Positions 1 through 64,000 of a stretch of DNA of 64,000 bases are shown here, one piece after another (the first letter of the stretch is position 1; each line of letters begins with the position of its first letter). The notes beneath the pieces are model-generated. The model saw only the letters and a program-made list of their open reading frames with translations, ran no database searches and was not told the DNA's origin. Source of the DNA: an uncultured Sphaerochaeta sp. (GTDB taxonomy: Bacteria > Spirochaetota > Spirochaetia > Sphaerochaetales > Sphaerochaetaceae). A program made the position numbers and the translations under genes. The stretch spans positions 891,757 to 955,756 of the forward strand of contig NZ_OY763408.1 in the NCBI RefSeq assembly GCF_963667405.1, read 5' to 3'.

Positions 1-553
1 TAATCATATAGCATAGTATATGTTTATCTAACCGAAACTTTCAAACAATATTCACTGGTAGAGGCACTATCCTACCGCGCGCCCCCAATCCATCCGCCGC
101 CCCCCCTGCCCAATTTTGACCTCCCTCCCCCCTTTCCTCCAATATGCAATGAATATGCAAGAATAAGGCTATTATGCAATGCTTATGCAATATTGTCTGG
201 TATAAACCCGGTAATTTGGCACACCTTATTGAATAAATATGCGCTTAAACTATGGTGTGTGTGAGGGAATTGCCTGTTAATTGAGCAGGTATCTGAGTAC
301 ATTGGAATGGGGCTTATTGCTTATCCAATAAGGCTTTGATGGGCATTCAATGATCCTTGGTACTATACAATTGTGATGTGGTTTTTGTTGCTGAGTACCT
401 GGTATTGGGTGTTGAATGACTGCATGACATGGTACTTGAATGGTATTGGGATAGGGGAGCATAGGCATGGTACTACCCCCCGCCCATATTCCCCATCCTG
501 TTGCTTCCTAGATATGGTTCCTTGCATGGTTATGCAATTTGGCTTTTGTGCGA
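1..553. other. gene-free left end of the window
   Basis: No convincing gene is seen. The first 60 bases are AT-rich, followed by a strongly pyrimidine-rich tract at about 75-140 and then a cluster of TATGCAA repeats. A 7-bp hairpin (CTTATTG with CAATAAG) lies near 313-332. Open frames here are short, lack ribosome-binding sites and have unnatural composition. The stretch looks like a control or partition region of the mobile element. Confidence 0.5.
143..191 (+). repeat. TATGCAA direct repeats (iteron- or operator-like)
   Basis: TATGCAA occurs at 143, 154, 173 and 184. The copies form two pairs, each with an 11-bp period, and the pairs are 30 bp apart. One-turn spacing puts each pair on the same helix face, as expected for cooperative protein binding. 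A fifth TATGCAA copy lies near 532. Function is not shown; iteron, operator and centromere are all possible. Confidence 0.5.
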
Positions 554-751
554 CTATTGGATAGTCTTTTGATTATCCTTATATGCGAGAAAAAACCTTA
601 AAGCTTCTTTTAGAGTACCTTGAATACTACCCCCATTTTGTTTCACTGTATCAAGATAATCTATGATATCACTATCTGTGCTTTTAAGCAAATTGATACC
701 ATAGAACACTTTGTTGTTTTTTTCCCATGTTTTTCTAAGCTCTTTATCCAT
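554..751 (-). CDS. small ribbon-helix-helix-like protein
   Basis: A 65-residue protein. The core TDSDIIDYLDTVKQ...GSIQGTLKEALRFFL resembles the short proteins common on plasmids and integrative elements, in which a strand is followed by DxDIIxxL and a final helix. It is probably a small DNA-binding regulator of ribbon-helix-helix type, but the family match is from pattern only. It has a good promoter (814-819 and 791-796) and is transcribed away from the gene at 980. Four copies of GGTTTAACC lie in the shared upstream region, one inside its own promoter, so autoregulation is likely. Confidence 0.6.
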   Translation of the reverse strand: MDKELRKTWEKNNKVFYGINLLKSTDSDIIDYLDTVKQNGGSIQGTLKEALRFFLAYKDNQKTIQ

Positions 752-790
752 CTTGTTACCTACCTCAAAAATATTTTTTTTAACTAATTC

Positions 791-819
791 ATTATAGCAT
801 ATAGAGGTTTAACCATCAA
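791..819 (-). promoter_or_regulatory. promoter of the small regulator at 554-751
   Basis: On the minus strand TTGATG (814-819) and a perfect TATAAT (791-796) are separated by 17 bp. A GGTTTAACC operator copy (806-814) lies in the spacer and touches the -35 box, so a bound protein would block RNA polymerase. Confidence 0.65.
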
Positions 820-915
820 TTGGTTTAACCATAAAAATTCTTTCGTTTTATGTGGTTTAACCTATTGATTGTTTTTTGGGTTTCGTATACCTTCCAAGTG
901 TGATGTGGTTAAACC
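806..915. promoter_or_regulatory. four GGTTTAACC operator-like repeats
   Basis: The near-palindromic 9-mer GGTTTAACC is at 806-814, 822-830 and 854-862. Its reverse complement is at 907-915, inside the longer inverted repeat TGTGGTTAAACCACA. Distances between the first three are 16 and 32 bp. They fill the gap between two divergent genes, as operators of a regulator do. The protein at 554-751 is the obvious candidate binder. Confidence 0.6.
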
Positions 916-979
916 ACACACCAACTCACCTAGTGGGTTGCAACAAACAATCGGGGTACATACCCCTAGGAGCAATCGA

Positions 980-1624
980 ATGAAAAACACCAACACCACC
1001 ACCAACACCACTGAACTCGTAATTGACAAGAAAGAGCAAGCCAAGAAAGAAGCTGAAGCCAAGCGCCAAGCCATTGCCAACGCTCTTGCTCTCATCCAGA
1101 AAGAAGCCAACAACAATATTGAGCTTGTCACAAGCCAAGCCGGACACCTGCTTTCTTCCCTTGATTCTGTTTTGGCCAAAATTGCCGATGATGTCAAAAA
1201 AGCCGATGAAAAATCAGAGCTTTGGGCCTTGGATTTGACACCTGTCACGTTTACCAGAGACGGCAAGAAATACCAGTGGGTAGAGGTATCCGGCTTGGAC
1301 CGAAACGCAAGAGTACAGATTGTAGACAAAGACAGCAAAGCCGAGGTTTTGGTGTCATCTGCAAAAGTTCGTTCTATGGAACAACAGGCCTATATTGACG
1401 CTCTTGTAGCGGCTGGAAAGGACCTTACAAAAGCCGTTGCCTTGCGCAAGGCCGTAGCGGGCAAGACCTTCAGACAGGTTTTCGCGAATGCACAAGCGCA
1501 AGAGAAAGCCCGCATTGAAAAGCGCTATGCAAAGATTGTCCCTCCGATGGCCGAGCAGAAAGAAGAGACCGAAAAAAAGCCTGTTGCACGGCTCATTAAG
1601 GCCTCCGAGAAAGCAAGCGCATAA
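980..1624 (+). CDS. unknown phage-type protein, Lys/Ala-rich, coiled coil
   Basis: A 214-residue protein of unknown function. The start at 980 is chosen because of the Shine-Dalgarno TAGGAG at 967-972; the frame is open further upstream but has no such site. After a Thr/Asn-rich start (about 12 residues) comes a long charged helix rich in Lys, Glu and Ala, consistent with a coiled coil. A central part (about 80-130) follows, and the C-terminus is basic. It is the first gene of the rightward set and is followed directly by a tRNA-like hairpin. Confidence 0.6.
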   Translation: MKNTNTTTNTTELVIDKKEQAKKEAEAKRQAIANALALIQKEANNNIELVTSQAGHLLSSLDSVLAKIADDVKKADEKSELWALDLTPVTFTRDGKKYQWVEVSGLDRNARVQIVDKDSKAEVLVSSAKVRSMEQQAYIDALVAAGKDLTKAVALRKAVAGKTFRQVFANAQAQEKARIEKRYAKIVPPMAEQKEETEKKPVARLIKASEKASA

Positions 1625-1634
1625 GGTTTTTGCC

Positions 1635-1681
1635 TACCCTAGGCAGGCGCTTTGTAGGGGTTCAATTCCCCTACTAGGGTA
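1635..1681 (+). ncRNA. tRNA-like minihelix 1 (acceptor plus T-arm only)
   Basis: TACCCTA (1635-1641) pairs with TAGGGTA (1675-1681). Inside lies a T-arm: AGGGG (1656-1660), the canonical T-loop TTCAATT (1661-1667) and CCCCT (1668-1672), extendable by two more pairs. Only about 12-14 nt stand where the D and anticodon arms would be. The fold therefore equals the top half of a tRNA. It lies 10 bases after the stop of the preceding gene. It could be a processing signal, a tRNA mimic or a relic. Confidence 0.55.
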
Positions 1682-1689
1682 AACGTTTT

Positions 1690-2310
1690 TTGACAGTCTG
1701 ATTTGCCTTGCCATTTTTCCAGTCCATCACGCAACTCTGCGGGGTTGTCGGGCATACGAAAGGCATTCGGCTTTGGTCCTTGCGGGGAGCTTGGTTGGGT
1801 GTGTGGTTTGAAAAGTCGGGTTGTCCTTCTAGCAAGTGTGCTAGTCGTAGTTGTTTTCCATACACCAGAACCGGAAGTTTTAGGAATGGGGAATATTGAC
1901 ATCAGAATGACCTGTTAGCTTTGAGGAAACTCATCGGGTACGACAGGCGTTCGCAAGGGCCTTGCTGACGGCTGACCACTACTGAGCACGATACGACACC
2001 GAAAGGTGTGTAGACAGTGATAGGTAGAAAGGGGCAAGTCAGAAAAGTGTGAGGAGCACGAAGGCTACTATGTCCTGCATTGTGTGAGTGTGGGATACCA
2101 ACCAAAGCGTTCAGGGAACGTGAGTAGGGGTTGAAAGGTCTACAGAGTGGGATAGCTGGGAACTTGCACGAAGCAAAAGCCTTCAGCACAAGACGGTCTG
2201 TATTCAGAAATATAAGTAAAGTCCAGAAATTATTACGTTTTAGCATTATGTACTTCCTTGCTGTCTTGCGGGATAGCAGGGAAGAATGGAACGCTTCAGC
2301 GTCAATTAGC
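1690..2310 (+). ncRNA. candidate large structured noncoding RNA
   Basis: About 620 bases without a credible gene on either strand, inside an otherwise gene-packed element. Clear local hairpins are: CTAGCA-AGTG-TGCTAG (1829-1844), TGAG-GAAA-CTCA (1922-1933), GCAAG-GGC-CTTGC (1953-1965), ACACC-GAAA-GGTGT (1996-2009) and CGTTC-AGG-GAACG (2108-2120). Two have GNRA tetraloops. The region begins just after a tRNA-like hairpin. Large phage RNAs such as GOLLD and ROOL occupy similar places near tRNAs in prophages, but no family match can be made by eye. Confidence 0.4.
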
Positions 2311-2322
2311 AAGGAGAAAATC

Positions 2323-2595
2323 ATGGAAACAAAGAGCGTAAAGATCCAAGGGCGTAAAGGGAAATGGGGCATTATTGAGACCGAAAAGGTGATGGGTTTG
2401 ACGTTCGGAATGGCAGAGCATGAGGTGTATGGTGACGAGACCGATTTGCTGCTTTGCATCCTGGAGTCAGACGGAAACTGGAAAGAGCTTGATATATTGT
2501 GCGATGACCTTCACCGCTCCATCGAGGAATGGCTAGAGAACGCAGTCTGGAGCTATATCACCGACAAAGAATGGGAAGACAAGAACGGAAACTGA
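2323..2595 (+). CDS. unknown small acidic phage protein
   Basis: A 90-residue protein of unknown function. ATG 2323 has a strong AAGGAG at 2311-2316. It begins with a basic strand (KSVKIQGRKGKWG) and continues as an acidic, tryptophan-containing helical part (WKELDILCDDLHRSIEEWLENAVWSYI). It is the first gene after the long gene-free stretch, so its messenger may start within or beyond the candidate RNA. Confidence 0.6.
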   Translation: METKSVKIQGRKGKWGIIETEKVMGLTFGMAEHEVYGDETDLLLCILESDGNWKELDILCDDLHRSIEEWLENAVWSYITDKEWEDKNGN

Positions 2596-2624
2596 GCAAC
2601 TAGTTTCAGCAGTGAGAATGTAGT

Positions 2625-2656
2625 AAATCCCCGGCAGTTTAGGCTGGGGAATTTTT
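2625..2656 (+). terminator. hairpin with T-rich tail
   Basis: AAATCCCC pairs with GGGGAATTT (one bulged A) around a 13-nt loop and runs into TTTTAT. It lies between the genes at 2323 and 2675 and could attenuate transcription. Confidence 0.45.
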
Positions 2657-2674
2657 ATATCTAGGAGGCTCAAT

Positions 2675-2839
2675 ATGAGCATTTGGAGCATGGAGAACGG
2701 AGCGTTTTTGGATGAGTTTGATTCGCTGGAGACAGCAGTCAGCATGGGCGTGCCAGTGAAGGATTTGTACATCGTAGCAGGTGACGAATCGGGCTTTGAA
2801 GCAACAAGTGTCCAGTCATGGACCACGCAGCTCGTGTAA
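2675..2839 (+). CDS. unknown 54-residue phage protein
   Basis: Starts MSIWSMENGAFLDEFDSLE and ends WTTQLV. The Shine-Dalgarno TAGGAGG at 2662-2668 is strong, and the next gene has its own site (AAGGAGG) overlapping the stop region. Small size and acidic composition are typical of phage early genes. No family is recognised. Confidence 0.55.
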   Translation: MSIWSMENGAFLDEFDSLETAVSMGVPVKDLYIVAGDESGFEATSVQSWTTQLV

Positions 2840-2850
2840 GGAGGTAAAGC

Positions 2851-3096
2851 ATGAGAACCGCAGATATTTTCTTGGTCGATGGGAAGTACACCGACAGGTA
2901 CAGATTGGAGCAGATTGATATTACACACTTCTACCAGAAGCTTGTGAACATGGATGGATCTGATGACAGGCCCGGTACGAAAGGGTTTATCCAGCACGTG
3001 GCACAGATAGGCAATAACAAGCCTTTCTATGATGCGGTGTGGGAGTGGCTACAGGGCAAGCGTGAATTGCAGAACGTTGGGTTTGAGGTGGCATGA
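2851..3096 (+). CDS. unknown 81-residue phage protein
   Basis: Preceded by TAAGGAGG at 2837-2844. The protein is soluble and mixed in charge, with aromatic residues in the second half (FYDAVWEWLQGKRELQ). Its stop overlaps the start of the next gene (ATGA), showing translational coupling. No domain is recognised. Confidence 0.6.
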   Translation: MRTADIFLVDGKYTDRYRLEQIDITHFYQKLVNMDGSDDRPGTKGFIQHVAQIGNNKPFYDAVWEWLQGKRELQNVGFEVA

Positions 3097-3248
3097 TGGG
3101 AGATAATCAGAAGCTTATGTATGACCTGCTTTGTACTCTCACCGGGGAGCAGGTGGCGCAGGTCCTCACAGACTGGCACGGATCGCAGTTGTTGGATGAT
3201 GGATTTCTGTCACACCTGAAGAGCGAAGGCTACTTGGAGGAAGACTGA
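3093..3248 (+). CDS. unknown 51-residue phage protein
   Basis: Begins MMGDNQKLMYDLLCTLTGEQ and ends KSEGYLEED. The start overlaps the previous stop and its own stop (TGATG) overlaps the next start, so it is embedded in a coupled operon. The helical pattern with LTGEQVAQVLTDWHG and the ending GYLEE is a common type of small siphophage protein of unknown role. Confidence 0.6.
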   Translation: MMGDNQKLMYDLLCTLTGEQVAQVLTDWHGSQLLDDGFLSHLKSEGYLEED

Positions 3249-3490
3249 TGGGAGAGCGATACGACCACCTGTACGAGCCGGAGACCATCATGGTCAAGCT
3301 GGAGATGCACGTCTTCGCCCGGAGCGGTGATTTTGTGATGGCCCAATACAACATGGACCCTTTCGATACCGAGGTGTTCATTTACAACACCAAGACCGAC
3401 AAGTGCTACGGAAGATACAGCAGCATCGAGGACGATGAAGAGCTGACCGATGATTGGGACCAGCTCACAGGAGAAGAATCAGATGAGTGA
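3248..3490 (+). CDS. unknown 80-residue acidic phage protein
   Basis: Starts at the ATG that overlaps the previous stop. The sequence looks like a small beta-rich domain (VKLEMHVFARSGDFVMAQYNM...EVFIYNTKTDKCYGRY) with a strongly acidic tail (DDEELTDDWDQLTGEESDE). It overlaps the antirestriction gene by 8 bases. Function unknown. Confidence 0.6.
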   Translation: MGERYDHLYEPETIMVKLEMHVFARSGDFVMAQYNMDPFDTEVFIYNTKTDKCYGRYSSIEDDEELTDDWDQLTGEESDE

Positions 3491-4367
3491 AAAATTGAGC
3501 GTATATGAAGTTGTGACACAGAGAATCATTGAATTCATCGAGCAGAACAACGAGCTTCCCTGGAGGAAATCGTGGGCTACTGTTGAATCGGCACAGCAGA
3601 ATTTCAAGAGCAGAAAGCCCTACCAAGGGATCAATGCGGTCCTCACAGGAATGAGCGGGTTTTCAAGCCCTCTCTGGATGACTTTCAAGCAGGTCAAAGA
3701 GATGGGCGGGAACGTCAAGAAAGGCGAGAAATCAACACCTCTAATCTTCTGGTCCTCTCTTGAAAAGAAGGTCAAGGACAGTGACGAGGATGAGGAAAAG
3801 ACCAAGAAATTCGGCTTCTACCGACTGTATCACATCTTCAATGCACAGCAGATTGAGGGCATTGAATTCCCCGAAATCGTGAAGCCTGTCCAGAGTTTTG
3901 ACCCGATTGAGGAGGCTGAAAAAGTCATTGCAAACATGCCGAAATGCCCTCCTATCAGAAGAGATGGTAACGGAGCATTCTACTCCCCGGTCTTTGATGT
4001 TGTGACGATTCCAGACACGTTTTTCACTCCAGAGGAATTGTACTCTGCACTCTTTCATGAGCTTGCACACAGCACAGGCCATCCCTCCAGGCTGAACAGG
4101 TTCAAGGAAGAAGGCGATGACCACAAGTTCGGAAGCCAAACCTACAGCAGAGAGGAATTGGTCGCTGAGATGTCATCAGCATTCGTACTCAACACGCTGG
4201 GTATTGCGAACGAGTCGACAGACAAGAATTCAGCAGCCTATGTTAAAAGCTGGCTCAGAGCGCTCAGGAATGACCCGCAGATGGTCGTTACTGCGGCAAG
4301 CAAAGCTGGCAAGGCAGCAAACTACATTATGAACAAGGAGGAAAGCCATGTGGTGGGAGACAAGTGA
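3483..4367 (+). CDS. ardC: ArdC-like antirestriction protein with zinc metallopeptidase domain
   Basis: A 294-residue two-domain protein. The N-terminal half (VYEVVTQRIIEFIEQ..LPWRKSW...KPYQGIN) is the ArdC/DUF1738 single-stranded-DNA-binding domain. The C-terminal half has the zincin motif HELAHSTGH at about residue 195, followed by SREELVAEMSSAF. ArdC-type proteins bind ssDNA and protect incoming plasmid or phage DNA from restriction enzymes. ATG 3483 follows GGAGAAG and overlaps the preceding gene; an upstream start at 3450 lacks such a site. Family assignment is firm; its target here is inferred. Confidence 0.85.
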   Translation: MSEKLSVYEVVTQRIIEFIEQNNELPWRKSWATVESAQQNFKSRKPYQGINAVLTGMSGFSSPLWMTFKQVKEMGGNVKKGEKSTPLIFWSSLEKKVKDSDEDEEKTKKFGFYRLYHIFNAQQIEGIEFPEIVKPVQSFDPIEEAEKVIANMPKCPPIRRDGNGAFYSPVFDVVTIPDTFFTPEELYSALFHELAHSTGHPSRLNRFKEEGDDHKFGSQTYSREELVAEMSSAFVLNTLGIANESTDKNSAAYVKSWLRALRNDPQMVVTAASKAGKAANYIMNKEESHVVGDK

Positions 4368-4422
4368 TGATGTGCTGGATGTGATTGCATCCACAGGATC
4401 GATCGGCGGTACGAGAATGTAA
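4348..4422 (+). CDS. possible 24-residue peptide
   Basis: MWWETSDDVLDVIASTGSIG... with an excellent AAGGAGG seven bases before ATG 4348. It overlaps the end of the ardC-like gene in another frame. The strong site supports translation, but so short a frame could also be a translational bridge or chance. Confidence 0.35.
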   Translation: MWWETSDDVLDVIASTGSIGGTRM

Positions 4423-4462
4423 AAGACGGCCATATTTCTATAGCCGCCTATAACCAGTGAAA

Positions 4463-4495
4463 TAGCCCCCCTAGACAGCAAACCAAAGGGGGCTA
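4463..4495 (+). terminator. 8-bp GC-rich hairpin
   Basis: TAGCCCCC pairs perfectly with GGGGGCTA around a 17-nt loop. The tail is CCTTT rather than a T-run, and the Shine-Dalgarno of the next gene follows at once. It may act as a weak terminator, a stability element or a translational control. A smaller CGGC/GCCG hairpin lies just upstream. Confidence 0.4.
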
Positions 4496-4511
4496 CCTTT
4501 AGGAGATTACC

Positions 4512-4913
4512 ATGTTGGTAAGAAATCTGTCAAATGAAGAGCAGTTGTTGGTCATCGAGAGATTGGTGAAGGTCATGCAAAAAGACATGAGCGAGTACGA
4601 ATCAGTTCAGAGTGCCATAGAGAATACGTTCGATTTGGACTTGGAAGAGTTCATGGAAGATATACAGGTCAGGGTTTGTGATGAGTGCGGCAAGATAATG
4701 ACCGCAGGGTATTGCATTGGTGGGGGAGATGAGTATTACTGCTCCGATGATTGTCTTCGCAAGAATTACACCGATGAGGAATACAAGGCCCTTTGTGCTG
4801 GGCTTGACCCCTACGATGGGGATGATATGGAAAAGTTGAGAAATTTGTCTTTTGAGGAATTCCACGACATGGCTGGTGGAAGCGACACCTATTACACAGA
4901 ATGGGAGATTTAA
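4512..4913 (+). CDS. unknown phage protein with treble-clef-like zinc motif
   Basis: A 133-residue acidic protein. The N-terminal 50 residues are helical. Residues about 56-82 carry CDECGK...GYCIGG..YYCSDDC, a four-cysteine zinc site as in small phage zinc-finger proteins. The C-terminus is acidic and aromatic. TTTAGGAG (4498-4505) precedes ATG 4512. Function unknown; nucleic-acid or protein binding is likely. Confidence 0.6.
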   Translation: MLVRNLSNEEQLLVIERLVKVMQKDMSEYESVQSAIENTFDLDLEEFMEDIQVRVCDECGKIMTAGYCIGGGDEYYCSDDCLRKNYTDEEYKALCAGLDPYDGDDMEKLRNLSFEEFHDMAGGSDTYYTEWEI

Positions 4914-5404
4914 ACTTGAAGCACAGAAAAGCAATTTCTTTGGATATGGACGTACTTGATGCTTCTGATGGAATGCTGTTTGCAAGAGTGCCCCAAGGTG
5001 AAGCCGTGGAAGATTTATACATGATTGTCCACGAGGTCAGCGGTGCTCTTGTATTCCAGGATACCAACAAGCAGGTAGTCGAGAGCATTTGGAACCGAAA
5101 AACAGGCAGAGCTATCGATGATTTTGGGATGGGACTACACCTCAAATACTGTCTGCGCCACAAGTTTTTCAAAGCCCTTACCTCCGAGTTTGGATACTGC
5201 AAAGATGAGGAGGAGCAGGTTGATTTGCTCATGTTGGTCGTGTCGGATCACATCAGGAAGAGCAGGAAAATGGTCTCTTATCTGAGAGACGAGATGAGCA
5301 AGCTGGGAATCCGCAAACTGGAGAAGCTGATAGTGTACAGCAACCTGTTTCTGAAAGACGAAACGTTGCCGCCCGAGACTGATACAGTACCGAAGGTGGA
5401 ATGA
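4901..5404 (+). CDS. unknown phage protein
   Basis: About 162-167 residues. ATG 4901 overlaps the previous gene but lacks a good Shine-Dalgarno. TTG 4916 in the same frame follows GGGAG by eight bases and may be the true start. The N-terminal half is beta-rich; the C-terminal half is helical with basic residues (DHIRKSRKMVSYLRDEMSKLG). No domain is recognised. Confidence 0.55.
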   Translation: MGDLNLKHRKAISLDMDVLDASDGMLFARVPQGEAVEDLYMIVHEVSGALVFQDTNKQVVESIWNRKTGRAIDDFGMGLHLKYCLRHKFFKALTSEFGYCKDEEEQVDLLMLVVSDHIRKSRKMVSYLRDEMSKLGIRKLEKLIVYSNLFLKDETLPPETDTVPKVE

Positions 5405-5405
5405 A

Positions 5406-5717
5406 ATGACAGATTTCGAAGACATCAAGCATTACTCATTTTTTGCCAGTTATCTGGTCAACAACGACAAGTCGGGACTGTCTGAGAAAGAGTTGAGAAC
5501 AGCCGACAGGTTTGTTGAGGACATCAAGGAATTGTATGGGGAGTCAGCCTCCATAATCAGCGCTGATGATGACCATGAGTTCGCCTCTCCAGAGTGGGGA
5601 GGCCTCAAGGGTGATGTGATAACGTACCAAGTCCAGTACAACACGAATGAATTGCCCGGAGAGCATTGGGTTCTGGACAAGGACAGGCCTGAGCTGACTC
5701 AGAGCTACAGATGGTGA
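5406..5717 (+). CDS. unknown 103-residue phage protein
   Basis: Starts one base after the previous stop. The sequence is acidic and soluble (MTDFEDIKHYSFFASYLVNNDKSGLSEKE...). The middle is helical, with the pattern RFVEDIKELYG. No family is recognised. Tight packing with its neighbours supports it being real. Confidence 0.55.
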   Translation: MTDFEDIKHYSFFASYLVNNDKSGLSEKELRTADRFVEDIKELYGESASIISADDDHEFASPEWGGLKGDVITYQVQYNTNELPGEHWVLDKDRPELTQSYRW

Positions 5718-5724
5718 GGGAAAC

Positions 5725-6402
5725 ATGCCGAACAATGTGAAACATATCGTGAAATTCAAAGGTCCGAAGGATGATTTGGACAAGCTGCAATCGATGATGG
5801 TCTACACGTATGCCGGTGAAAACGATGGGACTCCCCAAGAGTTCTTCAGCAGACTTGTGCCGATGCCACAGGTGGTCCAGGAGACGCTTGGGATCAAGTC
5901 ATACTCATTCACCCCCATCGACCAGCAAGCAATCGTCAGGAAGACCGCTGACAAGCAGATTGAGGCAATCCGCGAGGCTTTCGGAGCGGCCAGAATCAAT
6001 GATGAAACAGTGGAGGAGTTTGCAAAGTCCATAAGCTGCTATATCCAGACAGGGCACTCAAACTGGTATCACTGGAGAAACGAGCATTGGGGTGTAAGCC
6101 ACGAGCCGGAAGATTTCTTCATTGACAGGACTTCCAACACGCTTCTTGAGGTCATGTTCGAAACACTCTGGGCAACGCCGATTCCAATCTTCGAGGCTAT
6201 CGCAAGGCAGTTCCCGAAGGTCGATATCGGTGGCTTCTACGCTGATGAAGATTATGGCTACAACTGCGGTCTGATTGTCGGAAAGAGCGGCACTATCGTG
6301 CAAATGAGAAGAGAGGAGGGAACGGATGGTGCAATTGACTTCTCCAACAAGATTTGGAACATGGAAGATGAGTTATCCACAAGTTATCCACAAGCTGAGT
6401 AA
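5725..6402 (+). CDS. Api92/YubB-like (DUF1281) protein
   Basis: A 225-residue protein starting MPNNVKHIVKFKGP, the usual opening of the DUF1281/Api92 family, which has a ferredoxin-like fold. Later residues NWYHWRNEHWGVSHEP and the aromatic-rich part through GYNCGLIV fit the family. These proteins occur on plasmids and phages and their role is unknown. The last codons (LSTSYPQ) are encoded by two perfect DnaA boxes, so the gene runs into a candidate origin. Confidence 0.7.
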   Translation: MPNNVKHIVKFKGPKDDLDKLQSMMVYTYAGENDGTPQEFFSRLVPMPQVVQETLGIKSYSFTPIDQQAIVRKTADKQIEAIREAFGAARINDETVEEFAKSISCYIQTGHSNWYHWRNEHWGVSHEPEDFFIDRTSNTLLEVMFETLWATPIPIFEAIARQFPKVDIGGFYADEDYGYNCGLIVGKSGTIVQMRREEGTDGAIDFSNKIWNMEDELSTSYPQAE

Positions 6403-6590
6403 CAAGTTATCTTATCTTTTATTCTTTAGGATGCTTATATTATATATTAAGCTTAATTATATATAATAAAGCTATTGGCTAATAAGCTTATTGGTCAATA
6501 ATCAAAATTAAGCTTAATAGCCCAAGAGCCAATTAAGCTCTTTGGGCTAATTAAGCGCTAATAAGGCTATTTACCAAATAGTCTTTTGAT
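6373..6590. other. candidate replication origin
   Basis: Two perfect DnaA boxes, TTATCCACA at 6373-6381 and 6384-6392, lie in direct orientation with an 11-bp period. An AT-rich tract follows (6403-6590). It holds two identical 12-bp palindromes ATTAAGCTTAAT (6446-6457 and 6507-6518) and further TTAAGC and AATAAGCT copies. DnaA boxes plus an AT-rich repeat block is the classic plan of a plasmid or phage origin. The boxes lie inside the end of a gene, and no separate Rep gene is seen in the window, so this is a prediction. Confidence 0.5.
6519..6548 (-). terminator. hairpin at the 3' side of the repressor gene
   Basis: AGCCCAAGAGC pairs with GCTCTTTGGGCT (one bulged T) around a 7-nt loop. It lies just beyond the end of the leftward repressor gene and may stop transcription from it. 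There is no long T-run. Confidence 0.4.
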
Positions 6591-6921
6591 GGGAAATTTC
6601 ATGTTCGACAAACTCACCAATCATTCCAACGTAGTCATTATCGCACAAGGTGAGCAGATAACCGATTTCCATGATTTTCTTGTCATTGATGACAACAGAG
6701 TATTTGACATCAAACCCTCTTTCCTCCTCCCCTGTCATGAGCCATCGAGGAGAAACCTTGAAGTAGTCAGCAACCTTCATGAGAAGATCTGCCCTTGGTA
6801 TGGTGTTTCTCTTCATGGACATCGAAATGAAGGACTGTGACAAATCCAGACGCTTTTGTAGTTCTGTCTGATTCATCTTGTGGACACTTAGCAATTCTTG
6901 GAGCCTATCCCAAAATGTCAT
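6571..6921 (-). CDS. XRE-family phage repressor
   Basis: A 116-residue protein. Residues about 5-60 are a helix-turn-helix of XRE/CI type (LQELLSVHKMNQTELQKRLDLSQSFISMSMKRN...PRADLLMKVADYFKVSPRWLMTGEEE). The C-terminal part is short, with no peptidase domain, so it is not a LexA-like self-cleaving repressor. It is divergent from the rightward gene at 7053, with repeats in between. The likely role is the lysogeny switch of the element. Confidence 0.8.
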   Translation of the reverse strand: MTFWDRLQELLSVHKMNQTELQKRLDLSQSFISMSMKRNTIPRADLLMKVADYFKVSPRWLMTGEEERGFDVKYSVVINDKKIMEIGYLLTLCDNDYVGMIGEFVEHEISHQKTIW

Positions 6922-7052
6922 ATAGCTTTACCTCTTTATATGTAAGTATACAACCATTTCGCTTATCAGTGGTTGACAATAGTTACATATTTCACTAATG
7001 TCAAACACATCAGTGATTTTATGCTTTACATGCGTTAAGGAGTTTTCCCCAT
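6922..7052 (+). promoter_or_regulatory. divergent promoter and operator region of the repressor
   Basis: A rightward promoter TTGACA (6973-6978), 17 bp, TAATGT (6996-7001) is clear. ATCAGTG occurs before it (6965-6971) and after it (7009-7015), and an inverted related site TTTCACTAAT overlaps the -10 box. These are the likely repressor operators. AAGGAG for the rightward gene is at 7037-7042. Confidence 0.6.
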
Positions 7053-7376
7053 ATGAGCACCATTCTCAGTTACACAATCGATGCAAAGGAATTTGACAGG
7101 CTTCGTGAGGTTGACCGCAAATTCTCTGACCTCACCAAACTCATTTATGCAAACGACCCCAAGTTCGTCACGGTTGCCATGATTGCCAATGCAAACGAAA
7201 TCAGCAGACAAGACGCATTGAATCGTCCTTGGCTACTGCCCAACTTCGGGAAGGTTGACGAGACGTCGGATGTGAAGCGAAGGAAAAGGTTTTGGAGATT
7301 CGACGAATATCTGGATTGGGTTGGAATCCCGGAAATGGAAAGGATCAGAGAGTACAAGCAATCGGATGATTTTTAG
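7053..7376 (+). CDS. unknown early phage protein under repressor control
   Basis: A 107-residue protein, first rightward gene after the repressor operator region. Residues about 40-75 (FVTVAMIANANEISRQDALNRPWLLPNFG) look like a helix-turn-helix that recognises a promoter-like or excision site, as in Cox/Xis-type or Cro-like proteins. The pattern is weak. Position alone suggests a Cro- or excisionase-like job. The stop codon overlaps the first base of a tRNA-like hairpin. Confidence 0.55.
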   Translation: MSTILSYTIDAKEFDRLREVDRKFSDLTKLIYANDPKFVTVAMIANANEISRQDALNRPWLLPNFGKVDETSDVKRRKRFWRFDEYLDWVGIPEMERIREYKQSDDF

Positions 7377-7415
7377 CGGTGATGGTGCATCTGGGTTCGA
7401 TTCCCGGACACCGCA
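7376..7415 (+). ncRNA. tRNA-like minihelix 2 (acceptor plus T-arm only)
   Basis: GCGGTG (7376-7381) pairs with CACCGC (7409-7414), with A7415 in the discriminator place. CTGGG (7391-7395), the canonical T-loop TTCGATT (7396-7402) and CCCGG (7403-7407) form the T-arm. Nine bases replace the D and anticodon arms. The 5' side GCGGTGATGGTG looks like the start of a real tRNA, so it may derive from one by internal loss. Two more hairpins follow, CTTCCC-TTC-GGGAGG near 7418-7432 and GCCACA/TGTGGC near 7446-7464, before the next gene. Confidence 0.55.
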
Positions 7416-7476
7416 TCCCTTCCCTTCGGGAGGTTATCACTAGAAGCCACAAGGTTAATGTGGCGAGGAGAATTTC

Positions 7477-7731
7477 ATGGAGCGTGAATACATCAAGCAT
7501 TTGGAGAAGACGCTGGAAGAAACTCAAAAGATCTTGAAAGAAGCGGTTGAGAGGGTTGAGAGCATGAAATGGTCAAGAGACCACGCTCAAGAGGAGTTGG
7601 AAAAATACAAGCGCTATTGGCGTGAGGAAATGGCCGAGACCAAAAAGGTCAGAGAAGAGCTTGAAGCACAAAAAAAGGAGCAGGAAGTAGCCGCTTCCAA
7701 CTCCTCCGATAACCTCAAGGAGGCAATCTGA
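7477..7731 (+). CDS. small coiled-coil phage protein
   Basis: 84 residues, almost wholly a charged heptad-type helix (HLEKTLEETQKILKEAVERVESM...ELEKYKRYWREEMAETKKVREELEAQKKEQE). GAGGAG precedes ATG 7477. The stop overlaps the start of the exonuclease gene (TGATG), so the two are translated together. A structural or accessory role in recombination is possible but not shown. Confidence 0.6.
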   Translation: MEREYIKHLEKTLEETQKILKEAVERVESMKWSRDHAQEELEKYKRYWREEMAETKKVREELEAQKKEQEVAASNSSDNLKEAI

Positions 7732-8675
7732 TGTTGATAACCAATAAATTTGGCTTACCCGAACCTTACTACAAAAGCTGTCTGAAAGACAATCATCCGA
7801 GATTTGGCTGGGACACTTTTTCGGTCACTGAGCTGATGAAGGGGACCAAAGACATCATTCTCACCAGACGGCATTGGGAGGAGCTGGAACAAGATTGTGT
7901 GGATATGATCTGGACAGTCTTCGGGACAGCCGTCCACAGCGTCATGGAGGGCCATGAGAGCGAGAACGAGCTTGCTGAGGAAAGGATCTCAATGCTGGTC
8001 CCTTGCGGCGAGTATGGCGACATTAGGGTGTCTGGTGGCTTTGACCTCTACAACGGCGATACCAAGATTATCACCGACTACAAGACCACTGGTGTTTTCT
8101 CCTATCAGATGAAACTCCAGGAAGGAACCGAGAGCCATTGGGCCAAGCAGCTTCGCATTTACTGGCTGATTCTTGCCAAGGCTGGCTTCCCGGTCAAGGG
8201 TGTTCGCAACACCGTCTTCCTCAAGGACTGGAGCAAGACCAATGCAAAGCGGGACCGTTCCTATCCTCAGAAGCCGATTCTGAACATCGACTACGATTTC
8301 AGCGAGGTTTTCAGAAGTGATGTTGCCGCTGATATGATGGCTGACCTTTTTGCGAAAATCCAAGAAATCCTCTACTACAAGGACAAGCCGGAGGAAGAAA
8401 TTCCCGATTGTTCCGCTGAGGAGCGCTGGGAGCGTGGCGAATGCTGGGCAGTGATGAAGAAGGGTCGCAAGTCAGCAATCAAGCGCCACGACTCCCAATT
8501 CAGTGCAGACCAGCACGCCGAGAATCTTGGAGCAGGTCACTATGTCGAGCATCGGCCGGGTGTCCCTGTGAAGTGTGCCGATTACTGCACCTGTGCCGAA
8601 AAGTGTTCGTTCTACAAGAAGTACATGGCTTCGCTTGAGGAAGGCCGGAAAGAAGAGGAGACCATCAATGAGTAG
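7731..8675 (+). CDS. PD-(D/E)XK exonuclease, Cas4/RecB-like
   Basis: A 314-residue nuclease. GTAVHSVMEGH (about residue 65) is the first helix of RecB-type nucleases; GGFDLYNGDTKIITDYKTT (about 100) gives the D-x-n-D-x-K active site; KQLRIYWLILAKAG is the QhxxY-like helix. Four C-terminal cysteines (CADYCTCAEKC) resemble the iron-sulfur clasp of Cas4 and AddB. It lies directly before the ERF annealing gene and overlaps it, forming the usual phage exonuclease plus annealase recombination pair. Confidence 0.8.
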   Translation: MLITNKFGLPEPYYKSCLKDNHPRFGWDTFSVTELMKGTKDIILTRRHWEELEQDCVDMIWTVFGTAVHSVMEGHESENELAEERISMLVPCGEYGDIRVSGGFDLYNGDTKIITDYKTTGVFSYQMKLQEGTESHWAKQLRIYWLILAKAGFPVKGVRNTVFLKDWSKTNAKRDRSYPQKPILNIDYDFSEVFRSDVAADMMADLFAKIQEILYYKDKPEEEIPDCSAEERWERGECWAVMKKGRKSAIKRHDSQFSADQHAENLGAGHYVEHRPGVPVKCADYCTCAEKCSFYKKYMASLEEGRKEEETINE

Positions 8676-9480
8676 CAATATTTACCAAGCAATGGCTGAA
8701 GTCATGAAGGATGTTGAGGCAATCGGCAAGGACCAGCAGAACAAGCAACAGGGCTTCAAATTCCGTGGCATTGATGATGTCTACAATGCGGTCCATCCAA
8801 TCTTTGCCAAGCATGGTGTGTTCACCGTTCCTACCGTTCTCAGTGAGAGGACGGAGGAAAGGCAGACTAGAAGCGGTGGAAACCTCATCTACCGCATCCT
8901 TACCATGAAGTACACTTTCTTTGCCTCCGATGGGTCCAGCGTTGAAGCTGTGGTCATTGGTGAGGGAATGGACAGCGGTGACAAGGGAGCCAACAAGGGT
9001 ATGGCAATCGCTCACAAGTATGCCCTCCTCCAGACGCTCTGCATTCCTACCGAGGATATGGTTGATCCCGATTCAGAGGTGCCGGAATCGAGTACCAGGA
9101 AGCCTGATACAGGAAGGCCTGTGCAGCAGAACAGACCAGAGCCTTCAAGGAAGCCGGAAGGCAAGCCGTATGACCCTGCAACGGCATCCCTGCCTCAAGT
9201 GGCAAGCACGACCAAGGCAATCATGACTGATGTTAACCCTATCGTAAGAGGAGTATTCACGGTCAAGCGTGGCTGGAACCAGATTGTGGACCTCTGCTCT
9301 GGTGACAAGGAATTTGCAAAGGGCCTGTTCGCTCAGTTCGGTGCTGATTCATCCGACAAGATAACCTACGAGATTTACTTGGATGTGTTCAAGGCAATCA
9401 AGTCTCCCGGTGGTGAGGCTGGCCCGGAGTCGTTCGAGGGAGACCCTCTGGATGATGTTCCGTTCGGGGCAATCGCATGA
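8668..9480 (+). CDS. erf: ERF-family single-strand annealing protein
   Basis: 270 residues from ATG 8668 (GAGGAG just upstream). The N-terminal 130 residues match the ERF family: IYQAMAEVMKDVEAIGKDQQN..QGFKFRGIDDVYNAVHPIFAKHGV, then the typical GEGMDSGDKGANKGMAIAHKYALLQTLCIPTED. A flexible Pro/Arg-rich linker follows, and the tail is acidic (DPLDDVPF), like an SSB tail. ERF proteins anneal complementary ssDNA during phage recombination and circularisation. Its partner is the exonuclease just upstream. Confidence 0.9.
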   Translation: MSSNIYQAMAEVMKDVEAIGKDQQNKQQGFKFRGIDDVYNAVHPIFAKHGVFTVPTVLSERTEERQTRSGGNLIYRILTMKYTFFASDGSSVEAVVIGEGMDSGDKGANKGMAIAHKYALLQTLCIPTEDMVDPDSEVPESSTRKPDTGRPVQQNRPEPSRKPEGKPYDPATASLPQVASTTKAIMTDVNPIVRGVFTVKRGWNQIVDLCSGDKEFAKGLFAQFGADSSDKITYEIYLDVFKAIKSPGGEAGPESFEGDPLDDVPFGAIA

Positions 9481-9887
9481 AGCTGACGTTCTTGGTCAAC
9501 GGTGGGGACTTCCGAGTCCCTGCCGGATTCGAGAAGGAGTTTGAGGCAATCCTTGCCCAAGCTCTGAAAGGTGATGGGAACATCAAGGTCACAATCGAGC
9601 CAAATTACCAGCAGAGGACGCTGAAGGAGAATGCTTACCTTCATGTGCTTTGCAAGCGTTTGGCAGAGATGGCTGGGGGAACGGCTGAGGATATGAAAGA
9701 GATGGCAAAGGCTAAGGCTGTCTCACTTGGCTACCCGGTTGAGACCGATGAGGAAGGAAATCCTGTTATTGGGGAATACGGAATCAAGGGCATTCCATCC
9801 AGCCAAGCTAATGTTGGGGAATGCAAGCTACTGATCGAAGCCGTTCATATGCTGGCTTCGGAGAACGGTTACAGTCTGGAGGACTAG
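9477..9887 (+). CDS. NinB-like recombination protein (tentative)
   Basis: 136 residues, start overlapping the erf stop. The pattern YQQRTLKENAYLHVLCKRLAEMAGGTAEDMKEMAKAKA, then IPSSQANVGECKLLIEAVHMLASENG, resembles NinB-type proteins (lambda Orf family), which bind ssDNA and SSB. Position between erf and ssb supports a role in recombination. The match is by pattern only and some conserved NinB residues may be missing. Confidence 0.5.
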   Translation: MKLTFLVNGGDFRVPAGFEKEFEAILAQALKGDGNIKVTIEPNYQQRTLKENAYLHVLCKRLAEMAGGTAEDMKEMAKAKAVSLGYPVETDEEGNPVIGEYGIKGIPSSQANVGECKLLIEAVHMLASENGYSLED

Positions 9888-9889
9888 TT

Positions 9890-10300
9890 ATGGCAGATAT
9901 GTGTTCAATCATGATTACTGGAAGGCTGACTTCTGACAGCGAAATCAAATATGCAGGACAGACACCGATACTCAAGTTTTCGGTTGCGGTTGGCCGATAC
10001 GACAAAGGCCAGACAACTTCATCCTTCTTCGATGTGGTGCAGTTCTCAAGGAACGCAGAGTCACTGGTCGGGAAGCTTACCAAGGGCAAGCCTGTTGTTG
10101 TCCGTGGCGAGATGAGGCAGGAATTCTGGAATGCCAACGATGGTTCCAAGAGAAGCCGTTGGGTGTTGATGGCAGACTCGTTTGGTGTCCAGCCTCTCTA
10201 CATACAGCAAGATGAGCAACGCTACGGCGGAGCTACCACCCAAGACATGTATGGCGGTCCAATGGGTGAAGATGATGATTTGGATGATATTCCGTTCTAG
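9890..10300 (+). CDS. ssb: single-stranded DNA-binding protein
   Basis: 136 residues. An OB fold (MITGRLTSDSEIKYA..TPILKFSVAVGRYDKGQTTSSFFDVVQFSRNAESLVGKLTKGKPVVVRGEMRQEFW) is followed by a short linker and the acidic tip DDDLDDIPF, the docking site for partner proteins. ATG 9890 follows TGGAGG. It protects ssDNA in replication and recombination of the element. Confidence 0.92.
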   Translation: MADMCSIMITGRLTSDSEIKYAGQTPILKFSVAVGRYDKGQTTSSFFDVVQFSRNAESLVGKLTKGKPVVVRGEMRQEFWNANDGSKRSRWVLMADSFGVQPLYIQQDEQRYGGATTQDMYGGPMGEDDDLDDIPF

Positions 10301-10309
10301 GAGGATGTG

Positions 10310-10558
10310 ATGGAAGTATTGTGCAGAAAATGTCCGAACAAATGCAAACAAGAGGGTCGGAAAGGAAAGGTGATGCGGTATTGCTCCGAAGCACCTGAGA
10401 ATCACAGGATTTTGGAAGATTTTAGGAGTACCAAGAATGTCAGCAGCAAGAAATCCAAGAAAGCCAAAGCAACCAAATCTGTCCCCACAGAGAGCACGGA
10501 CGTTGTATGGAATGCTTCCGATTGGCTCCAGGAACGCAATCTCAAGGCAGGAGCTTAG
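10310..10558 (+). CDS. small Cys/Lys-rich phage protein
   Basis: About 82 residues. The N-terminus has CRKCPNKCKQ and a further Cys at about 24, a possible zinc knuckle; the middle is Lys/Ser-rich and likely disordered. TAGGAGG (10298-10304) precedes ATG 10310; GTG 10307 is an alternative. It overlaps the next gene by about 120 bases in a different frame, which is unusual, so one of the two starts may be internal. Confidence 0.5.
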   Translation: MEVLCRKCPNKCKQEGRKGKVMRYCSEAPENHRILEDFRSTKNVSSKKSKKAKATKSVPTESTDVVWNASDWLQERNLKAGA

Positions 10559-10805
10559 TAGGCTCTGGGACTTGGGCGACAGGGCGGTACGGCAGGTCAT
10601 TGCTGAATTGAGGCAGATGGACTTTGGTGATGAATTCATCATCGTCTCCTACTCAGACGGCAAGGGATACTACCGTACCTCTGATATCGCTGAGATAGAG
10701 GCGTTCGCCGCAGAGATGAGGTCAAGGGCATTGCAAATCTTTGCTCCCCTCAAGAAGGCGAACAGGATCATTCGAGAGAACGGGTCACTGACCCTTGGGC
10801 TATAG
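10437..10805 (+). CDS. winged-helix phage protein, replication organiser-like
   Basis: 122 residues from ATG 10437, which has AGGAG nine bases upstream. After a basic start comes a winged helix (NAISRQELSRLWDLGDRAVRQVIAELRQ..FGDEFIIVSYSDGKGYYRT), followed by a helix IEAFAAEMRSRALQIFAPLKKANRII. This shape is common in phage replication initiators and organisers located near ssb. A later start at 10512 would leave the domain intact and remove the overlap. Confidence 0.6.
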   Translation: MSAARNPRKPKQPNLSPQRARTLYGMLPIGSRNAISRQELSRLWDLGDRAVRQVIAELRQMDFGDEFIIVSYSDGKGYYRTSDIAEIEAFAAEMRSRALQIFAPLKKANRIIRENGSLTLGL

Positions 10806-10813
10806 GAGTTTTC

Positions 10814-11272
10814 ATGCCGAGTGCGAGAGAGAAGGCGCTGACTGCATTCCAGAAATACCGAAGATACTTACTTGCTGATGGGAATGGTTACGCCACGTGC
10901 ATATCGTGCGGCAAGGTTGGACATGTTTCCAAGATGGACGGAGGTCACTACGAAAGCCGGAAAAACAAGGCCACGGAGCTTGAGCCGGACAACGTATGGC
11001 CCCAATGCAAATATTGCAATGGTCCGCTGTCTGGGAACCACGTTGCGTATAGGAATCGTCTGATCTCACGCATCGGCATGGAACGTTTACAGCGATTGGA
11101 GAATATGGTCATGGCTTCCAAAGGCTCTGAGGAAGCGATGGAGAGCTTGTCTGAGGTGGATAGGAAAGCGATTACCACCAAGAAAAGGGACAAGGATTAT
11201 CTGGAGATTGCAAAGCGATATGACAAGCTTGCAAAGGAACTGGAGAAGGAGAAGTTGATAAAAAATGCGTAA
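10814..11272 (+). CDS. ninG: NinG/Rap-like recombination endonuclease
   Basis: 152 residues. CISCGK (about 32) and CKYCN (about 70) frame the motif MDGGHYESRKNKATELEPDNVWPQC, which is the lambda NinG (Rap) pattern, a zinc-bound HNH-like endonuclease that cuts branched DNA such as Holliday junctions. The C-terminus is helical and basic. It sits in the recombination module with erf, ssb and the exonuclease. It is separate from the Tas protein downstream, so it should not be read as a fused HNH domain of that system. Confidence 0.8.
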   Translation: MPSAREKALTAFQKYRRYLLADGNGYATCISCGKVGHVSKMDGGHYESRKNKATELEPDNVWPQCKYCNGPLSGNHVAYRNRLISRIGMERLQRLENMVMASKGSEEAMESLSEVDRKAITTKKRDKDYLEIAKRYDKLAKELEKEKLIKNA

Positions 11273-11603
11273 GATGTTTTTCTTCCGGCACTACATGACA
11301 GAGCTTCAGAACCCTAACATCGCCGCACTATTCAAGCGGCATGGTGCAAGGGGGTACGGATTGTACTGGTATCTTCTGGAGCGCCTCTACTCAAAAGATA
11401 CCAACACTCTGACCTACAACAAGGACCTTGAGAAAGAGCTTGCAAAGGCTCTGAGAATGCCTTGCTGGAGGGTGAGGACGATAGTCAAGGACTTGGAGGT
11501 ATTGAGGCTTGTGGAGATCACCTCAAGCGGTCTGCTCTCAAGCAGCAGGGTTGATTACGAGGTTAAGGAAGTGCGAGAGACGATGGCCAAGAAGCGGGGG
11601 TAG
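11265..11603 (+). CDS. DUF4373 (Lin1244/Lin1753-like) protein, short form
   Basis: 112 residues. MFFFRHYMTELQNPNIAALFKRHGARGYGLYWYLLERLY is the Lin1244/Lin1753 N-terminal domain of phage replication or DnaD-like proteins, a winged helix. Family members usually carry a long C-terminal part; here the protein ends at residue 112 (AKKRG). The TIGR-like repeat array begins 10 bases after the stop. A truncation by acquisition of the array is possible. Confidence 0.7.
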   Translation: MRKMFFFRHYMTELQNPNIAALFKRHGARGYGLYWYLLERLYSKDTNTLTYNKDLEKELAKALRMPCWRVRTIVKDLEVLRLVEITSSGLLSSSRVDYEVKEVRETMAKKRG

Positions 11604-11613
11604 GCCACCCCCA

Positions 11614-12490
11614 CCTTACCAAGAACGCTGATGAGGCAAGTCAAACGAGTGAATCACGCAAGCTAATAACAGCAAGTAAACGGAGTGAGCCAAAACCAAA
11701 GAAACAAGCAAGTTAATGGAGTGAATCATACCTTAGAAAAGAGCATCTGAAGTGAGTGAACCAAAATTGGAAAAAGAAGCACCGTTTGGAAGTGAACCAT
11801 TAGGTAGTGACAAGAGCAAAGGCGAGAGTGAACCGATACGCCGAGATATACAGAATAGAAAAGTGAACCAAAAGAAAGGATAAGTGCGAATTCGTAGAGT
11901 GAGCCAACCAGAAGACGAGAACAGGTAATGAGAGCGAACCGATAGCCCGAATTGAGGCAACCAAGTACGAGTGAACCAATCTCAGTGAAAAGACCATTTA
12001 TTCATAAGTGAACCGAAAACGGATACAAGAGCAAAAACGCAGAGTGAACCGAAAACAGATAGAAAAAGCATAAATCCAAAGTGAACCAACGGCCACGAGA
12101 AAAGCAAGCGCCGGGAGTGAGCCTGCAACCATAAGAAAATCAAAACAAATGAGCGGACCAATACAATAGAAGAACCAAGTGCATGAAGTGAACCAACAGC
12201 GACTACAAGAACAAGTGCCGGGAGTGAGCCAACAGCCACTACAAAAGCAAGTGCGGGGAGCGAACCAACATTAAGTGATGAGCATATATATTGAGTGAGC
12301 CGACACTGTGAACAACAGCAAAATTTTTAAGCGAACCATTTCTTGAGAATTCAAGCGTATATAACAAGTGGACCAATGAAAAAAGTACCAAAGCAGACCT
12401 GCAAGAGTGAACCAATCGGAGACGAGTTTTCCAATACAAATGAGTGGACCGTAATGAACGAAGAAAATCGAATTTAAAAAGTGAACCAAG
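11614..12490 (+). repeat. TIGR array (tandem interspaced guide RNA), about 24 units of 36 bp
   Basis: A core GTGAACCA (variants GTGAGCC, GCGAACC, GTGGACC) recurs at 11649, 11685, 11721, 11756, 11792, 11828, 11863, 11899, 11934, 11971, 12008, 12044, 12081, 12117, 12153, 12188, 12224, 12260, 12295, 12331, 12368, 12407, 12444 and 12481. A worn copy is near 11614. Spacing is 35-37 bp, once 39. A second weaker motif, about ANAARAGCA, ends at offset 26 of most units (for example units at 11649, 11685, 11756, 12008, 12081, 12224). Between the motifs lie two variable stretches of about 9 nt. Edge motif, spacer A, loop motif, spacer B on a 36-nt unit is the published TIGR layout. Units at 12081, 12188 and 12224 share spacer sequence, as do 12008 and 12044, showing local duplication. 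The last edge motif runs into the ribosome-binding site of the tas gene. There is no open frame of note on the plus strand. Confidence 0.85.
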
Positions 12491-12500
12491 GAGAGTAAAA

Positions 12501-13298
12501 ATGTCTGAGTACGAAGTTAAGAGACAGAGAATCAAAGGAATCGTGAGAACCATCTATGACTACCAAGATATCAGGATCAAGATGGGAAACCGCCTGAGAT
12601 TCAAGGCTGATGGGTCTGACCAGAAAGACAACGGAACGGCGATGATAATCAACAATGAGGACATCCCTTCCCTTGTAGATGCCTTCCAGGATTCGAAAGA
12701 TACCGAGGAAGCATTGGTCAAGTCGCTGAAGAGAGAACTGAAGGGAATCAAGGTCTACGATGATTTCCTCAAGAACGTAAAGGGTGTCGGCCCCATGATG
12801 GCAGCAGTCATCATTGCCGAGTATGACATTCACAAGGCCCATACCATTTCCGCAATGAACCAGTTCACTGGCCTCAATCCGGGAATGGTGTATGGAAGGA
12901 AGAAGTCTGGAGATAATATTGTTGTCACCGATACGCTCATCAAGGGCGACAAGCTCACCGCTGGCTTCCTCTCACCGTACAATGTGAGGCTTCGGACAAA
13001 GATGATCGGCGTTCTTGCCCCATCTTTCATCAAGAGCAAATCACCGTATTCCAAATTCTATTACGACTACAAGGAGAGGCTGAAGAATAAGGAGACCATG
13101 ATTGAGGGTAGGGACAAGGCTTGGAACGAGACAAGCGACCTGCACCGTCACAACGCAGCAATGAGGTACATGATTAAATGCTTCATCCGGGACCTGTATT
13201 ACGTCTGGAGAGAGAGCGAAGGCCTTCCTACCAGATGCCCCTACGAAGAAGAGTACCTTGGACGCAAACACCATATTTATGAAGGAGAGATAGCATGA
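12501..13298 (+). CDS. tas: Tas protein: Nop-domain partner of the TIGR array, no nuclease
   Basis: 265 residues. The helix-hairpin-helix core KNVKGVGPMMAAVIIAEYD...ISAMNQFTGLNPG (about residues 91-128) is like the C-terminal domain of IS110 transposases, the fold class shared with the Nop domain of box C/D snoRNP proteins. A helical N-terminal part (1-90) precedes it, and a basic C-terminal helix (HNAAMRYMIKCFIRDLYYVWR, 217-237) follows. No RuvC or HNH motif is present and no IS110 DEDD domain, so it is not a transposase. With the 36-bp array directly upstream it fits a Tas protein without nuclease. Known Tas proteins bind tigRNAs and use their two spacers to find DNA. Here that would mean RNA-guided binding without cutting. 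AAGGAG (12488-12493) precedes ATG 12501. Confidence 0.82.
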   Translation: MSEYEVKRQRIKGIVRTIYDYQDIRIKMGNRLRFKADGSDQKDNGTAMIINNEDIPSLVDAFQDSKDTEEALVKSLKRELKGIKVYDDFLKNVKGVGPMMAAVIIAEYDIHKAHTISAMNQFTGLNPGMVYGRKKSGDNIVVTDTLIKGDKLTAGFLSPYNVRLRTKMIGVLAPSFIKSKSPYSKFYYDYKERLKNKETMIEGRDKAWNETSDLHRHNAAMRYMIKCFIRDLYYVWRESEGLPTRCPYEEEYLGRKHHIYEGEIA

Positions 13299-13486
13299 AA
13301 AAGCCATGTCAATATTGTGAGTTGGGAGATGATTCAAAGTCTCTTCATTGTGAGATTGGGAGCGGAGAAGCCTTCGTGGAAAGAGGATATATCTACGTGA
13401 ATCTTGGTTCGGTTGATGCTCAGTTTAGTATTAGGTATTGCCCGAATTGCGGAAGAGAGCTTGATATACCTGGAGATAATTCATGA
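13295..13486 (+). CDS. small zinc-ribbon phage protein
   Basis: 63 residues with CQYCE at the N-terminus and CPNCGRE near the end, a two-knuckle zinc ribbon of the kind seen in many phage accessory proteins. Its ATG overlaps the tas stop (ATGA), so it is translationally coupled to tas. Whether it takes part in the TIGR system is unknown; the pair is worth testing for co-occurrence. Confidence 0.6.
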   Translation: MKKPCQYCELGDDSKSLHCEIGSGEAFVERGYIYVNLGSVDAQFSIRYCPNCGRELDIPGDNS

Positions 13487-13563
13487 AAAGCTTTGAATCA
13501 ATGAGAGATTCGCTGAGTAAGAAGTCAGAAGAACCAAGTGGCAGGGAGGCCTCATGTCAATAA
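13483..13563 (+). CDS. possible 26-residue peptide
   Basis: MKSFESMRDSLSKKSEEPSG... starts in the ATGA-type overlap with the preceding stop and ends inside the next gene. Coupled placement supports translation; TGGAGA lies seven bases upstream. No function can be inferred. Confidence 0.35.
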   Translation: MKSFESMRDSLSKKSEEPSGREASCQ

Positions 13564-13817
13564 AGTTGCCGATCATCGCAGGGGTTCAAGACACTCCCGG
13601 CATTGAAGCTATGATTTTTGCAATCGATGTGAGAAATGAAAGCCAGGTTGAGGTGTATTTCCATCCGAAGCGTGTGGGCAGGGTTCAATACTTCAACGAC
13701 AAGAATCTTATCCTCAGCAAGCACAATTTCTGTGTCTGCATGAGTTTTGATGCTCTTCGTGACGTACTGAGCGGAACGCAGATTACTGTAGATGGATATA
13801 TAGATGAAATGGAGTAG
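13554..13817 (+). CDS. unknown 87-residue phage protein
   Basis: GGGAGG (13544-13549) precedes ATG 13554. The sequence is beta-rich (KLPIIAGVQDTPGIEAMIFAIDVRN, then QVEVYFHPKRVGRVQYF) with a cysteine pair CVCMSFDALRDVLSG later. No family is recognised. It is in the tail of the tas operon. Confidence 0.55.
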   Translation: MSIKLPIIAGVQDTPGIEAMIFAIDVRNESQVEVYFHPKRVGRVQYFNDKNLILSKHNFCVCMSFDALRDVLSGTQITVDGYIDEME

Positions 13818-13820
13818 CAA

Positions 13821-14300
13821 ATGGGTGTAGATTATCTTGCAAAGATGCTCATGGAAGAAGTGGAAGCGTTGAAGCCAAAGGCCGAGGCTTATGACAAAAT
13901 GATGGCAGAAGGCAATCGGAAGGTCTTTGTAGTTACAAGCGGTGGCTATGAAGACTTCTCAATAGAAGCTGTGTTCTCAAGCGAGGAGAAGGCGAAGGAG
14001 TATTGCGATATCAACAATGTCGGCCTTCCCTATCCCAACTATCACTACTCTGATTATCTCATTGATGATTATGTGGTGAAGTATCCAGTAATTTATGAGG
14101 TTGGGTACAGGCCGAAGTATGCTGAAGATGATCCAAGGAGAATGGAATTCTACCGGGTTGACGAATATTCAGACGAATACATTGATGAATTTGGTGTGTT
14201 TGGTTGCTGTGTCGAATACAACAAGAACTTCTCTGTCATGAAAGAGGAAGTGCTTAGAAAGTATTGGGCATTCACCAAACAGCAGAAGGAAAATGAGTGA
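13821..14300 (+). CDS. unknown phage protein with N-terminal helix and DUF7336-like part
   Basis: 159 residues. An N-terminal helix (YLAKMLMEEVEALKPKAEAYDKMMAE) resembles the coiled start found on many phage antirepressor-like proteins. RKVFVVTSGGYEDFSIEAVFSSEEKAKEYC is a small domain common in phages, where a sensor-like strand pair is followed by a helix. The rest is Tyr- and acid-rich. Function unknown. The stop overlaps the next start. Confidence 0.55.
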   Translation: MGVDYLAKMLMEEVEALKPKAEAYDKMMAEGNRKVFVVTSGGYEDFSIEAVFSSEEKAKEYCDINNVGLPYPNYHYSDYLIDDYVVKYPVIYEVGYRPKYAEDDPRRMEFYRVDEYSDEYIDEFGVFGCCVEYNKNFSVMKEEVLRKYWAFTKQQKENE

Positions 14301-14551
14301 TGGGCTGGACACTTGTGTCTGAAGGGCTTCCTGTTGGGAGGAAGCCTACCTACCCACCTCCGTTCTGCAATAGGTACTACGACAAGTATCTGGTGACAAA
14401 TGGTTGTGGGGATGTATTCTTCGCATTCTATGTGGAGAGGTATGGTGAATGGATGTTCGTGAATCCGTTCAATCACAATGAGATCAAAAATGTTTATGCT
14501 TGGATTGACGGAAATCTAGCACCAACCAAATTGACCGAGGCAACAGAATGA
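14297..14551 (+). CDS. DUF551-like phage protein
   Basis: 84 residues with the DUF551 layout: WTLVSEGLPVG near the start, KYLVTNGCGDVFFAFYVERYGEWMF in the middle and VYAWIDG at the end. The role of this family, frequent in phages, is unknown. ATG overlap with the upstream stop and with the next gene (ATGA) shows coupling. Confidence 0.7.
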   Translation: MMGWTLVSEGLPVGRKPTYPPPFCNRYYDKYLVTNGCGDVFFAFYVERYGEWMFVNPFNHNEIKNVYAWIDGNLAPTKLTEATE

Positions 14552-14913
14552 CAATCAAGCAGCTACAGAACAAATGCTTTGGACACGCACTCTCTCACGG
14601 CTTCCTCCACAAGAATATGAACATAGCGGAGATGCTGTGCGAAGTCCACGGAGAGGTAAGCGAGGCTCTCACTGCATTGCAGAGCAAGAGGAGGGCAGAT
14701 CTAAGGAGTTACGAGAAGACATTCTCCGATGAGCGTTTCGCATGTTATGTGAAAGATTCTCTGGAAGATGAGCTTGCTGACATTGTTATGAGGGTCGCTA
14801 CACTCTGCGGTTATCTTGAGATAGACCTAGAGAAGCATATCGCCTACAAAATCGAATTCAACAAGAATCGTGGGTATCTCCACGGAAAGTATCAAATGCC
14901 AAGCCTGTCGTAA
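14548..14913 (+). CDS. MazG-like nucleotide pyrophosphohydrolase
   Basis: 121 residues. The all-alpha NTP pyrophosphatase pattern is visible: an N-terminal helix, then EMLCEVHGEVSEALTALQS (E-x-x-E near residue 30) and SLEDELADIVMRVATLCGYLEIDLE (E-x-x-D near residue 73), the metal-binding residues. It ends with KIEFNKNRGYLHGK, typical of short phage MazG proteins. These hydrolyse (d)NTPs and in phages may adjust nucleotide pools or host alarmones. Confidence 0.75.
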   Translation: MTIKQLQNKCFGHALSHGFLHKNMNIAEMLCEVHGEVSEALTALQSKRRADLRSYEKTFSDERFACYVKDSLEDELADIVMRVATLCGYLEIDLEKHIAYKIEFNKNRGYLHGKYQMPSLS

Positions 14914-14948
14914 GATGGGCTTAATCTACATCAGAGAGGTGCTATAGG

Positions 14949-15176
14949 TTGCATCATGCAATCCCCGTAGTCGCATATGAGAAAAAGGAAACCTTTATCT
15001 TTGAGTCGATTGCGGATGCCGCCATTGCGTATGGCGTGAACAAGAAAATCATTGTTGACCGTATCAATGATGGGTGTACCCTCAAAGATGGATACACCAC
15101 CCTGGATTGGTATTCCAGTGAATCTGAGACGGTGGAAGAGCTGAAGGAGATGAGGCAATACATCCCTGTAGGCTGA
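14949..15176 (+). CDS. NUMOD1-like DNA-binding protein
   Basis: 75 residues starting at TTG 14949. The sequence AYEKKETFIFESIADAAIAYGVNKKIIVDRINDG..LKDGYTTLDW resembles the NUMOD1 module, a helix-turn-helix found with homing endonucleases and also alone in phages. No nuclease is attached. The start is uncertain as the ribosome site (AGAGGTG) is moderate. It is the last gene before a strong terminator. Confidence 0.5.
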   Translation: MHHAIPVVAYEKKETFIFESIADAAIAYGVNKKIIVDRINDGCTLKDGYTTLDWYSSESETVEELKEMRQYIPVG

Positions 15177-15210
15177 TTATCCTGATCTGACAAAATACAA
15201 CAAGAGCAGC

Positions 15211-15244
15211 GGCATGTCATGATTTTCTCATGGCAGCCTTTTTT
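15211..15244 (+). terminator. rho-independent terminator
   Basis: GGC-A-TGTCATGA pairs with TCATGGCA-GCC (one bulged A, one T-G pair) around a 5-nt loop and is followed by six T. It closes the long rightward early operon. Confidence 0.75.
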
Positions 15245-15378
15245 CATAAATTTTGACCGTATACTCCCCAATTCATACATGTGTGTATTATATGTAAGGC
15301 AACAATCAAGCTATTTGTATGGCCCATAGCATTGATGCCATATTATAGTATTGGTAGACCAAAATCTGGGGGAGCGAT

Positions 15379-15873
15379 TTGGACAAACAAGCGAAATGCA
15401 ACCAGCAATTATTCAATACCCGCATTTCACGCAAGTGGATGGAAGCAGATGAACAGGCAAGAGAGCTTGAAAGCAAGGATGGCCAGGATCGGATTATCCT
15501 GCTGGCTGATGATGATGTATATTCCATACTTACATTGGGCGAATGCTACAAAGCCTTTTCACATTACGAAGATGAAGCAGCTAAGGAAATCCACATCGAG
15601 GAAGCATTCTACAATGCACAGGATGGGATGCCAATGTATGCCTTCTTCGATCTGATTCTATCCGTGAGAAACGGTAGTTCAGATTATTTCAACAGGGCAT
15701 ACACCATGATGAAGGCCAAGTATTTTGATATCACTGAAGCCGAGAGAGACATGGATCGGGAAATTGGAACGATGCTAAGGGCCAAATTTCATCCATGCTC
15801 CGACTTGTTGTACTTGACGCACTACCTGAAGGAGCATTGGGAGAAATTTGGAAGACCATTCATTTGGGACTAG
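15379..15873 (+). CDS. unknown phage protein, probably own transcript
   Basis: 164 residues from TTG 15379, with GGGGGAG at 15368-15374. It follows the terminator, and TTGACC near 15254 may be part of its promoter. The protein is acidic and helical with YDFxxAERDMDREIGTM-like stretches. No domain is recognised. Its end overlaps by four bases the end of the convergent integrase gene. Confidence 0.5.
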   Translation: MDKQAKCNQQLFNTRISRKWMEADEQARELESKDGQDRIILLADDDVYSILTLGECYKAFSHYEDEAAKEIHIEEAFYNAQDGMPMYAFFDLILSVRNGSSDYFNRAYTMMKAKYFDITEAERDMDREIGTMLRAKFHPCSDLLYLTHYLKEHWEKFGRPFIWD

Positions 15874-17115
15874 ATGATGTTGCTTAGGCGATCACGAAGA
15901 CCTTGAAGTTGTTCGAGTCTTCGTTTCCCGTCTCTGTGGTCATAACCTTGTCGATATTTTGTGTGACCCATAAGTTCTTCAATCTGGCTTTTCTCAACTT
16001 CGCCCGCAATCATTGTTTGGAAAGTATGGCGTAGACAGTATTGGGTTCGTCCCTTGAGGTCTATGCCTGCTTTCGTAGCAAAAGAATTGAAGTGTTTATT
16101 TGAAGTAAAAACTGATAAATAGCCACCATCAATCATAAACAAATATTCTTGATCTTTTGGCATTCTTGCTATGTGTTTGTCTAAAATCCTGCAACACTGG
16201 TCAGAAAGCAGACCGATTTTTGATTTCATGCCTTTGTCAGTCGTTTTGATTCGCTTGACTACTTCTTTTGTGAAACTATTTACAGATTGGGAAGTATAGA
16301 TTCCCTTGAGTTCAGGGTAGTAGTTTGATCTTGTCAACCCAGCAATTTCCCCTGGCCTAAAACCTGTACATTTCATGATAAGGAAATAACTAGCCCACAT
16401 GAGGCCTCCCCAAACCCAAATAGCTGTGTTGTCAAATTCTGGAAACATTATTGCCATTTCTTCTTCTGTGAAAGGCTGTCTCGGATTCGACTCCTCCGAA
16501 ATTTTGTCAACTTTCTCGCACGGATTTGATTCGATTAGGCCTAAGTTGACAGCTTCTTTCATGATGTATGACATGCACATGAGAACTTTGTTTTTTGAGT
16601 TGGACGCCATCTGCTTTCCGCTTGCAGCTCTCCTCATAGAAATGAACCATTCATCAATCATGATATGGTCAATATTTCTCAAATAGACGTTGCTGAAAGT
16701 TGGCAAGATATAATTGCGGAGTCTTCCATCCATTGTGTAGTAATAATACTCGTTGTATCGACGGTTCTTTCTTTCGTTTTTTGCTCTGTATGACCTTTCG
16801 TCAGTTCTGGTGTAAAAACCTTCAGAGAATTCCCCAAAAGTAATATCCTTGCTCTTCCTCTCCCTAAGCTGGCATCGAGCCCAATACGTCGCATTCAATT
16901 CATCGGAGTAGCCTGTTGATATCCAGGAATCTGATCCCTTGAATTGTACTTGAATGTTTCGTCCTTTCCTTCTGATTAATCTGAAGTCTTTGTGTTCTGC
17001 TTGTTGCAGATAGTCTCCAGTGTTTCTTAGCTGGGCTTCAGCCCATTTGATTGCATCTTCTTTGGTATGGCAACCAGAAGAGACCCACTTTTCAGTCCCA
17101 TCGAAAAAAACCTGA
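15870..17115 (-). pseudogene. int: phage tyrosine integrase, main 3' part (gene split by IS)
   Basis: The C-terminal catalytic domain is intact: TGFRPGEIAGL (first Arg), K in the strand after ...FTKEVVKRIKTTDKGMKSK, YCLRHTFQT (HxxR box with Tyr for the first His), LMGHTKYRQGY (His and likely catalytic Tyr). Upstream is a core-binding domain. The frame continues past the first possible start (TTG 16898) to the IS edge at 17126, coding two arm-type DNA-binding repeats (VQVFFDGTEKWVSSG and IQVQFKGSDSWISTG). The remaining 18 codons with the real ATG lie beyond the IS at 18856-18908. Joined, the gene is 433 codons. A shortened protein from TTG 16898 could still be made but would lack the arm-binding domain. 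Confidence 0.85.
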
Positions 17116-17125
17116 ACACATCGCC
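17116..17125. repeat. 10-bp target-site duplication of the IS (left copy)
   Basis: ACACATCGCC at 17116-17125 is repeated exactly at 18856-18865, on the two sides of the IS. Removing the IS and one copy restores the integrase reading frame. Confidence 0.9.
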
Positions 17126-18855
17126 CAATGTCATTAAGTTAAGAACGGCAAGCTGAATAAGAAAGAAGCTATCAATGAAGAAACCAACGTTTCTGACTTG
17201 ATAGCTTTCATTTTCAGTTCCGAAGTTATTATTAGGGGCATGATGATCCGAGCCTGCGAACATTTGGAATTGTGCGAGGCATGGGTTTCCGCTAGAATGT
17301 AACAAGTCAAGCTGCTCTGTAGATGAACGGGATAAAAGAACGGTGTTCGAGAATTCGGGAAAATGCTCTGTCGTTCCTTACCGGTTGAATGGTCATCGTG
17401 AGCTCCTTGACTATTTTCTTGATCGTGATAGTCGGGTCCCTTCCCGAGGCGTACAGTCTCAGTGTCTTGGACAGGTCGGAATAGCTGACCTTGTACAGGA
17501 GCTTGCGGTTTTTTATCCTACGGGACAGACTCCTGCCGAAAGCGACCAGTACCGATGTGCAGATGTTGTGGAAGATCATCGAAAGGATTATTTCACCAAT
17601 GGCTGCAACCTTCTTCCTGGTGTTGCTGAATGACGAACAGTCATCATACTTCAATTGGCGCAAGGTGGTCTCCACGCCCCATCTCAAATGATACAACTCC
17701 TTGAGGTCGGCCATCGAGAACTCCGACTGAGGCAGGCTGGTCAGCAGGACCTCATACGAGGTTTCGGAAAGTTGCAGTCTGACGAGCCTGAAAGAATACT
17801 CGAAGAAATCGATAATGAGCGGACGGCTCTTCAGGACCTTCCCCAAAGGGTTCCTTGTTGCAGGGATGAACTCGTTGATCACGTTCTGTGGGACATAAAT
17901 ATAGTCAGGATAAATTGCTGGGTTCCTGTGCACGGTAGAGCATCGGGTGTATTTCCTGGTGACAACAGTATCCATCAGACCGTCCTCACCTACCATGTTC
18001 CGGTACCTTTGGCTGATGCCTGGGGAGTTGAGGTCTTTTGCCCGGATGCAAAAATGGAACCCCAGAGAGGACACCCACATCATGAGCCTATAGCTCTCGT
18101 ACCCCCTGTCGCAGGTGATGATGCTCGGCAAGGGACTGGGGCATCCAGCCATCCGCTCGACCATCTGTTCGCAGGCCTGTATCTCATGCATGTCCTTGTG
18201 GTCCTGGATGACGTAGTCCAGGAAATACCCATCGGGTACGGCAGTGAGGACATTGAGATGAAGCTGGTTGCAGACCTTTCCGTTCGGATTATTGGTCATG
18301 TGCAGCAACGTACCCGCATCATCCTTGTTCGGGTGGATGCTGATGGCGGAACCATCGCAGGCCACCAGCAGATACTTGTTCTTGATCAGCGTGAACGGCA
18401 CATCAGTATCCTTGAAATGGTCGAACAGGGCCCGATATGCCTGTACGCCCAGCTTGTCACGATGCTGGATGTATGCTGACGCTGAGGGCCTGTCAGGACC
18501 GACACCGAAGTAATGCCTCAGGTTCTCCTTCATGCAGCTTCCGGGAGAAAGCAAGCCGAGCTTGACAACATCACTGAAAGATTGACGCCTGAACCGGGTG
18601 AAATCGGCTTTGGGATTGCTGAAATGCATCCGGAAATCATCAGGGTCAAGGTCCAATCTGGCGACGGATTTAGCGATTTTGTTTTCTAGATAATTCCTCA
18701 TGATATAATTGTTTACCTCTATTTAATTATATCATATCTATATTATTTTGATACTATAAAATGTACAAAAAAGAAGGCAACACATAGCCGAAGCCACATA
18801 TTGCCTTGCTGTTTTGGTCTCACAAGAATGTCATTTTGCTAACTTAATGACATTG
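17126..18855 (-). mobile_element. IS4-family insertion sequence, 1730 bp
   Basis: Perfect 16-bp terminal inverted repeats: CAATGTCATTAAGTTA at 17126-17141 and its reverse complement at 18840-18855. The element holds one transposase gene and has a 10-bp target duplication, fitting IS4-type elements (IS231/IS4Sa-like groups make 10-12 bp). Inside, after the transposase, an inverted repeat AAGCTATCAA/TTGATAGCTT near 17165-17206 probably terminates transcription. Upstream of the transposase a 9-bp inverted repeat GATATAATT/AATTATATC may control expression. The insertion lies in codon 18 of the integrase. Confidence 0.92.
17307..18701 (-). CDS. IS4-family transposase
   Basis: 464 residues, full length. 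DDE residues are visible: ACDGSA (about 114), TCDRGYES (about 197) and the YREK signature YHLRWGVETTLRQLK (about 344), with the exact Y-2-R-3-E-6-K spacing. The long beta-strand insertion before the last acidic residue is typical of IS4. The frame is intact, so the copy may be active. Confidence 0.93.
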   Translation of the reverse strand: MRNYLENKIAKSVARLDLDPDDFRMHFSNPKADFTRFRRQSFSDVVKLGLLSPGSCMKENLRHYFGVGPDRPSASAYIQHRDKLGVQAYRALFDHFKDTDVPFTLIKNKYLLVACDGSAISIHPNKDDAGTLLHMTNNPNGKVCNQLHLNVLTAVPDGYFLDYVIQDHKDMHEIQACEQMVERMAGCPSPLPSIITCDRGYESYRLMMWVSSLGFHFCIRAKDLNSPGISQRYRNMVGEDGLMDTVVTRKYTRCSTVHRNPAIYPDYIYVPQNVINEFIPATRNPLGKVLKSRPLIIDFFEYSFRLVRLQLSETSYEVLLTSLPQSEFSMADLKELYHLRWGVETTLRQLKYDDCSSFSNTRKKVAAIGEIILSMIFHNICTSVLVAFGRSLSRRIKNRKLLYKVSYSDLSKTLRLYASGRDPTITIKKIVKELTMTIQPVRNDRAFSRILEHRSFIPFIYRAA

Positions 18856-18908
18856 ACACATCGCCCCTGTCTTTGGGTGATTCGATACTTTGCTTTTTTA
18901 GTTTCCAT
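18856..18908 (-). pseudogene. int: 5' fragment of the split integrase gene
   Basis: ATG at 18908 starts 17 codons (METKKAKYRITQRQGRC) plus two bases. These join in frame to the part ending at 17115 when the IS and one target duplication are removed. In the present sequence, reading into the IS meets a stop soon after the junction. Confidence 0.8.
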
Positions 18909-18947
18909 GCCCGAATTATGGGTAAAAACTTAACGTTTGTAAACCCA

Positions 18948-18991
18948 AAAAATGCACACTTACGTACACTTGTACGCAGGTGTGCATTTTT
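18948..18991. repeat. nested inverted repeat between integrase and tRNA
   Basis: AAAAATGCACAC (18948-18959) pairs with GTGTGCATTTTT (18980-18991). Inside is a second hairpin CGTAC-ACTT-GTACG (18963-18976). It can act as a terminator in both directions (A- and T-runs flank it) or as a protein site next to the attachment site. Confidence 0.65.
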
Positions 18992-19028
18992 AAATGCTTA
19001 TGCTTTAATATTATATGAAAAAATATTT

Positions 19029-19112
19029 TGCCGAAAGCGGGGCTTGAACCCGCACGCCCTTGCGAGCAAGGGATTTTAAGTCCCTTGTGTCTACCAATTC
19101 CACCATTTCGGC
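19029..19112 (-). tRNA. tRNA-Leu (anticodon UAA)
   Basis: An 84-nt class II tRNA. Acceptor GCCGAAA pairs with TTTCGGC, with discriminator A at 19029. The anticodon loop is CTTAAAA, giving UAA for codon UUA. A long variable arm (TTGCTC...GGGCG type) and T-loop TTCAAGC are present. CCA is not encoded. The element's integrase gene faces its 3' end, so the 3' half of this gene is the likely attachment site. Confidence 0.95.
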
Positions 19113-19118
19113 TGTTGT

Positions 19119-19589
19119 TTATCGTTCTTCTGTTTCCACCGTACGCGGCAATACCGCTGCATCGGTCTTGATGGGGATGAGACGCTTGATGAAGGGTTGC
19201 ACCCCAACATAGGTCTTCTGGAACTCGTCCTCACTCTCCTTGAGTGCAGCCTGCCAGGCAGCGCCAAAACCAGGGCTGTTGATCGTCAGTCTATCAACGG
19301 CAAGCTGGTACACATGCAATCGGGCGACTTCCTTTCTTCCCGGTTTCTGGGAGTAGGTGCTGAGGCTGATCCTGAGATTCTCATTCTGCTTTTTCAGATC
19401 CTCGTTCTGTTCCTTGAGCTTGGAGAGACCTTCGCTTTCCAGGTCCATGCGATCGGTCAGCATCCGCTTCAGCCGTTCGGACTCCTGTTTGACAGCAAGC
19501 ATTTCCTTATGGCGCTTGACGGACATGATTACCACGAGCACGATGGCCAATACGACACCGACTCCAAGTCCAATCAGAAAGTTTTGCAT
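19119..19589 (-). CDS. membrane-anchored coiled-coil protein, unknown
   Basis: 156 residues. An N-terminal membrane helix (FLIGLGVGVVLAIVLVVIMSV, residues 4-23) is followed by a coiled coil of about 50 residues (KQESERLKRML..LSKLKEQNEDLKKQNENLRISL) and a C-terminal domain that may face the cytoplasm. Function unknown. It lies immediately downstream of the tRNA-Leu gene on the same strand. Confidence 0.65.
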   Translation of the reverse strand: MQNFLIGLGVGVVLAIVLVVIMSVKRHKEMLAVKQESERLKRMLTDRMDLESEGLSKLKEQNEDLKKQNENLRISLSTYSQKPGRKEVARLHVYQLAVDRLTINSPGFGAAWQAALKESEDEFQKTYVGVQPFIKRLIPIKTDAAVLPRTVETEER

Positions 19590-19719
19590 GCGAATCTCCT
19601 CATCACAGCCAAAAAATACTGTAAGCAGGTGCTTTTGTCAAAGGTTATCACCGGTTGTGCGCATTTATCGGCATTTTCGTACGCTTCCTGGCAGTATGTA
19701 CACTTGATTCTCTCATAAC

Positions 19720-19825
19720 CCCGAACGGGAATAATCGTATCGGGTGTTGCTTCATTGTTATAAATTTGCCCGAACGGGAAAATTGAAGAAATACTGAGAA
19801 AATTGCCTTGCTATTCCCGAACGGG
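19720..19825 (+). promoter_or_regulatory. three palindromic HipB-type operators
   Basis: The palindrome CCCGAACGGG occurs at 19720-19729, 19769-19778 and 19816-19825, the last two within TTGCCCGAACGGGAA and TTCCCGAACGGGAA. Distances are 49 and 47 bp. The third copy is 17 bases before the hipB start. Operators of this kind are bound by HipB dimers to repress the operon. Confidence 0.8.
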
Positions 19826-19841
19826 AAAGTAAGATGTTGTC

Positions 19842-20057
19842 ATGAGTAGGATAGAAACAAGCAGTGATATCGGAAAGCTCGTGTGCTCAAAGAGAAAGGA
19901 ACTCGGACTCACCCAAAAGGAAGCAGCTGGGCTTTGTGGGGTAGGTGTGCGTTTCTGGTCTGAATTGGAACGAGGGAAGAGCTCTCTTCATCTGGGAAAG
20001 GTCCTCTTGGTACTTACGCGTTTGGGGCTGGAAATACAGGTGGAGGGACGAGTATGA
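19842..20057 (+). CDS. hipB: HipB-like antitoxin, XRE family
   Basis: 71 residues, mostly a helix-turn-helix (IGKLVCSKRKELGLTQKEAAGLCGVGVRFWSELERGKSSLHLGKVLLVLTRLGLEI). It overlaps the hipA start by four bases (ATGA), the normal antitoxin-toxin coupling. It should neutralise HipA and bind the three operators upstream. Confidence 0.88.
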   Translation: MSRIETSSDIGKLVCSKRKELGLTQKEAAGLCGVGVRFWSELERGKSSLHLGKVLLVLTRLGLEIQVEGRV

Positions 20058-21298
20058 CACTGGTTGTGTCCCAGAACAATCGAAGGGTAGGCCTTCTGGT
20101 CGGTACAGCCGATCGGGGCGTGGTTTTCTTGTATGATCCTCACTATCTTGCCGATCCCAACGCAAGGGCAATTTCTCACTCTCTCCCACTCCAGGAGCAA
20201 GAATTCTCCTCCAAGCAGTGTCTGCCTTTTTTCTCAGGCCTCCTTCCTGATGGGGAGATGAGGCGCAGAATCAGTGAATACCTCCATCTTGCTGAATCAA
20301 GCACCTTGAGGTTGCTTGAAGCTTTGGGAAGGGAGTGTGCCGGCTCGCTGGTTTTGCAGGATGAAGTGGATCCAGAACCCAACTATTCCGTACAGGGAAC
20401 ATACAGAAAAGTGGAGGAGGATAAGCTTGCAGAAATGATTCGGCACATGGATGTTCGGCCGTTGCTTCTTGGTGCAAAAGGTCTTTCCCTCGCCGGAGCC
20501 CAACAAAAGATAGCGCTTGCCCGATTTTCCGGTGATTGGCATGTACCCTTGGATGGGGCTGCCTCAAGTCATATCCTCAAGCCTTCAAAGGCTCCTTTCC
20601 AGGATTTGGCTGTGAATGAATACCTCTGCATGCAGTTGGCAAAGATGTGTGCACTCCCTGTTGCAGATACAGAGCTTGTGATGGTGGAGGACATCCCGGT
20701 CTTTGTCACCGAGCGGTATGATCGAAGGAGGGTGAGCGAGGATCCCCCGGTGATCGAGCGTATGCATCAGGAGGATGCTTGCCAAGCGCTTGGCATCATG
20801 CCTGACCGGAAGTATGAGGAAGACGGTGGCCCCGGCTTGGGGCAACTTGCATCCTTGATGCAAAAGCTCTCTGCGACTCCCATCCTTGGGTTGCAGAAAC
20901 TGTTGCATCTGGCCATCTTCAACTTCCTTATCGGCAATTGTGACGCCCACGCGAAGAATATCTCGTTTGTGTATGATGGGGAGAACCCATCTGGAACACT
21001 AGCCCCTTTTTATGACCTTGTGAGTACCCGTTGCTATGCACAGCTTTCTCCAAAGCTTTCCATGAGAATAGGGGGCGAGTATCGTATCGATTCCATTCGA
21101 AAGGAACACTTCCTGAAGCTTGCCCAGGAGCTTGGGGTAGGCAAGCGGTATATGCTTTCCCTGTTGGAAGAGATGTCCGGGCACGTGAGGCAGGGATTCG
21201 AAGCGCTTGCGGCTTCCCCTGATGCAGGACGCTGGGGACCCTTGCTCTCCCTGTTGAGGCAACAGACCGAAGGACGGATGCAGCAGATTCGGTTCTGA
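20054..21298 (+). CDS. hipA: HipA-like toxin kinase
   Basis: 414 residues, usual size. The N-terminal HipA domain includes LPFFSGLLPDGEMRRRISEYL. GAQQKIALA (about 157) is the nucleotide-loop region; the kinase core shows NFLIGNCDAHAKNISF (about 291, catalytic Asp and metal-binding Asn) and LAPFYDLVST (about 315). HipA kinases phosphorylate targets such as glutamyl-tRNA synthetase and cause growth arrest. All key residues are present, so the toxin is probably active. A strong terminator follows. Confidence 0.9.
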   Translation: MTLVVSQNNRRVGLLVGTADRGVVFLYDPHYLADPNARAISHSLPLQEQEFSSKQCLPFFSGLLPDGEMRRRISEYLHLAESSTLRLLEALGRECAGSLVLQDEVDPEPNYSVQGTYRKVEEDKLAEMIRHMDVRPLLLGAKGLSLAGAQQKIALARFSGDWHVPLDGAASSHILKPSKAPFQDLAVNEYLCMQLAKMCALPVADTELVMVEDIPVFVTERYDRRRVSEDPPVIERMHQEDACQALGIMPDRKYEEDGGPGLGQLASLMQKLSATPILGLQKLLHLAIFNFLIGNCDAHAKNISFVYDGENPSGTLAPFYDLVSTRCYAQLSPKLSMRIGGEYRIDSIRKEHFLKLAQELGVGKRYMLSLLEEMSGHVRQGFEALAASPDAGRWGPLLSLLRQQTEGRMQQIRF

Positions 21299-21310
21299 GT
21301 ACAGACAAAA

Positions 21311-21334
21311 CAGGCTGGCAAATTTGCCAGCCTG
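21311..21334. terminator. terminator between convergent hipA and thrC-like genes
   Basis: A perfect 24-base palindrome, CAGGCTGGCAAA on one arm and TTTGCCAGCCTG on the other. It ends the hipBA operon and can serve the opposite gene as well. Confidence 0.75.
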
Positions 21335-21353
21335 CCCTTTCGAGTGAGTTCCG

Positions 21354-22580
21354 TTATTTCTCGAACCGTTTGATCACCGCTTCCTTGCTGTTCTCGATCG
21401 CCTCGGGGATCGAAACCTTGCCGGTGAATACCGCCATATCCTTGAAACCGCTTCCGGTGAACAGGACGCACACATCGACATCGGATCCGAAGCGCTCTGC
21501 AAGCATCGTATGGTCTGCTTTCAGTGCTGCCCATGCGCAGGCGGCGGCAGGCTCTACGAAGATGCCAGCTTCCTTTGCAAGCTCAAGCTGAGCTTCAAGG
21601 ATCTCGCTGTCGTCAACCTCGGTTGCCCATCCTTCGCTCTCATGGATGTACCTGACAGCCATTCTGCCGTTGGCAGGGCTTTCGACACTGATTGAGTCGG
21701 CACGGGTCGTGGCCTTTTCAAGGTTGGAGAAATCCCCAGTCTTCCATGCGCGGCTGATTGCATTGCTCTGTTTGCTCTGTGCACATACGATATGGGGAAT
21801 CTTGTCGATGAGTCCTGCCATCTTCAGGTCATAGAAGCCCTTGTAGACTCCGGCGTAGATGCATCCATCACCCACCGAAACATAGACCACATCAGGAACC
21901 TTGCGACCCAACTGTTCGAACAACTCGATGGAGATGCTCTTCTTTCCTTCAATGGTCATCGGATTGTACGCAGTATTGCGGTTGATACCGCCGAACTGCT
22001 TGGTGTATGCGATGGAGAGCGCAAATGCGTCGTCATAGGAGCCTTTGACCGGAACGACGGTAGCCCCATAGAGCACACTCTGCATCAGCTTGTTCACCGG
22101 TGCGGTTGCCGGGACGAAGAGGATGATCTCCAGGCCGTAGGCGGCACCGGCACAGCTCATGGCTGCCCCCGCATTGCCCGTGGATGCAAGCGCGATACGA
22201 TTCTGCTTGTGGGCAATCGCCTGGGCAGCGATCAACTGGCTTGCACGGTCCTTGAAGGAGCCGGAGGGCAGGGCGCTGTCCAATTTGCAGGAGATGTTCT
22301 TCAGCCCATACTTCTCTGCAAGCCGCTTGGGCCTGGCTATCGGGGTTCCTCCCACCGGATAGACATCCTTGTCAGGAACCTGATAGGGGAAGAAGTCGTA
22401 CATGGTGACATGTTCCTGTTCCTTCAGCTTGGCAAGATCTTCCTCGTTGAGTTTGACGATGACATTTCCCAGTGGGAAAGCGGTCCCGTCATTTTTCTGT
22501 GCACAACTGGGGCACTGGTAAAACACTTCATCAGTCTCATACACCTGATGGCAATCGCAACACTCGTAAATAAACCTCAT
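21354..22580 (-). CDS. thrC: threonine synthase-like PLP enzyme with zinc ribbon
   Basis: 408 residues. An N-terminal rubredoxin-like zinc ribbon (CCDCHQVY..., CPSCAQ) precedes a fold-type II PLP domain: PSGSFKDRA with the PLP lysine near residue 110 and STGNAGAAMS for phosphate binding near 133. Threonine synthase makes threonine from O-phosphohomoserine. It lies next to another PLP enzyme and divergent from ygfK, so a role with purine nitrogen (for example on diaminopropionate) is also possible. GGAGG precedes ATG 22580. Confidence 0.75.
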   Translation of the reverse strand: MRFIYECCDCHQVYETDEVFYQCPSCAQKNDGTAFPLGNVIVKLNEEDLAKLKEQEHVTMYDFFPYQVPDKDVYPVGGTPIARPKRLAEKYGLKNISCKLDSALPSGSFKDRASQLIAAQAIAHKQNRIALASTGNAGAAMSCAGAAYGLEIILFVPATAPVNKLMQSVLYGATVVPVKGSYDDAFALSIAYTKQFGGINRNTAYNPMTIEGKKSISIELFEQLGRKVPDVVYVSVGDGCIYAGVYKGFYDLKMAGLIDKIPHIVCAQSKQSNAISRAWKTGDFSNLEKATTRADSISVESPANGRMAVRYIHESEGWATEVDDSEILEAQLELAKEAGIFVEPAAACAWAALKADHTMLAERFGSDVDVCVLFTGSGFKDMAVFTGKVSIPEAIENSKEAVIKRFEK

Positions 22581-22600
22581 AGTTCCTCCGATTCAAAGAA

Positions 22601-22625
22601 AATGCCGGACCCAAGGCCCGGCATT
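22601..22625 (-). terminator. terminator after the upstream PLP enzyme gene
   Basis: On the minus strand AATGCCGG pairs with CCGGCATT around a 9-nt loop with extra pairs, followed by TTCTTT. It lies between the two PLP enzyme genes and may reduce read-through into the second. Confidence 0.65.
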
Positions 22626-22641
22626 TGCATTCTCAGTTGGC

Positions 22642-24108
22642 TTATTTTGCCAGAACTTCCTTGTTGAACGCTTCAATCATAGCATCGATTTGTTCAGCGT
22701 AGGCAGGAATCTGCTTCCAATAGTTCTTGTCATACCACTGGGCGTTGATCTCTTCGTACGTCTTGCCCTGCTGCTCAACCCAAGTGTAGTACTTGAGGTT
22801 GTGCACCCTGAGCCGTTCATAGTAGGAGAGCTCAAGAGCTCCATCAATGGTCTGGTGGTGGAAGCAACCGGCGAGAGCGCGCACTGCTGCGTACTCGTCG
22901 AAAGCGCCCTGGATCTCAGTCTGCTCTTTCAGGCGGGATGTGTACATCTCTGAACTGTCGGTCAGGACAGTGAGCACCACATCATCCTCACTCAGCTCGT
23001 AGTACTTGGCCATCTTGATGGCTGCAAGCACGTTGCCGATACCGCTGATGCCGTACAGGGGAAGGGTAGCGATGGCTTCATCGCTTACACCCATCTTCTT
23101 CAGGTACTCGATACCGGCAGGTTCATTGAAGAGACGGTAGATGTCCATGCAGTCCTGGTCGTCAACAGCGATGACCATATCGGTATTCCGTACGTTGTGT
23201 ACCCAGGGCACATGCTTGTCACCGATGCCTTCAATGCGGTGTCCGCCGAAACCGTTGCGCAGCAAGGTGGGGCACTGCAGAGCTTCGGCAGCGCCGATCT
23301 TGATCTGTGGGAAGTGTTCCTTCAGCGCATCACCAGCAGCGAGTGTTCCACCCGAACCGGTTGCGGAGACATAGCCACACACGTTCTCGGCTGCGACTTG
23401 CTCATCCTTGAGGATTTCGAGCAGAGCTGCACCGGTTACCGTGTAATGCCACAGGTAGTTGCCGAACTGGTCGAACTGGTTGAAGATGACAATGTGCTGA
23501 CCGCGCTCTGCATCGAGCTCATGGCACTTGTCAAAGATTTCCTTGACGTTTGATTCGCAACCGGGGGTGGCGATGACTTCGCCTGCGACGGTCTTCAGCC
23601 AGTTGAAGCGCTCCTGGCTCATCTCCTCGGGAAGGATGGCGATGGACTGGCAGCCAAGCAGTGAGGAGTTGTATGCACCACCACGGCAGTAGTTGCCGGT
23701 GGAGGGCCACACAGCCTGCTGGTTCACTGAGTCAAAGTTGCCGGAAACCAGAGCCGGAGCAAGACAACCATAGGTTGCGCCTACCTTATGGGCACCGGTG
23801 GGGAACCACTTGCCGACCAGACACAGGATCCTTGCCTTGATGCCGGTAAGTTCACGGGGAACCTCAACATAGTTGACACCACCAAAGGTGCCGCCCTGCT
23901 TGGTGGGCTCGTTCTTCCAGGTAATCCTGAAAAGATTGACGGGATCGACATCCCACAGCCCTACGTGGCTGAGCTTTTCCTTGATATCATCAGGTACGGT
24001 AGAAGGATCCACCATCTGCTTGAAAGTAGGAAGCAGGATTCCCTTTTCCTTACAGCGTTGGATGTTCTTTGCGCGCACTTCCTCATTGACATTCAGATTG
24101 ATCAACAT
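22642..24108 (-). CDS. fold-type II PLP-dependent lyase of unknown substrate
   Basis: 488 residues from ATG 24108, which has GGAGG eight bases upstream; the frame is open to 24156 without a better site. GKWFPTGAHKVGATYG carries the PLP lysine (about 108), PSTGNYCRGGA the phosphate-binding loop (about 135) and ATGSGGTLAAGDAL a later glycine loop. It is related to cysteine synthase and diaminopropionate lyase types but longer than either. E. coli has YgeX (diaminopropionate ammonia-lyase) in the same purine cluster; this protein is not a clear YgeX orthologue but may replace it. That is inference from position. Confidence 0.6.
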   Translation of the reverse strand: MLINLNVNEEVRAKNIQRCKEKGILLPTFKQMVDPSTVPDDIKEKLSHVGLWDVDPVNLFRITWKNEPTKQGGTFGGVNYVEVPRELTGIKARILCLVGKWFPTGAHKVGATYGCLAPALVSGNFDSVNQQAVWPSTGNYCRGGAYNSSLLGCQSIAILPEEMSQERFNWLKTVAGEVIATPGCESNVKEIFDKCHELDAERGQHIVIFNQFDQFGNYLWHYTVTGAALLEILKDEQVAAENVCGYVSATGSGGTLAAGDALKEHFPQIKIGAAEALQCPTLLRNGFGGHRIEGIGDKHVPWVHNVRNTDMVIAVDDQDCMDIYRLFNEPAGIEYLKKMGVSDEAIATLPLYGISGIGNVLAAIKMAKYYELSEDDVVLTVLTDSSEMYTSRLKEQTEIQGAFDEYAAVRALAGCFHHQTIDGALELSYYERLRVHNLKYYTWVEQQGKTYEEINAQWYDKNYWKQIPAYAEQIDAMIEAFNKEVLAK

Positions 24109-24427
24109 GTCTATTTCCTCCGTGGTGATACTGTGTTGCTTTTTCAGATTAGTCAAGTATACCGTAAAGAAGTAAAATGTAAAGCGATAATTCGTGAAAG
24201 TTGAATTTTTAGAAAATAATTTGCGTTAAGTAGTAGTATAATACAATTAATTTATCGGAAAGTACGTTTTGTGAATGAAAGCATTCTTGCATTCGGTCTG
24301 GAGAATGCGCCTGTAGACCAATGCAATTTGTTGCGAAATGTTGCATTTTTTATTGACTTCTCTTCAATCTGCATTAGAATGAATATGGTCGGGCCTCCGC
24401 CCGGCGACACCTTTTGAAGGAGTGAGT
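24109..24427. promoter_or_regulatory. divergent control region of the PLP gene and the ygfK operon
   Basis: Leftward promoter: TTTACA (24178-24183), 16 bp, TATACT (24156-24161). Rightward promoter: TTGACT (24353-24358), 16 bp, TAGAAT (24375-24380). Between them are an inverted repeat GCATTC/GAATGC (24289-24308) and the TTGC-N6-TTGC box at 24331-24344 just before the rightward -35. An additional TATAAT lies near 24236. No gene is present. Confidence 0.6.
24331..24344 (+). promoter_or_regulatory. TTGC-N6-TTGC box, copy 1 (ygfK)
   Basis: TTGCGAAATGTTGC. The two TTGC halves start 10 bp apart, one helical turn. The site ends 8 bp before the -35 box of the ygfK promoter, a place suited to an activator or a repressor. 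Matching sites lie at 35684, 41969 and 46622. Confidence 0.55.
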
Positions 24428-27400
24428 ATGGGAGACATCATGCGCCCAGTTCCCTTCTCGGAACTTATCAGTCGTATCGTCGGTGAATACCGTAACCATC
24501 ATGCAATTTTCGGCATCGCCGAAGAACAGTTCTACCAGGACGCAGGCAAGCACAGCCTCAGCGTTTTCAACCAAAGTTGCTCAACACCCGTGGGACCGGC
24601 AGCCGGCCCCCATACCCAGTTGGCACAGAACATCATTGCCAGCTATCTCGTCGGAGGCAGGTTCATCGAACTGAAGACTGTCCAGGTCATGGATACTCTG
24701 GAGATCGAGAAGCCCTGCATCGATGCCCGTGACGAGGCATACAACGTAGAGTGGTCCACCGAGTTCACCCTTCCCAAGGCTTGGGATGAGTATGCCAAGG
24801 CTTGGATCATCCTGCACGTGCTCGAGGCAGCAATGCACAAGGGCAAGTTTGAGAAGCCTTCCTTTATCTTCAATATGTCTGTCGGGTACAACCTCGAAGG
24901 CATCAAGACAGCGAAGATGCAGCAGTACATCGATTCCATGATTGATGCACGCAAGGATGAGCGGTTCAACGAGTATCTCAAGGAACTTGAGGCAATGCTC
25001 GACGAAGGGCTCTTCGAAGGTACTCCCTGGGAAGGCCTCGAGAAGAAGCTGAAGGGCATCAGCACCAAGATCAGTGCAAACATCAGCCCTTCGACCACCT
25101 TGAGCACCATGCATGGCTGTCCTCCGAAAGAGATCGAGGCCATCTGCACCTACATGCTCACCGAAAAGAAGGTCGATACATTCGTCAAGCTCAATCCCAC
25201 CCTGCTCGGCTTCGATGCAGTGCGCAAGATCCTTGATGACCTCGGTTTCGATTACATCACCCTTACCCGTGAGAACTTTGAGCATGACCTGCAGTATACG
25301 GATGCCATTGCCATGCTTCACCGCCTGGTGGACCTTGCCAAGAAAGAGGGCAGGGGCTTCGGCGTCAAGCTCACCAATACCTTGGGCTCGGTGAATGACC
25401 AGGGCGTGCTTCCCGGCAACGAGATGTACATGTCCGGTCGTTCCCTGCTTCCCATCTCCACGACGGTTGCAACCCTGCTGAGCAAGGAGTTTGGCGGAAA
25501 GCTTCCCATCTCCTACAGTGGTGGCGCTACCGCATTCACCGTCAAGGACCTCTTTGAAAGCGGCATCCGCCCCATCACCTTGGCCACCGACATGCTCAAG
25601 CCCGGTGGGTACACCCGCCTCAAGCAGATGGTGGAAATCCTGAACACCAGCAAGGCCTGGTCGATGGACGGCATCGATGTGAAGAAGGTTGAGAAACTCT
25701 CCGAGACTTCACGCACCACCGACTTTGAGGTGACCGGCAAGGAGTTCCGTGGGGAAGATACGATCAAGATCGGGGAAAAACTTCCGCTCTTCGATTGTTA
25801 TGTCGCCCCCTGCCAGGTAGCTTGTCCGATTCATCAGGATGTTCCTGAGTACGTACAGCTGGTCGGCCAGGGTCGCTATGGTGAAGCTCTCGCCCTCATT
25901 TATGACAAGAACGCCCTTCCTGCCATCACCGGCCACATCTGTGACCACCAGTGCCAGCTCCATTGCACCCGTATGGATTATGAGGGTGCCGTGCATATCC
26001 GTGACTTGAAGCGCATTGCCGTGGAGAACGGTTTTGATGAGTACAAGAGCATGTGGGAAGGTCCCACCGATAAGACGGATGTGAAAGCCGCTGTCATCGG
26101 TGCAGGTCCTGCAGGTCTGAGTGCTGCCTACTTCCTCGCCCGTGCAGGGTTCGACACTTCTGTCTTCGAGCGTGAGGAGAGTGCCGGTGGTGTGGTTCGC
26201 CATGTCATACCCGGTTTCCGTCTCCCGGTTGAGGCAATTGAGAGCGATGTTGAGTTCATCAAGGCACACGGCGTACAGTTCAACTTTGGGGTTGAGACCG
26301 AGAAGATGACCGTAGAAGCACTGCGCAATGCAGGCTATTCCTACATCTTCTATGCCATCGGCAGCGAAGTGGACAACGACATCCCCTTGGTGGGAGACCG
26401 CAGCCGGGTACGGCCCTCGCTCTCCTTCCTCGCTTCCTTCCGCAAGGATCCCTCCACACTTTCGCTGGGCAAGAACGTAGTGGTTGTCGGTGGTGGAAAC
26501 ACTGCAATGGACAGCGCCCGCGCAGCCCTGCGCATTCCCGGTGTAGAAAAGGTTTCTGTCATCTACCGCAGAACCGAGAACGAGATGCCTGCCGACCTTG
26601 AGGAGTACGGACTCGCAAGGAAGGAGCACATTGACTTCATCTTCCTGGCCAATCCTGAACGCTTTGACGGCAATGTCCTTACCGTGCGCAAGATGGCCCT
26701 TGGTGAAAAGGATTCCAGTGGCAGAAGACGACCCGTTGCAACCGACGAGACCTTCACCCTTGAGGCAGACACCATGATCACCGCCATCGGTGAGCATGCA
26801 GATACCGAGAAGCTCACCTGGTACGGCGTACCGGTGAATGAGAAGGGCTGGCCCATCTCCAACGAAGAGACCAAGGAATCGAAGATGGAGAATGTGTACG
26901 TCATCGGTGATGCCCAGAGCGGGCCTTCCACCGTCGTACGCTGTATCGCCAGCGCAAGAAGTGCAGTGGAAGCAGCCATCGACAAGGTTCTTGGCCCTGA
27001 GGAGGACGAGGAAGAAGGGTGTGGTTGCGGTCATGACCATGACGAGGATCACGAATGCACCTGTGAAGATGGTTGTGACTGTGATGATGACGATGATGAG
27101 GAGATGACGGACGAGGAACGTGTCGAGCTGGAGAAAGACGAGAACGAATTCTTCGCTGAAGTGGCTGACAAGAAGCGTATGATTCTTCCCTCAAAGAAAT
27201 TTGGGGACAAGGAATTCGCTGCAACTGAAGCTGCACGCTGTCTTGAATGTTCCTACCTGTGCAACAAGTGTGTCGATGTATGCCCGAACCGGGCAAACGT
27301 TGCCATTGATGTACGCAATACCGGCGTTTTTTCCGATCCTTTCCAGATTCTTCACCTTGATGCCTACTGCAACGAATGCGGCAACTGTGAGACCTTCTGT

Positions 27401-27658
27401 CCCTATGATGGTGGTCCGTACCGCAAGAAGTTCACCTTGTTCAGCCTCAAGGAAGACTTTGAGAACTCTGAGAACAGCGGCTTCTATGCAGAGGGTGAGG
27501 ACATCCTGATCCGTCTTGACGGCAAGATCTACAACTGCTCGATGGATGCTGATGGGATCCTGACCGGGGATGAGGAAGGAGTCACCGACGAAGTGGCTGC
27601 TTTGATCGGGGAAGTGTATACCTCATACAGCTACCTGCTTGGGTACGTTGAAGCGTAA
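24428..27658 (+). CDS. ygfK: YgfK-like iron-sulfur flavoprotein of purine catabolism
   Basis: 1076 residues (E. coli YgfK about 1030). N-terminal TIM-barrel flavin domain (1-440, like dihydropyrimidine dehydrogenase). A GltD-like domain with CQVACPIHQDVPEY and HICDHQCQLHC (about 460-515) follows. FAD site VIGAGPAGLSAAYF (about 555) and NAD(P) site VVGGGNTAMDSARAAL (about 686) are clear. Two C-terminal [4Fe-4S] motifs (CLECSYLCNKCVDVCP, CNECGNCETFCP) end the chain. Between them and the NAD domain is an odd Cys/His/Asp-rich insert (about 863-892). YgfK belongs to the anaerobic urate/purine pathway and is thought to reduce a purine-derived intermediate. ATG 24428 has AAGGAG five bases upstream. 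Confidence 0.88.
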   Translation: MGDIMRPVPFSELISRIVGEYRNHHAIFGIAEEQFYQDAGKHSLSVFNQSCSTPVGPAAGPHTQLAQNIIASYLVGGRFIELKTVQVMDTLEIEKPCIDARDEAYNVEWSTEFTLPKAWDEYAKAWIILHVLEAAMHKGKFEKPSFIFNMSVGYNLEGIKTAKMQQYIDSMIDARKDERFNEYLKELEAMLDEGLFEGTPWEGLEKKLKGISTKISANISPSTTLSTMHGCPPKEIEAICTYMLTEKKVDTFVKLNPTLLGFDAVRKILDDLGFDYITLTRENFEHDLQYTDAIAMLHRLVDLAKKEGRGFGVKLTNTLGSVNDQGVLPGNEMYMSGRSLLPISTTVATLLSKEFGGKLPISYSGGATAFTVKDLFESGIRPITLATDMLKPGGYTRLKQMVEILNTSKAWSMDGIDVKKVEKLSETSRTTDFEVTGKEFRGEDTIKIGEKLPLFDCYVAPCQVACPIHQDVPEYVQLVGQGRYGEALALIYDKNALPAITGHICDHQCQLHCTRMDYEGAVHIRDLKRIAVENGFDEYKSMWEGPTDKTDVKAAVIGAGPAGLSAAYFLARAGFDTSVFEREESAGGVVRHVIPGFRLPVEAIESDVEFIKAHGVQFNFGVETEKMTVEALRNAGYSYIFYAIGSEVDNDIPLVGDRSRVRPSLSFLASFRKDPSTLSLGKNVVVVGGGNTAMDSARAALRIPGVEKVSVIYRRTENEMPADLEEYGLARKEHIDFIFLANPERFDGNVLTVRKMALGEKDSSGRRRPVATDETFTLEADTMITAIGEHADTEKLTWYGVPVNEKGWPISNEETKESKMENVYVIGDAQSGPSTVVRCIASARSAVEAAIDKVLGPEEDEEEGCGCGHDHDEDHECTCEDGCDCDDDDDEEMTDEERVELEKDENEFFAEVADKKRMILPSKKFGDKEFAATEAARCLECSYLCNKCVDVCPNRANVAIDVRNTGVFSDPFQILHLDAYCNECGNCETFCPYDGGPYRKKFTLFSLKEDFENSENSGFYAEGEDILIRLDGKIYNCSMDADGILTGDEEGVTDEVAALIGEVYTSYSYLLGYVEA

Positions 27659-27669
27659 GGGAGAAAGCC

Positions 27670-28992
27670 ATGGCTACTACAGTTATTACCCATGTACGGG
27701 TGATGCAGACCCAGATGCCGTTTTCCGTAGAGGAAGATGTCGATATTGTCATCACCGATGATGTCATCAAGGCAGTGGGCAAGGGAGCAGCTGAACAAGT
27801 CCAGGCCGACAAGGTGATTGACGGCCGGGGCAAGACAGTGATCCCGGGCAATGTCTGTGCACACCATCACTACTATTCCGGTCTTTCACGGGGCATGCTG
27901 ATTTCAGCCGGCCCCCAGAATGACTTCATCCAGGTACTCAAGGAGTGGTGGTGGCGCCTGGATCGTGGGCTGGATGAGGAAGCTTGTTATTACAGCTCTC
28001 TCATCTGCTCGCTTGATGCAATCGCCAGCGGCACGACCACCTGCATTGACCATCATGCCAGCCCTGCCTACATCAAGGGCTCGCTCGATACCATTGCCAA
28101 GGGCATGGAAGAGATTGGGGTGCGTGGCTCGACTTGCTATGAGGTCACCGACCGCAATGGTGGCATGAGCGAGGTTGAGGCCGGGGTGGAGGAGAACCTT
28201 CGCTTTGCGATGGCATCCAAGAGCCGGACGCTCGTCAAGGGAATGATCGGTGGGCATGCCCCCTTCACCATTCCCGATGAAGGTTTGCGCCTGATGTCCG
28301 AGGCAATGAAAGAGAGTGGGGCAGGCATGCACCTGCATGTGGCTGAGGACAAGTATGATGTGGTCCATAGCCATCACAAGTACCACCTCGACATTGTCGA
28401 CCGGCTGGAGAAGTTCGGCCTCTTGACCGACAACTCGCTGTTGGTGCACGGCCTCTGGCTCAACGAGGCTGAGATCGAGAAGCTCAATGCCCACGATTGT
28501 TTCTTCGCCCACAATGGACGCAGCAACATGAACAACAATGTCGGGTACTGCCAGAATATCCAGAAGGTGAAGAATCTGGTCATCGGCACCGATGGGTGCG
28601 GTGGCAACATGTTCGAGGAGCTCAAGCTTGCCTTCTTCAAGCACAAGGACCAGGGTGGTTCCTGGTGGCCGAGCAACTATGTCTCAGCACTGAACCGAGG
28701 CAACCAGCTGGTGGAAAAGTACTTTGACGGAAAGTTCGGCAAGGTGGAAGCCGGCTACAAGGCCGACCTCACCATCTGCGACTACCATGCACCGACCCCG
28801 CTCGTAGCTGACAACGCCGCAAGTCATTTTGTCTGGGGTATGAGCAGCAATTGTGTGGAAAGTGTCATGGTCAACGGCAAACTGGTGATGGAAAACCACC
28901 AGTTCCCGGGACTTGATGTTGAGCGTATCTACGCTGAGGCGGCCAAGGTTGCCAAGCGCGTATGGGAAAAAGTGGACAAAATCGCTCCGTAA
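27670..28992 (+). CDS. ssnA: SsnA-like aminohydrolase
   Basis: 440 residues of the amidohydrolase superfamily. Metal ligands: AHHHYYSG near residue 64, H in MHLHVAEDKYD (about 220), H in LLVHGLWL (about 258) and GTDGCGGN (about 310). SsnA accompanies YgfK and XdhD in E. coli and in anaerobic purine degraders and is assigned as a deaminase or ring-opening hydrolase. It starts 11 bases after ygfK with AGGGAGA, so it is in the same operon. Confidence 0.88.
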   Translation: MATTVITHVRVMQTQMPFSVEEDVDIVITDDVIKAVGKGAAEQVQADKVIDGRGKTVIPGNVCAHHHYYSGLSRGMLISAGPQNDFIQVLKEWWWRLDRGLDEEACYYSSLICSLDAIASGTTTCIDHHASPAYIKGSLDTIAKGMEEIGVRGSTCYEVTDRNGGMSEVEAGVEENLRFAMASKSRTLVKGMIGGHAPFTIPDEGLRLMSEAMKESGAGMHLHVAEDKYDVVHSHHKYHLDIVDRLEKFGLLTDNSLLVHGLWLNEAEIEKLNAHDCFFAHNGRSNMNNNVGYCQNIQKVKNLVIGTDGCGGNMFEELKLAFFKHKDQGGSWWPSNYVSALNRGNQLVEKYFDGKFGKVEAGYKADLTICDYHAPTPLVADNAASHFVWGMSSNCVESVMVNGKLVMENHQFPGLDVERIYAEAAKVAKRVWEKVDKIAP

Positions 28993-29043
28993 CTACGGGC
29001 GATGACGATGCATATGACCAGACGGTCAAAGGGGAATAGCAAG

Positions 29044-30258
29044 ATGACAATTCAGGAACAGATCAGGGCCAAGGCCGCCGAGTACCGTGATTACACGGCT
29101 CTCAATCTCTCGAAAATGGTGCAGACCAAGAGCTACAGCTCCCAGGAAGAGGATGTCTGCCGCCTCATCGTCACCCTCTGCGAAGAGGCCGGATTTGATG
29201 AAGTGTACATTGATGGACTTGGTTCGGTGATCGGGCGTGTGGGCAACGGGCCCAAGAAGCTCGCATTCGATGCTCACATTGATACAGTGGAAGTCGGAAA
29301 CCTCAAGAACTGGGATTTCGATCCGTTCAGTGGGGAGATCAAGGACGGCAAGGTTTTTGGACGCGGAACTTCCGACCAGAAGGGTGGTGCTGCATCCATG
29401 ATCACCGCCGGACGCATTCTCAAGGAACTGTGCTACGGTGGTGAGTACACCGTGTACTTCACCTTCACCGTCATGGAAGAAGACTGCGACGGCATGTGCT
29501 GGAAGTACCTGATCGAGGAAGAGAACTTCCGCCCCGATCTGGTGGTTTCCACCGAGCCGACCAGCTGCCGCCTCTATCGTGGTCACCGCGGCCGCATGGA
29601 GATCCGCGTGATCCTCAAGGGCATTTCCTGCCACGGCAGTGCTCCCGAGCGCGGTGTCAGTGCAGCCTACAAGGCAGCAAAGGCAGCTCTCGCCATTGAG
29701 CAGCTGAACAAGGACCTGCAGCCGGATGAAGAGAAGTTCCTCGGAAAGGGAACCATCACTGTCAGCCAGATGGACGTCAAGGGCCCCAGCCAGTGTGCTG
29801 TCGCCGACTATGCCATGATTTACTGTGACCGCCGCCTGACCTGGGGTGAGGATGCAGATCTGGCCATCAGCCAGGTTCGTGAGTACATCTCCAAGGCAAC
29901 CGGTGACGATCCCGATTCCATCGTGGTCGAGATGCCCAACTACGAGAAGATCGGCTGGACCAAGAAGCCCTACTCGCAGGAACTCTACTTCCCCACCTGG
30001 AAGATCGATGCCGATCATCCGTTGGTAGAAGCTGGTGTTGCCGGTCATGAGGCTCTGTTTGGCAAGAAGCCGGTAGTCGACAAGTGGACCTTCTCCACCA
30101 ACCTGGTGGCAACCACCGGCAGGCACAAGATTCCCGCAATCGGGTTCGGCCCTGGCGATGAAGCCCAGGCACACGCACCGAACGAGATCAACCGTGTCGA
30201 TGACCTGGAGATCTGCGCTGCATTCTACGCCATGCTTCCGTACTCGTTGGAGAAGTAA
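29044..30258 (+). CDS. ygeY: YgeY-like M20 metallopeptidase-family hydrolase
   Basis: 404 residues from ATG 29044, the same size as E. coli YgeY. Zinc-site motifs FDAHIDTVEVG (about 75), GRGTSDQKGG (about 110), VMEEDCDG (about 144) and the dimerisation-lid motif ISCHGSAPERG are in order. YgeY-type enzymes hydrolyse acylated amino-acid-like intermediates (for example carbamoyl- or diaminopropionate-type) of the purine pathway. Third gene of the ygfK operon. Confidence 0.85.
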   Translation: MTIQEQIRAKAAEYRDYTALNLSKMVQTKSYSSQEEDVCRLIVTLCEEAGFDEVYIDGLGSVIGRVGNGPKKLAFDAHIDTVEVGNLKNWDFDPFSGEIKDGKVFGRGTSDQKGGAASMITAGRILKELCYGGEYTVYFTFTVMEEDCDGMCWKYLIEEENFRPDLVVSTEPTSCRLYRGHRGRMEIRVILKGISCHGSAPERGVSAAYKAAKAALAIEQLNKDLQPDEEKFLGKGTITVSQMDVKGPSQCAVADYAMIYCDRRLTWGEDADLAISQVREYISKATGDDPDSIVVEMPNYEKIGWTKKPYSQELYFPTWKIDADHPLVEAGVAGHEALFGKKPVVDKWTFSTNLVATTGRHKIPAIGFGPGDEAQAHAPNEINRVDDLEICAAFYAMLPYSLEK

Positions 30259-30580
30259 GCCAACCGGTACAAAGCTTTGCTTGGATATGCTACACTACAG
30301 CCACAGGGCTTTCGCCTTGTGGCTGTTTAAGGCTTCCCTTCCTTTATGTATGCAAATACATAATGGATGGGATGTGTGGGATACAGGCTGGGAAAGGGGC
30401 TCTTCCCTGTACATCCACACCACGAACGAAGACACCAAGGCAATGACGGCGACCCCCTTTCGCCTCTGCCTTCCTTGCGGAACAGCCCGCATGCCGTACC
30501 CATGTATTGCAGGACAGCTGCTGAGCAGCCATCATTTTTGAAGACACTTTGCATCCTGCAGAATAAGGAGATATGAAGGC
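30259..30580 (+). promoter_or_regulatory. gene-free gap with terminator-like hairpin and palindrome
   Basis: A long hairpin, CAGCCACA-g-GGC / GCC-t-TGTGGCTG (30298-30326), follows ygeY by 40 bases and has a short T-tail; it probably ends or attenuates the first transcript. Further on is a palindrome TATGTAT-GCAA-ATACATA (30345-30362), which may be an operator. The Shine-Dalgarno AAGGAG of the next gene is at 30565-30570. No credible gene lies here. Confidence 0.5.
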
Positions 30581-31969
30581 ATGAGTTCCTCGCTTCTCTT
30601 ACAGAACATATACTGCCTCCAACCGACATTCGACGGGCCCCAATACCATGGTGCCGACCTTCTGATCGTCGGAAACAAGGTTGAGGCGATTGCCCCGAAC
30701 GGGGGCTTGCGTGCAGCCGGCAAGGTCCGCACCATCGACTGCTCACGTCACGTGGTCATTCCGGGTTTGGTGAACACCCACCACCATTTCTATCAGACAC
30801 TGACACGCAACCATCCGGCGGTTCAGAACGCCAAGCTCTTTGATTGGCTGAAATTCCTCTATGATGTCTGGAAATATGTTGATGAGGATGCCGTATATTA
30901 TTCTTCCATGCTTGCCATGGCTGAGCTTATGAAGACCGGTTGTACCCTTACCACTGACCACCACTACCTCTATCCCCGTTCCTTCAAAGGGGATCTGATG
31001 GGGCTGCAGTTCGAGGCTGCCGATACCTTGGGTATGCGATTCAGCCCGACCCGCGGCTCTATGAGCCTGAGCAAGAAGGACGGAGGACTTCCTCCCGACA
31101 GCGTTGTTCAAACCGAAGACGAAATCCTGAGCGACAGTGAACGCTGCATCAAGACCTATCATGACAGCGCTCCCGACGCCATGCACAAGATAGCACTTGC
31201 TCCCTGTTCCCCCTTCAGTGTCACCAAGGAACTGATGCGGGATACCGCAGCACTCGCAAGAAAGTATGGGGTGCGTCTGCATACCCACCTCTGTGAAACC
31301 TATGATGAGGCGGATTTCTGCCAGTCCATGTATGGGATGCGCCCGGTGGAGCTGATGCAGGAGTGCAATCTCATCGGCTCTGATGTGTGGTATGCCCATG
31401 GCATCCATTTCAACGATGAGGAACTGAAGGTGCTCAAAGAGACCGGTTCCCACATCGCCCACTGCCCCAGTTCGAACATGCGCCTTGGAAGCGGCATCTG
31501 CCGTGTCAAGGAGATGAAGGAGATGGGCATCAATGTTGCCTTGGCCGTCGATGGAAGTGCCAGCAATGACAGTTCCGATATGCTTGCCGAAGTGCGGCAG
31601 GCCCTGCTGTTGCAGCGGGTCCGGTATGGTGCGGATGCACTGACTGCCAACGAGGCCTTCTCCATTGCCACCGAGAACGGAGCGAAGCTGCTCAACTTCT
31701 CCCAAGTCGGTCGGCTTGAGAAGGGCTGGGCTGCCGATCTTGCCATCTTCGACGTCTCGACGCTGCCGTATGCAGGGAGCCAGAGCGATCCGGTTGCAAG
31801 TCTGCTCTTCTGTGGTACCAACCACAACACCGATTATACGATCATCAACGGAAAAGTCGTGGTCGACCACGGCCAGTTGGTCGGCTTTGATGAACAGGAG
31901 CTTGCCGACAAGGCGAATGCCATCAGCAAGCGCATGCTTGAGAAAGCAGAAAGACAGGAGGCTGTATGA
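30581..31969 (+). CDS. 8-oxoguanine deaminase-type amidohydrolase
   Basis: 462 residues. VNTHHHFYQTLTRNHP (about 66) gives the first metal His pair; TTDHHYLYP follows (about 125); RLHTHLCET, YAHGIHFND and VDGSASND supply the remaining ligands. The FYQTLTR and NHPAVQ motifs match 8-oxoguanine deaminase and hydroxydechloroatrazine-type enzymes. Deamination of 8-oxoguanine gives urate, which fits the surrounding pathway. It overlaps the next gene by four bases. Confidence 0.8.
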   Translation: MSSSLLLQNIYCLQPTFDGPQYHGADLLIVGNKVEAIAPNGGLRAAGKVRTIDCSRHVVIPGLVNTHHHFYQTLTRNHPAVQNAKLFDWLKFLYDVWKYVDEDAVYYSSMLAMAELMKTGCTLTTDHHYLYPRSFKGDLMGLQFEAADTLGMRFSPTRGSMSLSKKDGGLPPDSVVQTEDEILSDSERCIKTYHDSAPDAMHKIALAPCSPFSVTKELMRDTAALARKYGVRLHTHLCETYDEADFCQSMYGMRPVELMQECNLIGSDVWYAHGIHFNDEELKVLKETGSHIAHCPSSNMRLGSGICRVKEMKEMGINVALAVDGSASNDSSDMLAEVRQALLLQRVRYGADALTANEAFSIATENGAKLLNFSQVGRLEKGWAADLAIFDVSTLPYAGSQSDPVASLLFCGTNHNTDYTIINGKVVVDHGQLVGFDEQELADKANAISKRMLEKAERQEAV

Positions 31970-32799
31970 TACAGGAATATGTCGTAGCAACCGATACCGA
32001 AGATGCGCTGAAATTGAAGCGCAACAAGAATAAGAGTGTGTTCTACGCGGGTGGGACGGAGATCAACCGCCTCCATTCGAAGGTGGATGCAAAGGTGGCC
32101 ATCAGCCTGGCAAAGCTTGGGCTGGACACCATCACCGATGAGGGTTCCTATATCCGCATCGGGAGCATGGTGACAATGCAAAAGCTGGTGGAGTCGGCCC
32201 TGGTGCCCCAGTGGCTCAAGGATGCAGCTCTCTTCTGCGGCAGTTTTACCCGCAGGAACATGGCAACGATCGGGGGAAACCTCGCCCTGATGAGCGACCA
32301 GTCCTATCTTGCCCCGGCTCTGCTTGCATCACGCTGTCGCTTGCTTACCGCCAACCTTACCGAGGGTGGTGCGTACAACGAGGACAATATTCCCATCAGG
32401 GAATACCATGCGTATCACCAGCAGTTCAGTGGGACCCTGATTCTTGCAATCAGCCTCTCCAAGGACAGCCGATACGTCGGCACCAAGAGATTCTCCAACA
32501 GTGCACAGAACAGTGCAGCCGTGACGGTTGGCTTTGGGGCAACCCAGAACAGCGAACAGGTCATTGACCATGTCCGCGTGTTTGCTGCCGTACATGGCAG
32601 TACCGTGCAACGCCTCAATGCCGTGGAGAATGCCATCGAGAACGGAGAACTGACTACCCCGGCAGACGTACAACTTGCCGTACACCAGGCGGTTGCCGCC
32701 CTGGATGACCATGTGGGAAGTTCTGCCTACAAGCGCTACATCGCCAGTGAGGGTGTCGCCCAACTCTTCGCCGCATTTCTGAAAGGAGGCGCCAAATGA
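31966..32799 (+). CDS. ygfM: FAD-binding subunit of a molybdenum hydroxylase (YgfM-like)
   Basis: 277 residues. SVFYAGGTEINRL (about 25) is the first FAD loop and SFTRRNMATIGGNLALMS (about 92) the second, as in xanthine dehydrogenase medium subunits. The C-terminal domain of this family is present in short form. It overlaps the next gene (ATGA). With XdhD it should form the FAD-containing purine hydroxylase, passing electrons from the molybdenum centre. Confidence 0.85.
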   Translation: MIQEYVVATDTEDALKLKRNKNKSVFYAGGTEINRLHSKVDAKVAISLAKLGLDTITDEGSYIRIGSMVTMQKLVESALVPQWLKDAALFCGSFTRRNMATIGGNLALMSDQSYLAPALLASRCRLLTANLTEGGAYNEDNIPIREYHAYHQQFSGTLILAISLSKDSRYVGTKRFSNSAQNSAAVTVGFGATQNSEQVIDHVRVFAAVHGSTVQRLNAVENAIENGELTTPADVQLAVHQAVAALDDHVGSSAYKRYIASEGVAQLFAAFLKGGAK

Positions 32800-35675
32800 A
32801 CAAGATTTCCTTCTCTGTGAACGGAAAGAACCATAGCATCACCTGTGAGCAGGCTGAGTCCTTGCGCTCTGTCTTGGTGCGCCTGGGGTACCAAAGCGTC
32901 CGGGACAGTGATGACAAGGAAGGCTTTGCCGGAAGTGATACCGTCATCTTCAATGATGTGCCCGTGTACGCGAACCTGATGCTTGCCCAGCAGGCTGAAG
33001 GAGCTGAGATAAGGACCGCGGAGTCGCTGGGAAACAGCCGCAACCTGCATGTGGTCCAGCAGGCCATGATTGATGCGGGTGTGGTCCAGAGTGCCTACAA
33101 TGCTCCTGCGGCAGCACTGCTGCTGGCTTGGTTGCTGGAACATGAGAGCAACCCCACACGTGCACAGATTGATGAGGTGCTCAGCGGCATCTTCATTCGT
33201 GACACGGGGTATGAGCACTACTACCTGGCAGTGAAGCTGGCAGTGGAGAGGATGCAGACCGGTTCCTACAAGAGTGAAATCTCTCCCACCTTCCGCGAGC
33301 ATCTCACCTATGTGGGCAAGCCCAAGGGAAAGGTGGATGGACCTCAGCTGGTTGCCGGTGAGAGCTCTTTCGTTGAAGACCGTGTACTGCCCGGTTACCA
33401 CACCATGGTGCTTCTCCGAAGCCCCTATGCCCATGCTTACATCACCAAGATTGACACCAGCAAAGCATTGGCCATGGAAGGTGTGATAAGCATCATCACC
33501 CATGAGAACTGCCCCGATGTGTTCTACATGCAGGCCGGCCAGGGCAATCCTGAGCCCAGTCCGCACGACCGCAGGCTCTTCAACCGCAAGGTTCGCCATG
33601 TCGGCGATCGTGTTGCTGCCATCGTTGCAGAAACCGAAGAGCAGGCACTTGCTGCCCGTGCTGCGATCAAGGTTGAGTACGAAGTGCTCAAGCCGGTCTT
33701 CACGGTGGAAGAGGCAATGTCCGAGGGTGCTCCCCTGGTGCATAATGGGGTGGTTGAGTATCGTGCAGGAGCCCCTGCAGATCTTGACCAGTACAACAAG
33801 AGTGCAGATCCCAGGGATGGGAAGGTCATCTACCAGTTCCCGCTTCACGGCGATATCAGGCACAATGTGGCCTCTGCCGCCCACGGAAAGATCGGGGATG
33901 TGGAGAAGGGATTCAAGGAAGCTGATGCTGTGGTCGAACGGACCTACCAGACCAGTCAGATCCAATGCACTCCGCTTGAACCGCATATCTGCTATGCCAA
34001 GATTGATGGCGGTCGCCTCGTAGTGCACGCGTCCACCCAGGTTCCTTACCACGTACGACGCATTGTTGCCTGGGTCTGCCAGATTCCCGAGAACAAGATC
34101 CGCGTCATCAAGGAACGGGTAGGGGGCGGATACGGTTCCAAGCAAGACATCCTGGTTGAGGATCTGGTAGGCTATGCCACTTGGATCACCGGCAAGCCGA
34201 TTCTCTACCGCAATACCCGTGCAGAGGAGTTCATCGCCAACTCCACCCGTCACCCGATGCGTGTCACGGTGAAGATGGGAGCGAAGAAGGACGGTACGAT
34301 CACTGCAGTTTACATGGACGTACGGGCCAACACCGGTCCCTATGGAAACCACTGCCTTACCGTACCGATGAATGCATGCTCGAAGACCCTGCCGCTGCTC
34401 AAGTGCGACAACATGAAGTTCGATGTCATCACCTACTATACCAACATTCCGCCAACCGGTGCCTATCAGGGGTACGGTGCGCCGAAGGGTACCTATGGAC
34501 TGATGACCTGTATGGCTGAACTTGCCGACGAGCTGGGCATCGACTACTACGAGATGGCCATGAAGAACAAGGTTGAACCCGGCTACATGCTTGAGATCCT
34601 CAAGGGTCTCGGGGAAGGCCGTGAGGGCAAGGTTGTTCCTGTCGGCTCCTGCGGTCTGGATGAAGCGCTCACCAAGGGTGCCAAGATGATCAAATGGGGC
34701 AAGAAGGAGATGTCGGATGATCCTGACTGGAAGATCGGCAAGGGTTTTGCCATGATCCAGCAGGGAAGCGGACTTCCCGGTCTCGACCACTCCAACGCTT
34801 GGGCAAAATTGCTGACTGACGGAACGTTCCAGATTTTCAGCGGTGGTGCCGACCTGGGAACCGGTCTCGATACCATCAGTGCCAAGATGATCAGCGAAGC
34901 ATTCTGTGTCCCGATGGACTTGGTGACAGTAACCAGCGGCGATACCGACAGCTGTACCTTTGACACCGGTGCGTATGCCTCCAGTGGTACCTACTTCAGC
35001 GGCGGAGCTTCCTATCTGGCAGCCGAAGACCTGAAGAAGAACCTTCTGGATGAGGCAGCCTACCAGATGGGGGAAAAGGTAGAAGATCTCATCGTGCGCG
35101 CTCCTGGGGAGGTGTACAGCACCAAGACAGGAAAGACGCTCAGCTACGCACAGCTCAGCCACGATGCCCTGACGGGTACCGGACGCGGGCAGGTGATGGG
35201 AAGGGCTTCCTTCACAACCGGCCACAACTCCATTCCGTACGGCGCCCACTTCGCTCAGGTGGCGGTGAATGTGCGAACCGGACAGGTCAAGGTGCAGAAG
35301 TACTATGCCCTGCAGGATGCCGGCACTCCGATCAACCCCGAGCTCGCCCTGTGCCAGATGTATGGGGCTGCGCTCAAATCCATCGGTCATACCCTCTATG
35401 AGGACATGCTCCTGGATGAGAACGGGGTGTGCGTGAATCCCACCCTCTCTGAGTATGGGGTTCCGATGATCAGTGAGAAGCCCGAGGATTTCCAGGCGGT
35501 TCTGATCGACATCAACGATGAGGTCGGCCCGTATGGAGCAAAATCCATCAGTGAGATCGCCACCAATGGTGCTGCCCCGGCAATCGCCATTGCAATTCAC
35601 GATGCCGTTGGTATCTGGATGCGCAACTGGCCGTTCTCACCGGAGAAAATCCTGAAGGAATTGGGCAAGATCTAA
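32796..35675 (+). CDS. xdhD: XdhD-like molybdopterin hydroxylase with degenerate iron-sulfur domain
   Basis: 959 residues, like E. coli XdhD. Residues 1-160 have the fold of the two-cluster [2Fe-2S] subunit, but the cysteine positions are replaced (EGFAGSD.. where CGxGxCG is expected, VVQSAYNAPAAAL where a CGFCTPG-type motif is expected). E. coli XdhD shows the same loss. Molybdopterin domain motifs: ERVGGGYGSKQDI (about 440), GAYQGYGAPKG (about 555), QGSGLPG (about 657), and the active-site region GPYGAKSISEIATNGAAPAIA near 910 with the catalytic Glu. It probably oxidises a purine. Confidence 0.87.
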   Translation: MNKISFSVNGKNHSITCEQAESLRSVLVRLGYQSVRDSDDKEGFAGSDTVIFNDVPVYANLMLAQQAEGAEIRTAESLGNSRNLHVVQQAMIDAGVVQSAYNAPAAALLLAWLLEHESNPTRAQIDEVLSGIFIRDTGYEHYYLAVKLAVERMQTGSYKSEISPTFREHLTYVGKPKGKVDGPQLVAGESSFVEDRVLPGYHTMVLLRSPYAHAYITKIDTSKALAMEGVISIITHENCPDVFYMQAGQGNPEPSPHDRRLFNRKVRHVGDRVAAIVAETEEQALAARAAIKVEYEVLKPVFTVEEAMSEGAPLVHNGVVEYRAGAPADLDQYNKSADPRDGKVIYQFPLHGDIRHNVASAAHGKIGDVEKGFKEADAVVERTYQTSQIQCTPLEPHICYAKIDGGRLVVHASTQVPYHVRRIVAWVCQIPENKIRVIKERVGGGYGSKQDILVEDLVGYATWITGKPILYRNTRAEEFIANSTRHPMRVTVKMGAKKDGTITAVYMDVRANTGPYGNHCLTVPMNACSKTLPLLKCDNMKFDVITYYTNIPPTGAYQGYGAPKGTYGLMTCMAELADELGIDYYEMAMKNKVEPGYMLEILKGLGEGREGKVVPVGSCGLDEALTKGAKMIKWGKKEMSDDPDWKIGKGFAMIQQGSGLPGLDHSNAWAKLLTDGTFQIFSGGADLGTGLDTISAKMISEAFCVPMDLVTVTSGDTDSCTFDTGAYASSGTYFSGGASYLAAEDLKKNLLDEAAYQMGEKVEDLIVRAPGEVYSTKTGKTLSYAQLSHDALTGTGRGQVMGRASFTTGHNSIPYGAHFAQVAVNVRTGQVKVQKYYALQDAGTPINPELALCQMYGAALKSIGHTLYEDMLLDENGVCVNPTLSEYGVPMISEKPEDFQAVLIDINDEVGPYGAKSISEIATNGAAPAIAIAIHDAVGIWMRNWPFSPEKILKELGKI

Positions 35676-35683
35676 GGATACTT

Positions 35684-35697
35684 GCAACAAACTGCAA
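35684..35697 (-). promoter_or_regulatory. TTGC-N6-TTGC box, copy 2 (ygeW)
   Basis: On the minus strand TTGCAGTTTGTTGC. It lies 8 bases after the xdhD stop and 90 bases before ygeW, with a likely ygeW promoter between. A GGCACT/AGTGCC hairpin (35715-35736) follows. Confidence 0.5.
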
Positions 35698-35786
35698 CAA
35701 TAAATCTAGACAACGGCACTCCGTCATGGTATAGTGCCATTGTCTGGATTTTCTTTATGAACAATACCACTGGAGGTTTCCCCAAC

Positions 35787-36986
35787 ATGAAGGACAAAGC
35801 CACTATTAAGCAGATGATTGAGGAGCTTAAGACCCTCAAAACCGACAACATGTATCTCAACGACTTCTTCCACACCTGGAAAGAGTCCGATGATGAGATT
35901 GCTGCCACATTCCAGGTAGCAGAAGTTCTTCGCGCCATGCGCGAGAACAACATTTCCACCAAGGTGTTTGATAGTGGTCTCGGAATCTCCGTGTTCCGTG
36001 ACAACTCCACCCGCACCCGTTTCAGCTTCGCCAGCGCCTGCAACCTGCTTGGCCTGGAAGTGCAGGACCTCGATGAGAAGACCAGCCAGATCGCACATGG
36101 TGAGACCATTCGCGAGACTGCAAACATGGTCAGCTTCATGGCTGATGTCATCGGTATCCGCGATGATATGTACATCGGCAAGGGTCACACCTACATGAAG
36201 ACTGTTGCTGAGGCTGTCCAGGATGGCTATGATGACGGCGTGCTTGAGCAGAGACCCACCCTGGTGAACCTGCAGTGCGACATCGACCACCCGACCCAGT
36301 CCATGGCTGACATGCTGCACGTGATCAACCACTTTGGTGGTGTCGAGAACCTCAAGGGCAAGAAAGTTGCAATGACCTGGGCATACAGCCCCTCCTACGG
36401 CAAGCCGCTTTCCGTTCCGCAGGGCATCATCGGTCTGTTCACCCGCTTCGGCATGGATGTCGTCCTTGCTCACCCCGAAGGGTACAATGTGATGGCTGAG
36501 GTCGAGGAAGTTGCCAAGGAGAACGCAAAGAAGAGCGGTGGCTCCTACAAGCGCGTCGAATCCATGGAAGAGGCTTTCAAGGATGCAGACATCGTCTACC
36601 CGAAGAGCTGGGCTCCCTTTGCCGTCATGGAAGAGAGAACCAAGATTGTCGAGCAGGGTGATCAGGAAGCTCTGAAGGCTCTTGAGAAGACCTGTCTGGC
36701 CAACAATGCAAAGTTCAAGGAATGGACCTGCACCGAAGACCTGATGAAGACCACCAAGGACGGAAAGGCCCTGTACATGCACTGCCTGCCTGCCGACATC
36801 TCCGGTCTCTCCTGCAAGGAAGGTGAGGTTGAGGCTTCTGTGTTCGACCGCTATCTGGTACCCCTCTACAAGGAAGCCAGCTACAAGCCGTACATCATCG
36901 CAGCCATGATCTTCCTGGCCAAGTTCCAGAACCCCTCCGCAAAGCTCGAGGAGCTGCTGGAGAGCGCTGTGAAGAGGATCAAGTAA
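35787..36986 (+). CDS. ygeW: YgeW-like knotted carbamoyltransferase
   Basis: 399 residues from ATG 35787 (TGGAGG upstream). FRDNSTRTRFSFASACNLLG is the carbamoyl-phosphate site (S-T-R-T-R) near residue 73; HPTQSMADMLHV (about 170) and MHCLPADISG (about 330) are other conserved motifs. The acceptor loop differs from ornithine transcarbamylase, as in YgeW, whose natural acceptor is tied to purine-derived ureido compounds. It may make carbamoyl phosphate by the reverse reaction and so give ATP. A terminator follows at 37015. Confidence 0.88.
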   Translation: MKDKATIKQMIEELKTLKTDNMYLNDFFHTWKESDDEIAATFQVAEVLRAMRENNISTKVFDSGLGISVFRDNSTRTRFSFASACNLLGLEVQDLDEKTSQIAHGETIRETANMVSFMADVIGIRDDMYIGKGHTYMKTVAEAVQDGYDDGVLEQRPTLVNLQCDIDHPTQSMADMLHVINHFGGVENLKGKKVAMTWAYSPSYGKPLSVPQGIIGLFTRFGMDVVLAHPEGYNVMAEVEEVAKENAKKSGGSYKRVESMEEAFKDADIVYPKSWAPFAVMEERTKIVEQGDQEALKALEKTCLANNAKFKEWTCTEDLMKTTKDGKALYMHCLPADISGLSCKEGEVEASVFDRYLVPLYKEASYKPYIIAAMIFLAKFQNPSAKLEELLESAVKRIK

Positions 36987-37014
36987 GCATTCTCAGCCAA
37001 TCTTGTTTGAACGG

Positions 37015-37036
37015 GAGCCGGAAGCAATTCCGGCTC
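37015..37036. terminator. terminator between ygeW and the glyoxalase-like gene
   Basis: GAGCCGGAA-GCAA-TTCCGGCTC, a 9-bp perfect stem with a GCAA tetraloop. The T-run on the plus side is weak; it serves convergent genes. Confidence 0.75.
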
Positions 37037-37045
37037 TCATGCTTT

Positions 37046-37411
37046 TCAGGCCTTTTGCTCCACGAATTGGATCTTCACCCCGTTGGGATCGAGGATATAG
37101 AAGAATCGTACCGATGGGTTGGGGGAGAAGGGGCCGGCATAGATGTCCAAGCCCTGTTCCTTGATGAAGGTCATCTTCTCATCAAGACTCTGCACGGCAA
37201 AGCCGAGGCTGATGTTTTTTGAGAAAGGTTCAATAGCTTCCCCTTGGTGATGGATGAGTTCCACTTTCGTCTCATCGCTGCCCAAGAAAGCAAGCTCAGT
37301 CTCCTCAGAGCTTTTCACCCGTCTGATGAGCGGCAGTGAGACCATCTTCTGGTAGAATGCCAAGCTCTCATCCATGTCACGAACCGTTATTGTTGTCCAA
37401 AGAAATTGCAT
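37046..37411 (-). CDS. VOC-family (glyoxalase-like) protein
   Basis: 121 residues from ATG 37411 with GTGAGG upstream. Two beta-alpha-beta-beta-beta units: TTITVRDMDESLAFYQKMVSLPL...ELAFLG..KVELIHH and ISLGFAVQSLDEKMTFIKEQGLDIYAGP...FFYILDPNGVKIQFVEQ. Metal ligands include His and Glu in the expected strands. The substrate is unknown. Confidence 0.8.
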   Translation of the reverse strand: MQFLWTTITVRDMDESLAFYQKMVSLPLIRRVKSSEETELAFLGSDETKVELIHHQGEAIEPFSKNISLGFAVQSLDEKMTFIKEQGLDIYAGPFSPNPSVRFFYILDPNGVKIQFVEQKA

Positions 37412-37418
37412 AGATACC

Positions 37419-38633
37419 TCACAACGAAAGATGATGTACTGCCAGTAATGCAGTGGAACACGCAGCTTGGAGGTTGAACCCCCCGCTTTCCCCATCATAG
37501 TCGAGCATTTCACCGCAGAAAAACAAGCCTTTCTGCAGGGTCGACTCCATGCGTTTGCGGTCGACCTCAGCGAGATTCACTCCTCCGGCGGTGACCATTG
37601 CGGATTGGAAGCCTTTGACCGAGGAGACCGTGAACGGATGGTTTGTGATCAGGCGGACCAGCTGTATTCGGTTCTGTTTGCTCAAATCCCCTGCCTTGGT
37701 CTCAACCTTGAGGGAAAGCGAGGAGATCAAGGTCTGAGCTAGTGCTGAGAAGAGGCCAGCTTCCTTGAGCAGGGTGGAGACCTGCTTCTTTGGCTGGGCA
37801 AGCAAGAGCGCATGCATCTCCTTCTCCAGGGCAGTCTTGTTTGTGCAGCTGAGCAGGGATGCCGTGATACGGTCCCCTTTCAGGATTGATCGCGAAGCGG
37901 TGAGGATGACCGGCCCGCTGAGCCCGTCGTGGGTGAAGAGCACATCCCCCACCGCTTGTGCATAGCGCTTCGATTCCCCTTTGCGAAAAAACTCCACCTG
38001 GACGGACCGAAGGGAGTTCCCTGCAAGATGACGATAGGGATAGTCCTCGACGGCTATGGCTGCAAGGCCGCTCTTGGGGGGTACAATGCCATGACCCAGC
38101 ATTTTTGCAAGCTGGTAGCCGCTGCCGTCACTGCCTGTCCGAGGGTAGCTCATCCCACCGGTTGCCAGCAGCAGGTTCCTGGTTTCAAACACTCCACGAC
38201 TGGTCCGTACAAGAAATGAGGTCTCATCCGGCTTGCTGATCTCTTCCACCTTGGTATCGAGCATGATGGCAGCCCTGCTCTCCCGGACCAGCAGGTCACG
38301 GATCTGGTGGGCATCGAGGCTTTTGGGGAAGACTTTCCCATCCTCCCGTACAACCAAGGGACACCCCCGTTGCTCGAACCACGAGAAGAGTGCCGAAGGG
38401 GGGAGGTTCTGCAGGGCGGGGAGCAGGAAATTCCTCTGCTCCTTGCCTCCAAAGTGGGAGAGAAACGCCTCGACCGAAAGCGTGTTGGTGATGTTGCACA
38501 TCCCCCCTCCGGTGATGAGCACCTTTTTTCCGACCTCCGAAGTATGTTCGATCAGAAGGGCATTGCGGGTGGGGAGATTGGCAGAGGCAAAGAGGCCAGC
38601 AGCCCCTCCTCCGATGATGATCACGTCGTACAT
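37419..38633 (-). CDS. HI0933/YhiN-family flavoprotein
   Basis: 404 residues. N-terminal FAD motif DVIIIGGGAAGLFASANL and the family signature VGKKVLITGGGMCNITN (about 35) are followed by LLATGGMSYPRTGSDGSGYQLA (about 155) and a C-terminal GLFFCGEMLDYDGESGGFNLQ. Members are NAD(P)/FAD oxidoreductases (BaiN, RdsA-like) of uncertain physiological substrate. Confidence 0.87.
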   Translation of the reverse strand: MYDVIIIGGGAAGLFASANLPTRNALLIEHTSEVGKKVLITGGGMCNITNTLSVEAFLSHFGGKEQRNFLLPALQNLPPSALFSWFEQRGCPLVVREDGKVFPKSLDAHQIRDLLVRESRAAIMLDTKVEEISKPDETSFLVRTSRGVFETRNLLLATGGMSYPRTGSDGSGYQLAKMLGHGIVPPKSGLAAIAVEDYPYRHLAGNSLRSVQVEFFRKGESKRYAQAVGDVLFTHDGLSGPVILTASRSILKGDRITASLLSCTNKTALEKEMHALLLAQPKKQVSTLLKEAGLFSALAQTLISSLSLKVETKAGDLSKQNRIQLVRLITNHPFTVSSVKGFQSAMVTAGGVNLAEVDRKRMESTLQKGLFFCGEMLDYDGESGGFNLQAACSTALLAVHHLSL

Positions 38634-38707
38634 ATGCTCATCCTAGCAGACTCAGTCTCTTGTGTCTTGGGCTGGACAGGAGTATATAGAAACAAGAGGG
38701 TCTGTCT

Positions 38708-39310
38708 ATGAGACGAGTTGTATCCTTTCTCTTGCTCCTGTTGGTCCCGCTCTCTTCTCTTTGTGCACTCCAAGGGCTTGGTGTGCAAACACTGTACAGG
38801 AAGACGCAAGGTTCTCTGGTGATCGAGGGAAGTCGGAGCGAGTACAGCGGAACTGAGTTTGAAGTGCTGCTCTCCAGCAGGACCCTCGTGTATGACAGCT
38901 ATGTGGTTTCCTTCTTCGGGGGAGTGAACAAAGCCCTCTCCCTGTCCGAGGATGGGGTTCCCGCTGATGTCTCCTCCTATCCCAATGCCTTCTTCTACGG
39001 CCTGGGCAACAGCGTGGTGCTTCCCTTGGATTCTGCGTTGCTTCTGGAGATAGGGTGTGCCGTATCGGCAACCTATCTGCAGCACACCATTGGGACAACA
39101 CACTACGATGTGCGGACGACCCATGTGAGAATTGGGGGAAACGTGGGAGTTGGGGAGCTTGAGGGAGGCATGTTCACCGTAGGGCTTGAGTATGCCCTCC
39201 CCTTGGAGGGGAGGATCATACGCGATGATGGGAGCACAACCAAGCTGTATAGGGTGCTGTATTCAGGTTCGGCATTCTCCATCTCTGCGGGCTTTGCCTT
39301 TCATCTCTAG
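38708..39310 (+). CDS. exported protein, outer-membrane barrel-like
   Basis: 200 residues. A signal peptide (MRRVVSFLLLLLVPLSSLCA) is followed by alternating polar and apolar strands ending in aromatic FAFHL, the usual last strand of an outer-membrane barrel. About 8 strands can be counted. It may be a small outer-membrane protein of the spirochaete envelope. No family name can be given. Confidence 0.6.
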   Translation: MRRVVSFLLLLLVPLSSLCALQGLGVQTLYRKTQGSLVIEGSRSEYSGTEFEVLLSSRTLVYDSYVVSFFGGVNKALSLSEDGVPADVSSYPNAFFYGLGNSVVLPLDSALLLEIGCAVSATYLQHTIGTTHYDVRTTHVRIGGNVGVGELEGGMFTVGLEYALPLEGRIIRDDGSTTKLYRVLYSGSAFSISAGFAFHL

Positions 39311-40321
39311 TTACGATTGGTATCCGTAGTAGGGCTTGAACCAGGAGACGAAGTTTTCCAAGCCCTGTTCCAACGTGGTGTCGGGCTTGAAGTCAAAGTC
39401 GGCCATGAGATCGGTCACATCGGCATAGGTCTGGTACACATCCCCATCCTGCATGGGAAGGTACTCCTTCACCGCTTCCTTGCCCAAGCACTGCTCAAGG
39501 ATCTCGACAAAGCGGCTCAGCCGTACCGGCTTGTTGTTTCCGATGTTGTACACCTTGTACTGGTCCCCGAATTCGTTTGCTTTGGGAGGATTGGGGATGA
39601 TGCGTTCCAACGCTGCGATGATGTCATCGACATAGGTGAAGTCACGCCACATGTCCCCCTTGTTGAACACCTTGATGCTCTTGTCCTCCATGATGCGTTT
39701 GCTGAAGGAGAAATAGGCCATATCGGGTCTGCCGTAGGGGCCGTAGACGGTAAAAAAGCGCAGCCCTGTGGACGGGATGTGATAGAGATGCGTATAGGCG
39801 TGGGCCATCAGCTCGTTCGACTTCTTGGTTGCCGCATAGAGGCTTACCGGGTTGTCGACCTTGTCCGTGGTGGAGTAGGGGATCTTGCTGTTCAGACCGT
39901 ATACGGATGAGGAAGATGCGTACACCAGGTGTTTCACCTCATGGTGGCGGCAGAGTTCGAGGATATTGAGAAAACCGACCAGGTTCGATTGCAGATAGGC
40001 ATACGGGTTGTCGATGCTGTAGCGCACCCCGGCTTGGGCCGCCAGGTTGACCACATACTCCACGGCATGGCGTTTGAAGATGGTATCGAGCTCGGCATAG
40101 TTGGTCAGGTCAGTCCTGTAGAAGGTAAAGTGTTCGCAAGCGAGCAACCTCAGCCGTTCCTCTTTCAGGCTTACCTCATAATAGTCATTGAGATTGTCCA
40201 CTGCGATGACCGTACAGCCGAGAGCGAGCAATTTTCTTGCAAGATGAAAGCCGATGAAACCAGCAGCACCGGTGACAAGATATACCTTTGAAGTATCCAA
40301 ATGAACCAAATCCTTTCGCAT
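39311..40321 (-). CDS. UDP-glucuronate 4-epimerase-like protein
   Basis: 336 residues of the extended SDR family. TGAAGFIGFHLARKLLALGCTVIAVDNLNDYYEVSLKEERL is the NAD site and the CapI-type signature; SSSSVYG (about 124) and YAATKKSNELMAH (Y-x-x-x-K, about 151) give the catalytic residues; VYGPYGRPDMAYFSF is typical of UDP-glucuronate epimerases. It makes UDP-galacturonate for surface polysaccharide. Confidence 0.87.
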   Translation of the reverse strand: MRKDLVHLDTSKVYLVTGAAGFIGFHLARKLLALGCTVIAVDNLNDYYEVSLKEERLRLLACEHFTFYRTDLTNYAELDTIFKRHAVEYVVNLAAQAGVRYSIDNPYAYLQSNLVGFLNILELCRHHEVKHLVYASSSSVYGLNSKIPYSTTDKVDNPVSLYAATKKSNELMAHAYTHLYHIPSTGLRFFTVYGPYGRPDMAYFSFSKRIMEDKSIKVFNKGDMWRDFTYVDDIIAALERIIPNPPKANEFGDQYKVYNIGNNKPVRLSRFVEILEQCLGKEAVKEYLPMQDGDVYQTYADVTDLMADFDFKPDTTLEQGLENFVSWFKPYYGYQS

Positions 40322-40383
40322 TTCCTACTCCTCACATCCGCCATTGTATCCGAGAACATGCTATGTGGGTAGATGCATAAAAA

Positions 40384-40407
40384 ACTGGACCCCTTGTGAG
40401 GTCCAGT
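40384..40407 (-). terminator. terminator of the purine permease gene
   Basis: ACTGGACC pairs with GGTCCAGT around an 8-nt loop and is followed on the minus strand by TTTTTT. A second palindrome GAGCACGTGCTC lies between it and the gene. Confidence 0.85.
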
Positions 40408-40429
40408 TGCAAGAACAGAGCACGTGCTC

Positions 40430-41716
40430 TTAGAGGGCGCCGAAGAGAATCTTCAGCACGAACAGACCGAACACAACCCAAGTCATCGGGGAAACGTCTT
40501 TGGTCTTCTTGGTGAACAGCTTGAGCAGCACGAAGGAGAGGATACCAAACATGATACCATCGGCGATGCTGTAGGCCACAACCATGAAGATGATGGTCAG
40601 GAAGGCCGGAATGGCTTCGGTCATCTCGTTCCACTCGATTTCCTTGACCGGGCTCATCATCATGACACCGACGATGATCAGGGCAGGAGCGGTGGCTGCA
40701 CTGGGGATCGAACCAAAGAGGGGTTCGAGGAACAGTGACAGGGCGAAGAGGATTGCAACCACAAGAGCGGTAAGACCGGTGCGGCCACCCTCGACAACGC
40801 CGGAGGAGGACTCGACGAAGGTCGTGACGGTGGAAGTACCGAGCATAGCACCAGCGGTGGTACCGATTGCATCAGCAAACAGGGCTTCCTTGCAGTTGGG
40901 AATCGATCCGTCAGCCTGGACCATGTCAGCCTTGGTTGCGCAGCCGATCAGGGTTCCGACGGTGTCGAACATATCAACAAAGAGGAAGGTGAACATGATG
41001 ACGACAAAGTCGATGCTCAGGATGTTGCCAAACTCAAACGGGAAGAAGTACGGGGCGGGAGGTACAAACGAACCGCCGGCATACTTGGTGATCCCGAAGG
41101 GAATGCCAATGATGGTGGTGATGACGATACCGATCAGCAGGGCGCCGTTCACCTTGTGGGCGAGCAGGATGCCGGTGATGATCAGGCCGATCATGGCAAG
41201 GCCGGGGGCTCCCATGAACCAATCAGCATTGAGGCTGACCAGCGTGGCGCCGTCGACGATGATGCCTGCATTCTGCATGCCGATGAAAGCGATGAAGAGT
41301 CCGATACCGACTCCAATTGCTTTCTTCAGGTTTGCAGGGATGCTGTTGACGATCGCTTCACGGATGTTCACTGCGGTCAGGATCAGGAAGATGATACCTT
41401 CCACGAATACTGCGGTCAGTGCAAACTGCCAGCTGTATCCCATTCCCAGTACGACCGTGTAGGCGAGGAAGGCGTTGAGCCCCATGCCCGGTGCGAGCGC
41501 GAACGGCAGGTTGGCCACCAAGGCCATGACGAGTGTGGCAATTGCAGACGCAATGGCGGTTGCTGCAAATACCTTTGAGAAATCCATTCCGGCGTCGGAA
41601 AGGATGCCAGGGTTGACGGCAAGAATGTAAGCCATGGTAAGGAAGGTGGTGATACCAGCCATAACTTCAGTCTTGACGGTCGTTTTTCGTTCCTTGAGCT
41701 TGAAAAACTTTTCCAT
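40430..41716 (-). CDS. AzgA-type purine permease (guanine/hypoxanthine family)
   Basis: 428 residues from ATG 41716 (AAGGAG upstream). About 12-14 membrane segments. ITTFLTMAYILAVNPGILSDAGM is the AzgA/YgfQ-type opening; ALAPGMGLNAFLAYTVVLGMGYSW (about 80) and MFTFLFVDMFDTVGTLIG (about 255) are substrate-site motifs of the NCS2-like azaguanine permeases; SSSGVVEGGRTGLTALV comes later. It brings in purine bases for the pathway and is divergent from adenine deaminase. Confidence 0.88.
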   Translation of the reverse strand: MEKFFKLKERKTTVKTEVMAGITTFLTMAYILAVNPGILSDAGMDFSKVFAATAIASAIATLVMALVANLPFALAPGMGLNAFLAYTVVLGMGYSWQFALTAVFVEGIIFLILTAVNIREAIVNSIPANLKKAIGVGIGLFIAFIGMQNAGIIVDGATLVSLNADWFMGAPGLAMIGLIITGILLAHKVNGALLIGIVITTIIGIPFGITKYAGGSFVPPAPYFFPFEFGNILSIDFVVIMFTFLFVDMFDTVGTLIGCATKADMVQADGSIPNCKEALFADAIGTTAGAMLGTSTVTTFVESSSGVVEGGRTGLTALVVAILFALSLFLEPLFGSIPSAATAPALIIVGVMMMSPVKEIEWNEMTEAIPAFLTIIFMVVAYSIADGIMFGILSFVLLKLFTKKTKDVSPMTWVVFGLFVLKILFGAL

Positions 41717-41763
41717 CGATGCACTCCTTGCAGATGTTTTGAATATGAACATTCTAGCGCATC

Positions 41764-41792
41764 TCTGTACAAACGTACAGAAAAATCGTCAA
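41764..41792 (-). promoter_or_regulatory. promoter and palindrome of the permease gene
   Basis: On the minus strand TTGACG (41787-41792), 17 bp, TACAGA (41764-41769). The palindrome CTGTAC-AAAC-GTACAG (41765-41780) overlaps the -10 box and could be an operator. Confidence 0.55.
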
Positions 41793-41930
41793 ATTTGTTA
41801 TATAACCAAATTTATGGGTACAAATTGAGGATTCTGGATAAATTATTGTTGAAAAATTTGCAATATAATGAAATTATTACAAAAATTTTTATCCCTATAC
41901 ACATGTATGGTTCGGGGAGAATTTTTTCTC

Positions 41931-41982
41931 TTGAAGTATTTGTGTGAAGTGGTACACTAAGAAAAACGTTGCAATATGTTGC
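41931..41982 (+). promoter_or_regulatory. ade promoter with TTGC-N6-TTGC box, copy 3
   Basis: TTGAAG (41931-41936), 16 bp, TACACT (41953-41958) form the promoter. TTGCAATATGTTGC (41969-41982) lies right at the expected transcription start and directly before AAGGAG, so a bound protein should repress. No purine riboswitch fold was seen in the 200-base gap. Confidence 0.6.
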
Positions 41983-41996
41983 AAGAAGGAGCTTCC

Positions 41997-43742
41997 ATGG
42001 TTACTAAAGCTCGCTTGAGAGCTCTGATCGATGCAGCCTCAGGCAGGAAGAAGGCAGACCTTTGCATTACGAACGCGCATGTGCTCGATGTATATAATAA
42101 GGAATGGTTTGAATCTGATATCCTTGTATCGGAAGGATATATCTGCGCCTACGCGCAAAAGGGAAAAGGGGAGGCCTCCCGCGTCGTTGACGCTGGGGGA
42201 CGCTATCTGGTCCCCGGCTTGATCGACGGTCACGTGCATATCGAATCCAGTCATGCCACAGCACAGGAATTTTCCAACCTGGTGGTCCCCTGTGGGACTA
42301 CCACCGTCATCGCAGATCCGCATGAGATCTGCAATGTCTGCGGTCTTGATGGGCTCTCTTATATGTTGGATGCATCACAAGATACAGCCTTGCAGGCCTT
42401 CTTTGTCGTCCCCTCCTGCGTGCCGGCAACCACCTTCGAGCACAGCGGGGCGACCATTCTCGCTGAGGACCTGGCTGAGCCGCTGAAGCATGAGCGGGTG
42501 CTCGGGCTTGGGGAGATGATGGATTATCCGGGAGTCATTGCTGCCAGTGATCTGGTGGTCGACAAGCTGATCGAAGCGAAGAAAGCAGGAAAAATCATCG
42601 ATGGGCACAGCCCGGCCGTCTCGGGTTCCGAACTTGACGCGTACTGTGCAAGCGGCATCCACACCGACCATGAGTGTGAGACGCCACAGGAGCTGCAGGA
42701 ACGGGTGAGGCGTGGCATGTACGTGATGCTTCGCGAGGGATCTGCATGCAACAATGTGTTGGGCTTGCTCGGTGGGGTACATGAGCGCAACAGCCGAAGG
42801 TGCATCTTCTGTACCGATGACCGACAGCCCATCAGCATTCTCGCAGAGGGGCACATCAACAACAACATCCGTCTGGCAGTCCATGCAGGGCTCGACCCCA
42901 TCGAGGCGTTTTGCATGGCAACCATCAACAGCTGTGATTGCTATCACCTCACCGACCGTGGGGCGATTGCACCGGGGCTGCGGGCCGACTTCTGCCTGGT
43001 CAACGATCTCTCCTCCTTTACCATGCACCAGGTGTATGTGGCTGGGGAGTTGGTCGCCCAGGATGGGCTGATGCTCAAGCCGGCTGCAGTCCGTCATGAC
43101 TCCAGGGTGAGTGGGAAAATGCAGGTCAGGGATTTTTCGGCAGCCCGGCTCGCCCTTCCTTTGCAGGATAGCCATGTCCGTGTCATTGACATTGTTCCCG
43201 GTGGCGTGGTCACCGAGGCCGGCGAGGCCACCGTACCTGTCAAAGATGGCTTGTGGGTGCATGACGCCAAGCAGGATATCATCAAGCTTGCCGTGATCGA
43301 GCGGCATAAGGGAACGGGGAATGTGGCGCTCGCCCTGCTCAGGGGCTATGGCCTGAAAGGTGGAGCGATGGCCACCAGTGTTGCCCATGACTCGCACAAC
43401 ATCATCGTCGCCGGTGACAATGATGCGGATATGGAGAAGGCGGTGAACCATCTCATTGCGGTAGGCGGCGGGATGGTCATCGTACAGGACGGAGTGATAC
43501 TCGCTTCCTTCGACCAGCCGGTTGCCGGCCTCATCAGCTATGAGGATGGAGCAACCATTGCCGAAAATCTGAAGCAATTGCATGCGATTGCACAGGAGAA
43601 GCTGAAGGTCAGCAAGGATGTCGATCCATTCATGACCCTCTGCTTCATGTCTCTTCCCGTCATTCCGGCGTACAAACTTACCGATATGGGGCTTTTTGAC
43701 GTTCGGTCGTTCTCGTTCGTGCCCTTGGAGCTCAATAGATAA
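41997..43742 (+). CDS. ade: adenine deaminase
   Basis: 581 residues. VPGLIDGHVHIESSH (about 63) holds metal ligands of the amidohydrolase barrel; VIADPHEICNVCG, GLGEMMDYPGVI, GHSPAVSG and HTDHECE follow in the order found in bacterial Ade. CTDDRQP (about 278) has the catalytic Asp. It deaminates adenine to hypoxanthine for the purine pathway. Start ATG 41997 has AAGGAG. Confidence 0.93.
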   Translation: MVTKARLRALIDAASGRKKADLCITNAHVLDVYNKEWFESDILVSEGYICAYAQKGKGEASRVVDAGGRYLVPGLIDGHVHIESSHATAQEFSNLVVPCGTTTVIADPHEICNVCGLDGLSYMLDASQDTALQAFFVVPSCVPATTFEHSGATILAEDLAEPLKHERVLGLGEMMDYPGVIAASDLVVDKLIEAKKAGKIIDGHSPAVSGSELDAYCASGIHTDHECETPQELQERVRRGMYVMLREGSACNNVLGLLGGVHERNSRRCIFCTDDRQPISILAEGHINNNIRLAVHAGLDPIEAFCMATINSCDCYHLTDRGAIAPGLRADFCLVNDLSSFTMHQVYVAGELVAQDGLMLKPAAVRHDSRVSGKMQVRDFSAARLALPLQDSHVRVIDIVPGGVVTEAGEATVPVKDGLWVHDAKQDIIKLAVIERHKGTGNVALALLRGYGLKGGAMATSVAHDSHNIIVAGDNDADMEKAVNHLIAVGGGMVIVQDGVILASFDQPVAGLISYEDGATIAENLKQLHAIAQEKLKVSKDVDPFMTLCFMSLPVIPAYKLTDMGLFDVRSFSFVPLELNR

Positions 43743-44487
43743 GCGTATCAGAACCCAGCTGGCATACGGTCAGCTCCGTTGCATAGAGGGTGGTCAGCAT
43801 TTCGGTGTTGACCACCTCTTCTTTTCTCCCGAAGCAGAGCAACGAGCCTTGCTTGAGCATTGCCACATGCGTGGCCAACGCGTAGGCAAGATTCGCATCA
43901 TGAGTGGTGAATACCAAGGTTTTCCCCCTCTGGTGCAAGGAAGAGAGGATGGAAAGCACCTTCTTGCGGTTGGCAGGGTCGAGCGCACTCGTCGGCTCGT
44001 CCAGAAGCAGCATCCTGCTCTGCTGGGCGATGGCACGGGCGAGCAAGAGCAGCTGGTGCTCACCTCCGCTCAGGTCGGTGACCGAACGATCGGCATAGGC
44101 TGCAAGCCCTACTTCCTCAAGCGCCTGGTAGGCGATGTCAGCATCCTCAGATGTGGGGTTGCCCATTGCCTGCAGATAGGGAGAGCGGCCGAACAGCGTA
44201 TAGTCAAGGAGCGTGAAGGAGAAGTGATAGTGCTCAGTCTGGGGAACCAGGGCAAGCGTCCTCCCCAGCTCCTTTCTTCCGTATGATCCTATCTCTTTGC
44301 CGAAGATCTGGATCCCGGTTTGTTGCTTGTACCCCAGAATCAGATCGAGAAGGGTGGATTTGCCCGCTCCGTTGGAGCCCAGGATGGCGAGTGATGAGCC
44401 CTCTTCAAGGGAGAGGCTGATGTTCTGCAGGGCTTGCGTTCCGCTGGGGTAGGTGTAGGTGAGACTCTCCAGGTTCAGTGCGTTCAT
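43732..44487 (-). CDS. ABC transporter ATP-binding protein, FecCD-type importer
   Basis: 251 residues. Walker A LGSNGAGKSTLLDL (about 34), Q-loop LVPQTEHYHF, signature LSGGEHQLLLLARAI (about 139), Walker B MLLLDEPTSALD and H-loop TTHDANLA are complete. It belongs with the permease and binding protein upstream on the same strand. Its end overlaps the end of ade by 11 bases. The partner set suggests iron-chelate, cobalamin or molybdate-type import. Confidence 0.88.
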   Translation of the reverse strand: MNALNLESLTYTYPSGTQALQNISLSLEEGSSLAILGSNGAGKSTLLDLILGYKQQTGIQIFGKEIGSYGRKELGRTLALVPQTEHYHFSFTLLDYTLFGRSPYLQAMGNPTSEDADIAYQALEEVGLAAYADRSVTDLSGGEHQLLLLARAIAQQSRMLLLDEPTSALDPANRKKVLSILSSLHQRGKTLVFTTHDANLAYALATHVAMLKQGSLLCFGRKEEVVNTEMLTTLYATELTVCQLGSDTLIY

Positions 44488-45506
44488 GCTTTTCCCCCTT
44501 GGTGCTTGAGACTGAGGATGATGATGAACACGACTGCCCCGAACAAGCTGGTGAGCAGGCCTATGGGAATCTCTGTCGGCAGCAGCGTCCGTCCCAAGGT
44601 GTCACACAGGAGGAGAAAGAGTGAGCCGAGCACCATGGAACCGGGTAGGCTGTAGGAGCTGTCCGAGCCGAAGAGCTTGCGCGCAAGATGCGGCGTGATC
44701 AGTCCCACCCAACCGATGAGGCCGGTGATGGAAATGGTCAGGGTGGTGCCGACGGTGGCGACGACCAGCAGGATGAGGCGGTCGCGCTTGGGGTTGAGTC
44801 CCACCGAGTGTGCCGTCTTCTCCTCGAGGGAGAGCAGGTTGAGTTTCCAGCGGAAGGTGAAGAGCAGCAGCATGCATGCAATGACTGTCCAGATGATGGA
44901 GAAGAGTTGCTTCCACGAGGCATTCCAAAGTCCTCCCATCATCCAGAAGGTGATGTCCTGCAGATCTTTGGTGGGTTCGGCAACCAGCTTGACAACCCCC
45001 AGGGCACTGGAGAAGATTGCCGACACGGCAATGCCGCTGAGCACCAGCCGAAGCAGGGAACCGCCGAAGCGAAACCGTTTGGCAAGCAGGTAGCTGGCAA
45101 GCAGGGCAAGAAGTCCGAATAGGGTGGCACTGAGTTGAACCATTACCGTGGTGGAGGCCCCGATCACCATCATCAGCGCAGCCCCAAAGGCAGAACCTTG
45201 GCTCACCCCGAGAAAGCCCGGCTCCACCAGGGGATTGGAGAAGAGCATCTGGAAGGTGAACCCGCTTGCACTGAGCATGCTGCCCGCCACCAAGGCCAAT
45301 ATGATTCTGGGGAGCCTCACCTTCCACAGGATGCTCTGGGCCATCCCCTCCTGATTCCAGATCGAGGAGAAGGTGAACCCAGGTTTTGGATATCTTCCTG
45401 CGAAGAGGAAGAGCAGGGAGAGAAGGAAGGTGAACACTACCAAGGAAAGCAAAATCAAGCGTCTTCTTCTCTGCTCATGGGCAAAGGCTCCTGCTCTGTT
45501 CATCAC
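44484..45506 (-). CDS. ABC transporter permease, FecCD/BtuC family
   Basis: 340 residues, about 10 membrane helices. LPRIILALVAGSMLSASGFTFQMLFSNPLVEPGFLGVSQGSAFGAA is the BtuC signature region (with an F-Q-x-L-F-x-N-P-L variant) and GLIGWVGLITPHLARKLFG is the C-terminal motif that contacts the ATPase. It overlaps both neighbours by four bases (ATGA), so the three genes are one operon. Confidence 0.9.
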   Translation of the reverse strand: MMNRAGAFAHEQRRRRLILLSLVVFTFLLSLLFLFAGRYPKPGFTFSSIWNQEGMAQSILWKVRLPRIILALVAGSMLSASGFTFQMLFSNPLVEPGFLGVSQGSAFGAALMMVIGASTTVMVQLSATLFGLLALLASYLLAKRFRFGGSLLRLVLSGIAVSAIFSSALGVVKLVAEPTKDLQDITFWMMGGLWNASWKQLFSIIWTVIACMLLLFTFRWKLNLLSLEEKTAHSVGLNPKRDRLILLVVATVGTTLTISITGLIGWVGLITPHLARKLFGSDSSYSLPGSMVLGSLFLLLCDTLGRTLLPTEIPIGLLTSLFGAVVFIIILSLKHQGGKA

Positions 45507-46603
45507 TTGTTGCCATTCACTGAATCAGCATAGAGTGAAACCAGTTTGTCCAGCTTTGCCGCATCATTCAGGTGGTAGAAATCGCGATAGAAGGAAGCCA
45601 CCTCCTCCTGCATGTCAAGGTTCTGGTACTGCTCGGGATAGAGGGTCTTGCCAAGCCACTGGAGACCGAGAATCCAGGAAGCCACCGGTTGGAGATAACT
45701 CATCATGTCATGGGGTCCGGCGAGCACCTTCTGTTCTTTCACTGCATCAAGCTGAGCCCAGATCGGCGAATTGTAGATTGCATCAACGTACATCTGTGCA
45801 GGGTTCCGGTAACTGACAAGGATGATCATGTCGGGATCCCATGCGGCAATCTGCTCAAAACTGATGGTCGACCAGCCGTTTGCTGCCTTGTTCGCCCCTT
45901 TCCAGACGGGCTGGGCACCGATGGTCTCGACCATCCATGTCTGCATCCAGTCATCCGGTGCAATCTTGTACGAGAAGGTGTTGTCCGTGCGGTCTCCCTG
46001 CAACAGGAGGACTTTCACCTGTTGGTCGGAAGCTAGGGACGCTGCATTCGCTCTGATGGGTTGCATCCGCTTCTCATACAGTGAGATGATCTCGTTGGCA
46101 CGTGAAGTGTTCTTCAACAGTTTGCCCAGTTGTTCCAGTTCGCTGATCCAATCCGCATAGGACTCAAGGTTCATGGTATAGTTGGGGATGCCAAGGACAT
46201 CCAGCTTGCGGGCGATCGACTCGAAATGCGTCGCCTTGGTGAGTACCAGGTCTGCGTTCCTGCTGGCTATCTCCTCTACGCTGGCTGTTTGGCTGAGACG
46301 GGGTTTTTCATCCAATTCCGGCCTGATGAACGAGAAGAAGTCTCCCAGGCCTTGGTCGGTTTTCGGCAAGGTCAGGTCCATGCTTGTCACTTCAGGAAAC
46401 AGGAAGAGGGCATTGGCCGGCATATTGCCCGCCTTGCCGGCTATCAGGACGGTCGAGGGTTTCTCGGCCAGCTTGAGGGTGCGGTTGTTGGCATCGGTCG
46501 CCTGGTAGAACGAACTTTCCTGCATGGCCTGCTCGGCATTGCCTTGGGAGAACAAAAGCACCGGTGTCAGGACAAGAAGGAGAAGGATCAGGGATTTTTT
46601 CAT
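45503..46603 (-). CDS. periplasmic binding protein, class III (TroA/BtuF fold)
   Basis: 366 residues. Signal peptide MKKSLILLLLVLTPVLLFS, then a two-lobed binding protein with the long central helix (YADWISELEQLGKLLKNTSRANEIISLYEKRM). AAWDPDMIILVSYRNPAQM and ILGLQWLGKTLYPEQY are typical of the iron-complex/cobalamin/molybdate cluster. No siderophore receptor is nearby. The TTGC-N6-TTGC box 19 bases upstream links it to the purine genes, whose hydroxylase needs molybdenum, so a molybdate or tungstate role (MolA-like) is a reasonable inference. Confidence 0.8.
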   Translation of the reverse strand: MKKSLILLLLVLTPVLLFSQGNAEQAMQESSFYQATDANNRTLKLAEKPSTVLIAGKAGNMPANALFLFPEVTSMDLTLPKTDQGLGDFFSFIRPELDEKPRLSQTASVEEIASRNADLVLTKATHFESIARKLDVLGIPNYTMNLESYADWISELEQLGKLLKNTSRANEIISLYEKRMQPIRANAASLASDQQVKVLLLQGDRTDNTFSYKIAPDDWMQTWMVETIGAQPVWKGANKAANGWSTISFEQIAAWDPDMIILVSYRNPAQMYVDAIYNSPIWAQLDAVKEQKVLAGPHDMMSYLQPVASWILGLQWLGKTLYPEQYQNLDMQEEVASFYRDFYHLNDAAKLDKLVSLYADSVNGNK

Positions 46604-46621
46604 GGAAAGAGCTCCTTAATG

Positions 46622-46635
46622 TTGCGAATGGTTGC
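46622..46635 (+). promoter_or_regulatory. TTGC-N6-TTGC box, copy 4 (ABC importer)
   Basis: TTGCGAATGGTTGC, 19 bases before the start of the binding-protein gene on the opposite strand. It closely matches copy 1 (TTGCGAAATGTTGC). A minus-strand TATAAT lies at about 46645-46650. Confidence 0.5.
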
Positions 46636-46755
46636 AGTTTACCATTATATTTTTGATAATGCAATCGGATTTCATCCATTGCACTTTCTCTTTTCACCTT
46701 GATACCTTCTGCCATTCAGTTTACTGTATAGATACCATTCAGAAGGAATCGGAAC

Positions 46756-48084
46756 ATGGATACACACGCATTGCACCAGAGGATTCGCACCCTGCGCTCA
46801 CAAGCGAAAGTCCTCTCCTCAAGCACGATAGAGCAGCGCAACCAACTCCTTTTGGCCATTGCCGATGGCCTGTCCAGGGATTATCAGCTGATACGCACGG
46901 CGAATGAGTTGGATGTTGCACAAGCAGTGGAAAACGGCCAGAAAGAATCTCTGGTCAAGCGTCTGATCTTCAGCGAGGAGAAACTCGCTGCGGTAACGCT
47001 CGGCTTGCAGCAAGTCGCCGAATTGAAAGACCCCATCGGGCATGTATTGGAACGAAGGCTCCTTGATGACGGTCTGCTGCTCGAGAAAGTGAGCTTCCCC
47101 ATAGGGGTCATCGGCATGATCTTCGAGGCCAGGCCCGATGCCTTGGTGCAGATCGTCTCGCTCTGCCTGAAGAGCGGAAATGGCATCATCCTCAAGGGAG
47201 GCAAGGAAGCGCAGCGGACCAATACCGAGTTGGTCGCTTCCATCCAGCGCAGCTGTGCCGGTTCTGTCTTGGGCGATGCATGGCTCCTGCTTGTGGAAAG
47301 CCATGCCGATGTGGAGCTGATGCTGGGGATGGAGAAAGAGATCGATCTGCTCATCCCCCGCGGGACCAACCAGTTCGTACGCTATGTCATGGACCACACC
47401 TCCATTCCGGTGCTTGGGCATGCGGACGGGATTTGTCATCTCTACATCGATGAGCATGCTGACCTTGCGAAGGCCGTTGAGATTGCCTATGACTCGAAAA
47501 CCCAATACCCCGCAGCGTGCAACGCAGTGGAGACTATCCTTGTGCACCAAGCAGTAGCTTCCTCCTTTCTGCCCAGGCTCGCCCAGCGTCTTGCACAGGG
47601 AAACGTGGTGATGCACGGCGATGCACGCACCCAGGAGCTGGTCTCCTGCACTCCCTACCAAGAAGGGGATTGGGGCATGGAGTATCTTGCCCTTGAGCTG
47701 AACATCCGTGTCGTGGACAGCCTTGCCCAGGCCATCGACCACATCGAGACCTACGGCTCGCACCATACCGATGCCATCGTCAGCGAGGATGAGATGGCGA
47801 TCAGGACGTTCTTCCTGCAGGTCGATTCCGCTGACGTGTTCGCCAATTGTTCGACCCGGTTTTCCGATGGCTTCCGTTTCGGCCTTGGAGCCGAGGTGGG
47901 CATCAGCACGGCAAAGATCCATGCACGCGGGCCGGTTGGGCTTGAGGGCCTGATGAGCAGCAAATACCTGCTCAAGGGACAGGGGCAGGTCGTGAGCACC
48001 TACAGTGGCAAGGAGCCCAAGCAGTTCCTCCACACCGAGCTTGCAAAGGTTGGATCCTCTCTTGCCTTCGGGGGCGAACAATGA
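46756..48084 (+). CDS. proA: gamma-glutamyl phosphate reductase
   Basis: 442 residues. FPIGVIGMIFEARPDALVQI and ILKGGKEAQRTN are family motifs; the catalytic cysteine is in YPAACNAVETILVH (about 256). It reduces glutamyl-5-phosphate to the semialdehyde in proline synthesis. It overlaps proB by four bases, an order (proA before proB) reversed from E. coli. AAGGAAT precedes ATG 46756. Confidence 0.95.
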   Translation: MDTHALHQRIRTLRSQAKVLSSSTIEQRNQLLLAIADGLSRDYQLIRTANELDVAQAVENGQKESLVKRLIFSEEKLAAVTLGLQQVAELKDPIGHVLERRLLDDGLLLEKVSFPIGVIGMIFEARPDALVQIVSLCLKSGNGIILKGGKEAQRTNTELVASIQRSCAGSVLGDAWLLLVESHADVELMLGMEKEIDLLIPRGTNQFVRYVMDHTSIPVLGHADGICHLYIDEHADLAKAVEIAYDSKTQYPAACNAVETILVHQAVASSFLPRLAQRLAQGNVVMHGDARTQELVSCTPYQEGDWGMEYLALELNIRVVDSLAQAIDHIETYGSHHTDAIVSEDEMAIRTFFLQVDSADVFANCSTRFSDGFRFGLGAEVGISTAKIHARGPVGLEGLMSSKYLLKGQGQVVSTYSGKEPKQFLHTELAKVGSSLAFGGEQ

Positions 48085-49205
48085 AGCGTGACCTGACAAA
48101 CGTACATCGCCTGGTGGTAAAAGTGGGGACCAACCTGCTCTCTGCACATGAGGGAATCGATGAAACGTGCATCGATTCGATCGTTGACCAGATTGCACAT
48201 CTGCACAGGCAGGGGTATCAGGTCCTTTTGGTCAGTAGTGGTGCCGTCGGCATGGGTGCCAAGGAGTTGCATCACAAGGGGCCGGTCAAGCAGGTCTCGA
48301 TGCGCCAAGCCTGTGCTTCCATCGGACAACCCTTGCTCATGTCCAGTTATCGTCGCTCCTTCAAGCGTCATGGACTGGTCTGTTCGCAGATCCTGCTCAC
48401 CAGGAAGGACCTCAACAACCGGCATACCTACGTGAACCTGCGCAACAGCATCTTTACCTTGCTTGAGTTGGGAGTGGTCCCCGTTTTCAATGAGAATGAT
48501 GTGGTCAGTACTGCGGAAATCGGTTCCGCCTTCGGCGACAATGACAGGATGAGCGCCATGGTTGCCAGCAAGATTGACGCGGATCTTCTGGTCATCCTGA
48601 CCGATATACCTGGACTGTACACCGCCGATCCCAAGAAGGATGAGTCAGCCCATCTGCTCACCGAAATCGAGAAACTTGATGAAACGGTGCTCTCCTATGC
48701 CGGAGGGGCGGGATCCACCCACTCGACCGGCGGCATGAAGACCAAACTGCTGGCAGCCAAGATTGCCTCTGTTGCAGGGTGTGGCACCATCATTGCAAGC
48801 GGATATGAGGAAAACGCCCTGACCCGACTTCTCGCAGGGGAAGCCTTGGGAACCTACATCCATCCCTCAACGAGGCTGAGCCAGCGTGAGCGATGGATAC
48901 TGAACAACTCCCACCTGGGTTCGTTGGAAGTGGATGAGGGGGCCAAACGGGCCCTGCTTGCCAAGAAGAGCCTGCTTCCGAAGGGTGTGGTGCGGGTCAA
49001 CGGGGTGTTTGGTTCAGGGGATGTGATCCAGATCTGTACCACCGACGGCAAGCCGTTTGCCAAGGCGGTACCGTACTACAACAGCACAGACATCGCCACG
49101 GTGGCCGGCCACAGCAGCAAGGACATCGAGGCGTTGCTGGGAAAGGGTGGGAAGGACGTGCTCTTCCGGCCGGAGGACTTGGTGTTGCTCGACGATGTTG
49201 AATAA
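48081..49205 (+). CDS. proB: glutamate 5-kinase
   Basis: 374 residues. The N-terminal amino-acid kinase domain has VVKVGTNLLS, LVSSGAVGMG, NENDVVST and GTGGM-type STHSTGGMKTKLLAAK (about 213). The C-terminal PUA domain (about 275-360) is present, as in E. coli ProB, so proline feedback control is likely. Fused control and overlap with proA ensure balanced levels. Confidence 0.95.
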   Translation: MKRDLTNVHRLVVKVGTNLLSAHEGIDETCIDSIVDQIAHLHRQGYQVLLVSSGAVGMGAKELHHKGPVKQVSMRQACASIGQPLLMSSYRRSFKRHGLVCSQILLTRKDLNNRHTYVNLRNSIFTLLELGVVPVFNENDVVSTAEIGSAFGDNDRMSAMVASKIDADLLVILTDIPGLYTADPKKDESAHLLTEIEKLDETVLSYAGGAGSTHSTGGMKTKLLAAKIASVAGCGTIIASGYEENALTRLLAGEALGTYIHPSTRLSQRERWILNNSHLGSLEVDEGAKRALLAKKSLLPKGVVRVNGVFGSGDVIQICTTDGKPFAKAVPYYNSTDIATVAGHSSKDIEALLGKGGKDVLFRPEDLVLLDDVE

Positions 49206-50115
49206 CTATCGTATCTACCGTAGAAAACAGGAAATGCTCTCACGCATCACGCATTTGCACAATACGGAGCAACTTGCGGTCGGCATTCTTGATACGGGTA
49301 CGCTTGCACAACTCAACGAAAGTCTCGAGTGGTATCAGAGCCAGATGAACTTCAGCCTCCATGTGGTCACCCAGGAGGGGCGGTTGGATATCCCCAGCAT
49401 GCAGGAGCAATACAAGGATGTCACCTTCCTTGTCTTTACGACCCACACGTTCACCGGGGAAAAAATCAATGCAGTCGCCAATGAGTGCAGGACCAACCTC
49501 TTTCTCATCGTACGGAGCGATCTGCTGCTGGTGAAGTTTGATGGACCGTTGCTCATGCGCCTGATGGCTGAGGGCGAGCATCCTGCAGCCTACTGTGCAG
49601 TCCTGGCAAATGCATACAAGGAGATTGTTCCCTGTCGCCGTTCTCCTCGTTTGGTGGAACGAGAGTTGGACCCTGCCTCTGATTTTCCGCGCCTCGGCGA
49701 CGAAACATTGCAACAGACACTCTACCCGGTGATGTGTCTCGCCCTCTATGATCGTGCGCTTTTCCAGCGTCTTCGTGGCTTTGATGAACAGATTCACAGC
49801 GAGTACTACCAAGCTTTGGACTGGGGAATCCGGACCCACCTTTTGGGGTATAGGAACTGCATCGGGGATGCCCTCTTGATGCAATTCCCTGACCGTGAGA
49901 GTGTGATCGAGGACCGTAGCGACGCCGAGGGGTTTGAGCGGTGCTATACCAAGGCCTTGGGTGTCCAGAACGTCAACTCCAAGAATATCGCACGCAAGAG
50001 CAAGGGGTTCTTCGACAAGGAAGTCTATCAGACCGAAGTCAAGAAACGGATGCTCTGGCTGCAGAAAATGGATTTCACCACACTGTGCGACAGCTGGCCG
50101 AAGGAGGAGGCATGA
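49195..50115 (+). CDS. family 2 glycosyltransferase-like protein
   Basis: 306 residues from ATG 49195, overlapping the proB end by 11 bases. The motif DRALFQRLRGFDEQIHSEYYQALDWGIRTHLLGYRN (about 185-220) is the acceptor-side motif of GT2 enzymes (FDE..yyqDxDwxxR). The N-terminal part has nucleotide-sugar-fold-like strands but the DxD motif is not obvious. Substrate unknown. It overlaps the amidase gene by four bases. Confidence 0.6.
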   Translation: MLNNYRIYRRKQEMLSRITHLHNTEQLAVGILDTGTLAQLNESLEWYQSQMNFSLHVVTQEGRLDIPSMQEQYKDVTFLVFTTHTFTGEKINAVANECRTNLFLIVRSDLLLVKFDGPLLMRLMAEGEHPAAYCAVLANAYKEIVPCRRSPRLVERELDPASDFPRLGDETLQQTLYPVMCLALYDRALFQRLRGFDEQIHSEYYQALDWGIRTHLLGYRNCIGDALLMQFPDRESVIEDRSDAEGFERCYTKALGVQNVNSKNIARKSKGFFDKEVYQTEVKKRMLWLQKMDFTTLCDSWPKEEA

Positions 50116-50876
50116 GAAAGATCCTCTGCCTTCTGCTGTTGCTCTCTTCTTCATTGCTCTTTGCCGCTGTCGATCCCTACAGTCTGGAAGTGGGTACGGT
50201 CATTCTTGATGCAGGACATGGGGGGCATGACCCCGGTACCAGTTTTGCCTGGGCTTTTGCCGGTGGCACGGTTTACGAGCGGGATCTGACCCTGGACATC
50301 ACCAAACGGGTGGGAGCCTTGCTTGCCGTTTCGCACCCCGACCTTCAGTTGGTCTATACCCGCAGCGATGACACCTACCTGAGCCTTGCCGAGCGATGCG
50401 AAATCGCCTACACGACCGAGCTTCGCAACCAGAGCAGTGCCTTGTTTGTTTCGATTCATGTAAACAGTGCCCAAGCACGCGAAGCCTCAGGCTTTGAGAT
50501 CCTGACAAAGCTGCAGAACAAACGCGTCAAGCTCATGGATGAAACCACACCCCTGACCAATCTTTCCATGCTTGCAGGGTTTTCCTCGGTGAATCTGAAC
50601 CGGATGCTCAACCAGCGCAATCTGGTTGTAGCATCGGTCTTTGCCGAGACCCTCTCGGAGAATCTCATCACCACCCAAAACCGTGGGGTGAAGGAACGCG
50701 ACCTGTATGTGCTCAATGCCAGCAGAGTCCCGGCCGTTTTGGTGGAGGTTGGGTTTCTGACCAATGAGGAGGATGCCCGGAATCTGGTCTCGCCGCAATG
50801 GCGGCAGCGCGCGGCCCAGGCAATCGCCCTTGCGATCGAACGGTGTTTGCAGGAGGATGTGGATGGATACCTATGA
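50112..50876 (+). CDS. N-acetylmuramoyl-L-alanine amidase (Amidase_3)
   Basis: 254 residues with a signal peptide (MRKILCLLLLLSSSLLFA). TVILDAGHGGHDPGT (first zinc His), YERDLTLDITKRV (zinc Glu), LFVSIHVNSAQ (second His) and VLVEVGFLTNEEDARNL (catalytic Glu) are in order. It cleaves the bond between MurNAc and the peptide in the periplasm, in cell division or turnover. AGGAGGAGG precedes the start. Confidence 0.92.
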   Translation: MRKILCLLLLLSSSLLFAAVDPYSLEVGTVILDAGHGGHDPGTSFAWAFAGGTVYERDLTLDITKRVGALLAVSHPDLQLVYTRSDDTYLSLAERCEIAYTTELRNQSSALFVSIHVNSAQAREASGFEILTKLQNKRVKLMDETTPLTNLSMLAGFSSVNLNRMLNQRNLVVASVFAETLSENLITTQNRGVKERDLYVLNASRVPAVLVEVGFLTNEEDARNLVSPQWRQRAAQAIALAIERCLQEDVDGYL

Positions 50877-51462
50877 TGTGAAGAAGGAGCTGAAACAGCT
50901 GTATCACCTCCCGAAGGAGCCGACTCTGGTTGAGGTCCCTTCGCTTTCCTATCTCATCATCGATGGGGAAGGGGACCCCTCAGACCAAGCGTATACGGAG
51001 GCTGTCGAGCTTCTTTTCAGCATGAGCTACACGTTGAAGATGGCTTTCCGCAAGCACTCCTGGTACAAGCCTTTCACCGTTGCCCCGCTTGAGTGCATCT
51101 GGGATGCGGTTGAGGTGGAGAATCGGGAAACCTGGCTCTGGTCTGCCATGATCGCCCAACCCGGATGGGTAACCGAGGAGATAGTCTCCCAAGTCAGGGA
51201 GCAAGTGGCTTTCAAGAAAGGTCTTTCAACCTCTCTTGTGCGCTTCTCCCCGATCGAGGAGGGTCTCTGCGTAACAATGCTGCACGTCGGTTCCTACCAG
51301 GATGAGGATGCCAGCTTTGCCAGGATGGAACAGTATTGTGCAGAACATCAGCTGAAGCGAAGCAGCACTTCTCATCGGGAGATTTATCTGAGCAACCCAA
51401 AGAAGACCGAACCTGATCAGCTGAAGACGGTCCTCCGTTTTGCGGTGCACCCGATAGGTTAG
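50863..51462 (+). CDS. GyrI-like small-molecule-binding protein
   Basis: 199 residues from ATG 50863 (AGGAGG six bases upstream). VEVPSLSYLIIDGEGDPSDQAYTEAVELLFSMSYTLKMAFRK and later GLCVTMLHVGSYQDEDASFARMEQYCAEH are the two halves of the GyrI/SOUL-like fold. Its ending LYLSNPKKT..LKTVLRFAV is typical of the YdaP/TenA-like GyrI group. Role unknown. Confidence 0.8.
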   Translation: MDTYDVKKELKQLYHLPKEPTLVEVPSLSYLIIDGEGDPSDQAYTEAVELLFSMSYTLKMAFRKHSWYKPFTVAPLECIWDAVEVENRETWLWSAMIAQPGWVTEEIVSQVREQVAFKKGLSTSLVRFSPIEEGLCVTMLHVGSYQDEDASFARMEQYCAEHQLKRSSTSHREIYLSNPKKTEPDQLKTVLRFAVHPIG

Positions 51463-52910
51463 GCCTCTTCCTTGCTCTTCTTGCGCTGGGCCACCAACAA
51501 GTCCATCTTCAGTTTCTTCAGTTTTGCTGAGAGGCTGACCTTGTAGATATGCGGGTTGATCTGTCTCAGATAGCTCTTGTGAAATGTCGACAGGCTCTGT
51601 TTTGCATACGCCTGGATTTGTGCAAGCGGGGGTTTTTCAGCAACCCGTTTGCCTTCGTGCATCTGCAAGGTGAGCAAACTCTCAAAATGGTCGTACCTGT
51701 CGCTTTGCATCTCAAAGAAATCGGCTTCGGCAAAGGGATGGTAGAAGGTGTACTTCTTTCCTTCGACTATCTTCTCATGGTCAAGGGTGATCAGATCAGC
51801 CAAGGCGCCTCCCTCAGCATCGTAGAAGCGATAGACTTGCTTGATGCCGGGATTGGTGGTCTTTTCGAAACTGTTGGAGATTTTCATGGTGGGGACAATG
51901 GTCCCCTCCTTGCTTTGCTTGGCAGCCAGCTTATACACCCCGTTGAGGGAGGCTTGCACACCACCTGTGACCAGATGGGTTCCGATGCCCCAGCTGTCGA
52001 TGGGAACCTCGTCATGCACCAATGTCTGCACGATTTCCTCAGTCAGGTCATTGGAGACAACGATGGAAGCATCCTTGAGTCCTGCATCATCAAGCCGCTT
52101 GCGGATGACCCTGGGCAGGTAGGAGAGATCCCCGCTGTCGATGCGCACCCCTATCTTTTTTCCTTTGCGTTGTTGCTCCAGACCGACAATGATGGCATTG
52201 TCAATGCCCGAACCGAGGGTGTCATAGGTGTCGATCAGCAGTACCGTATTGTCGGGATAGAGCTCGGCGTAAGCTCGGAAAGACTCTAGCTCGCTGTCAA
52301 AACTCATGATCCAGGAGTGGGCCATGGTGCCTGCAACCGGAATGTCAAAGGTTCTTCCTGCAAGGGTATTGCTGGTGACCTGGCATCCCCCGATGAAGGC
52401 CGCCCTGCTTGCAGAAAGCGCTCCATCACCGCCTTGGGCTCTCCTGAGCCCGAACTCCATCAACTGGCCGCGATTGCAGGCAAGGGACATGCGGCTTGCC
52501 TTGGTTGCGATCAGGCTCTGGAAGTTGAGGGTGTTCAGGAGCAAGCCCTCTATGAGCTGGGCTTCGATGAGATTGGTATGGATGCGGACAAGCGGCTCGC
52601 CGGGAAAGACAACCGTGCCTTCCTGCATTGCATACAGGTCCCCACCGAACCGGTAGGTTTCCAGGTAGGTGAGGAAGGGCTTGGTGAACTTTCCCAGGCT
52701 TTCCAGATAGGCGATGTCCTCGCTGCTGAACGTAAAGTGCTCAAGCTTGTCGATCAGGTCATTGAGACCGGAAAAGACCACATAGCCCCCCTCAAAAGGG
52801 TTTGTCCGATAGAACATATCAAACACCACCTGAGGGTTGTGGTTGTTCGAGAAATACCCCTGCATCATGGTCAGTTCATAGAAATCCGTAGTCAAGGCAC
52901 TTACGTTCAT
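51459..52910 (-). CDS. pncB: nicotinate phosphoribosyltransferase
   Basis: 483 residues from ATG 52910 with AAGGAAG upstream. TDFYELTMMQGYF, EFGLRRAQGGDGALSASRAAFIGG and IGVRIDSGDLSYLPRVIRKRLDDAGL are family motifs; GIGTHLVTGG (about 320) binds phosphate. It makes nicotinate mononucleotide in NAD salvage. It lies 10 bases after serS on the same strand. Confidence 0.94.
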   Translation of the reverse strand: MNVSALTTDFYELTMMQGYFSNNHNPQVVFDMFYRTNPFEGGYVVFSGLNDLIDKLEHFTFSSEDIAYLESLGKFTKPFLTYLETYRFGGDLYAMQEGTVVFPGEPLVRIHTNLIEAQLIEGLLLNTLNFQSLIATKASRMSLACNRGQLMEFGLRRAQGGDGALSASRAAFIGGCQVTSNTLAGRTFDIPVAGTMAHSWIMSFDSELESFRAYAELYPDNTVLLIDTYDTLGSGIDNAIIVGLEQQRKGKKIGVRIDSGDLSYLPRVIRKRLDDAGLKDASIVVSNDLTEEIVQTLVHDEVPIDSWGIGTHLVTGGVQASLNGVYKLAAKQSKEGTIVPTMKISNSFEKTTNPGIKQVYRFYDAEGGALADLITLDHEKIVEGKKYTFYHPFAEADFFEMQSDRYDHFESLLTLQMHEGKRVAEKPPLAQIQAYAKQSLSTFHKSYLRQINPHIYKVSLSAKLKKLKMDLLVAQRKKSKEEA

Positions 52911-52920
52911 GCTTGCTTCC

Positions 52921-54201
52921 TTAGCCTCGAGCCTCGATCCTGGCAAAACCGGTGTACGGTACCAGGGCCGGGGGAATGGTCACAGAACCATCTTCGTTCT
53001 GATAGTTCTCCAGAATGGCAACCATTGCACGGCTGAGGGCAATGGCCGTCCCATTGAGCATATGGACGAATTGGGTCTTCCCCTCCTCATCCTTGTAGCG
53101 GATGGAGAGTGAGCGGGCCTGGTAGTCGGTGCAGTTGCTGGTGGAGGTCACCTCTCCATACTCACCCTCATCCCCGCGGCCGGGCATCCATGCTTCAATG
53201 TCGAACTTGCGGTAGGCTGGTGCTCCGAGATCTCCGGTACAGGTATCCACCACGCGGTATGCCAGGCCAAGGTTGCCGAAGATCTCCTCTTCGATGGCCA
53301 AAAGGCTCTCGTGATAGGCGTCCGACTCCTCAGGAAGGCAGTAGATGAACATCTCAAGCTTGGAGAACTGATGGACACGGTAGAGGCCTTTTGAGTATTG
53401 GCCGGCTCCTCCTGCCTCACGGCGGAAACAGTGGGAGAGTCCTGCCATCCTGATGGGAAGGTCTTCCTTGTTGAGGATCTGGCCAGCGTAGTAGCCGCCG
53501 AGGGTAATCTCAGCAGTCCCTACCAGACAGGTGCCGGTTCCCTCGAGGGTGTAGATGTTGCTCTCCTCGCCACGGGGGTTGAAGCCGATGCCAGAGAGGA
53601 TCTCTTCCTTGGCGATGTCCGGGGTGATGAACGGGGTGAAACCCTTCTTCATGACGATGTCCATCGCATATCGCTCCAGGGCCATCTGCAGGATGACCGC
53701 CTCGCGCTTGAGATAGTAGAACTTTGCCCCGGAAACCCTGGTTGCGGTGTCGAAATCGATCAGGTCGAGTTTCTCAGCAAGCTGGACATGGTCCATCGGC
53801 TTGAAAGAGAAGGTGGGGACGGTGCCGACAAACTTGATGGCCGTGTTGTCCTTGTCTTCCTTGCCGACCGGAGCCTGGGGATGGGCATAATTGGGAATGG
53901 TGCGGGCAAGAGCCTGGTACTGCTGCTCCACCTCGTTGAGGGTAGCTTCGCTGGCGGCGATGCTCTCCTTGAGAGCCTTGCCTTCGGCGATGAGGACGGT
54001 ACGGGTTTCTGTATCGAGCTTGCCCTTCATCTTCTGGGCATTCTCATTGCGCCGGGCCCGCAGATTCTCGACTTCCTGCAGCAATTCGGAGCGCTTTTCC
54101 TGCAAATCTATAATCAGATCGATGTCAACGCGCATGTTGCGCACTTCGATGTTCCTGGCAATCTCGTCCCTTCGTTCTTTCAGTTCTTTCAGGTCAATCA
54201 T
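52921..54201 (-). CDS. serS: seryl-tRNA synthetase
   Basis: 426 residues. The N-terminal coiled-coil arm (about 25-100) binds the long variable arm of tRNA-Ser. Class II motifs: motif 2 SHCFRREAGGAGQYSKGLYRVHQFSKLEMF (about 265) and motif 3 NGTAIALSRAMVAILENYQNEDGSVTIPPALVPY (about 385). Complete. Confidence 0.97.
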   Translation of the reverse strand: MIDLKELKERRDEIARNIEVRNMRVDIDLIIDLQEKRSELLQEVENLRARRNENAQKMKGKLDTETRTVLIAEGKALKESIAASEATLNEVEQQYQALARTIPNYAHPQAPVGKEDKDNTAIKFVGTVPTFSFKPMDHVQLAEKLDLIDFDTATRVSGAKFYYLKREAVILQMALERYAMDIVMKKGFTPFITPDIAKEEILSGIGFNPRGEESNIYTLEGTGTCLVGTAEITLGGYYAGQILNKEDLPIRMAGLSHCFRREAGGAGQYSKGLYRVHQFSKLEMFIYCLPEESDAYHESLLAIEEEIFGNLGLAYRVVDTCTGDLGAPAYRKFDIEAWMPGRGDEGEYGEVTSTSNCTDYQARSLSIRYKDEEGKTQFVHMLNGTAIALSRAMVAILENYQNEDGSVTIPPALVPYTGFARIEARG

Positions 54202-54210
54202 TCTGGTTTC

Positions 54211-55011
54211 TCACCTCTTTGCATCTTTGGCAAGTGCTTCCAACTTGCTCGATTTTTCACTGGCTTTTCGTACTGCTTGCATGACCGTGGCATCGAAACC
54301 ACCTTCGGCCAACGCAAGCATCCCCTCGATGGTCGTCCCTCCTGCAGAGCAGACGGTGGTTGCAAGTTCCACGGGATTCCTGCCGGTATCGGCTACCAGG
54401 CTTGCGGCACTTTTCGCTGTTTCCACGGCAATGTGCAAGGCTGTCGGATAGGCAATGCCCTGCTGTACACCACCCATGGCAAGGGCATGGTAGAACTGCA
54501 GGATGAAGGCAATGGCCGAGCCACTGATGCCGATGAAGGCACCAAACTGCGATTCGGGGAGGATGAAGGCGGACCCAAAGCTCTGTGCAACGTGCTGGGC
54601 GTAGGAGATGTGCTCCTTCGAGCATCGCTGGGAGGGTGCCACAGCAGTTACCGAAGCTTGCATCTGTGCTGCAATGTTGGGCATGAAGCGAACCACCTCG
54701 TCGGTACCAAGCTTTTCGGTGAGGGTGTCCAGGGAGACCCCTGCAGCGATACTGATCCAGTTTTTGTCAGCACTGCCCAGCTCCCTGAGTTGGCCATAGA
54801 GTGTTGCCAGGATCTGGGGCTTGACCGCAATGAGCAGACAGTCGGACTTCTGCATCAGCTCCTGCAAGCTTGCTAGCTGTGTCCGCTTTCCTTCGGATGC
54901 GAGACTGCGTGCTTTCTCCAGGTCGCTGTCATAGAGGTACACAGCTCCTTCCAGACTCCGTGCGATGGCACTTCCCATGGCTCCGCATCCGATGATTCCC
55001 AGTGTGTTCAT
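54211..55011 (-). CDS. proC: pyrroline-5-carboxylate reductase
   Basis: 266 residues from ATG 55011 (GGAGGAG upstream). NAD(P) motif LGIIGCGAMGSAIARSL; AVKPQIL; VVRFMPNIAAQMQASVTAV; GSGPA-type GISGSAIAFILQFYHALAMGGVQQGI; TTVCSAGGTTIEGMLALAEGG. It completes proline synthesis begun by ProB and ProA nearby. Confidence 0.94.
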   Translation of the reverse strand: MNTLGIIGCGAMGSAIARSLEGAVYLYDSDLEKARSLASEGKRTQLASLQELMQKSDCLLIAVKPQILATLYGQLRELGSADKNWISIAAGVSLDTLTEKLGTDEVVRFMPNIAAQMQASVTAVAPSQRCSKEHISYAQHVAQSFGSAFILPESQFGAFIGISGSAIAFILQFYHALAMGGVQQGIAYPTALHIAVETAKSAASLVADTGRNPVELATTVCSAGGTTIEGMLALAEGGFDATVMQAVRKASEKSSKLEALAKDAKR

Positions 55012-55013
55012 CT

Positions 55014-55514
55014 TTACTCCTCCCACCTCAGATGGTGCAGTTCGCCCTGTCCTTGCAGACCGGGAAAGTCAGTTTGCCTGAGGTATTCGTAGGCAGCTAT
55101 CGCCACACTGTTGGAAAGATTCAGGCTTCTGGCTTGCCCACGCATGGGGATGCGCACGCATCTCTGTCTCTGTTGTACCAGAATATGCTCATCTATCCCA
55201 GCACTCTCCCTGCCAAAAATGAGAAAGGTCTCAGCTGGATAGTGCACTTCTGCATACGTTCGTTCGGCTTTTGTGGTGAAAAAGAAGAGATTTCGGTCGG
55301 CATGGCTTGCCATGAACTCCTCAATGCTTGGGTGCTCCACAATGGTGAGCAGATGCCAGTAGTCGAGTCCGGCCCGTTTCAGTTGCTTTTCCCCAAGGCT
55401 GAACCCCAACGGGTGCACCAAATGCAAGGTTGCCCCCGTAGCGGCGCAGGTTCGGGCTATGTTGCCAGTATTCTGGGGTATTTCCGGCTCAAAGAGTACG
55501 ATGTGCAGATCCAT
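55014..55514 (-). CDS. trmL: tRNA 2'-O-methyltransferase, TrmL type
   Basis: 166 residues of the SPOUT class. IVLFEPEIPQNTGNIARTCAATGATLHLVHPLGF (start), FGRESAGIDEHIL (about 100) and RIPMRGQARSLNLSNSVAIAAYE (about 123, the knot) match TrmL, which methylates wobble base 34 of tRNA-Leu isoacceptors. tRNA-Leu(UAA), a substrate type, is encoded in this window. Confidence 0.93.
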   Translation of the reverse strand: MDLHIVLFEPEIPQNTGNIARTCAATGATLHLVHPLGFSLGEKQLKRAGLDYWHLLTIVEHPSIEEFMASHADRNLFFFTTKAERTYAEVHYPAETFLIFGRESAGIDEHILVQQRQRCVRIPMRGQARSLNLSNSVAIAAYEYLRQTDFPGLQGQGELHHLRWEE

Positions 55515-55633
55515 GCACCAAATCTACCATTTGGGAGGAATCAGCACAAGGTACCCCACTTGTGCAAGCCTGGTGAACCAACCTTGTAAAGGAGTGCGTG
55601 TTGCTTTAGACTTGCTTCAGTTTGGAGGTGGGT

Positions 55634-56461
55634 ATGGTTGCAGAAAGTCTGAAGGCCTTGATGCTTGGCATCGTGCAGGGAGTCACGGAGTGGCTTCCGA
55701 TCAGCTCGACCGGTCACTTGCTGTTGCTTGACTCACTGCTCAAGCTCTCACTCAGTGCAGAGGCGAAGGAACTCTTCCTGGTCATCATCCAGCTTGCTTC
55801 CATTCTGGCGGTGGTGATCCTGTACTTTTCCACCCTCAATCCCTTCTCACCCTCCAAAGACAAGAGTGCAAAGAAGGCTACGTACATCCTCTGGGCGAAG
55901 GTCTTGGTGGCAACGCTTCCGGCGGGCGTGGTGGGGGTGCTCATCGATGATTTCATGGACACCCATCTCTATCGTTGGGAAGTGGTGGCCGCTGCATTGT
56001 TCGGCTATGGGGTGCTCTATATCTTTCTTGAGAAGGGTAGGTGGGGTACACGGGAGAAGAAGGTGAAGCAGCTTGGGGACATCTCCTACCGCGATGCCCT
56101 CACCCTCGGCTTGTTCCAGATGCTCGCCCTGGTCCCAGGGACGAGCAGGAGCGGCTCAACCATTCTGGGGGGCATCATCATCGGCATCGAGCGGGCGGTG
56201 GTTGCCCAGTTCTCCTTCTTCATGGCCATACCGGTCATGGCAGGAGCCTCCTTGCTCAAGCTCATCAAGCTTGGCTTCTCCTATACCAACGATGAGTACC
56301 TGCTCATCGCAGTGGGGTTTGTCAGCAGTTTCATCGTCTCCTTCTTCTGCATCAAGGCGCTCATTGCCTATGTACGCAAGCATGATTTCTCAGTTTTCGG
56401 CTACTATCGGGTAGGCTTGGCCATACTGGTAGCCATGTTCTTCCTGGGAAGGGGAATCTGA
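55634..56461 (+). CDS. uppP: undecaprenyl-diphosphatase (UppP/BacA)
   Basis: 275 residues, about 8 membrane helices. ALMLGIVQGVTEWLPISSTGHLLLLDSLL (E-x-x-x-E-like GxTEfLPISSTGH motif) and LVPGTSRSGSTILGG (about 158) are the two active-site motifs. It recycles the lipid carrier of murein and surface polysaccharides. ATG 55634 follows GGAGGTG. Confidence 0.95.
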   Translation: MVAESLKALMLGIVQGVTEWLPISSTGHLLLLDSLLKLSLSAEAKELFLVIIQLASILAVVILYFSTLNPFSPSKDKSAKKATYILWAKVLVATLPAGVVGVLIDDFMDTHLYRWEVVAAALFGYGVLYIFLEKGRWGTREKKVKQLGDISYRDALTLGLFQMLALVPGTSRSGSTILGGIIIGIERAVVAQFSFFMAIPVMAGASLLKLIKLGFSYTNDEYLLIAVGFVSSFIVSFFCIKALIAYVRKHDFSVFGYYRVGLAILVAMFFLGRGI

Positions 56462-56462
56462 T

Positions 56463-57617
56463 ATGGCGCTTCTGCTGATCATCTACATTGCGTTCATCAG
56501 CTTGGGCTTGCCCGATGGGGTGTTGGGCAGCATCTGGCCGGTCATGCGCGCTTCGCTTGACCTCCCGTTGTATACGGCGGGTCTCATCGGGGCCATCGGC
56601 TCGATCGGGACGGTTGTTTCCGCTTTGTCCAGCTACCGGCTGATACACCGCTTTGGGACAGGCAAGGTGACCCTTGTCAGTGTGCTGATGACAGCCTTGG
56701 CCCTGCTCGGGTTTTCGGTGTCCTCATCTCTTCCTCAGCTGATGCTCTGTTCCATTCCCCTGGGCTTGGGTGCGGGTTCTGTCGATTCCGCACTCAACAA
56801 CTATGTTGCGTTGCACTACAAGGCCCGGCATATGAACTGGCTTCACTCCTTTTGGGGTTTGGGAGCCAGCAGCGGACCTGCTGTCATGGGCATTGTGCTC
56901 TCCCTGGATCTCAGCTACAGGATGGGGTACCGGGTTTTGGGTGGCATGCAGCTGGTGCTCGTCCTTGCCCTCTTTCTCAGTCAGCGGCTCTGGCAGGATG
57001 GCAAGCAGCACAGGGAAGGGGAGGCGGAAATTCCGGTTGTTTCCCCTGCTGCCCGGCGAAAAGGAGCCCTTCCTTTTGCTCTGCTCGGGTTTTTTCTCTA
57101 TTGTGCTCTGGAAATTTCCACCGGCATGTGGGCGGTCAGCTATCTTGTGGAAGTGAAACTCCTCAACCCCACCGATGCAGCGTTCTACGGTTCCCTCTTC
57201 TTTTTGGGCATCACCAGCGGGAGGATGGCCAGTGGCTTCTTCTCCTATCGTCTTTCCAATACCACACTCATCTTCAGCGGTTTTTCCCTGATCCTGGTAA
57301 GCATCGGCTTGCTGCATTATGCGAATCTGGCGACAGCCGGGTTCTCCCTGTTGCTGATGGGGATCGGGTGTGCTCCCATTTTCCCGGGAATGATCCACGA
57401 GACACCGAATCATTTCGGCAGGGAGAACAGCCAGAAGATCATAGGGTTGCAGATGGCCTCTGCCTACATGGGCAGTACGCTCTCACCCCCGCTGTTCGGC
57501 ATCCTGGGGAACTGGATCGGCCTGGCTTGGATGCCCCTGATGCAGGTAGTGCTGCTTATCCTGCTCTTTGGCAGCGAAGCGCTGTTGTTCGGTTTGGGAA
57601 GGAAGAGAAAGCCCTGA
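56463..57617 (+). CDS. major facilitator superfamily transporter
   Basis: 384 residues, 12 predicted membrane helices in two groups with a loop near 180. FISLGLPDGVLGSIWPVMRASLDLP (first helix) and SFWGLGASSGPAVMG (helix 5) resemble the FucP/sugar-type MFS group. It begins two bases after uppP. Substrate unknown. Confidence 0.85.
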   Translation: MALLLIIYIAFISLGLPDGVLGSIWPVMRASLDLPLYTAGLIGAIGSIGTVVSALSSYRLIHRFGTGKVTLVSVLMTALALLGFSVSSSLPQLMLCSIPLGLGAGSVDSALNNYVALHYKARHMNWLHSFWGLGASSGPAVMGIVLSLDLSYRMGYRVLGGMQLVLVLALFLSQRLWQDGKQHREGEAEIPVVSPAARRKGALPFALLGFFLYCALEISTGMWAVSYLVEVKLLNPTDAAFYGSLFFLGITSGRMASGFFSYRLSNTTLIFSGFSLILVSIGLLHYANLATAGFSLLLMGIGCAPIFPGMIHETPNHFGRENSQKIIGLQMASAYMGSTLSPPLFGILGNWIGLAWMPLMQVVLLILLFGSEALLFGLGRKRKP

Positions 57618-57642
57618 TGCTGTCTTGGATTGCCTCGTTCTG

Positions 57643-58041
57643 CTAGCAAGCGTTTTTGGTCTGTTCCAACTGCTTGGGCTTGATGGTGACGATGTGCAGG
57701 GTGACCAGGCTTCCGATGACACAGAGCATGATGATCAGCTTCACATCCGCAACCAGGAAGAAGGTGACCACCAGGCCGGCCCACAGCATGACCAGGACCC
57801 TGATCTTCACTGCCTTGGGAATGCCGCTGCCATCCTTCCAGTGGCGCAAGTAAGGACCGAAGGTCCTGTTCCTCTCAAGCCATGTCCCCAACCGTTTGCT
57901 GGAGAAGGAGAAGAGAAAGCCCGCAAGCAGGATGAACGGGGTGGTGGGCAGTACCGGAAGCACGATGCCGATGGCACCTATTGCCGTGAAGAGCAGGCCG
58001 AGGAACATCAAGAGGATGCGTAGTGGTTTGTTTTTGACCAA
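57643..58041 (-). CDS. YbaN/DUF454 inner-membrane protein
   Basis: 132 residues. IGIVLPVLPTTPFILLAGFLFSFSSKRLGTWLERNRTFGPYLRHWKDGSGIPKAVK is the DUF454 signature, with a membrane segment before and two after. Function unknown, widespread in bacteria. Confidence 0.9.
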   Translation of the reverse strand: MVKNKPLRILLMFLGLLFTAIGAIGIVLPVLPTTPFILLAGFLFSFSSKRLGTWLERNRTFGPYLRHWKDGSGIPKAVKIRVLVMLWAGLVVTFFLVADVKLIIMLCVIGSLVTLHIVTIKPKQLEQTKNAC

Positions 58042-58153
58042 CTGGGTTACTCCCTATCAGAAATCTTTTCGGTGAATGATGGTGTATAGTATAAAAACTT
58101 GAATAGATAGTAAAGTACTAGGAGATAGGATGCAATCGGGCAGGGATGCCGGC

Positions 58154-59320
58154 TCACTCCTCCTTGGAGGGGAGGTTGGCTGCTTTCATCACTTGTTTGC
58201 CTTGTTTTTGCAGGGCAAGCACCACTTCCTCGAGCTTGCGTTTTTTCTGGTAGGGGTCCTCAAAGAGCTCTTCCTGGAGCGGACGGGTTCCGCTGTACAG
58301 CCCTTGGAGGGCAAGGCCGATAAGCCGTACCGGCTTGCCTTCGCTCCACTTCTGGGCCAACAGCTGTGTGGCGATCTGATAGATTTGCTCGGCGCTGTAG
58401 AGGGTTGCTTGGGGGGTCACCTGGATGGTGGAAGTGGCAAAGTCCGGGGAGCGGAGCTTCAGCGACACGGTTCTTGCGATCTGTTTCTCATCAAGACAGC
58501 GAAACATCACCTCATGGCTCATGAAGAGCAAGACCTCATGCAAGGTCTCCTCGTCTCGGATATCCTCGGCAAAGGTTGTCTCGGTCGAGATGGAGTGACT
58601 CTTCGCTTCGCTTGAGAAGATTCCCGGATCGATACCTCTGCATGCTTGGTACAGATAGTGGCCCATGCTGGAGCCGAAGAGGTTTTGCAGGGTGGATTCC
58701 TGATAGCTGCGCAGTTCCGCTGTGGTAGTGATGTGATGCTTGGCAAGCAGCTGCTGGGTTACTTTTCCCACGCCCCATAGCTTCTTCAATCCGATTGCAT
58801 CGATGAACGCAATCTCCTTTCCCACCGAGACCCTGCACAGCCCATCGGGCTTATCGTAGTCACTGGCCATCTTGGCGATGAACCTGCTGGGTCCGATGCC
58901 CACCGAGATGGTGAGCCCGGTCTCATCGTGGACTGCTTTCTTGAGCAATGTGCCTGCTTCACGGGGAATGCCGAAGAGCCGTTGGGTTCCCGTCATGTCC
59001 AGAAAGGCCTCATCGATGGATATCTGCTGAACCGAGCTGCTGAAGCGCTTGAGCACATCCATGACGATGCTGCTCATCTGATGGTAGCGTTCCATGCGTG
59101 GCTTTACCACCAACGCATGGGGGCACAGTCGCAGGGCTTGGGCCATGGGCATGGCGGAATGGATGCCGAACTTTCGGGCTTCGTAGCTGGCGGTTGCAAC
59201 CACCGAACGCTTGCCGCTCCCCCCGATCAGGAGGCACTTGCCACGATACTCGCTGTGATCGAGCACCTCAATCGCAGCATAGAACGCATCCATATCCACA
59301 TGAAAGAACACTTGTTCCAT
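58154..59320 (-). CDS. dinB: DNA polymerase IV
   Basis: 388 residues from ATG 59320. FFHVDMDAFYAAIEVLDHSEYRGKCLLIGG (catalytic Asp), SIDEAFLDMTGT (second acidic pair, about 103), GIGPSRFIAKMASDYDKPDGL, and a C-terminal little-finger domain. A translesion polymerase. No clear LexA box was seen near the start. A promoter-like AT-rich gap (58042-58153) separates it from DUF454. Confidence 0.94.
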   Translation of the reverse strand: MEQVFFHVDMDAFYAAIEVLDHSEYRGKCLLIGGSGKRSVVATASYEARKFGIHSAMPMAQALRLCPHALVVKPRMERYHQMSSIVMDVLKRFSSSVQQISIDEAFLDMTGTQRLFGIPREAGTLLKKAVHDETGLTISVGIGPSRFIAKMASDYDKPDGLCRVSVGKEIAFIDAIGLKKLWGVGKVTQQLLAKHHITTTAELRSYQESTLQNLFGSSMGHYLYQACRGIDPGIFSSEAKSHSISTETTFAEDIRDEETLHEVLLFMSHEVMFRCLDEKQIARTVSLKLRSPDFATSTIQVTPQATLYSAEQIYQIATQLLAQKWSEGKPVRLIGLALQGLYSGTRPLQEELFEDPYQKKRKLEEVVLALQKQGKQVMKAANLPSKEE

Positions 59321-59326
59321 AGGCAC

Positions 59327-60415
59327 CTAACACGTGGGAGGGGTGTAGATGCGCCCTCGCTCCAGGTGTGCCCGGTTGAGGGCATCAAAGAGCAGGTGGT
59401 CGAGAACTTCGGGAAGGCTGTAGCCGACGCTTGCCATCAATTTGGGGTAGTGGCTGGTCTGCGTCATGCCCGGGCTGGTATTGATCTCATTGAGGAAGAT
59501 GCCCTCTTTTGCAAGGAAGAAATCGACGCGGGCATACCCGTCCGCCTTGATGGCCAGGAAGGCTTGCCTGGCATAGCGTCTGACAGCCTTGGCAGTCTCC
59601 TCCCCGATGGTGGACGGCAACTCGAGATAGGCAGTGTTGGTGGTCCCGTATTTGTGTGCATAACTGAGGAACCCCTGCTCACTCTTGGCGGGGTCCATCA
59701 CCACGGCAGGACCGGCTGCAACCAGCGTTCCCTCCCTGGTGCGGAGTACTGCGCATTCAATTTCCTGCACGTCTTCCATCAGGGTCTGGATCAGGACGCG
59801 TTCGCTGTAGAGGGCGGCGTACCGAAGTGCTTCGACCAGCTGGTCCGGCTGTGCAGCCCTCAGCGCCCTCACCCCAACCGATGATCCTGCATTCTCCGGC
59901 TTAACGAACAGATGCGGACCCAGCTGCTTGGTCAGCAAGGCAAATTGGTCCATGACATAGGCTTCGATGTCCATGAGGTTGAACCGGTCAAGCACCCTGG
60001 TGGCTATGGTAGGGATGCCGTGACTATTGAAGAGGCGGGATGCAAGGTCCTTGTGCATCCCGATGGCACTGGAGGCGGTGTCACAGCCGGCGAGGGGAAT
60101 GCCGGAAAGCAAGCACAACCCCTGCAGGTTCCCATCCTCACCACCATAGCCGTGGGTGGTTGCAAAGGCTGCATCCACATCCAGCTGTGTATCATTGAGG
60201 AAAAAGCCCGCACCTGGCCTGATGGAGACCAAAAGGTTTTTCTCCATTTCACCTGCCGGAGACTTGGTCTGCAGATACCACTTTCCCTCCAGTGTGATGG
60301 CTATCGGGAGTACGGTATGCCCCGCTTCAATCAGTGCCTGATGCACCGAGATTGCGCTGGAGACTGAGACATCATGTTCGGCGGAACGCCCGCCGAAAAG
60401 CAATGCTACTTGCAT
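59327..60415 (-). CDS. ddl: D-alanine--D-alanine ligase
   Basis: 362 residues. ALLFGGRSAEHDVSVSSA (start), HGYGGEDGNLQGLCLLSGIPLAGCD (about 90), FVKPENAGSSVGVRAL (about 170) and FFLAKEGIFLNEINTSPGMTQTSHYPKL (about 300) are the ATP-grasp motifs. It supplies the D-Ala-D-Ala end of the murein stem peptide. It overlaps the murE gene by 10 bases. Confidence 0.95.
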   Translation of the reverse strand: MQVALLFGGRSAEHDVSVSSAISVHQALIEAGHTVLPIAITLEGKWYLQTKSPAGEMEKNLLVSIRPGAGFFLNDTQLDVDAAFATTHGYGGEDGNLQGLCLLSGIPLAGCDTASSAIGMHKDLASRLFNSHGIPTIATRVLDRFNLMDIEAYVMDQFALLTKQLGPHLFVKPENAGSSVGVRALRAAQPDQLVEALRYAALYSERVLIQTLMEDVQEIECAVLRTREGTLVAAGPAVVMDPAKSEQGFLSYAHKYGTTNTAYLELPSTIGEETAKAVRRYARQAFLAIKADGYARVDFFLAKEGIFLNEINTSPGMTQTSHYPKLMASVGYSLPEVLDHLLFDALNRAHLERGRIYTPPTC

Positions 60416-61893
60416 CCTCTTCTTTGCTCCTCTTCCTGCAAGGCTGCCTGGACTTCTGCGATTTCATCCCAGGCTATCTTGCCATCGGCTCGTTCGATGC
60501 TCTTCTCGTGGCCTTTGCCCAGAAAGAGGAGGGTATCGCCGCCCAGGGCAATGGAGAGAGCCTTGCGGATGGCCATCCTCCTGTCCTCAATCTCCCATAC
60601 GGTGCACAAGGGATTGTGCATCAGATACCTGAGATCGGAGAAAATGGCCTGGTTTCCTTCCTTGCGCGGATCTTCCTCGGTAAGAATGATCACCGAACTG
60701 TATTTGTTGGCGATTTTCCCCATGGCCGGGCGTTTGGTGCTGTCCCGTTCCCCGGCACACCCGAACACTGCAATGATGTCTCCCCCTTCACAGGTTCGCT
60801 TGGCGAAGGAGAAGACACCCTCATAGGCGTCGGCAGTATGGGCAAAGTCGATGATGACCCTGACGCCGAGCTTGTTCTCAATGAGGTGCATCCTCCCCTT
60901 GACCGGCTGAAGACGCGGGATGAGCTGCAGCAGGCTCTTCGGCTCCTTGTTGAGCAGATGGCTGGCGGTAAAGGCTGCGAGCAGGGCGTTGGTCGCAAGG
61001 CTGGGCAGCAGCAGGGGAGTGGGCAGGTGTTGGCCATAGATCTCAACGACCACCCCTTGGTATCCCATGAACTCAATGCGCATGGGAATGTCCTTTCCAA
61101 GGACTATGGCCGAACATGAGTCGCACAGCGCATCGATGAAGGTCTCATACCGGCTGTTGTCGGTACTGGTGAGCAGAAGGCCCCCTTCTTGCAGAGCTTT
61201 GACGAGATTGACCTTGGCATTGGTATACTCCTCAAGGCTGTGATGGAACTCAAGATGCTCACTGGTGACCTTGGTGATGATGGCAGCTGCGAAGGATATC
61301 CCTGCCAGCCGGTCATACTGCTTGCTCAGCGCGTGGCTGGTGCACTCGAGGATGACATGAGAGACCTGGTTGTCCACGCAGCGGGCAAGGAAGGCTTGCA
61401 ACTGGTCAGGTTCCGGGGTGCTCTGCCGGTAGGGGGAGTCAACCTTTCCCGAGCCATCATCCATGCTGACCGTGGTAAGCACACCGACCTTGACCTCATT
61501 GGCCTTGAGCATCTGATACAGGTAGTCACAGGTGGTGCTCTTGCCGTCTGTTCCGCTGATGCCGATGACCGAAAGCTTTTCCTGGGGATTGTCATGCAGG
61601 GCAGCACACATCAGGGCAAAGCAGGTGTGTGCTTGCTCCACCGTGTACGCGTAGAAGCCCTGGCTTTCAGGATCGGAGGTGATGGGTTTCTCGCTGATGA
61701 CGCATACAGCCCCTCGTTTCACCGCTTCCCTGACGAACAACAGCCCGTTGGTATGAAGACCGCTGAATGCAAAAAAGACAGAATTGGGCCTGCAATCCTG
61801 TGAGTGTTGGCAGATGGAAGCAATACTGAGGTCGTGGGGGACACGTGCGTCAAAGATGCCCACAGCCTCCAATAGGGAGCGTAACGTATTCAT
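60406..61893 (-). CDS. murE: UDP-MurNAc-tripeptide synthetase (MurE)
   Basis: 495 residues from ATG 61893; its ribosome site is weak, so the start is less sure. SVFFAFSGLHTNG (about 38), ATP loop GISGTDGKSTTCDYLYQML (about 108), TSHALSKQYDRLAGISFAAAIITKVTSEHLEFH and the C-terminal VIIDFAHTADAYEGVFSF (about 345) are all present. The side-chain-selecting motif is EDPR where diaminopimelate enzymes have DNPR, so the third amino acid may differ (spirochaetes often use ornithine). Confidence 0.93.
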   Translation of the reverse strand: MNTLRSLLEAVGIFDARVPHDLSIASICQHSQDCRPNSVFFAFSGLHTNGLLFVREAVKRGAVCVISEKPITSDPESQGFYAYTVEQAHTCFALMCAALHDNPQEKLSVIGISGTDGKSTTCDYLYQMLKANEVKVGVLTTVSMDDGSGKVDSPYRQSTPEPDQLQAFLARCVDNQVSHVILECTSHALSKQYDRLAGISFAAAIITKVTSEHLEFHHSLEEYTNAKVNLVKALQEGGLLLTSTDNSRYETFIDALCDSCSAIVLGKDIPMRIEFMGYQGVVVEIYGQHLPTPLLLPSLATNALLAAFTASHLLNKEPKSLLQLIPRLQPVKGRMHLIENKLGVRVIIDFAHTADAYEGVFSFAKRTCEGGDIIAVFGCAGERDSTKRPAMGKIANKYSSVIILTEEDPRKEGNQAIFSDLRYLMHNPLCTVWEIEDRRMAIRKALSIALGGDTLLFLGKGHEKSIERADGKIAWDEIAEVQAALQEEEQRRGCK

Positions 61894-62012
61894 GCGCTTA
61901 TGGTACCAGCACAAGTGGGGTGAGAACAATAGGAAGGTTCGCCCGATTGGGGCAAGTACCGGTGGCTTCGCACGCATTTATTTGGTATGCTGTCCTGGAG
62001 GGAGAAGCGCGG

Positions 62013-63086
62013 ATGAAACGTTGGATGGGAATCGTTGCTGTAGCTGTTTTTGGTACAGCACTGCTGTGCGCCCTTCCGCTGGACAATGCTTCCAGCTCTT
62101 CCTGGGCAATGGCCGATGCAGGTCTTGCCTTGGACTTTTTCCCCGACTCATTTGCTGCCAATCCTGCACTTCTTGCCTTGGAAGGGCGAAGCGAGACCTC
62201 CTTTTTGGCAACCGTACGCTATCTGGATGAGATCTCTGCTTCCAGTTACCGACTGGATGAAGTGAACCCCTTTTTGCAGCGTCCCCAGGCGGACTGGTCG
62301 CTCAGCTTTGCAGCAGGCCGTCTTGCGTTCTCCATACAGAACAGGAATACCTTGCTCGACCGCAGCGTGACGGCAAACTACAGTGAGTATCGCGGTTCGA
62401 TGACAACCCTGTTTCAGTTTGACTGGGCTATGGGGAAGAAACCCCTCTCCTTTGGTGTTACCGCCCGGGCTTATGCAGGCAGCGAGCGGACCAACATCCA
62501 GCTGCGTGAGGGCCATGCCTTGCTTGACTATGCGGTGGAGACGGTGGTGGGCAGGTACGAACCGGTTGAGGACCAATCGAGCGTAGCCTTCGGAATGGGC
62601 TTGCTTCTTGACTATGATTGGTTCAAGCTTGCCGTGGTGAGCAACAGCTTTGCCTACTCCTCCCTTGAGGCGCCGCTGGTCATCAGCGCAGACTCCTTGC
62701 TCAAGACACTCGACTGGGGCTTCTCCTTCAGCAGCCCAACCTATGATGAGAACAATCAGCTGCACTTCCTGAAAGCCGAGGGTGCCTTGGATTTTGTGAA
62801 CCTTGGGTCGGATGAGGAGAGGGAAGTGCGTCTCGGCATTTCGATGAAATTGCAGCTCCTTCCCACGTGGTCGGTCAGCCTCTTGGTAGGGTATCGGGAG
62901 CTCAAGCCACTTCCTACCGACCTGCTTCAGACCTCCTTCGAGCGAGGCGCGCAAACCCTTGGGCTGTCAGCCATGTTTGAGACGGTGCACGTGCAGCTTG
63001 CCTATGGCTGGCCAACTTCCTGGTACGTGCAAAAGGACAGTATCCAGCGTTCGAAATTTCTCATTGGAGCCAGTGTAACGCTCTGA
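62013..63086 (+). CDS. exported protein, large outer-membrane barrel-like
   Basis: 357 residues. A signal peptide (MKRWMGIVAVAVFGTALLCALP) and then many amphipathic strands with aromatic girdles; the last residues FLIGASVTL fit a barrel end. The opening ADAGLALDFFPDSFAANPALLALEG resembles UPF0164/PorV-type spirochaete outer-membrane proteins, which begin with an asparagine-proline-alanine motif. GAGGGAG precedes ATG 62013. Confidence 0.6.
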   Translation: MKRWMGIVAVAVFGTALLCALPLDNASSSSWAMADAGLALDFFPDSFAANPALLALEGRSETSFLATVRYLDEISASSYRLDEVNPFLQRPQADWSLSFAAGRLAFSIQNRNTLLDRSVTANYSEYRGSMTTLFQFDWAMGKKPLSFGVTARAYAGSERTNIQLREGHALLDYAVETVVGRYEPVEDQSSVAFGMGLLLDYDWFKLAVVSNSFAYSSLEAPLVISADSLLKTLDWGFSFSSPTYDENNQLHFLKAEGALDFVNLGSDEEREVRLGISMKLQLLPTWSVSLLVGYRELKPLPTDLLQTSFERGAQTLGLSAMFETVHVQLAYGWPTSWYVQKDSIQRSKFLIGASVTL

Positions 63087-63165
63087 TGAAACGCTACTTG
63101 ACACACCCAGACGACCACTATATAGTCAAACGGTAGAACGTTTGAACCTGTAAGGAGTAGAGTAT

Positions 63166-63342
63166 ATGTCCAAAGCACATAGAGGCAGTGGTATCAGGAG
63201 CGAGGTCAACCATGGACGTGGTGAATGCCCCGTTTGCAAGAGAACTGAGGTCAAGGTTTTGTACGAAGTGACAATCGAAGGCCAGAAGACCAAGATTTGC
63301 AAGGCTTGCAATGCACACCTCAAGGCTGTAGCAGCCAACTAA
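63166..63342 (+). CDS. small spirochaete zinc-ribbon protein
   Basis: 58 residues: MSKAHRGSGIRSEVNHGRGE, then CPVCKRT and CKACNAH. The two CxxC pairs form a zinc ribbon. Treponema and relatives have a near-identical small protein, so it is a lineage marker of spirochaetes (recalled, not searched). Function unknown; ribosomal or nucleic-acid binding is likely from basic charge. AAGGAG and a strong terminator flank it, showing a single-gene unit. Confidence 0.8.
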   Translation: MSKAHRGSGIRSEVNHGRGECPVCKRTEVKVLYEVTIEGQKTKICKACNAHLKAVAAN

Positions 63343-63360
63343 GGGTTTTCCTTGGAAGAG

Positions 63361-63390
63361 AGACTGTCCTAGGCGACAGTCTTTTTTTTA
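63361..63390 (+). terminator. rho-independent terminator
   Basis: AGACTGTC pairs with GACAGTCT around a 6-nt loop and is followed by seven T. It ends the zinc-ribbon gene and precedes murC. Confidence 0.92.
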
Positions 63391-63411
63391 TCAGTGTGAG
63401 GAGAACAGGCG

Positions 63412-64000
63412 GTGGAAATGAGAGAAGAGAGCTGTTATCTGGTTGGGATCAAGGGAACCGGGATGGCCAATCTGGCGCTTCTGCTCATGCGTATGGGAGC
63501 CTCTGTCCGCGGCTGTGATGTACAGGAAACCTTTCTGACCGACCTCTCCTTGCATAGGGGAGGTATTGTCGTTGATACCGGTTTTGATCCTGCCCATCTG
63601 AGCGGCTCTGCGACGCTGGTCATCCACAGCAGCGCATATCATCGGGATCTTCCCATTCTTCAGGCCGCGGAAGCCAACCGCATTCCCCTGTACTCTTACC
63701 CCGAGTTTCTTGCCCTGCTCAGCACAAAGCAGGACAGTTATGCGGTGGCGGGGACCCATGGCAAGACAACCACGACATCGGTAGCAGCTCATATCCTGAA
63801 GGAGGCGAGCGAGGGGGATTTCCCCTTCTATGCCCTGTATGGGTCTTCCGCACTCAACCAGGAAGATGCTCTCTACCAAGGCAGTGAGTGCGCCCTGTTC
63901 GAGGCCTGTGAGTATCAGGACCATTTTCTTTCCTATCATCTCAGAGGCGTGCTGGTCACCTGCATCGAGTATGATCATCCTGACTATTTTGCGGATCTGG
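63412..64000 (+). CDS. murC: UDP-N-acetylmuramate--L-alanine ligase, 5' part
   Basis: Cut by the window end; about 196 codons are visible. YLVGIKGTGMANLALLLMRMGASVRGCDV is the N-terminal Rossmann motif (GIKGTGM is close to the GIGGxGM of MurC), SSAYHRDLPILQAAEANRIPLYSYPEFLA follows and AGTHGKTTTTSVAAHIL is the ATP loop. It could also be the tripeptide ligase Mpl; the LPxYSYPEFLA motif does not settle this. Start GTG 63412 fits the GAGGAG site better than ATG 63418. Confidence 0.85.
   Translation, partial: MEMREESCYLVGIKGTGMANLALLLMRMGASVRGCDVQETFLTDLSLHRGGIVVDTGFDPAHLSGSATLVIHSSAYHRDLPILQAAEANRIPLYSYPEFLALLSTKQDSYAVAGTHGKTTTTSVAAHILKEASEGDFPFYALYGSSALNQEDALYQGSECALFEACEYQDHFLSYHLRGVLVTCIEYDHPDYFADL

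Follow-up and report, generated by a model that had tools for sequence, protein, structure and literature searches.

The window (the whole stretch of DNA analysed, 64 kb, from a genome of 3.23 Mb) contains a tandem array of short repeats followed at once by tasA, a gene for a Nop-domain protein (Table 1). Both belong to a plus-strand row of exonuclease, Erf, NinB, SSB, NinG and replication-initiation-like genes, array and tas, and terminase, head-tail adaptor, protease, major head and tail genes lie on the minus strand beyond the left end of the window.

Table 1. Coordinates of the array, tasA and neighbouring phage genes in the window, and of the tRNA guide in related arrays.
Feature	Position	Strand	Remarks
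Phage repressor-like protein	6571..6921	-	divergent from early genes
Phage exonuclease	7731..8675	+	same row as tas
Erf-like annealing protein	8665..9480	+	same row as tas
Single-strand DNA-binding protein	9821..10300	+	same row as tas
NinG/Rap-like recombination endonuclease	10814..11272	+	same row as tas
Replication-initiation-like protein	11265..11603	+	gene directly upstream of array
TIGR array	11613..12488	+	24 units; the first has a degenerate, 5'-truncated edge, the other 23 have full edges
First full edge repeat	11647..11656 (L004:647)	+	GAGTGAATCA
Example unit	12006..12041	+	edge AAGTGAACCG, spacer A AAAACGGA, loop TACAAGAGCA, spacer B AAAACGCA
Last edge repeat	12479..12488	+	AAGTGAACCA; AGGAG abuts its 3' end
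AGGAG, presumably the ribosome-binding site of tas	12489..12493	+	directly after last repeat
tasA	12501 (ATG)..13298 (TGA)	+	265-aa Nop-domain Tas protein, no recognisable nuclease domain
Small protein with CxxC pairs	13295..13486	+	63 aa; start overlaps tas stop (ATGA)
Integrase	15870..16898	-	near right end of phage genes
tRNA guide in marine TasA arrays	L216:7121, L219:9563, L220:9563, L221:9764, L222:9563, L223:8017, L203:9300, L205:7344		

The initial annotation had spoken of a prophage-like element. The phage origin holds, but the wording was too weak: tas and its array sit in an integrated phage whose gene set includes a terminase, a head-tail adaptor, a major head protein and tail proteins. 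An anti-restriction-like protein (3450-4367; phrog_7245, E = 1.7e-73) is encoded among the phage genes, before the repressor. Five relatives have the same gene order, exo-erf-ssb-ninG-rep-tas, namely L012 (genome G008), L062/L047 (G018), L051/L052 (G011), L011 (G013, placed in the same genus as the host; here exo is cut by the contig end) and the viral locus L061. The simplest reading is that the array and the early genes would share one early transcript. When viral contigs were scanned with other genes of the phage, the Erf-like protein led to one locus and the terminase to six. The 63-residue CxxC protein, which adjoins tas also in G008, G011, G013 and the viral loci L001/L002 (no match was found in the G018 loci), is a possible partner of tas.

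As separate observations, a transposase-like open frame (17307-18701, 464 aa, by eye) sits between the integrase of the prophage and a tRNA-Leu gene (19029-19112), a 414-residue protein (20054-21298), HipA-like by eye, shows a weak PADLOC match to the candidate defence family PDC-M03A (E = 6e-7), and a 1351-residue protein encoded among phage genes at L044:4211-8263 (minus strand) has no PHROG match at E up to 1e-3.

The array is built on an edge repeat, RAGYGRRCCR, present in 24 full copies of 10 nt between 11647 and 12488, with edge-to-edge steps (n = 23) of 36, 36, 35, 36, 36, 35, 36, 35, 37, 37, 36, 37, 36, 36, 35, 36, 36, 35, 36, 37, 39, 37 and 37 bp. The recurrence at a 35-39 bp step, noticed from the letters alone, is real: the longest chain of edges was 24 in the actual 900 bp and at most 6 (mean 2.3) in 200 dinucleotide shuffles. 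Four edge positions are invariant in all 23 of the window copies counted. A truncated, degenerate edge (ACCTTACCA, 11613-11621) adds one more unit at the 5' end, and stubs resembling it by eye (TTACCG and ATACCA) precede the L006 and the L007/L001 arrays.

The second, weaker motif corresponds to a loop repeat, NANAARAGCA. It is weak in the window, with one inter-edge A reaching 1 bit in a left-aligned logo of 23 units, partly because the unit length varies, but clear in relatives (AGAAA[AC]CCA in most arrays of the family). Alignment of the units, a step that had been proposed, defined both repeats; their layout is best fitted as 8 + 10 + 8 + 10 nt, with two 8-nt spacers per unit, and the stretches of about 9 nt originally described would fit too. 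Edge and loop repeats of the window mostly end in CA, with too few variants to assess covariation between the two. Elsewhere in the family there are hints of box C/D motifs that co-vary in edge and loop (TTA/CTA in L067, CTA/CTA in L086, TTA/CTA in L116). Some window guides are near-duplicates of one another, and those at 12079, 12186 and 12222 are readable, with weak statistics, as mostly synonymous variants of one coding site.

The array ends 12 nt upstream of the tasA ATG, and the presumed ribosome site does touch the last repeat, as had been remarked. No promoter was recognised near the array, and the interval 11200-13400 contained neither a rho-independent terminator on the plus strand nor an Rfam match at E up to 1. 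Without a terminator on its strand, the array runs straight into tas. A leader hairpin at 11596-11612 is unremarkable (z = -0.76); among five leaders compared, only those of the window (locus L004) and of L005 have one.

The protein is homologous to TasH (E = 2.3e-14) and TasR (E = 9.2e-10), with alignments beginning at TasH residue 61 and TasR residue 107, and the fold comparison that the initial annotation had called for placed its structure model with the Nop-domain Tas proteins. The same model also matches IS621 and ISCro4, its residues 1-4 aligning at residues 121-124 of these proteins, so that the proposed IS110/Nop-like core is borne out. Neither Pfam nor the alignments gave a recognisable HNH or RuvC domain, in line with the original remark. 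Pfam returned Transposase_20 only, barely over the cut-off (22.1 vs 21.3 bits), and the PHROG label is 'transposase'. In both sequence and fold, Tas proteins outscore IS110 proteins.

The closest solved relative by sequence and fold is TasH (PDB 21kl, 9w04 and others), which we take to be that of Salicola phage CGphi29 (SpTIGR). Unlike the window protein, which aligns with it from residue 61 on, TasH has an N-terminal HNH nuclease, and TasR (PDB 9mty) has an N-terminal RuvC. Also among the closest known systems are Prp31 and the box C/D snoRNP protein Nop5, which acts on RNA with L7Ae and fibrillarin.

These features identify the window system as a member of TIGR-TasA, a kind already described by Faure et al. 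in 2025, who named the nuclease-free form TasA (PMC12045711); the family had rightly been called recently described. The points in common are a solo Nop-domain Tas protein, an adjacent edge/loop array with two spacers per unit, a phage or provirus location and a 5'-truncated first edge, which is typical rather than obligatory (PMC12045711). In the dual-repeat TIGR-TasA arrays of Flavonifractor plautii (FpTIGR), edge and loop repeats of 8-12 nt alternate in units of about 36 nt, and in SpTIGR the total spacer length is 16 nt, as in the window (8 + 8) (PMC12045711). The edge and loop motifs of the window are unlike those of TasR, UG...CCA (PMC12045711). Typical TIGR arrays have 5-15 units and a terminator after the array (PMC12045711), whereas the window has 24 units, no recognised terminator and degenerate repeats, and its array lies wholly upstream as a leader, the last edge abutting the tas ribosome site. 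The host, a spirochaete, also differs: the main text of PMC12045711 has no occurrence of Sphaerochaeta, spirochaet- or Treponema.

Homology, fold, the lack of a recognisable HNH or RuvC domain, the two alternating repeats with two short spacers, and the persistence of the array in relatives (see below) all support the TIGR-Tas reading first made. We consider it very probable that this is the TIGR-TasA system of an integrated phage, in which 24 two-spacer units, likely co-transcribed with a Tas protein that has no recognisable nuclease domain, would provide RNAs of about 36 nt for binding matching DNA uncut. Its function is assigned by analogy, and so is DNA binding without cleavage by this TasA. 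From the biochemistry of TasR, TasH and TasA (PMC12045711), a host RNase would cut each edge repeat when Tas is present, one tigRNA would be carried per TasA dimer, and spacers A and B would each pair with a different strand of a 16-18 bp site that would become melted and sharply bent. Once the early genes are on, upon infection or induction, TasA may occupy the sites of competing mobile elements and block transcription or replication, a putative role. Since the ribosome site of tas directly follows the last edge repeat, RNA processing or TasA binding at this edge would be expected to tune tasA translation.

For the guide targets, we took a site to be A followed by the reverse complement of B, an arrangement derived from the published cleavage geometry (8-nt 3' overhangs, cleavage falling 5' of the nucleotide that pairs with position 5 of the spacer; PMC12045711). 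Both A+rc(B) and rc(B)+A were scanned against shuffled A/B pairings, with gaps of 0-2 in the 64-kb window and in 0.42 Mb from the window and relatives (100 guides), gaps of 0-3 in 1.31 Mb (652 guides; L073 and L099 left out) and in 1.21 Mb of prophage-rich Sphaerochaeta-group DNA (92 guides), and gaps of 0-4 in 3.04 Mb (1555 guides). No clear overall excess of joined-spacer sites over shuffles appeared in the pools up to 3.04 Mb. The search for paired spacers side by side in other DNA, suggested at the start, thus gave no target for any window guide in the window itself, the 0.42 Mb or the 1.21 Mb. Three well-conserved window guides had no exact site in 119 family genomes, host included. The single 2-mismatch A+rc(B) site in the window, at 16884 in the integrase gene, is at chance level (1.35 expected by shuffling).

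Some individual classes of sites equalled or exceeded their shuffles. In the 0.42-Mb scan, rc(B)+A at one mismatch gave 4 sites vs 1, 0, 4 and 2 in shuffles. In the 1.31-Mb scan, A+rc(B) at gap 1 gave 3 exact sites vs 0.7 (maximum 2), and rc(B)+A at gap 0 with one mismatch gave 42 vs 28.3 (maximum 42); in the 1.21-Mb scan, A+rc(B) at gap 1 with one mismatch gave 8 vs 3.3 (maximum 8). The 3.04-Mb scan returned 11 exact A+rc(B) sites at gap 1 vs 3.5 (maximum 4), arising from four guides, one of them the tRNA guide described below, and 7 exact rc(B)+A sites at gap 4 vs a maximum of 6 in four shuffles; at two mismatches, rc(B)+A at gaps 2 and 4 and A+rc(B) at gaps 1 and 3 slightly exceeded the largest of the four shuffles.

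Several specific candidates were discarded. The 16/17 matches in a 1002-residue tail-fibre-like frame (G019/G024) and a 204-residue frame (G011/G001) are at about chance level, as is the one match in viral contigs of a guide common to three marine groups. A degenerate pattern of the near-duplicate window guides matched 26 genus genomes 44 times at one mismatch vs 26 for the reversed control, a result to which we give no weight because none was exact and several represent the same site in related genomes. An idea of codon phase among near-duplicate guides (1428 guides, the near-duplicates including the window trio at 12079, 12186 and 12222 and their L005 copies) leaned that way for pairs with two differences (the distance inside a spacer was a multiple of 3 in 11 of 27 cases, vs about 7 for evenly spread positions) but was unsupported at three or four differences (19/68 and 40/157).

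One guide of marine TasA phages of the same family, first met as an exact match in tRNA genes in the 3.04-Mb scan, stands apart. With spacer A CTAACCAAA and spacer B ATAGCTCAG (variants CTAACCAGA and ATAACTCAG), it is present in eight arrays (L203, L205, L216 and L219-L223) that form four groups sharing no other guide at up to two mismatches: {L203, L205}, {L216}, {L219, L220, L221, L222} and {L223}. L221 has 5-6 guides, this one included, in common with L219/L220/L222. By the sharing threshold applied to all 175 arrays it is the most widely shared guide, occurring in five of 91 array groups (five and not four, in that L221 there falls apart from L219), and the runners-up occur in three. It is thus kept while nearly all other guides turn over. 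In L216 its unit has an unusual edge, CGARTGCCA, and follows a 38-bp step; the L216 tas is a 294-residue open frame, which suggests that it is too short for an extra nuclease domain.

Joined as A+rc(B), the guide reads ATA[GA]CTCAGT[TC]TGGTTAG, the D-arm of tRNA genes. In viral contigs the pattern has 42 matches in 41 stretches, and 37 of the 42 fall within tRNA genes called by ARAGORN, near tRNA position 7 (19 tRNA-Ile, of which about 12 are near-identical copies, 5 tRNA-Met, and others); the exact combination of L203/L205 had a single occurrence, which lay in no recognised tRNA gene. In a comparison with 58 distinct tRNAs, one of 1639 guides matched exactly (8 + 8) as A+rc(B) and none in the other order, and shuffling the B spacers 200 times never gave a match. 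Allowing one mismatch gave two guides, one being the L223 variant of the same guide, where the shuffles averaged 0.3 (maximum 3). Coming from scans not designed for tRNAs, the result is post hoc, and we regard it as a lead: judged by its letters alone, the guide fits the published A+rc(B) geometry and would name a target class. That phages may bind tRNA genes for blocking rivals that integrate there, or for reducing the host tRNA supply, are guesses.

The tRNA guide also bears on the idea that the guides serve to regulate the phage's own genes or those of its host (at phage operators or tRNA genes, say) and are not aimed at competing elements. A guide that joins into the tRNA D-arm and is kept across most otherwise different marine arrays would agree with it, as would the near-duplicate window guides, which are expected for a stable rather than a foreign target set. 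However, no Sphaerochaeta-group guide matched, within one mismatch, the 58 distinct tRNAs of the fetched loci (covering 30 of the 48 host tRNA places) or two rRNA-operon loci; the window has only the chance-level site at 16884, the three conserved guides found no exact site even in the host, and no guide links the array groups L004/L005, L006 (G018) and L001/L007/L008 at up to 3 differences in 16. We therefore rate self or host regulation as unlikely, if worth keeping in mind, and as regards the preferred reading of a TasA directed at competitors, mobile elements yet to be sequenced are the natural suspect for the window array.

How such arrays change could be followed in relatives. A search of 100 genomes around the host, its own included, found tas in seven, and all seven keep the array, so that loss of the array in relatives retaining the protein, a concern raised in the initial annotation, was not seen. 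Identity of tas to the window copy is 99.6% in G008, 80% in G018 and 76-78% in the L001/L007/L008 group. Edges number 24 in the window, 20 in L005, 15 in L006, 27 in L007, 20 in L008, 9 in L009, 5 in L010 and 21 in the viral L001/L002 (L007, L008 and L009 counted without two outlying edges each). In viral contigs, three alignments gave at least 80, at least 80 and 44 tas loci, many overlapping; an array with no fewer than three complete units was present in 167 of 175 loci examined, and every one of the 214 array chains, with both strands scanned, was co-oriented with tas. In most arrays of 54 related loci (60 of at least 80 viral-contig loci were entered and 54 used; 615 of 618 units kept), the consensus edge (for example AGCGAGCCA or AACGAGTCA) and the consensus loop (for example AGAAAACCA or AGAAACCCA) lie 18 bp apart. 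L064, with 50% tas identity, has edge GAGCGAGCCA, loop GATRAACACA and 8-nt spacers as in the window.

The units of the window (L004) align one to one with those of L005 (G008), apart from their 5' ends, which differ, and from internal losses or gains at L004:1079, 1115 and 1366. For orthologous units of equal length with up to 8 differences (18, 17, 15 and 15 units), spacers differed at fewer positions than loops: 10/288 vs 15/181 in L004/L005 and 10/240 vs 19/148 in L001/L007 (pooled odds ratio 2.9, P = 2.2e-4). Two non-independent pairs pointed the same way without significance, L007/L008 with 4/272 vs 6/173 (P = 0.20) and L001/L008 with 14/240 vs 13/146 (P = 0.30). Fourfold-degenerate tas sites differed at 3/96 (L004/L005) and 16/95 (L001/L007), meaning that spacers are clearly slower than these sites in L001/L007 but no slower in L004/L005 (3.5% vs 3/96). 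Since spacers differ less than loops, and given the fourfold-site comparison, the guides are probably under selection, the case being firmer for L001/L007 than for the pair that includes the window. In the L001, L007 and L008 arrays, spacer B AAGTAGAT is common to adjacent units with different spacer A (e.g., L001:3620 and 3656), which suggests half-guide exchange between neighbours.

These comparisons also speak to the suggestion that the window array is a decaying remnant. Decay may be considered because both repeats show more degeneracy than those of most relatives: the loop is weakly conserved, the edge is variable, and unit length ranges over 35-39 bp, as against regular 36-bp units in most relatives. 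Yet the Sphaerochaeta-group relatives are equally loose, G008 has an intact, 99.6% identical tas and has kept its array, four edge positions are invariant, and spacers change more slowly than loops, all of which makes decay improbable.

Another conceivable role is that TasA aids the phage's own integrase by bending DNA near the attachment site, a speculation of Faure et al. (PMC12045711). The integrase gene lies 2.6 kb downstream of tas, TasA is predicted to share the Tas fold, and one guide has the above 2-mismatch, chance-level site in that very gene; still, one attachment site needs no such number of different guides, and tas stands in the recombination/replication row, on the strand opposite to int. 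Attachment sites and exact prophage ends were not found (one exact 15-bp repeat was unconvincing), and a guide to the attachment site could have been missed for this reason, but we hold the role to be highly improbable. A fragment of an IS110-type transposase with a repeat-rich bridge RNA, to which the Transposase_20 score, the PHROG label and the fold match to IS621/ISCro4 would point, is almost certainly not what we see, given that the N-terminal DEDD catalytic domain is absent (ISCro4 and IS621 align from about residue 121-124 on), Tas proteins are the closer match by sequence as well as by fold, and there is a tandem array instead of a single bridge RNA. CRISPR-Cas was dismissed, the array having two degenerate 10-nt repeats instead of long, near-identical ones and the Tas protein no PADLOC match.

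The interest of this TIGR-TasA system resides in the comparable set of arrays to which it belongs and in the tRNA lead. We found no mention of either in the published papers searched, supplementary tables aside, and Faure et al. (PMC12045711) list as open questions what these systems target in nature, where their spacers come from and what the nuclease-free TasA does. The Sphaerochaeta-group prophages, with tas identities of 99.6% and 76-80%, provide a set of related arrays in which one can measure how far spacers are constrained and how units turn over (three of these arrays are in genomes assembled as one or two contigs, G000, G018 and G011), and the tRNA guide of related phages offers a concrete, testable natural target. 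We see an even chance that TIGR-TasA arrays are evolving phage guide libraries with tRNA genes as a natural target class, and that the spirochaete array is the same machine, its spacers selected against targets yet to be sequenced.
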